The position numbers and the translations under genes were made by a program. This document shows, piece after piece, positions 1-32,312 of a stretch of 32,312 bases of DNA. The notes beneath the pieces are model-generated. The model was not told the DNA's origin and searched no databases. It worked only from the letters and a program-made list of their open reading frames with translations. Positions within the stretch are counted from its first letter, which is position 1; each line of letters begins with the position of its first letter. The DNA comes from Methyloceanibacter sp. Lineage in GTDB: Bacteria; Pseudomonadota; Alphaproteobacteria; Rhizobiales; Methyloligellaceae. The DNA lies in the NCBI GenBank assembly GCA_016649675.1, contig JAENXG010000003.1:1-32312 (forward strand). The letters run 5' to 3'.

Positions 1-1
1 C

Positions 2-130
2 GGTGGCGCCAGGCTCGTAGAGCTCGATCGATACTTGAATGATCAAGGCTTTGTGGAAATCGCGCGCAACGCATTCGCGCAGAGGGACGCGGGCGGGACC
101 TATTGGGACGTCGTCTGGAAGCGCAGCTGA
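2..130 (+). CDS. C-terminal fragment of a CDS truncated by the window edge; possibly an FkbM-like methyltransferase
   Basis: Open frame from position 2 reads GGARLVELDRYLNDQGFVEIARNAFAQRDAGGTYWDVVWKRS* and stops at TGA 128-130. The family guess rests only on the style of the C-terminus. Confidence 0.45.
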   Translation, partial: GGARLVELDRYLNDQGFVEIARNAFAQRDAGGTYWDVVWKRS

Positions 131-192
131 CTATCGTCCCCTGTTCCAATCTTGCGACGAGATCGGGACTGTTTGTTTCTCCGCAATACGTT

Positions 193-1218
193 TTAGCGGC
201 GGACAGTCTCGATGATGGTCAGGCCTGAGCGGGTCGGCGTTACTTTCGACATCGCGAGGCCTGTTTGCGACAGCAACCGCTCGAGCTGCTCAAGACTTCG
301 ACCCCGCCCGCCAGAGATCGTCATCATGTGTAGATCGACGATGACGGCTGCCGGGTCCTCCACCGCGCGCTTAGGAAGGAGGCGCTCGATGATGAGCAGC
401 CGCGCGGCCTCAGGCATGGCCGAACGGCAATTGCGCAAGATCGCAAGGCTTTCAGCGTCCCCCCATTGCTGAAGCACGCTCTTCAAGAGATACAGATCGG
501 CCTTGACCGGGACCGCGCTCAGGAAATCGCCGCCCACGCATTGGACGCGCTCGGCCACGCCAAGCGACTGCAAGAAGGGCTTTGCCGTCTCTAGCGTTTG
601 CGGTCGATCGAACAAGACGCCGTCGACATGCGGGTTGGCCCTCACCACCGCAGCGATCAGGCCGCCGCCACCATCGCCGATATCGGCGACGGTGCAAATA
701 TCGCAGACATCCAACGCATCGATGATTCCCTCAGCCTGGGCGAGCGTCTCCTTTGCCAAATAGGAATTGAAAATGTCGCCTTGCTCCCGGTGCAAGCCTC
801 GCCACTCCCACACCGTCATGCCGAACACCTGCTCGAAGGCAGGCGAGCCCGTTTGCAGGCAGGAAACAAGATTGGCCCAGGGCTGCCAATATTGCTCGAC
901 GACGATCAGGACTTTCTCGGCGAGATGCGACGGCGCGCCGGACTGCAGAGAGTGCCCGGCACGCGCCAAGGCGAAGGTCTTGTCGGGCAGCTCCTCGCAA
1001 ACGCCGAGGGCGCATAAGCCACGCAAGAAGCGAAAGAGATGCGGGGGCGAGAGGACCAATTCCTCGGCCAGGTGCTCGGCGGTCCAGGCTCGCGTCCCCA
1101 TCCTGTCGGGCAGACCGAGCTTGACCGCGGCATAGACAAGAGCGGACGCATGGTAGGCCTCGATCTGGAGGCGGAGACGCTCCTCGAACGAGCCTTGCTC
1201 GTCGCAGCCCTCGGTCAT
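193..1218 (-). CDS. O-methyltransferase-like protein (Methyltransf_2 / acetylserotonin-OMT-like fold)
   Basis: Protein from MTEGCDEQGSFEERLRLQIEAYHASALVYAAVKLGLPD contains VADIGDGGGGLIAAVV, GVLFDRPQTLE, LKSVLQQWGDAESLAILRNCRSAMP and RLLIIERLLP. ATG at 1218 overlaps the upstream hydrolase stop (ATGA); the 398-aa ORF extends further upstream without family support. Confidence 0.85.
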   Translation of the reverse strand: MTEGCDEQGSFEERLRLQIEAYHASALVYAAVKLGLPDRMGTRAWTAEHLAEELVLSPPHLFRFLRGLCALGVCEELPDKTFALARAGHSLQSGAPSHLAEKVLIVVEQYWQPWANLVSCLQTGSPAFEQVFGMTVWEWRGLHREQGDIFNSYLAKETLAQAEGIIDALDVCDICTVADIGDGGGGLIAAVVRANPHVDGVLFDRPQTLETAKPFLQSLGVAERVQCVGGDFLSAVPVKADLYLLKSVLQQWGDAESLAILRNCRSAMPEAARLLIIERLLPKRAVEDPAAVIVDLHMMTISGGRGRSLEQLERLLSQTGLAMSKVTPTRSGLTIIETVRR

Positions 1219-2222
1219 TGTGCGTGCTCTCCCCAGGACGCCGGATCGCGCACCGCCTCGACCACCTGGCGCACGGCATCGGTGACTAGAGCGGGCTGCT
1301 CGAGCTGGATGTAATGGTCGCTCTCGATCGCGATGACGTGGCGGGTATCGGGCAGCAAGGCGGCGAGCTCGTCTTGCCCCTTGCGCCACGCCGCCTCGAA
1401 CGCGTCTTGCGAGAACTCGGCCGGCACGTTCGGCGGAAGCGCGACCGGCTTGGCGCGCGACAGAACGAAGAGCAGAAGACCATAGAGTGGGCTTTGCGCC
1501 GCCTCTTGCTCCATGCGCTCCGAGGCCGCGCCGAAATCGATTCTTTCGAGATCGCGATAAGACTCAAGTCCGGGGGGCGCGGGGTCGGAAAGCTTGAGGT
1601 AAGCCGCCCATTGCTCGGGGCCGAGCAACTTCGGCATGGCTTCGGGCCAGGCATCGACCAGGACAAGCCCGGCAACGTCGTTGCGATAGGTGCTGGCATA
1701 GAGCCGCGCGAAGATACCGCCGAGGGAGTGCGCCACGAGCACGTAAGGCCCCTGGATGTTCGCCGCATCGAGCAGATCGTGCAGCTCGTAGGCGACCGCC
1801 TCGGCGGTGCGCGGCATGGGCACGGGCTCGCTGCGACTCAAATGCGTGGCATCGAGGATGGTGCCCGGGCGGTCATAGGTGCACACCCTCGTGAACCCGG
1901 AGACGGCATCAAAGACGGGGGTAAGTCCTGGCCCCGGCGGGGTGGTCCAGATCTCGGCATTATTGCGATAGCCGGCGATGAGGACCACCGTGGGGCTGCC
2001 GGTCCCCTTGCATTCGACGTAGAGCTTCCGCCCGTCCACATCGACCGGCCCCGCGAAATCGCGTTGGGTGGAAGCCGGCGCGGCTCGCGCGGTTGCGGGA
2101 ATGGTGAGCAGGATCAGCGCGATAAGCGCAGCTGCGCCGAAGTGCGGCTTGGTTGTTGGCAAGGCAATGACCCACGCTGACTGGTTGTCCGGCCCCGCTT
2201 CTATCACGCCGAAGGGTGGCAT
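1215..2222 (-). CDS. alpha/beta hydrolase with N-terminal signal/TM segment
   Basis: HSLGG nucleophile elbow; VVLIAGYRNNAEIW oxyanion region; hydrophobic N-terminus AAALIALILLTIPATARAA. Start codon uncertain. Confidence 0.85.
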   Translation of the reverse strand: MPPFGVIEAGPDNQSAWVIALPTTKPHFGAAALIALILLTIPATARAAPASTQRDFAGPVDVDGRKLYVECKGTGSPTVVLIAGYRNNAEIWTTPPGPGLTPVFDAVSGFTRVCTYDRPGTILDATHLSRSEPVPMPRTAEAVAYELHDLLDAANIQGPYVLVAHSLGGIFARLYASTYRNDVAGLVLVDAWPEAMPKLLGPEQWAAYLKLSDPAPPGLESYRDLERIDFGAASERMEQEAAQSPLYGLLLFVLSRAKPVALPPNVPAEFSQDAFEAAWRKGQDELAALLPDTRHVIAIESDHYIQLEQPALVTDAVRQVVEAVRDPASWGEHAQ

Positions 2223-2331
2223 GCGCCACCGGAGGCTCGTGGCGTGGCGCCCCCAGCCGGTCTCCTCCTATCGGGAGAGGGTATCTAGGAGAGTCATTGC
2301 CGACTCGAAGACGCTGCTATAACCACCGGCC

Positions 2332-3903
2332 ATGTCGGACGAAATGCCTAAGCCCGCGCAAGACCGCGTCCTCATCGTCGATTTCGGCAGCCAGGTGACG
2401 CAGCTTATCGCGCGCCGCGTGCGCGAGGCCGGCGTCTATTCCGAGATCGTGCCGTTCGACAAGGCGGAAGCAGCGCTGGGGCCGGTTCCGCCCAAGGCCA
2501 TCATCCTGTCGGGCGGTCCGGCCAGCGTGCACGAGACCGGCACTCCGCAGGCCGCGCAGGCGCTCTTTACGGCCGGGGTGCCCGTGCTCGGCATCTGCTA
2601 TGGCGAGCAGGCCATGGTGGCGGCGTTGGGCGGCCAGGTCGAAGGCGGGCATACCAGAGAGTTCGGCCGCGCCGAGCTACAGATCATCGACGAGACCCCG
2701 CTGTTCGACGGCGTCTTTCAGGAGGGCGAGCGCGCGCCCGTCTGGATGAGCCATGGCGACCGTGTGACCAGGCTGCCGCCGGGCTTCCGCGCCGTGGGGA
2801 TCTCTACGGGCGCGCCGTTCGCGGCCATCGCCGACGACTCGCGGCGGCTCTACGGGCTCCAGTTCCATCCCGAAGTGGTGCACACGCCGAAAGGCGCGGC
2901 CTTGCTCGCGAACTTCGTCCGTACCATCGCCGGCTGCCCGGGCGATTGGACCATGACCCAGTTCCGCGCGCGCGAGATCGCGCGCATCCGCGAGCAGGTG
3001 GGCGACGGCCACGTCATTTGCGGGCTGTCGGGCGGGGTCGATTCTGCCGTCGCCGCGCTGCTGATCCATGAGGCGATCGGCGAGCAGCTGACTTGCATCT
3101 TCGTTGATCACGGCCTCCTGCGCGAGGCCGAGGCGACGGAGGTCGTCGAGCTGTTCCGCGGCCACTACAATATCCCGCTCGTCGCGGTCGATGCCGCCGC
3201 GCGGTTTCTCGATGCGCTGCAAGGCGTCACCGACCCCGAAGTGAAGCGCAAGATGATCGGCAAGCTGTTCGTCGATGTGTTCGAGGCGGAAGCGGACCGG
3301 TTGGGCCATGTCGAGTTCCTGGCGCAGGGCACGCTCTATCCCGACGTGATCGAGAGCGTCTCGGCGACCGGCGGGCCGTCCGCCACCATCAAATCGCACC
3401 ACAATGTCGGGGGCTTGCCCGAGCGCATGCGGCTCAAGCTGATCGAGCCCTTGCGCGAACTGTTCAAGGACGAGGTGCGGGTGCTCGGCCGCGAGCTGGG
3501 GCTTCCGCCCGCCTTCGTCAATCGCCACCCTTTCCCGGGCCCTGGCCTCGCCATCCGCATCCCCGGCGAGGTGACCGAGGAGAAGCTCGCGATTCTACGC
3601 AAGGCCGACGCCATCTATCTCGACGAGATCAGGAAGCGCGGCCTCTACGACAAGATCTGGCAGGCCTTTGCCGTGCTGTTGCCCGTCCGCACCGTCGGCG
3701 TGATGGGAGACGCCCGCACCTATGACTTCGTCTGCGCGCTGCGCGCCGTCACCTCGCTCGACGGCATGACCGCCGATTATTACGACTTCTCCCATGAATT
3801 CTTGGGGGCTGCCGCACGGCGCATCATCAACGAGGTGCGCGGCATCAACCGCGTGGTCTACGACATCACCTCCAAACCCCCCGGAACCATCGAGTGGGAG
3901 TAG
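2332..3903 (+). CDS. guaA: GMP synthase (glutamine-hydrolysing)
   Basis: 523 aa; GATase GICYGEQ; PP-loop [13 protein letters not shown]-terminal [21 protein letters not shown]...PPGTIEWE. Confidence 0.98.
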
Positions 3904-4051
3904 CGGCGCCATTTGCCTCCGTCATGCTGGCGAAGCTGGTATCCCGCGCGAGATACGATGCTTCCGCTTGTGACCCGAAGCGGACGTTTGTTGTCAGAAT
4001 CTCGAGTTCTGAGTTTTCGCGGTAAAATCGCATTGGCGCAGAGGCCTGCGG

Positions 4052-5026
4052 CTACGGGCAGCTCTTTACGCCGCCGTCCTGCGACGCCGCGCCTGAGGAT
4101 GCGGCCGGTTCGGCCAGTTCTGGAAAGTCGCGCGGCAAGGCTGCCAAGATAGCCCGCATATCATTGTAGCGGGAGGGATGGTCTGCGCTGCCCAGGACCA
4201 CGGCGATGATCGTCTGCCCGCTTGGCGCCCGCCACCCCACGACGAGATGGTAGATGTTCTTGCTGACATGCGATCCCGTCTTTGCCCCAATGATATCCTC
4301 TTCGCCGAGCATCTCGATGGTGCTGTCGAGCGTGACCGTACGCGCCTCTGGTCCGCCGATGCTTAGCGTTCGCCGCGCGCACCGCCAAAACGGCAGCAAT
4401 CTCGCATCGCGAAAGATGGTGCGCCCCATCAGCCCCACGTCGCGAGCCGTTGCAACGTTTGACGGGGAAAGACCGTAGGGATCGGCAAATTGCGTGTGTT
4501 TTGCGCCAAGGCCGGCGGCGGCGGATCGCATCTCCTGTACGAAGCGCTTGATCGAGCTGCCGCGCTTCTTTTCTTGGGCGAGGATCGCACGTCCGACGTG
4601 ATCGGCGACGGCGAGCGCGGCATCGTTTCCGGAGACCAGCAGCATGCCGTAAAGCAGGTTCTCCAAGCTCCAGACGTCGCCTTTGCGAAGGCCTGCCGTC
4701 GACCCGGGCACAAGATCCGCCTGGGTGATCGTCTCGGTGTCGGACAGCTGCCCGCCCAGGCGCTGCACCAGGACATAGGCGGTGATCAATTTCGTGATGC
4801 TCAGGATCCTGAACGCTTTGTCTTCATTCTTCCGATAATGGGGCTGCCCGGTGTCGGCATCGAGCACGAAGACGGCGGAAGCGGTCACCTTAGGCGGAGC
4901 GATCGCGTCTTGGCCGAACGCGTGGCCAGAGATCAGCGCGACTGCCGCGATCGCGGCGGCACGGAGCGCGAAGCCGGGCAGCGGACCGCGCTTCTCTCCT
5001 CGGTCAGAGGTCGGGGCGAAGATCAT
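4052..5026 (-). CDS. D-alanyl-D-alanine carboxypeptidase family (PBP5/6-like)
   Basis: Three penicillin-binding motifs: SITK (SxxK), SGN, KTG. Signal peptide after the likely start MIFAPTSDRGEKRG; the ORF track extends to 5113. Confidence 0.92.
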   Translation of the reverse strand: MIFAPTSDRGEKRGPLPGFALRAAAIAAVALISGHAFGQDAIAPPKVTASAVFVLDADTGQPHYRKNEDKAFRILSITKLITAYVLVQRLGGQLSDTETITQADLVPGSTAGLRKGDVWSLENLLYGMLLVSGNDAALAVADHVGRAILAQEKKRGSSIKRFVQEMRSAAAGLGAKHTQFADPYGLSPSNVATARDVGLMGRTIFRDARLLPFWRCARRTLSIGGPEARTVTLDSTIEMLGEEDIIGAKTGSHVSKNIYHLVVGWRAPSGQTIIAVVLGSADHPSRYNDMRAILAALPRDFPELAEPAASSGAASQDGGVKSCP

Positions 5027-5152
5027 CTCGGAGTCATAGCGGAAGGGCCGCGCCAAACGGAAGCGGCCTGGAAGGAATGTCGGGTTCCGGCACAAAGCCG
5101 AACGACGTTTCAAGACTTATCCCCGCATCGCGAATCGCATTTATCCTGCTCC

Positions 5153-5206
5153 CACCTCGTCCGTTGAGGGGCGCACCATGAGGCGTCGTGACAGCGGGAC
5201 GAGGTG
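5153..5206. repeat. 10-bp perfect inverted repeat, CACCTCGTCC (5153-5162) and GGACGAGGTG (5197-5206)
   Basis: Arms read directly; 34-nt spacer. Confidence 0.7.
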
Positions 5207-5398
5207 CGGTGCCCTGCGGGCCGGTTTCGCAAGACCGGCACTCGGGCGGCGCCCGCCCGGGTCCATTACGAGGCCCCGCCAGGATGACCGTAAGGCCTTC
5301 ACCAAACGCGACCCGTTCCCTCCCGATGCGAGGCCAAACGACGGGACGCGGGGCACTTACGGCGAAAGCGCGGTCCGGCGCCGATAAATTGCCGCGAC

Positions 5399-5485
5399 TG
5401 GCGCGCCGAAAGGCGCCCGCGTGCCGCAAGGCACGAGCCAAAGGTTTGCGCTTTTCGGCGCGCCATCCCCTCATCTTGATGAGGG
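5399..5485. repeat. Composite hairpin element: 18-bp stem with one mismatch (5399-5416/5448-5465), internal GCAA-tetraloop hairpin (5420-5435), adjacent CTTG-loop hairpin (5468-5485)
   Basis: TGGCGCGCCGAAAGGCGC pairs with GCGCTTTTCGGCGCGCCA; CGTGCC-GCAA-GGCACG; CCCTCAT-CTTG-ATGAGGG. Confidence 0.75.
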
Positions 5486-5639
5486 CACTCTGGCAAGTCC
5501 CGGACGCAACCCCGTCGCGGCGATGACGTCGCGTGCCTACGAGAAGGAAGGCGACGTTGGGGAACCGGTTGCAATTGACGGCCGGGCTGTCCCAAGCTTT
5601 GTTCGTGGGCACGCAGTAGGCACAAGGATCAATCTCGCC

Positions 5640-6368
5640 ATGATCGCTGCTGACACCCATCTGCAGATCGGCTCGTTGTTGTTCGACGGATTGGACCAGA
5701 TCGATCTGACCGGCCCCTTTGAGGTTCTGTCCCGCCTCCCGAATGCGACCTACCGCGTGTTCGCCAAGACCGTCGAGCCGGTGCGCGATGTGCGCGGCCT
5801 GTGCTTGACGCCCGATGCTTTGCTAAAGGACGCGCCGCAGCTCGACGTCCTGCATATCCCGGGGGGCCACGGGCAGGAGGCATTGGAGGACGAGGAGGTG
5901 CTCTCGTGAGTGCGGCGTCAGGCGGAGGGTGCGCGATGCGTCTTCTCGGTGTGCACCGGCGCGCTGATCTTGGGGGCCGCCGGCCTGCTTAAGGGGCGCC
6001 GGGCGACGACGCACTGGGGTTCCTTCCATTTGCTGCCGTTTTTCGGCGCTGTTCCAATCGACGAGCGGGTGGTCAAAGACGGGAAGTTTGTCTTTGCGGC
6101 CGGTGTGACGGCGGGCATCGACGGGGCCCTTCACGTTGCCGCCGATCTCCGCGGCGATGAGGTCGCCCAGACCTTGCAGCTCTATATGCAATACGCGCCC
6201 GAGCCGCCGTTCGACAGCGGTACGCCGAAGACGGCGCCTTCGTCTGTGTTGGAAACCGCTCGGCGTTCGGGGGAAGCGATCACGGCACAGCGCGAGCAGA
6301 CGGCGCGGCGCGTGGCCGCGCGGCTTGGCATCGACGTGAGTCATTTGGTTTCGGGGTCAAACCGGTGA
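5640..6368 (+). pseudogene. DJ-1/PfpI family, isonitrile (cyclohexyl-isocyanide) hydratase-like, interrupted by in-frame TGA at 5907-5909
   Basis: MIAADTHLQIGSLLFDGLDQIDLTGPFEVLS...IPGGHGQEALEDEEVLS*VRRQAEGARCVFSVCTGALILGAAGLLKGRRATTHWGS...AGVTAGIDGALHVAADL. Both halves are in the same frame and each matches the family. Confidence 0.85.
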
Positions 6369-6524
6369 TCCTCGGCGTAGCCGACGCTTCGGCCGTCATG
6401 CCCGGGAACGCTTGTATCCGGTGACCAGCGGCCTTCGTGATGGCCCCGAATTGCGGTTCTTGTTGACGGAGCGGCCATCCGTAAGCTTTGCTGCTGGTTC
6501 GAGGTAAAGGGGGGGCATCCATCC

Positions 6525-6887
6525 ATGAACTTCGATTGGAAGCAATTCTATCTTTCGGCCCAGGGCCGCGTGAACCGGCAGCAATTCTGGCTTCGCCTGG
6601 TTCTTCCCTGCTTTATCGCCAGCATTGTTCTGGCCTTGATCGATATGGCGATCGGGACGTATGACAAGCAGGACGGAATTGGGCTGTTGAGCGGCATTTT
6701 TTCGCTTGCAGTCCTGGTTCCGGCCATCCTCATCTACATCAAGCGCTGGCATGACCGCGACAAGTCGGGATGGTGGAACTTGATCTTGCTGATCCCTATC
6801 GTCGGCGCGATCTGGTTCTTGGTCGAGGTCGGCTTCCTCGCCGGAACGCCCGGTCCGAACCGCTTCGGACCGCCGGTCACGGATTAA
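6525..6887 (+). CDS. DUF805 family membrane protein
   Basis: 120 aa; GRVNRQQFW, IKRWHDRDKSGWW, several TM segments, GTPGPNRFG near the C-terminus. Confidence 0.9.
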   Translation: MNFDWKQFYLSAQGRVNRQQFWLRLVLPCFIASIVLALIDMAIGTYDKQDGIGLLSGIFSLAVLVPAILIYIKRWHDRDKSGWWNLILLIPIVGAIWFLVEVGFLAGTPGPNRFGPPVTD

Positions 6888-6920
6888 GAGGCGAGGGCGG
6901 TTGCGCGCTAGGCTGGACTC

Positions 6921-7490
6921 ATGACCCTGCTCATCATCGGCATTGCCGTCTTTCTCGGCCTTCATCTGCTGCCGACCGTTGCCGGCTTGCGCGAGAGGCT
7001 GATCGGCTGGTTGGGCGAGAACGGCTACAAGGCGTTCTTCTCGCTGCTCTCCGTCGCGAGCTTCGTGCTCCTGGTCTACGGCTTCGCGCGGGCACCGCTC
7101 ATCCAGGTTTGGTCGCCGCCCTCGTGGACGCGGTGGGTGGCGGTCGTCCTCATGCTACCGGCCTTCATCTTCCTGGTCGCGGCCTATGTGCCGGGGCGGA
7201 TCAAGGCGAGGCTCAAGCATCCGTTCCTCATCGCCATCAAGATCTGGGCGCTCGCCCATCTCATCGCCAATGGCGACCTCGCCTCCATCATCCTGTTCGC
7301 CTCGTTCCTGGCTTATGCCGCCTATGACCGCATCACCTTGAAGAGGCGCGAGGCGACCGGGCTGATCACCGTGCCGGCGACGGGGCCGCCGCGCAACGAC
7401 GTCATCGCCGTGGTGCTCGGCGCCGCTCTCTACGTGGCCTTCTTGGTATGGCTGCACCCGCTCCTGATCGGCACCAGGCCGCTTCCTTGA
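6921..7490 (+). CDS. NnrU family protein
   Basis: 189 aa polytopic protein; HPFLIAIKIWALAHLIANGDLASIILFASFLAYAAYDRI is characteristic of the family. Confidence 0.88.
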   Translation: MTLLIIGIAVFLGLHLLPTVAGLRERLIGWLGENGYKAFFSLLSVASFVLLVYGFARAPLIQVWSPPSWTRWVAVVLMLPAFIFLVAAYVPGRIKARLKHPFLIAIKIWALAHLIANGDLASIILFASFLAYAAYDRITLKRREATGLITVPATGPPRNDVIAVVLGAALYVAFLVWLHPLLIGTRPLP

Positions 7491-7554
7491 TCGTTAGGGT
7501 CCTCGCAGCCGCTTTTTTGCGCTGCAAAACTCCCTATATCTCTGCCATAAGATC

Positions 7555-7598
7555 AAGGGGTCTCCGCCGTTCTTGAAAGGGGTCTCCGCCGTTCTTGA
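7555..7598. repeat. Perfect 22-bp tandem duplication (AAGGGGTCTCCGCCGTTCTTGA x2)
   Basis: Identical copies at 7555-7576 and 7577-7598, immediately upstream of the panB start. Confidence 0.9.
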
Positions 7599-7612
7599 GG
7601 AGTCTGGAAGAC

Positions 7613-8473
7613 GTGTCCCAGGAATTTGCCATCAAGCGCGTGACCGCGCCGGACATCGCCAAGCGCAAAGGGGGCGCCCCGATCGTGGGGCTCACCGCCT
7701 ATCACGCCCATACCGCGCGCATCATCGACCCTCACGTCGATTTCCTCCTCGTCGGCGACTCCCTCGGCATGGTGATGCATGGCTACGAGACGACCGTGCC
7801 GGTGCCGCTCGATCTCATGATCATGCATGCCCAGGCCGTGGTGCGGGGCTCGAGCCGCGCTCTCGTCGTGGTCGACATGCCGTTCGGCTCCTATGAGGAG
7901 AACCCGTCGATCGCCTTCCGCAACGCCGCTCGCGTGCTGAAGGAGACGGGCTGCGGCGCGATCAAGCTCGAAGGCGGCGCCCATATGGCTGAGACCATCC
8001 GCTATCTCACCGAGCGCGGCATCCCGGTGATGAGCCATATCGGCATGACGCCCCAGGCCATCAACACCATCGGCAGCTTCAAGCCCCGCGGCCGCTTCCG
8101 CTCGGAATGGGCGGCATTCGAGGCGGATGCCCGCGCCATCGCCGAGGCCGGCGCCTTCGCCGTCGTGATCGAGGCCCTTGCCGAGCTCCTCGCCGCGCGC
8201 ATCACCAAGCAGATCCCGATCCCCACCATCGGCATCGGCGCTTCGGCCGAGTGCGATGGGCAAATCCTCGTGCTCGAGGACATGCTCGGGCTCTCCCCGC
8301 GCGTGCCCAAATTCGTCAAGGAATATGCTCAGATCGGCGACGGCATCGAGGCTGCCGTGAAGGCGTTTGCGGGCGAGGTCCGCACCAGAGCCTTCCCCTC
8401 CGCCGAGTACACTTATCCGATGTGCGACGAAGCGCCAGAAGTCACGAAAAAGACCAAAATGACAGGCAGTTAG
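7613..8473 (+). CDS. panB: 3-methyl-2-oxobutanoate hydroxymethyltransferase
   Basis: [48 protein letters not shown] and GAIKLEGG motifs. GTG at 7613 has AGGAG about 10 nt upstream; the track uses TTG at 7595. Confidence 0.97.
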
Positions 8474-8562
8474 CCTCGTTCGGGCCTCTCACTTACCTCA
8501 TCGGCCGATTGGCCCCTCGGCTCTTTACCTTGCGCACGCAAGAGGCCTTCACTATACGGCGG

Positions 8563-8584
8563 GAGGAGCCGCAGGCGGCTCCTC
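8563..8584. repeat. 22-bp near-perfect palindrome GAGGAGCCGCAGGCGGCTCCTC
   Basis: 10-bp stem with a 2-nt centre; lies between panB and the TPR gene. Confidence 0.6.
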
Positions 8585-8623
8585 AAGACATCCGCCTCGT
8601 CACGTCATAAGAGTCCGCTGCCG

Positions 8624-9307
8624 ATGACCGACCGTGATTCCTTTCTTCGCGAGGTGGACGAGGCCGTCCGCCAAGACCAGTACAGGAAGCTGTGGGACAA
8701 CTACGGCGTCTATGCGCTCGCTGGGGCGTTGCTGATCGTGGCGGGCGTCGCGGCCTATAAAGGCTGGTCCTATTGGCAGGAGCGCCAGGCGCAAGACGCC
8801 GGCGCGAAGTTCAGCGAAGCCTTGACGCTCGAGGGCGGAGACGACGAGGCCAAGGCGCACGAGCTGCTGACATCGCTGGCGGCGCAGGGGCCTGAGGGCT
8901 ACCGTGCGCTGGCGCGCTTCCAGCTCGCCGCGGCCGAGGCGAAAGCCGGCGACATCGACAAGGCGGTCGCCGATTATGACGCACTCGCCAGCGACGCGAG
9001 CGTCGATCAGATCCTGCAAGGCCACGCCGCGCTGCAAGCCGCCGCGCTCAGGCTCGACAAGGCGGATTACGCCGAGATGGAGCGCCGCCTCAAAGGCCTC
9101 GTCGATTCCAACAGCGCCTGGAGATTTTCTGCCCGCGAGCTGCTCGGCCTGTCGGCCTATAGGCTTAACAATAAGCGGGAGGCCGAGAAGCAGTTCAGCG
9201 CGCTGATCGGCGATGAGGACACGCCTCCGAACTTGCGGGAACGCGCCGACATGATGCTGGCACTCATCGTGGGGACCCCGCAGTCGTTGAGCACGACGGC
9301 GAAATAG
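8624..9307 (+). CDS. Tetratricopeptide-repeat membrane-anchored protein (YfgM/TPR_21-like)
   Basis: N-terminal EVDEAVRQDQYRKLWDNYGVYALAGALLIVAGVAAYKGWSYW; lies directly upstream of bamB-der. Confidence 0.88.
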   Translation: MTDRDSFLREVDEAVRQDQYRKLWDNYGVYALAGALLIVAGVAAYKGWSYWQERQAQDAGAKFSEALTLEGGDDEAKAHELLTSLAAQGPEGYRALARFQLAAAEAKAGDIDKAVADYDALASDASVDQILQGHAALQAAALRLDKADYAEMERRLKGLVDSNSAWRFSARELLGLSAYRLNNKREAEKQFSALIGDEDTPPNLRERADMMLALIVGTPQSLSTTAK

Positions 9308-9333
9308 CTCGCGAACCGAAGGGTGGCTCGAAA

Positions 9334-10674
9334 TTGGGCCGGGGTCAAACACGGGGAATTGGCGGCCGCCTTCTCGGCGCGGGCCTTGCAACGGCCGTCG
9401 CCTTGAGCCTTGCCGGCTGCAGCGGTCCGCTTGCCAACATCCGTAATCCCTTCGCCAAGAAAGAAGAGATCCTGCCGGGCGAGCGTATCCCCGTCATCAC
9501 CGATCCGAGCCTGACCAATATCGATCAAGCTGCGGCGGGAAAGCCGATTGCCCTTCCGCCGGCGCAAGCGAATGCCTCCTGGACGCAGCCGGGCGGCACG
9601 CCTGCCAACAATCTCGGCCATCTCGCCCTGAACGATCAGGTGCAGAAGGTGTGGTCGGCCGACGCGGGGACCGGATCGTCGTCGAGCGGACGCTTGAGCG
9701 CTGTGCCGCTCGTCGCCGACGGCAAGGTGTTCACCCTCGATGCGGGCGGCACGGTCTCGGCCTTCTCCTCGGCGAGCGGCGCCAAGCTGTGGACGGCGAG
9801 CGTGACGCCTGCGACCGAGAAGCGAAAGGAAGGCTTTGGCGGCGGGCTCGCTCTCGACGGCGGCCATCTCTACGTGACCACGGGCTATGGCACGGTCGTT
9901 GGCATCGACACCGGCAACGGCGGCATCCTGTGGACGAAGCCAGTCGGCAGCCCGGTCCGCAGCTCTCCCACGGCGGCCGGCGGCAAGATCTATTTCGTGT
10001 CCACCGACAATGTGTTGCATGCTTTGAGCGGCGCCGACGGCCAGGAGCTGTGGACGGCGCGAGGTCTGCCGGAACCAGCGAGCCTGCTCAGCAATGTGAG
10101 CCCTGCGGTCAGTAGCGGCATCGTCGTGGCGCCGTTCCCCGCAGGCGACGTTGCGGCCTATGAGGCGGTAACCGGCAAGGCGGCCTGGAGCGAATCGTTG
10201 ACGCGCTCGACTGAAACCACGGCCGCCGGAATCCTGGGAGACCCGGCGCGGCCCGTGATCGACCATGGCGTCGTGTTCGCCATCAGCCATGGCGGCAAGA
10301 TGACGGCCTCGTCGGAAGCCTCCGGCGAGTGGCTGTGGTCGCGCAATATCGCCAGCATGCAGATGCCGTGGGTCGCGGGCGATACCGTCTATGTCGTGGA
10401 CCTGGGCGGCAAGCTCTTCGCGCTCGCCCGCGCCGACGGCAAGGTGCGCTGGGCGGTCGATCTTCCCGGCAGCACGCGCTGGAGCGGTCCGGTGCTTGCG
10501 GGCGGCAAGCTGTGGCTCGTGTCGGCGGAAGGGGTCCTGGTCGGGGCCGATGCGCGGACCGGACAGGTTGCTACCACCCTCGATCTCGGCACGCCCGTCT
10601 TCGTCGCGCCGGTTGTGGCCGGCGGCCGCATGTATATCTTGGCCGACAACGCCACGCTGATCGCCCTCAACTAG
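9334..10674 (+). CDS. bamB: Outer membrane assembly lipoprotein BamB (PQQ-like beta-propeller)
   Basis: Lipobox LSLAGCSG; repeated LW/PQQ-type propeller blades (GGILWTKPVGSPVRSSPTAAGGKIYFVSTDNVLHALSGADGQELW); precedes der. Start at TTG. Confidence 0.92.
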   Translation: MGRGQTRGIGGRLLGAGLATAVALSLAGCSGPLANIRNPFAKKEEILPGERIPVITDPSLTNIDQAAAGKPIALPPAQANASWTQPGGTPANNLGHLALNDQVQKVWSADAGTGSSSSGRLSAVPLVADGKVFTLDAGGTVSAFSSASGAKLWTASVTPATEKRKEGFGGGLALDGGHLYVTTGYGTVVGIDTGNGGILWTKPVGSPVRSSPTAAGGKIYFVSTDNVLHALSGADGQELWTARGLPEPASLLSNVSPAVSSGIVVAPFPAGDVAAYEAVTGKAAWSESLTRSTETTAAGILGDPARPVIDHGVVFAISHGGKMTASSEASGEWLWSRNIASMQMPWVAGDTVYVVDLGGKLFALARADGKVRWAVDLPGSTRWSGPVLAGGKLWLVSAEGVLVGADARTGQVATTLDLGTPVFVAPVVAGGRMYILADNATLIALN

Positions 10675-10728
10675 AGGCGCGTCAGGCAAGCATAGTAGCG
10701 TCCGCAAGCTTCCGCTCCGAAGGGTCCA

Positions 10729-12099
10729 ATGGCCTTCACCATCGCCATCGTCGGACGGCCGAATGTCGGCAAGTCCACCCTGTTCAACCGTCTCGCCGGC
10801 AAGAAGCTCGCTCTCGTCGACGATCAGCCGGGTCTGACCCGCGACCGGCGCGAGGCCGAGACTACACTCGGGCCCTGCGCCGTGAAGCTGATCGATACCG
10901 CAGGTCTTGAGCCTGGCGATCAGGGGCTTACGCCGCGCATGCGCCAACAGACGGAAGCGGCCATTGAGCAGGCCGATCTCGTGGTCTTTCTTATCGATGC
11001 GCGGGCAGGGGTGCTGGGCGCCGACGAGATCCTCGCCGATCTCGTGCGAAGCTCGGGCAAGCCCGTGATCCTCGCCGCAAACAAATGCGAGGGCCGCGCG
11101 GCCGAGCCCGGGGTCTACGAGGCCTATGCGCTCGGCCTCGGCGACCCGCTGCCGATCTCGGCCGAGCATGGCTTGGGCTATGGCGAGCTGAGCGAGGCCA
11201 TCGAGGAGGCCTGCCGCAAAGGCGGCGCGGTCACCGAAGTCGCACACCAGGAGGCCGAGAACGAGGCCGAGGTTGAGGCTGAGGCCACGGTCCCGCATCC
11301 TCTGCGCATCGCCATCGTCGGACGGCCGAATGTCGGCAAGTCCACCCTCGTCAACGCGCTTCTTGGCGAAGAGCGCATGATCACGGGCCCCGAGGCGGGG
11401 ATCACCCGCGACGCGGTTGCCTCCGAGTTTGCCTGGGACGGCAGGTCTTTGCTTCTGTTCGACACCGCCGGGCTCAGGCGCAAGATGCGGGTGGAGGGCC
11501 GCGCCGAGGAGCTCTCGGTTGGCGACGCGCTGAAAGCCATCCGCTTCGCCGAGGTCGTAGTGCTGCTGCTCGATGCCGAGCAACCTTTCGAGAAGCAGGA
11601 TCTTCAGATCGCCGACCTGATTGCGCAAGAGGGACGCGGTCTCGTCATTGCCATCAACAAATGGGATCTGGTGCGCGACCGCGAGAAGCGCCTCAACGAG
11701 CTCCGCGAGACCTGCCAGCGACTCCTGCCGCAGGTGAAGGGCGTGGCGCTGGTGACGGTCTCGGCGCTCGGCGGGAAGGGCCTCGGCAAGCTCATGCAGG
11801 CGGTCCTCACGGCCGACGAATTGTGGAACCGGAGGCTTCCCACCCACGCGCTCAATCAATGGCTACGCGCTGTCGTCGAAGCGCACGCGCCTCCGGCGGC
11901 GTCGGGTCGGCGCATCAAGCTCAGATACATCACCCAGGCCAATGCGCGGCCTCCGACCTTCGTGCTGTTCTGCTCGCGGCCGAAGGCGTTGCCGGAGTCC
12001 TACACGCGCTATCTGGTGAACGCCTTGCGCGAGGACTTCGACATGCCGGGCGTGCCGATCAGGCTCAATCTGCGCAAAGGCGACAACCCGTATGTGTGA
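10729..12099 (+). CDS. der: Ribosome biogenesis GTPase Der (EngA)
   Basis: Two GTPase domains, each with GRPNVGKSTL; NKWD and DTAGL motifs; C-terminal KH-like domain. Confidence 0.98.
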   Translation: MAFTIAIVGRPNVGKSTLFNRLAGKKLALVDDQPGLTRDRREAETTLGPCAVKLIDTAGLEPGDQGLTPRMRQQTEAAIEQADLVVFLIDARAGVLGADEILADLVRSSGKPVILAANKCEGRAAEPGVYEAYALGLGDPLPISAEHGLGYGELSEAIEEACRKGGAVTEVAHQEAENEAEVEAEATVPHPLRIAIVGRPNVGKSTLVNALLGEERMITGPEAGITRDAVASEFAWDGRSLLLFDTAGLRRKMRVEGRAEELSVGDALKAIRFAEVVVLLLDAEQPFEKQDLQIADLIAQEGRGLVIAINKWDLVRDREKRLNELRETCQRLLPQVKGVALVTVSALGGKGLGKLMQAVLTADELWNRRLPTHALNQWLRAVVEAHAPPAASGRRIKLRYITQANARPPTFVLFCSRPKALPESYTRYLVNALREDFDMPGVPIRLNLRKGDNPYV

Positions 12100-12114
12100 G
12101 TTGGTCTTCTGTTT

Positions 12115-12163
12115 GAGCATGATCTTATCGGAAAGCCGGTTCCCACTTTTCCGGATCATGCTC
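12115..12163. repeat. 49-nt interspersed palindromic repeat of a type seen in Hyphomicrobiales
   Basis: GAGCATGATCttatCGGAAAGCCGGTTCCCACTTTTCCGGATCATGCTC; 10-bp perfect terminal arms with further internal pairing. Recognised from memory as a common Rhizobiales intergenic repeat. Confidence 0.8.
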
Positions 12164-12165
12164 TG

Positions 12166-12627
12166 ATGGGCGGCGGCGGCACGGAAGTCTATTTCTATCA
12201 TTTGGAACGGGGCTCGCTCGAACAGGTGCTGCCGACGCTGCTCGAGCTCTCGCTCAAGCGCGGCTGGCGCGCCGCCGTCCAGGCTGCGAGCGAGGAGCGC
12301 GTCGAGGCGCTCAATACGCTGCTATGGACCTATCGCGAGGAGAGCTTCCTGCCCCATGGGACGGCGCGCGACGGACGCGCAGGCGCCCATCCCATCTATT
12401 TGACAGCGGGCGACGACAACCCGAACGAGGCAAAAATCCGCTTTCTGGTCGACGGCGCCACGCTGGCGGATGCATCGCCTTACACCCGCGTCGCTTACGT
12501 CTTCGACGGCGGCGACCAGGACGCGGTCTCCCGGGCGCGTGCCGAGTGGCAGGCGGCGAAGGCCCGAGGCCACGCCGTGAGCTATTGGCAGCAGGATGCC
12601 GACGGGCGCTGGCAGCAGAAGGCGTGA
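12166..12627 (+). CDS. holC: DNA polymerase III subunit chi
   Basis: TEVYFYHLERGSLEQVLPTLLELSLKRGWRAAVQ; WTYREESFLPHG; PIYLTAGDDNPN. Confidence 0.92.
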   Translation: MGGGGTEVYFYHLERGSLEQVLPTLLELSLKRGWRAAVQAASEERVEALNTLLWTYREESFLPHGTARDGRAGAHPIYLTAGDDNPNEAKIRFLVDGATLADASPYTRVAYVFDGGDQDAVSRARAEWQAAKARGHAVSYWQQDADGRWQQKA

Positions 12628-12775
12628 GGGGCTCGCGCCGCTTAAGCGCGTCACCGTCGGTTGATCCAGATCAGCGCCCGGGCGTCTTTACTTCTCTATC
12701 TATGCCGCCTTGTAGCTGTCATGACGGGCCGGTATAAGCCCGCGTAATTCCAAACACCTAAGGGGACTTGTGGCT

Positions 12776-13198
12776 ATGGCCAGTGAACGCACGCTTTCAA
12801 TCATCAAGCCTGACGCCACAGAGCGGAACATCACCGGGCTGATCGTCGCCAGGCTCGAAGGTGCGGGGCTTCGCGTGATCGCGCAGAAGCGGGTGTGGTG
12901 GAAGAAGAAAGAGGCGAAGAAGTTCTACGACATCCACCAGGGCCAGCCTTTCTTCAAGGACCTCGTCGGCTTCATGACCTCGGGCCCGATCGTGCTGCAG
13001 GTGCTTGAGGGCGAGGACGCCATCGCCAGGAACCGTGAGGTGATGGGGGCGACCAATCCGGTCGATGCGGCGCCCGGCTCCATCCGCAAGGAGTTTGCCG
13101 TCAATCTGCAGCGGAATTCCGTGCACGGCTCCGACAGTCCGGAGACGGCCAAGCGCGAGATCGGGCTCTGCTTCAAGAAGAGCGAGATCGTGGGCTAG
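12776..13198 (+). CDS. ndk: Nucleoside diphosphate kinase
   Basis: [21 protein letters not shown]; catalytic-His region [17 protein letters not shown]. Confidence 0.97.
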
Positions 13199-13210
13199 GG
13201 CTCGACGATC

Positions 13211-14237
13211 CTAGCGCCTGAGGATGCCGGATCGCTTCAGCAGCCAAAAGACGATAGCTGACGCCCCGACCAGGATCGCCATCGACCACAGGAATCCGTG
13301 GCCGCTTTGGGTGAGCGGCAGTCCCCCGACATTCATGCCGAAAATTCCTGCGATCAAGGTCGCCGGCAGGAAGACCGTCGTTACGATGGCCAGCACATGG
13401 AGATTGCGATTGGTTTGCTCGGCGGTCTTGATGGTGACCTCCTCCTGAAGGAGCTGCGCCCGGTCGCGCAATGAGACGATCTCGGCATCAAGCCAATCGA
13501 GCTGCTGGACTAACTTCTTTGTCCCCAGACCGAGCGCAAATTTCTGGCCGAGGTCGAGCCCGAGCCGTTGAATGAGCGAGCGCAAGATCACGAGCTGCCG
13601 ATGCAGGCGTACGGTCGTCCGCCGAATGCGCACGAGCATTTGACCGCCCTCAGTCACATCCTCGGCGAGGATCTTCTCCTCGATGCGGTCGAGCTTGCGC
13701 GCAACGTCATCGGCCAAGCGATCGACGGCGTCGACCACGTGCTCCACGATGGTATCCAGAAGGGCCGGCACGGTTGGGACCTTGCGACCACTCCGCAGCG
13801 CATTGCGCGTCGACGCCGCTCAGCGCGCGACGGCGATCGATCAGGAGTTTCTCGGTCATGGCGAAATGGAGAAAGCCGATCTCCTCGGTGATCCCCTCGA
13901 GCCCGCAAACGAGATCGGGAAAGACGCCATAGAGGCAGCCGTCGCTCGCGTGAAGCTGCTGATGCTCGTCGGCCGCGACGAGCAGCCCCCTTGCCGCGAG
14001 GGGAAAATAGGACGCCGATCGCAAGAAGTGGCAGGCGCGTGCGTCCGCCAAGTTGAAATGGAGCCACAGCCAGCCGTCAAAGTCCTCGGCGATGGGCTGG
14101 TCGACCGCAAGCTCCTCCACGACTCCGTCTGCCTTTGAGCGAAAGGCCGAGATCAGGCCCGGCAGAGCTTGCGCGGGAGCCGCTGGACTGGCGCCGGTTC
14201 CTATTTCTCGCAGATCATGCTCTAGGACGTCAGCCAC
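13211..14237 (-). pseudogene. CorA-superfamily (ZntB-like) metal transporter, frameshifted near 13802-13808
   Basis: N-terminal half (DGWLWLHFNLADARACHFL...LLVAADEHQQLHASDGCLYGVFPDLV...EEIGFLHFAMTEKLLIDRRRALSGVDA) and C-terminal half (VPALLDTIVEHVVDAVDRLADD...IAGIFGMNVGGLP...) are in different frames and overlap. N-terminal limit uncertain. Confidence 0.88.
14193..14223. repeat. Degenerate partial relative of the 12115-12163 palindromic repeat
   Basis: GCCGGTTCC-(11 nt)-GATCATGCTCT here, against GCCGGTTCC-(10 nt)-GATCATGCTCT at 12135-12164. Confidence 0.55.
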
Positions 14238-14452
14238 CCGAACTCCTGAGCCTTGGCGTGGGCAGCCTTCCAAGTCGAGACGAGAAATCGCACTCGTGCC
14301 GGGTCGGGGTCGTCTCGCATGGAATCGGTCAACACAAGGACGGGCGACATGCCGTCTTTACGATAGGTGGCCTGCTCGCCCGTGTCGGGACGGGTGACGA
14401 CGAGATCGCAATCTCGCAGAACCTGCACATCGATGTCAGCAACATCACTCAT
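14222..14452 (-). CDS. Small hypothetical protein
   Basis: MSDVADIDVQVLRDCDLVVTRPDTGEQATYRKDGMSPVLVLTDSMRDDPDPARVRFLVSTWKAAHAKAQEFGWLTS; GGAG 7 nt upstream of the ATG. No family recognised. Confidence 0.65.
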   Translation of the reverse strand: MSDVADIDVQVLRDCDLVVTRPDTGEQATYRKDGMSPVLVLTDSMRDDPDPARVRFLVSTWKAAHAKAQEFGWLTS

Positions 14453-14562
14453 CGCCACGCTCCTACTTGGAGCCGCATTTTAGAACTCTTGCGATGATGT
14501 GAGAAGCCTCGTGAGTGTCACAAAGGCATTTGGGATTTGAGAGAGGCCCAAGCCAACGAATC

Positions 14563-14576
14563 TTGATCTGCGACAA
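14563..14576. promoter_or_regulatory. Weak FNR/FixK-like dyad TTGAT-CTGC-GACAA upstream of the cytochrome gene
   Basis: Matches 8 of the 10 specified positions of TTGAT-N4-ATCAA; about 60 nt upstream of the ATG at 14635. Confidence 0.25.
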
Positions 14577-14634
14577 GGCTTAAGGGCCTTGGGCGTGCCA
14601 TGGTGATTGACTTGACCATGATTGGAGCGTGCTC

Positions 14635-15252
14635 ATGACGGCCTTGCGGATGCTGTCACTTGCATTGATCGGTGCCTTGATGCTCGGCGCGGTGCTCTTG
14701 CCGCCGGCGTCGCGCTCCGTTGCCCAAGAGGGGCCCGAGGAGTGGCAACCCGGTGCGCCGCTCGGCTGGAACCTGAAGGCTCTGAGCGCCGAGCAGCAGC
14801 AGCGCATGCTCCGCTTCTCGACCTTCGTGAACGAGAAAGTCCCCGAAGCGTACCTCAAGGCAGAGAATGGCGTGGGCTACACGACCAAGGCTATTGCGGC
14901 AGGCGGCCCGATCTATGCCTCCCATTGCGCGAAGTGTCATGGCGCCACCGGACTTGGCAATGGCGCGCTCGCCCATGCGCTCAGCCCGTCGCCGGCGCTC
15001 CTTGCTTCCATGATCCAACAGCCGATCGCGATCGACCAATATCTGCTGTGGACCATCTCCGAGGGGGGCAAGCCGTTCGGCACGGCGATGCCGGCGTTCA
15101 AGACCGAGCTGACGCAAGACGAGATTTGGCAGGTTGTGGCCTATCTCCGTGCGGGCTTTCCCGCGGTCGAAGACGAGGGCGGGCCGAAGGCCAGCCCCGC
15201 CGCGCCTGCGACGACCGACGAGCCAAGCCCCGCGCCGAAGCCCAAGGGCTGA
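14635..15252 (+). CDS. Secreted c-type cytochrome (monohaem)
   Basis: N-terminal signal sequence; CAKCHGATGLGNG haem-binding motif; later Met-containing GTAMPAFKTELTQDEIWQVVAYLR; GGAG 7 nt before the ATG. Confidence 0.9.
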   Translation: MTALRMLSLALIGALMLGAVLLPPASRSVAQEGPEEWQPGAPLGWNLKALSAEQQQRMLRFSTFVNEKVPEAYLKAENGVGYTTKAIAAGGPIYASHCAKCHGATGLGNGALAHALSPSPALLASMIQQPIAIDQYLLWTISEGGKPFGTAMPAFKTELTQDEIWQVVAYLRAGFPAVEDEGGPKASPAAPATTDEPSPAPKPKG

Positions 15253-15282
15253 GAGAGCTCAAGCGCGGCTGAGGCCGACAAG

Positions 15283-15813
15283 ATGCGACAATTTCCACTC
15301 TCCAAGGTCTACCAGACGATCGAGCCCGGGCCCGTCGTCCTTCTCACGACGGCTCAGAAGGGCCGCGCCAATGTCATGACCATGTCCTGGCATATGATGG
15401 TCGACTTCGAGCCGCCGCTCATCGCCTGCATCGTCAGCAACGCGGACTACAGCTTCGCCGCCTTGCGCGCGACGGGGGAATGCGTGATCGCCATCCCGAC
15501 GGTAGAGCTCGCACCCAAAGTGGTCCAGATCGGCAACACGTCGGGCCGCGACATCGACAAATTCGCGGCATTCGGTCTGACCCCGGTCAAGGCTGAGCGT
15601 GTGGCGGCGCCGCTGATCGCGGAGTGCTGCGTCAATCTCGAATGCAAGGTGACCAACACGAGCCTCGTCAACAAATATGGCCTCTTCGTCCTTGAGGTGC
15701 TCAAGGCCTGGGCCGACCCCAAGCTGAAGAAGGCGAGGACCATCCACCATCGTGGCTATGGCGCGTTCGTGGTGGATGGCGAAGCGATCCATCTGAAATC
15801 AAAGATGCGATAG
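15283..15813 (+). CDS. Flavin reductase family protein (FMN-binding split barrel)
   Basis: 176 aa; PGPVVLLTTAQKGRANVMTMSWHMMVDFEPPLIACIVSNADYSFAALRATGECVIAIP. Confidence 0.88.
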   Translation: MRQFPLSKVYQTIEPGPVVLLTTAQKGRANVMTMSWHMMVDFEPPLIACIVSNADYSFAALRATGECVIAIPTVELAPKVVQIGNTSGRDIDKFAAFGLTPVKAERVAAPLIAECCVNLECKVTNTSLVNKYGLFVLEVLKAWADPKLKKARTIHHRGYGAFVVDGEAIHLKSKMR

Positions 15814-15896
15814 CCCGGGCGAAACCCGCGAGGTTCTTTGCTCCGGTGGATAAGCCCGGGTTTCCCGCGCGGCAATCTATGCCGTCGCTCGTCCGG

Positions 15897-17144
15897 TCAT
15901 GCCGCCGTCGTGGATGGCGTGAAGAGGCCGATGCGGCTCTTGCCGTCCGCTCTTGCCTGATACAGGGCTTCGTCGGCGTCGCGGTACATTTTGGCAAAAT
16001 CGGCGTCGGCCCCTTCGTGCACAGCAATCCCAATCGAAACACCGAACCTGACGCCTGCCAGCGGCATCGCATGCTTGGCTAGCCTCTCGAGAATTTGCCG
16101 CGCAATTTCCTTGGCGCCCTCCAGATCGCAATCGGGGGCAAAGATGATGAACTCATCCCCGCCCAGTCGCGCACATTCATCGCCCTCGCGGATGCTTTGG
16201 CGAATGGTTTCCGCGGTGCGCGCAATGACCGCATCGCCGGCAACGTGGCCACGAAGGTCGTTGATCATATTGTCGACATCGACGAGCAGCGTCGCATTGC
16301 TCCCAGTATGTCGGGCCAAGGACTTGTCGATAGCCGCCACGGCGCCACGGCGGTTGAGCAGCCCGGTCAGGCTGTCGCGGATCGAGGTGTCGTAATACTC
16401 CTGTATGCGATGGCGCATGGCGGAGTGGTAGCGCTCCGCCAGGAACCCGATCATCAATGCCAAGATCAGCGCAGCCACCAGGCTGCCAATCGCGATTGCG
16501 CGAAAACGTGCTTCTTGTGCGAAATAGTACTGCAGGTCGAAATCGACGCCGACGAAACCGCTGTAGCGGCCCTTGCTGTCGTAGATGGGCGCATGCGCAG
16601 TTAGAAAATCCCCGTATTCGTCCTGCTCGAAGTTAGGAGTCACGTAGGTTTTGCCGGAGGCGATCTGGTCAAGCCAGTCGTCCTCGTATTCCTTACGGAG
16701 ATCAAACCGCTCCATGTAGGCCGACGCGCGCAGCTGGCGGTCTGTGCGCAGGTCGGGTGACGCAGCCGTATCGAGGACAAAATACGGGACGCCGTCCCGA
16801 TCAACCATCGTATAGAGATAAAAAATGTTGTGGTTTGCCGAGTGGAAGCGCACCAACGGCTTCAACGCGCGGGCGTAAAGCTCATCGCTGTAGTTCGCAG
16901 GAGTGAGCAATTCACGGTGCAAATCTCCGTCAACGACGCTGGCGGCGAGCTCCCCAATTTCGCCGACATGCGAACGGAGCGCGTCCCACCGCGCTTGCTT
17001 CGACAGCCATTGGGGGATGGCGACAATCGAAACGAAAATAGCGGCGGCTGCCAAACTCGCAGCGATAAACACGAAGGGATTGAATCGGCGTCCAAGATTC
17101 GTTGCACGTCGTCGCGAGAAGTCACTTACGGAACATGCACCCAC
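15897..17144 (-). CDS. Diguanylate cyclase with Cache-like periplasmic sensor domain
   Basis: Two TM segments flank an extracellular region; LGGDEF active site with RxxD five residues upstream (REGD-ECARL-GGDEF). Confidence 0.93.
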   Translation of the reverse strand: MGACSVSDFSRRRATNLGRRFNPFVFIAASLAAAAIFVSIVAIPQWLSKQARWDALRSHVGEIGELAASVVDGDLHRELLTPANYSDELYARALKPLVRFHSANHNIFYLYTMVDRDGVPYFVLDTAASPDLRTDRQLRASAYMERFDLRKEYEDDWLDQIASGKTYVTPNFEQDEYGDFLTAHAPIYDSKGRYSGFVGVDFDLQYYFAQEARFRAIAIGSLVAALILALMIGFLAERYHSAMRHRIQEYYDTSIRDSLTGLLNRRGAVAAIDKSLARHTGSNATLLVDVDNMINDLRGHVAGDAVIARTAETIRQSIREGDECARLGGDEFIIFAPDCDLEGAKEIARQILERLAKHAMPLAGVRFGVSIGIAVHEGADADFAKMYRDADEALYQARADGKSRIGLFTPSTTAA

Positions 17145-17305
17145 GCCTACTTAACGCTCCCCCTGTAGGGATCATTTTGGATTCCAGACCAAGCTGGATC
17201 AGCCGAATGACTATCACCTCAGGCTTATCTAAGAGTTACAGGCGAAGTGCGCATTGCGCGCATATTGACGGCGACTCAACTCACGCACGCGCGAGGCGAT
17301 AGCCG

Positions 17306-18670
17306 CTAGCTCAGCTCGCGGATGCGGAAGGGCAGTCCGCCTTTGGGGCAGAGCGTCACGGTGGCGTGGATCTTGGCCGGCACCGGTCCCGCATATTCGG
17401 GCGTAAATCGCCGCAAAAGCTGCACCAGAGCGAGCGTGTTCTCGATCTGCGACAGCGCGCCGCCGATGCAGGCGCGTTTTCCCGCGGCGAAGGGCAGGTA
17501 GCTGTATTTCACCCGCTTCTTCGACCGCTCCGGCGCAAAGCGCTCAGGATCGAATTTCTCGGGCTCATCCCAATATTTCGGGTTGTGGTGGGCGATATAG
17601 GTGAGGATCACCACCTTGTCGCCGGCCTTGATCTTGTGGCCCTCGATCTCGTCGTCGCCGGCGGCGATGCGGATCAGGGCCCAGATCGGCGGGAAGAGCC
17701 GCATGGTCTCCTGGATCACCATGCGCGTGTAGCTAAGCTGCTGCACCTCTTGCCATTGCGGGTCGCGCTCGCCGCAAACCTGGCGCGCCTCCGCGCGGAT
17801 GCGCTCCATGGCCTCAGGGTGCTGCCAGAGGAGATAGAGCGACCAGGCCAGCGTGAGGGCCGTCGTCTCCGTGCCGGCCCACAGATATTGCTTCATCTCA
17901 TCGATCACCTGACGGCGATCGAACTCGGGGAAGCTCGGGTCCGCCTCGGCCGCCTCGAGCATCTTGAGAAGGGTGTTCTCGCGATGGTCGATGACATTGG
18001 CGCCCATGACCATCTCGGGGATCGAGCCCCAGACCTCCATGGCCTTGGCCGCGTCCTCCTCGGTGATCTCGGTCAGCTCCCCGCTCATCCTTTTGAGGCG
18101 GATCGACTTGTGGTTCATCACATCGGTGTAGGTCTTGACCTGGCCGAAGACGAAATGCGGGTTGAAGGGCATCTCGCGGTCGAACAGGGCCTTGCACACC
18201 ATCTCGGCGGCCAGCGTCCAGGTCTCCTCCACCATCTCGATGGTCTCGCCGGTCGAAGCAAACTTCGCCCAGCGCGCCATCTTCGAATCGATGGCCGACA
18301 TCAGATAGGGGAAATATTCTTCGAACATATGCGGGTGGAAGGCGGGCTGCTGCGGCGCCCTGATCTTCTGCCACAGCGCGCCGTCCACCGTGATCATGCT
18401 CTTGCCGAAGATCGGCCGGAGCCCCTCGAAATATTTGACGTAGTTGTCGGCGTTGTCGACGAGGACGCGCTGGGCATGCGCCGGCTCGGACAGGAGCACG
18501 ATGCGCTGGTTCTTCAGGTTGATGGGGATCACGCCCCCATATTTGTCGCTGAGCGCCATGAGAACCTGCATGGGGTTCTCCTGGTTCAGGAGCGGCGTGA
18601 GCTTGAACCAGATGCTCTGCTCGTCGCCGAGCCCATGCGATGGAGAATAGGCGACCGTCATATCAGCCAT
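17306..18670 (-). CDS. Cytochrome P450
   Basis: I-helix AGTETTA; ExxR as ETMR; haem loop FAAGKRACIGG. Confidence 0.97.
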   Translation of the reverse strand: MADMTVAYSPSHGLGDEQSIWFKLTPLLNQENPMQVLMALSDKYGGVIPINLKNQRIVLLSEPAHAQRVLVDNADNYVKYFEGLRPIFGKSMITVDGALWQKIRAPQQPAFHPHMFEEYFPYLMSAIDSKMARWAKFASTGETIEMVEETWTLAAEMVCKALFDREMPFNPHFVFGQVKTYTDVMNHKSIRLKRMSGELTEITEEDAAKAMEVWGSIPEMVMGANVIDHRENTLLKMLEAAEADPSFPEFDRRQVIDEMKQYLWAGTETTALTLAWSLYLLWQHPEAMERIRAEARQVCGERDPQWQEVQQLSYTRMVIQETMRLFPPIWALIRIAAGDDEIEGHKIKAGDKVVILTYIAHHNPKYWDEPEKFDPERFAPERSKKRVKYSYLPFAAGKRACIGGALSQIENTLALVQLLRRFTPEYAGPVPAKIHATVTLCPKGGLPFRIRELS

Positions 18671-18924
18671 TTACGCCTTCCCCCGCGCTCCTGCTTTAGT
18701 GTCGGAGGCCACGGGTCTCGAGCCCGGCGCCGGCCGCCAAAGCGACGAAGCCGCCTCCCGCGCTGCATTGCATCGCGACAGTCAAGCAGGCGCAGGATTG
18801 CCTCGAATTAGGCCAGTGTCTAGCATCCGGCCGTCGGCATTGTCCATCACCGGCACGTCTGCATCTTGTGCTGCGACATGCCGTCCAGTCCAGGGGCCGA
18901 TCTTACGGCCGTTAACAATTTCAA

Positions 18925-19587
18925 TCAAATCTCTTCGTCGAGTGGTGGCGAAAATATCGGGGGTTGATCTCTGATCTGTGTCATTCCGACCACGCGCTCC
19001 CCCTCCACGCGAACGGCGCCGGAGGCAACGAGGCGGAGCGCGTGGGGGTAAAGCCGATGCTCGGCCTGAAGCACCCGGGCGGCAAGGCTTTCTTGTGTGT
19101 CGCCTGGCAGCACCGGGAGGGCGGCTTGCGCTACGATCGGTCCGCAGTCCATCTCGGGCCTGACGAAATGCACGGTGCAGCCTGAGATCTTGGCGCCCTC
19201 ATCCAGAACGCGAGCATGGGTGTGCAAGCCTTTGAACGCGGGCAGGAGGGAAGGGTGGATATTGAGGTGGCGGTCACGCCAGCTTTTGACGAAGCCTTCG
19301 GTGTGCAGCCGCAGAAAGCCTGCATTGCAGAGAAGCTCGACTTTTGCCTCTTTCAGCGCGGCGTCGAGGGCGGCATCGAAGGTCTCACGGGAGGCGAAGT
19401 CCTTGTGGTTGATGGTGAGGGTGGGGATGAGGGCGGTTTCGGCGCGGGCGAGGCCTTGCGCGTCCGGAACGTTCGAGATGACGAGGACGATCTTGGCGGG
19501 ATAGTCGGGAGCCTTGCAGGCTTCGATCAGCGCCTCGAGGTTGGACCCCCGACCCGAGATGAGGACGCCGACGCGCTTCCTCGTCAC
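18925..19587 (-). CDS. purN: Phosphoribosylglycinamide formyltransferase
   Basis: [66 protein letters not shown]. Confidence 0.97.
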
Positions 19588-20660
19588 AGCGCGCTCCGAG
19601 CGAACTCGCCTTTGAAGCTTATGGCGCCGCCGCCGCCGCGCTTGACCAGCGCGCCGATCAGTTTCGTCTCGTCACCGAGATGTTGCAGCACGCGCTCCAC
19701 GTTGGACGCGGCGACCACGAGGATCATGCCGATGCCGCAATTGAAGGTCCGCAGCATCTCGTCCTGGTCAAGTCTTGCTTCGCGTTGAAGCCAGGCGAAG
19801 ACCGGCGGCAGCTTCAGCGCGCCAAGGTCGATCTCGGCCGCAAGATCGGCAGGGAGCACGCGCGGGATGTTGTCGGTCAGTCCGCCTCCCGTGATATGGG
19901 CAAGCGCCTTGACTGCGCCGGTTGTGCGAATCGTTTCAAGGATCTGCCGCACATAGATGCGAGTGGGTGTGAGCAGCGCCTCGCCAAGAGTGAGACCGGA
20001 CGCGAACGGCGCAGGGTCGCGCAAAAGCAACCCCGATTGCTTGACGACGCGCCGCACCAGCGAGAAGCCGTTGGCGTGCACGCCGGAGGAGGGGAGCGCG
20101 AGGATGACGTCGCCAAACTCGAGGTCCTTCCGCGGCAGCAAGGAAGAGCGCTCGACCGCGCCCACGGCAAAGCCGGCAAGATCGTAGTCGCCCGGCGCAT
20201 AAAGCCCCGGCATCTCGGCGGTCTCACCCCCGATCAGGGCGCAGCCGGCCTCCTTGCATCCCGCGGCAATGCTGCCGATGACCGTCTCGGCCACGCCGAG
20301 GTCGAGCTTGCCGGTAGCGAAGTAGTCGAGGAAGAACAGGGGCTCGGCGCCTTGCACCACGATGTCGTTGACGTTCATGGCAACGAGATCAATGCCGATC
20401 CCAGCATGGAGGCCCGTCTCGATGGCGAGCTTGAGCTTGGTGCCGACCCCGTCGGTGCCGGCGACGAGCACGGGATCCTTGAAGCCGCAAGCCTTGAGGT
20501 CGAAAAGACCGCCAAACCCTCCGATACCGCCGAGCACGCCGGGGCGATTGGTCTTTGCCGCGAGGGGCCCAATGGCCGCAACCAGCGCGTTGCCGGCGTC
20601 GATATCGACGCCCGCGTCGCGATAGGTCAGCCGGGGCTTGTCTTTGGAGATTGCGGGCAT
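19584..20660 (-). CDS. purM: Phosphoribosylformylglycinamidine cyclo-ligase
   Basis: [60 protein letters not shown]. Overlaps the purN start by 4 bp. Likely start at [11 protein letters not shown] rather than 20753. Confidence 0.97.
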
Positions 20661-20827
20661 CCTCGCCACTCTGGATGCAAGTTCAGGAGATTTGGCATAA
20701 CAATCGTGCCTTAAGAGGCCCGTCAAGGCGGAAAGGCCGTGGCTCGGCCACATTCGGGAGATTTACCGGAGGCAGGCTTAAGGGCCCCGCATGCCCCCCG
20801 AGGGGTCATTTGCGTTTAGAGCTGGTC

Positions 20828-21973
20828 ATGGCGTTGTGGCGGTTAAGGCATTTTGCTTGGAGAGTGGCTCAGCTCGCTCTTCTGCTGTCGCTTGCGCTTG
20901 CCGCCTCTTTGAGCGGTGCCGCTCAAGCCACCGACAGTCTTTATGCCGTCGGCAAGATTTCGGTCGATGCTACCGCCAAGGATGCCGTCGCGGCGAAGGC
21001 AATAGGGATGGCCGACGCCGAGAAGCGCGCGGTCATGACCGTGCTCCAGCGGCTCGTGCCCTTGAGCGCCTTGGCGCAGCTGCCGGAGCTTAGCCAGGAC
21101 GATATCGAAGCCATGGTCGAAGGCGTCTCCGTCAGGAGCGAGCAGAACTCCACCACCCGTTACCTCGCGGTCCTCGATGTGAACGTCAACGAGGCCGGCG
21201 TGAAGCAGCTCCTGGACGGCCAGGGCGTCCCTTACAGCGAAGTCCGCGCGCCATCCGTCTCTATCCTGCTGCTGGTGATCGCGGGAGGGAGCGTGAAGGA
21301 CCAAGGGCCGGAAGGCTGGTGGCAAGCCTGGGAGGATCTCGATCTCTCCCACAGCATCGCCCCGGCCACGATCCTGAAGCCCCGACCGAACCTCGACGTC
21401 GAGACCGTTAAGGCAGTGCTTGCGGGCGACGCTCAGGCGCTTGCCGCGATGCAAGGGGACTATGGCTATGGGCCCTTCGTCATTGCCGTGGGCGACATCG
21501 CTGATGGGACGTTCGTGACCCGGCTGGTCGGCGCCGACGGCGTGGGCGCCATCAATTACGGGCACAGCGACAAGCTCAGCAGTGCCGATGCCAAGGCCGC
21601 CGCGCGCGATGCTGCCGCGACTGCTTTCGCGATCATCGAGAACCGCTGGAAAGAGACGCAAATACCGGCAACGCCTGCGACCGAGGTCAACTATGAGGAA
21701 GGGAAGGAGGCCAAGCCTCCCGGCAACGCCGAGGTCCCGCGCAACGTCGTGGCCATCGTCGAGTTCTCAGGGCTCAAGGATTGGCAGGACATTCGGGGCA
21801 AGCTGATGAACGTGGCCGGAATCCAGGCGCTTGAGGTGAATTCGCTCTCGGCGCGGGCGGCTTCGATTAGTTTCGACTACGCGGGCTCGCTCGACCGATT
21901 GCAGACCGTGCTCAACCAAAGCGGCTTTCAGCTGAATGAGAGAGATGGAAATTTCGTGCTCCGCTCCCGGTAG
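20828..21973 (+). CDS. DUF2066 domain-containing secreted protein
   Basis: Signal peptide MALWRLRHFAWRVAQLALLLSLALAASLSGAAQA; SLYAVGKISVDATAKDAVAAKAIGMADAEKRA. Conserved-type neighbourhood between purMN and hdaA. The track start at 20555 is too far upstream. Confidence 0.85.
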   Translation: MALWRLRHFAWRVAQLALLLSLALAASLSGAAQATDSLYAVGKISVDATAKDAVAAKAIGMADAEKRAVMTVLQRLVPLSALAQLPELSQDDIEAMVEGVSVRSEQNSTTRYLAVLDVNVNEAGVKQLLDGQGVPYSEVRAPSVSILLLVIAGGSVKDQGPEGWWQAWEDLDLSHSIAPATILKPRPNLDVETVKAVLAGDAQALAAMQGDYGYGPFVIAVGDIADGTFVTRLVGADGVGAINYGHSDKLSSADAKAAARDAAATAFAIIENRWKETQIPATPATEVNYEEGKEAKPPGNAEVPRNVVAIVEFSGLKDWQDIRGKLMNVAGIQALEVNSLSARAASISFDYAGSLDRLQTVLNQSGFQLNERDGNFVLRSR

Positions 21974-22081
21974 GCCGATGCCCTGGCCATCCAGTCACGC
22001 CGTGGCGTCGAATCTGCTAAACTCAAGAACTGGAGGCCCCACCGCGCCACACGGCGCACGCGGCTTCCGGGAGGAGCGTTC

Positions 22082-22699
22082 GTGAATATTCCTAACAGCC
22101 TGACGCTCGGGCGGATCGTGCTGGTTCCGCTGGTGGTGTGGCTGATCATCACTCATGCGATGTACCCGGCCTTCCTGCTGTTCCTGCTCGCCGGCCTCTC
22201 CGACGCCGCCGACGGCTTTCTCGCCAAGCGCTTTGGCTGGCACAGCGAGCTTGGCGCCTATCTCGACCCCATCGCCGACAAGGCGCTGCTCGTCAGCATC
22301 TATGTCACCTTGGGTCTCGCCGGCCATTTACCGGCTTGGCTCGTCATCGCCGTGGTGAGTCGCGACATCCTCATCGTCGGCGCTGTCGTGCTGTCCTGGA
22401 TGCTGTCGCGGCCGCTCAGCATGCAGCCGCTCCTCATCAGCAAGGCCAACACCTTGTCGCAGATCGTGCTGGCCGGGCTTATCCTCGCCGAGCTCGGGCT
22501 CGGGCTCGGCCTCGAGGGACTGGTCACGCTTCTGGTCTGGGTGACGGGTGCGCTCACCATCCTTTCGGCCGGGGCTTATTTCTGGTCGTGGCTCAGGCTT
22601 ATGGGGAGCTATGAGCCCAAACCCAGCAGCCTTCCTCCCCGCCAAAGAACGCCGGTCGGGCGCGACCAGCCCCAGCGCCCGCGGGTCAGGGTTTCGTGA
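22082..22699 (+). CDS. CDP-alcohol phosphatidyltransferase family protein
   Basis: CDP-OH-P motif DAADGFLAKRFGWHSELGAYLDPIADK; polytopic. Confidence 0.92.
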   Translation: MNIPNSLTLGRIVLVPLVVWLIITHAMYPAFLLFLLAGLSDAADGFLAKRFGWHSELGAYLDPIADKALLVSIYVTLGLAGHLPAWLVIAVVSRDILIVGAVVLSWMLSRPLSMQPLLISKANTLSQIVLAGLILAELGLGLGLEGLVTLLVWVTGALTILSAGAYFWSWLRLMGSYEPKPSSLPPRQRTPVGRDQPQRPRVRVS

Positions 22700-23373
22700 C
22701 GCTCGCACAGCTCACCCTCGACCTGCCCCACCGCGCCGCGCTCGGCGCCGAAGATTTCCTTGTCAGCGATTGCAATCTCGCCGCCGTCAGGCTGATTGAC
22801 GCCTGGCCGGAGTGGCGTGACCAAGTCCAGATCCTGATCGGTCCGCCGCAAAGCGGCAAGACGCATTTGGCCAGAGTCTGGCAGGCGCTGTCGGGAGCAC
22901 GATCGCTCGATCCGGCGTGCCTCGATATCGATTTCATCGACCAGATGGGCGAGGGGACGCCGCTCGTGGTCGAGGACGCCGACCGCAGCGCCTACGACGA
23001 GAAGGCCCTGTTCCATCTCTTGAACCTCGCGCGGGAGAAGCGGCTGTTCGTGCTCCTCACGGCGCGGGGTGCCCCAAGCCGGTGGGGTTTTTCGCTGCCG
23101 GATCTGTTGTCGCGGCTGAACGCGGTCCCCGCCGTCCAGATCGGCGCGCCCGACGAGGCGTTGCTTAGGACCGTGATGCTAAAGCATTTCGCCGACCGCC
23201 AGCTCGACATCGATCCAAAAGTGCTCGAGTTCCTTGCTCTTCACATCGATCGCTCCCTGGCGGCGGCGGCGTCTGCCGTGGAAGCGGTGGACCGCGCGGC
23301 TCTCGCCAAGGGCCGCAAGATCAGCCGCCAGCTGGTCATGGAGGCGCTTGCGGCAAGCGCCCCGACCGACTAG
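22696..23373 (+). CDS. hdaA: DnaA-related regulatory protein HdaA
   Basis: N-terminal clamp-binding-type QLTLDLPH; GPPQSGKTH Walker A; LVVEDADR Walker B; GTGA overlap with the upstream gene. Confidence 0.88.
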   Translation: MTLAQLTLDLPHRAALGAEDFLVSDCNLAAVRLIDAWPEWRDQVQILIGPPQSGKTHLARVWQALSGARSLDPACLDIDFIDQMGEGTPLVVEDADRSAYDEKALFHLLNLAREKRLFVLLTARGAPSRWGFSLPDLLSRLNAVPAVQIGAPDEALLRTVMLKHFADRQLDIDPKVLEFLALHIDRSLAAAASAVEAVDRAALAKGRKISRQLVMEALAASAPTD

Positions 23374-23500
23374 ACGCGGGGGACTCGCTTTGGCTTTCGC
23401 CGTAACGCTAGTGATACATTTCTTGAGGTAACATTGCCGGGGGAAGCGCTGCGCGAGCTTGGCTAACGCCTAAAAGCGCTTAATTTGCAAGAGGTTACTG

Positions 23501-25681
23501 ATGAGTTTGCCAGAGAAGGTCGAGCGGATCGAACCGGCCCCGGGCATCGCCGCCTTTGGGCCAAGCCGCTTCTTCAACCGCGAGCTGTCTTGGCTCCAAT
23601 TCAACAGGAGGGTGCTGGAGGAAGCCGAGAACGAGCGCCATCCGCTCCTGGAGCGCCTGCGCTTCCTCTCCATCTCCGCCTCCAACCTCGACGAGTTCTA
23701 CATGGTGCGCGTGGCCGGCCTGCGCGGCCAGGTCGTTGCCGGCATCGAGACGCCGAGCGAGGACGGGCTCACGCCTTCCGAACAGCTCGACCGCATCAGT
23801 CGCTCCGTCGCCGAGCTCACGGCGGAGCAGCAGGAAAACTGGGTCACGATCGAGGCGCTGCTGGCGGAAGCCGGCATTCACGTGCTCCTGGCCGATCAGC
23901 TTTCAGGCGAGGAGCACGCCTGGCTCGAGGAGCATTTCCTGAGCCACATCTTCCCGGTGCTGACCCCGATCGCCGTCGACCCGGCCCATCCCTTTCCGTT
24001 CATCCCGAATTTCGGCTTCACGCTCGGGCTTGAGCTGGTGCGCGAGGGCTCGCTCCGCGCCATGCACGCGCTCATGCCGATCCCGCCTCAGCTCAATCGC
24101 TTCATTCGTCTGCCGAGCAAGGGCGCGCCGAAGGAGCCGATCCGCTTCATCAGGCTCGAGACGGTGGTCGGCATCTTCGTGTCGCGGCTGTTCCCCGGCT
24201 ACAAGGTGAGAAGCCAGGGCTCGTTCCGCGTGCTGCGCGACAGTGACATTGAGGTGCAGGAAGAGGCGGAGGACCTAGTGCGGCTGTTCGAGTCGGCGCT
24301 GAAGCGCCGGCGCCGGGGCTCCGTCATCAGGCTCGAGATCGAGGCCTCGATGCCGTCGCGGCTGCAGCGCTTCGTCATGCAGGAGCTCAAGGTCACTGAG
24401 CGCGAGAGCTTCGTGCAGAAGGGCCTGATCGGGCTATCCGACACCGCCCTGCTGATCGTCGCTGATCGTCCTGACCTCAAATTCCAGCCCTTCGTCAGCC
24501 GTTTCCCGGAACGCATCCGCGAGCATCACGGGGACTGCTTCGCCGCCATTCGCAAGAAGGACATCGTGGTTCATCACCCTTACGAGTCCTTCGACGTCGT
24601 GCTCCAGTTCCTGAAACAGGCGGCCGCCGATCCCGACGTCGTGGCGATCAAATGGATGCTCTACCGCACGAGCAAGAGCTCGCCGATCATCGAGGCGCTG
24701 AAGGACGCGGCCGAGGCCGGGAAGTCGGTGACCGTGGTAGTCGAGCTGAAGGCTCGTTTCGACGAGGAGGCCAACATCAAATGGGCGCGCGATCTCGAAA
24801 GCGCGGGCGTCCAGGTGGTCTATGGCTTCCTCGAGCTCAAGACGCACGCCAAGCTCAGCCTGATCGTGCGGCGCGAGCGGGGCGAGCTCGCCACCTATTG
24901 CCATGTAGGGACCGGCAATTACCATCCGGTCACCGCCAAGATCTATACCGATCTATCCTTCTTCACCGCCGACCGCACCATCGGCCAGGATCTGTCGCGC
25001 ATCTTCAACTATGTCACGGGCTACGCCGAGCCCGCGGAGCTCGAGGCAATGGCGGTGTCGCCGCACGGCATCAGGGCGCGCATCCTCGACCATATCCGCG
25101 AGGAGATGTACCATGCCAAGGCCGGGCGTCCGGCGGCCATTTGGATGAAGATGAACTCCCTCGTCGACGCCGAGATCATCGATGCGCTCTACGAGGCGAG
25201 CCAGGCGGGCGTGGAGATCGACCTCGTGGTGCGCGGCATCTGCTGCCTGCGTCCGGGCGTGCCGGACCTTTCCGAGACCATCCACGTCAAGAGCATCGTC
25301 GGGCGTTTCCTCGAGCATTCGCGCATCTATTGCTTCGGCGCCGGCCACGGCCTTCCGAATCGGAAAGCGGTGGTCTATATCAGCTCGGCCGACATGATGC
25401 CGCGCAACCTCGATCGCCGCGTGGAGGCCATGGTTCCGATCAAGAATCCGACGGTGCACGAGCAGATTCTCGACCAGATCATGGTGGCGAATCTGAAGGA
25501 CAATCTGCAGAGCTGGCGGGTGCGGCCCGATGGCAGCTCAGAGCGCCTCTATCCAGGAAAGGACCAGGAGCCGTTTAGCGCTCAGGACTATTTCATGACC
25601 AATCCGAGCCTGTCCGGCCGCGGCACGTCTCTGCCTGAGAACATGCCGCCGCGCTTCACGCGCCTGGTCGAGACGGGCTGA
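23501..25681 (+). CDS. ppk: Polyphosphate kinase 1
   Basis: [20 protein letters not shown]; catalytic-His regions LKTHAKLSL and [30 protein letters not shown]. Confidence 0.98.
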
Positions 25682-25701
25682 CGCGCATCGCGCTTTGCGC
25701 C

Positions 25702-27219
25702 ATGGCCCTCAGCAACCATCAAAGCCCGGTCGCGGTGGTCGACATCGGTTCGAACTCGGTGCGGCTCATCGTCTATGAGGCCGCCGGCCGGGCGCCAGGG
25801 CCTTTCTTCAACGAGAAGGTGCTGTGCGGGCTAGGGCGGTCGATCGCCACGACCGGCAAGCTCGCTGCCGACGCCATAGTCCGCGCGCTCAGGGCGCTCA
25901 GGCGCTTTCGCGCGCTGATCGAGCAGCTGGAGGTCGACCATGTCGAGGTCATCGCCACGGCGGCCGCGCGCGAGGCGGCCAACGGTCCTGAGTTCATCGC
26001 CCAGGCCGAGCGCATTCTCGGGCGCAAGGTCACCGTGCTCTCCGGCACCAAGGAGGCCGAGCTTGCCGCACTCGGCGTCGTCTCAGGCATCCACGCGGCC
26101 GACGGCTTTGCCGGCGACCTTGGCGGCGGCAGCCTTGAGCTGATCGACGTCAGGGGCGGCAGGCTGTCGGACGCCGCCACGCTGCCGCTTGGGGGCCTCA
26201 GGCTGATCGATGCTTCGGGCGGCAGCCTCAAAAAGGCGCGCGAGATCGTCGATGCCGAGCTTGCCAAGATCGACTGGTTGGAGAAGGGAAGGGGCCGCGA
26301 CTTTTATGCCATCGGCGGCACCTGGCGGGCGCTCGCGCGCCTGCACATGACCCAAACCAACTATCCTTTGAGCGTGATGCACAACTACCGCATCAATGCC
26401 GACGACGCGCTCAAATTCGCCTCGCTGCTCGATCACCAGTCGCAGAGCTCGCTCGCCGGCATCCGCGATATTTCCAGCGCCCGCCGCGAGACGATTCCCT
26501 ACGGCGCTCTCGTGCTCGAACGGCTCATCCGGCAGATGAAGCCGCGCTCCGTGGTGGTTTCGGTGTTCGGCATCCGCGAAGGCCTCCTCTACAACCTTCT
26601 CGGCGAAGACGAGAAGACCAAGGACCCCCTGATCGCGGCCTGCGATGACATCGCGCGGCGCTGGTCGCGCTCAATCGACAGCGCCTACGAGCTGTGCTTC
26701 TGGACCGACGCCCTGTTCCGCGCGCCGGGGCCCGTGGAGACGCCGGAGCAGAGGCGGCTTCGCCATGCGGCCTGCCTGCTTTCCGATATCGGCTGGCGCG
26801 CGCATCCCGACTATCGCGGCATCCAGAGCCTGAACCTCGTCGCCCACGGCACCTTTGTCGGCGTCGATCATCCAGGCCGCGCCTTCCTCGCGCTCACCGT
26901 CTATTACCGCAACGAGGGGCTGGTCAAAGACGAGCTCAGCCAGAGGCTGATCGAGCTTGTCGACAAGGACATGCTGAAGCGGGCCCGCATCCTGGGGGCA
27001 GCCTTCCGCGCCGCCCATATGGTGTCGGCCGCCATGCCCGGCGTCTTGACCAACACGCCGATCACCTATGAAGGCAACCGGCTGGTGTGGACCTTGCCCG
27101 ACCCCTATTCCAATCTGGAAGGCGAGCGGGTGGAGCGCCGCTTCAAGGACTTGGCAGGGCTGCTCGACCGCGAGGGCGAGATCAGAGTCGGCTCCGCGTT
27201 TCAGCTGGCGGCGGGCTGA
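25702..27219 (+). CDS. ppx: Exopolyphosphatase (Ppx/GppA family)
   Basis: VAVVDIGSNSVRLIVYE; GDLGGGSLELIDV; follows ppk. Confidence 0.95.
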   Translation: MALSNHQSPVAVVDIGSNSVRLIVYEAAGRAPGPFFNEKVLCGLGRSIATTGKLAADAIVRALRALRRFRALIEQLEVDHVEVIATAAAREAANGPEFIAQAERILGRKVTVLSGTKEAELAALGVVSGIHAADGFAGDLGGGSLELIDVRGGRLSDAATLPLGGLRLIDASGGSLKKAREIVDAELAKIDWLEKGRGRDFYAIGGTWRALARLHMTQTNYPLSVMHNYRINADDALKFASLLDHQSQSSLAGIRDISSARRETIPYGALVLERLIRQMKPRSVVVSVFGIREGLLYNLLGEDEKTKDPLIAACDDIARRWSRSIDSAYELCFWTDALFRAPGPVETPEQRRLRHAACLLSDIGWRAHPDYRGIQSLNLVAHGTFVGVDHPGRAFLALTVYYRNEGLVKDELSQRLIELVDKDMLKRARILGAAFRAAHMVSAAMPGVLTNTPITYEGNRLVWTLPDPYSNLEGERVERRFKDLAGLLDREGEIRVGSAFQLAAG

Positions 27220-27346
27220 CCGGACTTGCTGGACGAAGACTCCCTTCCCAAATCATTATGGCTTAAGGGAATTGTAGCCGCTTACGGCGCAAGACGTTAA
27301 ACCTCAGGCTTAAGTCTCAGGTTCACTCCAGCCCTTCGATTTGGTG

Positions 27347-28282
27347 ATGGCAGACGATCCTTATTCTGTTCTTGGTGTGGCGAAGGGCGCGAAGCCTGAG
27401 GACATCACCAAGGCCTATCGCAAGCTCGCCAAGAAGCTGCACCCCGATCTCAATCCCGGCGACAAGGTCGCCGAGGAGAAATTCAAGACCATCACAGCCG
27501 CCTACGACATCGTCGGCGATGAGGAGAAGCGCGGGCGCTACGACCGGGGCGAGATCGACGCCAGCGGCCAGGAGAAGCCGCAGCAGCGCTATTATCGCGA
27601 ATATGCCGGCGGCGAGGACGGCGCGCGCTATCACTCGACCGCAGGCTTCGAGGATATCGGCGCCTTCAGCGATTTGTTCGGCGATCTGTTCGGCGAGCGT
27701 GGCGGAATGCGCGGGGGCGGAGGCGGCCAGCGCTTCGCCAGGCGTGGCCAGGATGCGCAATATCGCCTCGATGTCGGCTTCCTCGATGCGGTGAACGGCA
27801 CCAAGACGCGCATCACGCTGCCTGACGGGGGCACGCTCGACGTCACGATTCCCGCGGGCGTCACCGATGGCCAGGTGATGAGGTTGAAGGGCAAAGGGAA
27901 TCCCGGCACGGGCGGGGCTGAGCCGGGGGATGCGCTGATCGAGATCGGCGTAAGGCCGCACCCCGTGTTCAAGCGCGAGGGCGACGACATCACCGTCGAG
28001 GTGCCGATCACCTTCGACGAGGCGGTGCTCGGCGGCAAGATCGAGGTGCCGACCATCGCGGGCCGTGTGTTCGCGACCGTGCCGCCAGGCTCCAATACCG
28101 GGCAGACGCTCAGGTTGAAAGGCCGCGGCATCAAGTCGAAGAGCGGCGCCTCAGGCGACCAGCTCGTTAAGCTCACCATCGTCCTGCCCGAGCGGATCGA
28201 CGAGGACCTCAAGAGCTTCGCCGAGAAATGGCGGGAGAGCCACCGCTACGACCCGCGGCGCAAGCTGAAGGAGCAGGCCTGA
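27347..28282 (+). CDS. DnaJ C-terminal domain protein (CbpA-like, no zinc-finger)
   Basis: J-domain with HPD (KKLHPDLNPGD); Gly-rich linker; C-terminal substrate-binding domains VPITFDEAVLGGKIEVPTIAG...VPPGSNTGQTLRLKGRG. Confidence 0.93.
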   Translation: MADDPYSVLGVAKGAKPEDITKAYRKLAKKLHPDLNPGDKVAEEKFKTITAAYDIVGDEEKRGRYDRGEIDASGQEKPQQRYYREYAGGEDGARYHSTAGFEDIGAFSDLFGDLFGERGGMRGGGGGQRFARRGQDAQYRLDVGFLDAVNGTKTRITLPDGGTLDVTIPAGVTDGQVMRLKGKGNPGTGGAEPGDALIEIGVRPHPVFKREGDDITVEVPITFDEAVLGGKIEVPTIAGRVFATVPPGSNTGQTLRLKGRGIKSKSGASGDQLVKLTIVLPERIDEDLKSFAEKWRESHRYDPRRKLKEQA

Positions 28283-28614
28283 TGCTGAGCGAGAGGGAGG
28301 TCGTGGCAAAGGTCCAGCATTTGACGGTCACCAGGCTCAGGGTGTGGGTGAAGCAGGGTTGGATCAAGCCCGCCGGTGAGACCGCGCAGGGCTTCTCGGA
28401 TGCCGACATCGCCCGCGCCGCGCTGATCTGCAATCTCGAGGACGAACTTGGCTTCGCCGAGGACGACGTGCCGGTCCTGCTCAACCTTATCGATCAGATC
28501 CACGGGCTTCGCTTCGAGTTGAAGGGGCTGCTCGACGCGCTCGAAGATCTGCCCCCCGACGTGCGCGCCACGGTCAGGATGCGGATCACAAGCCGTCGAG
28601 AAGGCACATCCTGA
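28282..28614 (+). CDS. MerR-like / CbpM-type chaperone modulator
   Basis: 110 aa; VTRLRVWVKQGWIKPAGETAQGFSDADIARAALICNLEDELGFAEDDVPVLLNLIDQIHGLRFEL. Its ATG overlaps the dnaJ-like stop (TGATG). Confidence 0.8.
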   Translation: MLSEREVVAKVQHLTVTRLRVWVKQGWIKPAGETAQGFSDADIARAALICNLEDELGFAEDDVPVLLNLIDQIHGLRFELKGLLDALEDLPPDVRATVRMRITSRREGTS

Positions 28615-28814
28615 TGTTGAAGACCATTAGGGGCCCGATAGGGTTCCTGGTCGTGGTCGGCGTGCTGACCTTCCTCAGCGTGCGCGTCGGGCTTGGCCGG
28701 CTTCCCGGTGACATCGTGGTCGATCAGGGAGGCTTCGTCGTCTATGTGCCGATCACGACCGCGGTCATTGTCAGCCTGTTGCTAGGCTTCGTCCTTTGGC
28801 TCGTGCGCCGCTAG
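28614..28814 (+). CDS. DUF2905 family small membrane protein
   Basis: 66 aa; GRLPGDIVVDQGGFVVYVPITTAVIVSLLLGFVLWLVRR. TGATG overlap with the upstream ORF. Confidence 0.85.
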   Translation: MLKTIRGPIGFLVVVGVLTFLSVRVGLGRLPGDIVVDQGGFVVYVPITTAVIVSLLLGFVLWLVRR

Positions 28815-29966
28815 CACCTCAGGTGCCAGCACCGTGACTTCGCCCTCTCTGATGGCAAGGGAAAGCTCCCCGCGCTTGAGCGCGAGCGCGTCGTCGCCGA
28901 ACAGCTTCTTGCGCCATCCCCGCAACACCGGCACATCGGTGTCGTCCGAGCGGGCGATCTCCTCCAGCTCGTCGCTCGTGGCGATCAGCTTCGGGGCCAC
29001 GCCGTGGCGCCCCGCCGTCGCCTTGAGCAGCACCCGCAACAGATCGACCACGGCCTGCGCCTCAGGCGGCATCGGCTCGCCCCGCTCGATGGGCGGGACG
29101 GTCTTGGGGTCGCGGTCGAGACCCCGCGACACGGCTTCGAGCACGGCGCGGCCGCGCATGGAGCGGGCAAAGCCGTTATGCAGGGTGCGCAGAGAGCCGA
29201 GATCCTCCACGTTGCGCGGCGCTTGGCTCGCAATGTCGTAAAGCGCCTCGTCCTTCAGGATGCGGGCGCGCGGAACGTCTTGCGTCTGCGCCTCGCGCTC
29301 GCGCCAGGCGGCAAGCTCCATGAGCACAGCAAGTTGTTTCGGCGTCTTGATGCGCATCTTGAGGCGCTTCCACGCCTGCTCGGGGTGCAACTCGTAGGTG
29401 GCTGGGTCGGTGAGCACCCCCATCTCCTCGTTCAGCCAGCTCTCCCGGCCCGACTCGTCGAGCTGGGCCTTCAGCTTGGGAAAGAGGTCGCGGAGATGGA
29501 GCACATCGCCCAGCGCATAGATGAGCTGGCGCTCGGAGAGGGGGCGCCGGCTCCAGTCGGTGAAGCGCGAGGTCTTGTCGAGGTTGCGATTGAGCAGCCG
29601 TTTCACCAGCATCGAATAGCTCACCGCCTCGCCGAAGCCGCACACCATGGCGGCGACCTGGGTGTCGAAGATGGGGTGCGGAATCACGCGAGCCAAATGA
29701 TGAACAATCTCAACATCCTGGCGTGCCGAGTGAAACACCTTTAGCACCCGCTCATTGACCATGAGCTCGAACAAGGGCGTGAGATCGAGGCCAGGTGCCA
29801 GGCTGTCGACGAGAACTTCGGCGCCCTCCGCCGCCATCTGAACGAGGCAGAGTTTCGGCCAGAAGGTCTGCTCGCGCATGAACTCGGTGTCGACCGCGAC
29901 AAACGGCGCGGAGCCGAGCCGGGAGCACGCCTCGGAGAGTTCTTCGTTACGGGAGATGAGGTTCAT
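28782..29966 (-). CDS. rnd: Ribonuclease D
   Basis: FVAVDTEFMREQTFWPKLCLVQMA; FHSARQDVEIV; YALGDVLHLRDLFPKL. Likely start MNLISRNEEL rather than 30032. Confidence 0.96.
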   Translation of the reverse strand: MNLISRNEELSEACSRLGSAPFVAVDTEFMREQTFWPKLCLVQMAAEGAEVLVDSLAPGLDLTPLFELMVNERVLKVFHSARQDVEIVHHLARVIPHPIFDTQVAAMVCGFGEAVSYSMLVKRLLNRNLDKTSRFTDWSRRPLSERQLIYALGDVLHLRDLFPKLKAQLDESGRESWLNEEMGVLTDPATYELHPEQAWKRLKMRIKTPKQLAVLMELAAWREREAQTQDVPRARILKDEALYDIASQAPRNVEDLGSLRTLHNGFARSMRGRAVLEAVSRGLDRDPKTVPPIERGEPMPPEAQAVVDLLRVLLKATAGRHGVAPKLIATSDELEEIARSDDTDVPVLRGWRKKLFGDDALALKRGELSLAIREGEVTVLAPEVLAAHEPKDEA

Positions 29967-30191
29967 AGGGGCCGGGTATAGCCCAAGCCCCGGCGCAAGG
30001 CCAAGGGCGCTAGGGCGCAAATATGCTGTCATACCGTTCTTTATCGCCTGAAGGTGAGGCAGCGATGACGCGCGAGCCGAGAAGGTGCGCCGCTCCCCGC
30101 AAGAACCGCCAGAGGACCTTGGCGTCCTTGTCCGCCCCGTCGGTCACCTTCTTGTGACGGTGATCAAGTCACTGGCAAACAAAGCCAATCG

Positions 30192-30383
30192 CTAGAGTCT
30201 GGCCTCGTGTGACGCTTTTGCCGGCTGAGCTGCCTGCTGCGCGACCGGGGTGGGGTGGTTGGAATAAACAGGGGAATGTACGAGCGAGGACATGAGCGAG
30301 AAGAGCGCCACCAGGGCCGCGACAGCCCACGCGGCAAGGGGTAGGCGCGTTCTTACCGGAAGCGTCTCGGGGATCTTAAGCAT
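30192..30383 (-). CDS. Putative small single-pass membrane protein (63 aa)
   Basis: MLKIPETLPVRTRLPLAAWAVAALVALFSLMSSLVHSPVYSNHPTPVAQQAAQPAKASHEARL; SD-like AGGGAG 7 nt upstream of the ATG; one clear hydrophobic helix; intergenic between rnd and aspS. Confidence 0.6.
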   Translation of the reverse strand: MLKIPETLPVRTRLPLAAWAVAALVALFSLMSSLVHSPVYSNHPTPVAQQAAQPAKASHEARL

Positions 30384-30542
30384 GTCAGGTCTCCCTCATC
30401 TGCCCTTAGGAGTGAAACGCCAGCCTCCCCGCTTCGTTCCTCTCTGCCCCGCTCGCCTTGACAAAAGAGGGCGTCCCATGCGCTCTTCCGCGGCACGCGC
30501 GAAACCCCCTCCTTGCCTTCGCCAAGGCCCCATTCCCAAGCC

Positions 30543-32312
30543 ATGCACGCCTATCGCACCCACACTTGCGGCGAGCTTCGCAAAGAGGACGTCGGCAAGA
30601 CCGTCCGCCTTTCGGGCTGGGTGCATCGTCTGCGTGATCATGGCGGGCTTCTCTTCATCGATCTCCGCGACCATTACGGCATCATCCAAGCCGTCGCCGA
30701 TCCGAAATCGCCGGCCTTCGCGGACGCTGAGAAACTGAAGCCGGAATGGGTGGTGCGCATCGACGGCGAGGTGGTCGCCCGCTCGCCCGAGACCGTCAAT
30801 CCCAACCTGCCCACGGGCGGGATCGAGGTCAGGATCAAGGCCCTCGAAGTCCTGTCGGAAGCCAAAGAGCTGCCGCTGCCGGTATTCGGCGAGCCCGACT
30901 ACCCAGAGGAGACGCGGCTCAAATATCGCTTCCTCGATCTCAGGCGCGAGAGCCTGCACAACAACATCATGAAGCGCCAGGCGATCATCTGGTCGTTGCG
31001 CCACCGCATGCGCGAGGCGGGCTTCTTCGAGTTTCAGACGCCAATCCTCACGGCCTCCTCGCCCGAAGGGGCGCGGGACTATCTCGTGCCCTCGCGCGTG
31101 CATCCCGGCAAGTTCTACGCGCTGCCGCAAGCGCCGCAGCAATTCAAGCAGCTCATCATGATTGCGGGCTTCGACCGATACTTCCAGATCGCACCCTGTT
31201 TCCGCGACGAGGACGCCCGCGCCGACCGCAGCCCTGGCGAGTTCTACCAGCTCGACCTCGAGATGAGCTTCGTCACGCAAGACGACGTGTTCGCGACCGT
31301 CGAGCCGATCCTGCGCGGGCTGTTCGAGGAGTTCGGCAGCGGCAAGCCCGTAACGCAAAAATTCCCGCACATCCCTTATGCCGAGGCGATGCGCAAATAC
31401 GGCACCGACAAGCCGGACCTGCGCAACCCGATCGAGATGGAAGACGCGACGGCGCATTTCAAAGGCTCGGGCTTCAAGGTCTTCGCCGGCATGATCGACA
31501 TGGACGTCAACACGCGGATCTGGGCGATCCCGGCCAAGGGCGGCGGCTCACGCGCCGTGTGCGACCGCATGAATGCCTGGGCGCAAGCCGAGGGGCAGCC
31601 GGGACTCGGCTATATTATCCTCCGGGACGGCGAGGGCGCCGGACCCATCGCCAAGAATATCGGCGCCGAGCGGACTGAAGCCATCCGCACCCAGCTTGGT
31701 CTTGGCGACGGCGATGCGGTGTTCTTCGTGGCCGGGCTGCCCAAGGAGATGGCGAGCTTCGCGGGCCTTGCCCGCACGCGCATTGGCACGGAGCTCGGGC
31801 TCGTCGCGCAAGACCAGTTCGCGTTCTGCTGGATCGTCGACTTCCCCATGTATGAGTGGAACGAGGAGGAGGGGCGGATCGATTTCTCCCACAATCCCTT
31901 CTCCATGCCGCAAGGCGGGCTCGAGGCGCTCGAGACCAAAGAGCCGGAGGACATCCTCGCCTACCAATATGATGTGGTCTGCAACGGCGTCGAACTCTCC
32001 TCCGGCGCGATTAGGAACCATAAGCCGGAGATCATGGAGAAGGCCTTCGCCATCGCCGGATACCCGAAGGAGGAGCTGGAGAAGCGCTTCGGCGGCATGC
32101 TGCGCGCGCTGCAATATGGCGCCCCGCCCCATGGCGGGATCGCGCCCGGCATCGACCGCATCGTCATGCTCTTATGCGGCGAGGAAAACCTCCGTCAGGT
32201 TGTGATGTTCCCCATGAATCAGCAGGCCGAAGACCTGCTCATGGGCGCGCCGTCGGAGGCCTCCCCCAAGCAGCTGAAAGAGCTGCATATCAAGCTCGAC
32301 CTGCCGAAAGCC
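30543..32312 (+). CDS. aspS: Aspartyl-tRNA synthetase, 3' end beyond window
   Basis: [49 protein letters not shown]...[24 protein letters not shown]...[14 protein letters not shown]. Frame open to the last base, so missing from the ORF track. Confidence 0.97.

What the first reader, a model, noticed from the sequence alone, without database searches (positions are those of the whole stretch)
5399..5485. Nested hairpin element with GNRA-type and CUUG-type tetraloops in the intergenic region upstream of the interrupted PfpI gene
An 18-bp stem with one G/T-type mismatch (5399-5416 with 5448-5465) encloses a perfect 6-bp hairpin with a GCAA loop (5420-5435). It is followed 2 nt later by a perfect 7-bp hairpin with a CTTG loop (5468-5485). 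Two well-known stable RNA tetraloop classes side by side suggest a folded RNA, or a mobile palindromic repeat such as REP/MITE-like DNA. I recognise no Rfam family and no protein-coding signature.
Basis: partly seen in the sequence, partly recalled or inferred. Interest (0 to 1): 0.6.

Follow-up and report, generated by a model that had tools for sequence, protein, structure and literature searches.

The report
Mobile self-pairing bacterial RNA element
The two hairpins are the tail of a roughly 420-base piece of DNA that has spread to many places in the genomes of Hyphomicrobiales bacteria and very probably makes a folded, self-pairing RNA that is in no RNA database we could search.

Summary
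Window 5116-5538 is one copy of a dispersed family found in 26 of 398 sampled Hyphomicrobiales genomes (up to 20 copies each) and in none of about 285 other Alphaproteobacteria sampled. Each unit has a promoter-like start, a 5' domain (helix P1 around hairpin P2), a branched middle, the long 3' stem of the finding, its second hairpin, and a tail.

Base pairs covary strongly. G-U pairs outnumber A-C mismatches 299:9 in the 5' domain, and only the + strand folds better than shuffles, so the selected molecule is a + strand RNA. The P2 loop holds a perfect palindrome of at least 6 nt in 82 of 85 copies, with 13 different palindromes: the signature of a symmetric kissing loop, so the RNA probably dimerises. 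The window's own copy is one of the three exceptions (only CATG).

The unit moves: one copy sits between convergent genes that lie 6-28 bp apart without it in seven related genomes. No flanking gene is shared; Y1, IS110, reverse-transcriptase and TnpB families are absent from copy-rich genomes. Rfam has no match. Transcription, dimerisation, mobiliser and benefit are untested.

The parts
5116..5538 (+). whole repeated unit (one type I copy)
   Evidence: boundaries from 18 aligned copies with unrelated flanks; left edge CTTATCCCCG shared by many copies
5116..5147 (+). conserved promoter-like start: CTTATCCCCG (5116-5125) and -10-like TATCCT (5142-5147)
   Evidence: aligned with TACAAT/TATATT of other copies, several of which have TTGACA upstream; the window's own version does not meet the tool's sigma-70 consensus
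5153..5206 (+). P1 helix, CACCTCGTCC 5153-5162 with GGACGAGGTG 5197-5206
   Evidence: 9 of 10 pairs change on both sides over 81 distinct copies, 97.3% of cells paired
5170..5187 (+). P2 hairpin GGCGC/GCGTC with loop 5175-5182 ACCATGAG, the family's palindromic (kissing) loop, degenerate here (only CATG)
   Evidence: 82 of 85 copies have a palindrome of at least 6 nt in this loop; 43 of 45 distinct loops versus 8.2 in shuffles
5207..5394 (+). branched middle domain; its ends CGGTG 5207-5211 and TGCCG 5390-5394 can close it (family GCGGCG / CGCCGC)
   Evidence: RNAalifold consensus of 18 copies of other genera; inferred for the window
5399..5465 (+). long 3' stem 5399-5416/5448-5465 (the finding), enclosing a variable hairpin 5420-5435
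   Evidence: 97.7% of cells paired, 31 double-change cells versus 10.7 in shuffles over 24 copies
5468..5485 (+). second hairpin CCCTCAT-CTTG-ATGAGGG (the finding)
   Evidence: a C-run hairpin follows the long stem in most copies
5517..5538 (+). tail GCGGCGATGACGTCGCGTGCCT, family GCGATGACGnnGCATGTCT
   Evidence: conserved at the 3' edge of copies

Best explanation
Window 5116-5538 is one copy of a mobile, stand-alone noncoding-RNA gene. A start of its own (sigma-70-like TTGACA...TATATT in some copies, CTTATCCCC...TACAAT in others) would drive a + strand RNA of about 350-400 nt (longer in a second subfamily). The RNA folds into a 5' domain (P1 around hairpin P2), a branched middle, a long 3' stem and a short hairpin. 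The P2 loop is self-complementary, so two molecules of the same RNA should join by a symmetric kissing loop; copies with different palindromes would pair with their own kind. The DNA unit, promoter included, is copied into new intergenic sites by machinery supplied elsewhere. Shown: the dispersed family, RNA-level covariation on one strand, the palindrome rule, an insertion polymorphism, no coding signature. Inferred: transcription, dimerisation in the cell, and that DNA rather than RNA is what moves (the promoter is copied too). I lean to an element that persists by spreading; a host benefit is unproven.
For: Dispersed copies in unrelated flanks; filled versus empty site between convergent genes; covariation of P1 and of the 3' stem against shuffles and slid controls; G-U versus A-C cells 299:9 and 48:6; + strand z -5.2 versus - strand -1.25; palindromic loop 82/85; conserved promoter-like start; no protein family and no shared neighbour.
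Against: No transcript data were available. The window's own copy has lost the full palindrome. Exact ends and target duplication could not be read. Part of the copy sample was found with a pattern and model covering the loop region (the pattern fixes GAG after the loop, not the palindrome). Relatedness of copies inflates covariation counts. No mobiliser was identified.
Confidence: 0.68

Rival explanations
1. A MITE- or REP-like DNA element: the hairpins act as single-stranded or cruciform DNA recognised by a transposase, and any transcript is incidental.
For: The unit is dispersed and mobile, lies between genes, and transcription is unproven.
Against: G-U pairs are kept and A-C mismatches are not; only the + strand folds unusually well; promoter-like sequence is conserved; a shared 420-nt fold with variable hairpin lengths exceeds what transposon ends need; Y1 transposase is absent from copy-rich genomes.
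Confidence: 0.2
2. A host-beneficial regulatory RNA gene that multiplied by ordinary duplication and lateral transfer, without any transposition mechanism of its own.
For: Long-kept fold across families of one order; promoter kept; some copies near what look like the same genes in several genomes.
Against: Copy number runs from 20 to 1 among species of one genus, flanks are unrelated, and an insertion between two genes is clean.
Confidence: 0.2
3. A guide RNA of a TnpB/IscB or IS110 system (reRNA, omega RNA or bridge RNA) left standing alone.
For: Large structured RNA associated with mobility; HEARO, the RNA partner of IsrB, is an example of that kind (PMC12286853).
Against: No Rfam match; TnpB zinc ribbon absent from all 13 genomes tested; IS110 absent from G377, G705, G706, G354 and G009; no variable guide-like segment at the 5' end, which is a conserved promoter. 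IscB/IsrB was not searched.
Confidence: 0.04
4. A cis-acting leader, attenuator or terminator of the downstream PfpI gene.
For: It lies about 100 bp upstream of the PfpI start, in the same direction.
Against: Copies show no preferred orientation or neighbour; PfpI is itself interrupted here; no terminator-like T run.
Confidence: 0.03

Closest known systems
OLE, ROOL and GOLLD large ornate RNAs (PMC12286853)
   Same: Large, highly structured, no coding; symmetric kissing loops whose palindromes covary (OLE L9.3, GOLLD L21a), the same argument as used here.
   Different: No sequence match in Rfam. Those are found in phages, prophages or near tRNA islands (ROOL, GOLLD) or associated with proteins (OLE); this is dispersed in many copies in Hyphomicrobiales chromosomes and absent from the viral and phage collections searched.
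HEARO / omega RNAs of IsrB, IscB and TnpB
   Same: Structured RNA of a few hundred nucleotides linked to mobility.
   Different: Those are guides of a nuclease encoded by the element; here no adjacent gene, no TnpB zinc ribbon in the genomes, and a promoter where a guide would be.
REP elements and Br-REP1/Br-REP2 of Bradyrhizobium (PMC5082802)
   Same: Dispersed intergenic palindromes in related bacteria; [quoted passage not shown]
   Different: 20-40 nt palindromes against about 420 nt; best match to any copy has 7 of 20 and 14 of 40 mismatches.
Mobile/repeat sequence candidates such as MRSC-65-2 (PMC11109978)
   Same: Multi-copy structured motif with strong covariation, suspected selfish element.
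   Different: MRSC-65-2 is a single long stem in diverse phyla; this is a multi-domain RNA with a promoter, in one order.
HIV-1 dimerisation initiation site (from general knowledge)
   Same: Short stem with a loop of about 9 nt around a 6-nt palindrome.
   Different: Unrelated molecule; analogy of geometry only.

Membership tests
Any Rfam 15 family | covariance-model score at or above the family's threshold | tested here: not met
   0 matches in the element for the window, type I and type II copies; hits in neighbours only
OLE/ROOL/GOLLD kind of ornate RNA | symmetric intermolecular kissing loop supported by covarying palindromes | tested here: met
   43 of 45 distinct loops palindromic, 13 palindromes; physical dimer not tested
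OLE/ROOL/GOLLD families proper | sequence and structure of those families | tested here: not met
   no Rfam match
TnpB reRNA / omega RNA | TnpB-type nuclease in the same genome | tested here: not met
   PF07282 absent from 13 genomes
IscB/IsrB omega RNA (HEARO) | IscB/IsrB gene next to or in the genome with the RNA | not tested
   no shared adjacent ORF; the genomes were not searched for IscB/IsrB
IS110 bridge RNA | IS110 transposase in the same genome | tested here: not met
   absent from G377, G705, G706, G354, G009
REP/RAYT | short palindrome moved by a Y1 transposase in the genome | tested here: not met
   unit about 420 nt; PF01797 in 1 of 13 genomes only
MITE | insertion polymorphism without coding capacity | tested here: met
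   filled and empty sites; no protein family
MITE | terminal inverted repeats and target-site duplication | tested here: inconclusive
   ends not complementary by eye; junctions too diverged to read duplications
Br-REP1 / Br-REP2 | published consensus sequence | tested here: not met
Rhizobiales-1 motif (PMC2864571) | motif alignment in the paper's supplement | not tested
   supplement not readable here; only the table entry was seen

The most novel reading that the evidence does not exclude
A new class of mobile noncoding RNA that carries its own promoter, assembles into homodimers or larger RNA-only complexes through a loop whose palindrome differs from copy to copy, so that each copy recognises its own kind, and is spread by an unidentified route independent of the common transposases and reverse transcriptases tested.
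Probability: 0.4. Interest if true: 0.87.

Novelty: new variant of a known kind. Interest (0 to 1): 0.74.

Why it matters
Few large structured bacterial RNAs are known, and hardly any is both mobile and free of a protein partner. A loop that stays palindromic through many sequence changes makes RNA self-association directly testable, and copy-number differences within one genus (20 versus 1) give natural material for finding what moves the unit and what it does. It also warns that predicted ORFs in these intergenic regions can be folded RNA read as protein.

Tried and rejected
Rfam at gathering and permissive thresholds: only chance hits or neighbours. Plasmid and phage collections by BLAST: none. 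Viral contigs by pattern: none. Pattern hits in Actinobacteria and other phyla, Methylobacterium L094 and Alphaproteobacterium L103: judged chance; L094 and L103 were read and lack the architecture, the others were not read. Protein-coding reading: most recurring ORFs are the element itself (the rest are shared host genes) and the frames tested match no Pfam or NCBIfam family. Reverse transcription: no RT in G377, G705, G711, G706, G009, G012 or G354. Longer autonomous version: the 3'-tail hits in G377 that could be checked lie at the ends of copies. Empty site for the window copy itself: no usable syntenic relative; in G001 a run of N covers the PfpI start. Literature searches found no description of this element; the library lacks most subscription journals.

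Full report
Observation. Both hairpins exist at the stated coordinates and fold better than all 200 shuffles (z = -4.9). Nothing in Rfam matches them.

Extent. Searching the genome and 100 relatives with the surrounding DNA showed that the hairpins are the 3' part of a repeated unit. In an alignment of 18 copies the similarity starts at CTTATCCCCG and ends near GCATGTCT, with unrelated flanks outside: window 5116-5538. The own genome has copies on C19 (window), C131, C152, C130 (truncated) and a degenerate one on C515. Record titles of near relatives put the window in or near Methyloceanibacter.

Spread. A DNA pattern from the 5' domain found relatives in Pseudorhodoplanes, Bauldia, Methylobrevis, Bradyrhizobiaceae and other Hyphomicrobiales; hits in other phyla were judged chance. 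A covariance model of the 5' domain (R1) hit 26 of 398 genomes of the order (at most 11 candidates scored per genome, so counts there are lower bounds). In a sample of 289 genomes of the class it hit only the window's own genome; at least three others in that sample are also Hyphomicrobiales. Fuller scoring in one genus gave 20, 20, 17, 15, 12, 3, 1 and 1 copies. There are two subfamilies: type I, as in the window, and a longer type II (L129, L130, L133, L192, L196, L236-L238) with different middle and 3' sequences but the same plan.

RNA, not just DNA. Over 81 distinct copies, 9 of 10 P1 pairs show changes on both sides and 97.3% of P1 cells are paired; over the whole 5' domain 148 cells have double changes against 42.8 in shuffles. 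The finding's own 18-bp stem has 97.7% of cells paired and 31 double-change cells against 10.7; slid controls collapse in both. An alignment-free search found a stem scoring above the 95% point of shuffles in 70 of 80 copies and above every shuffle in 56. G-U pairs outnumber A-C mismatches 299 to 9 in the 5' domain and 48 to 6 in the 3' stem; a structure selected equally on either DNA strand would not show that asymmetry. The window's + strand folds at z = -5.2, the - strand at -1.25. Promoter-like sequence is kept: TTGACA...TATATT in some copies, CTTATCCCCG...TACAAT in others, with both kinds within G377. The window's own version does not reach the sigma-70 consensus of the scanning tool.

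The palindromic loop. Hairpin P2 has a loop of mostly 8-9 nt containing TCATGA, TCTAGA, TCCGGA, TCGCGA, CTCGAG, ACCGGT, ACGCGT, ATCCGGAT, TTCGCGAA and others. A palindrome of at least 6 nt is present in 82 of 85 copies and in 43 of 45 distinct loops, against 8.2 expected on shuffling. Adjacent bases cannot pair within one loop, so conserved self-complementarity points to pairing between two molecules; the same argument was made for OLE and GOLLD with cryo-EM support (PMC12286853). Different palindromes coexist within a genome (for example TCTAGA, TCGCGA and TCATGA in G354), so dimers would be copy-type specific. The window copy has lost the rule (ACCATGAG, only CATG) and may be decaying. Caveat: part of the sample was found with a pattern and model that cover this region; the pattern fixes the GAG at the 3' side of the loop but not the palindrome.

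Mobility. At G377:C2 near 491,800 a type I copy lies between two convergent genes. G711 has it at the same site (90% identity throughout). In G705, G706, G707, G710, G712, G693 and G696 the alignable gene ends are 6-28 bp apart, and in G698 about 80 bp. Insertion is simpler than that many independent losses. Exact ends and a target duplication could not be read because the intergenic sequences have diverged. Copies show no preferred orientation relative to genes (ORF calls there are crude) and no common neighbour protein. Y1 and IS110 transposases and reverse transcriptase are absent from G377, G705, G354 and G009, and the TnpB zinc ribbon from all 13 genomes tested. IscB/IsrB and other transposase families were not searched.

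Not coding. The open frames tested across the element match no Pfam or NCBIfam family, and the recurring ones are mostly the element itself.

Mechanism and doubt. Best reading: a mobile, promoter-bearing RNA gene whose product dimerises by a symmetric kissing loop. Shown: family, covariation, strand, palindrome rule, one insertion polymorphism. Inferred: transcription, dimerisation in cells, DNA-level copying by a factor in trans, no needed role for neighbours. The main rival is a DNA element whose hairpins serve a transposase; the G-U asymmetry and promoter conservation argue against it. Prior description cannot be excluded: the Rhizobiales-1 motif (PMC2864571) and the 'larger repetitive element' mentioned without data in PMC5082802 could not be compared.

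Noticed in passing
window 5907-5909: An in-frame TGA splits the DJ-1/PfpI gene into two halves that match successive parts of PF01965; the relative G001 has no stop at that place.
   Followed up: partly
L235 2896-4378 (G699:C1): A retron-like reverse transcriptase with an HTH protein upstream lies about 1 kb from that genome's only copy (type II); RT is absent from most copy-rich genomes, so probably coincidence.
   Followed up: partly
L169-L171, L175-L177, L151, L140: Contigs of many draft genomes end inside the element, as expected for a hairpin-rich repeat that breaks assembly.
   Followed up: no
L139, L145, L147, L192 and other copies, 3' edge: Many copies end in GGCTGTTTGAAAATTGAATC, which resembles an rRNA-type boxA antitermination site (from general knowledge; not tested against rRNA operons).
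   Followed up: partly
L072, L143, L153 upstream of the 5' domain: Class A promoters hold a CCTATATAGG-like palindrome between -35 and -10, and G377 class B promoters hold GGGGATACSAATCCCC: possible repressor operators.
   Followed up: no
L022, L023, L040, L042: In four genomes of the genus a copy lies near what looks like the same tat-like gene cluster: an old shared insertion or a preferred site.
   Followed up: no
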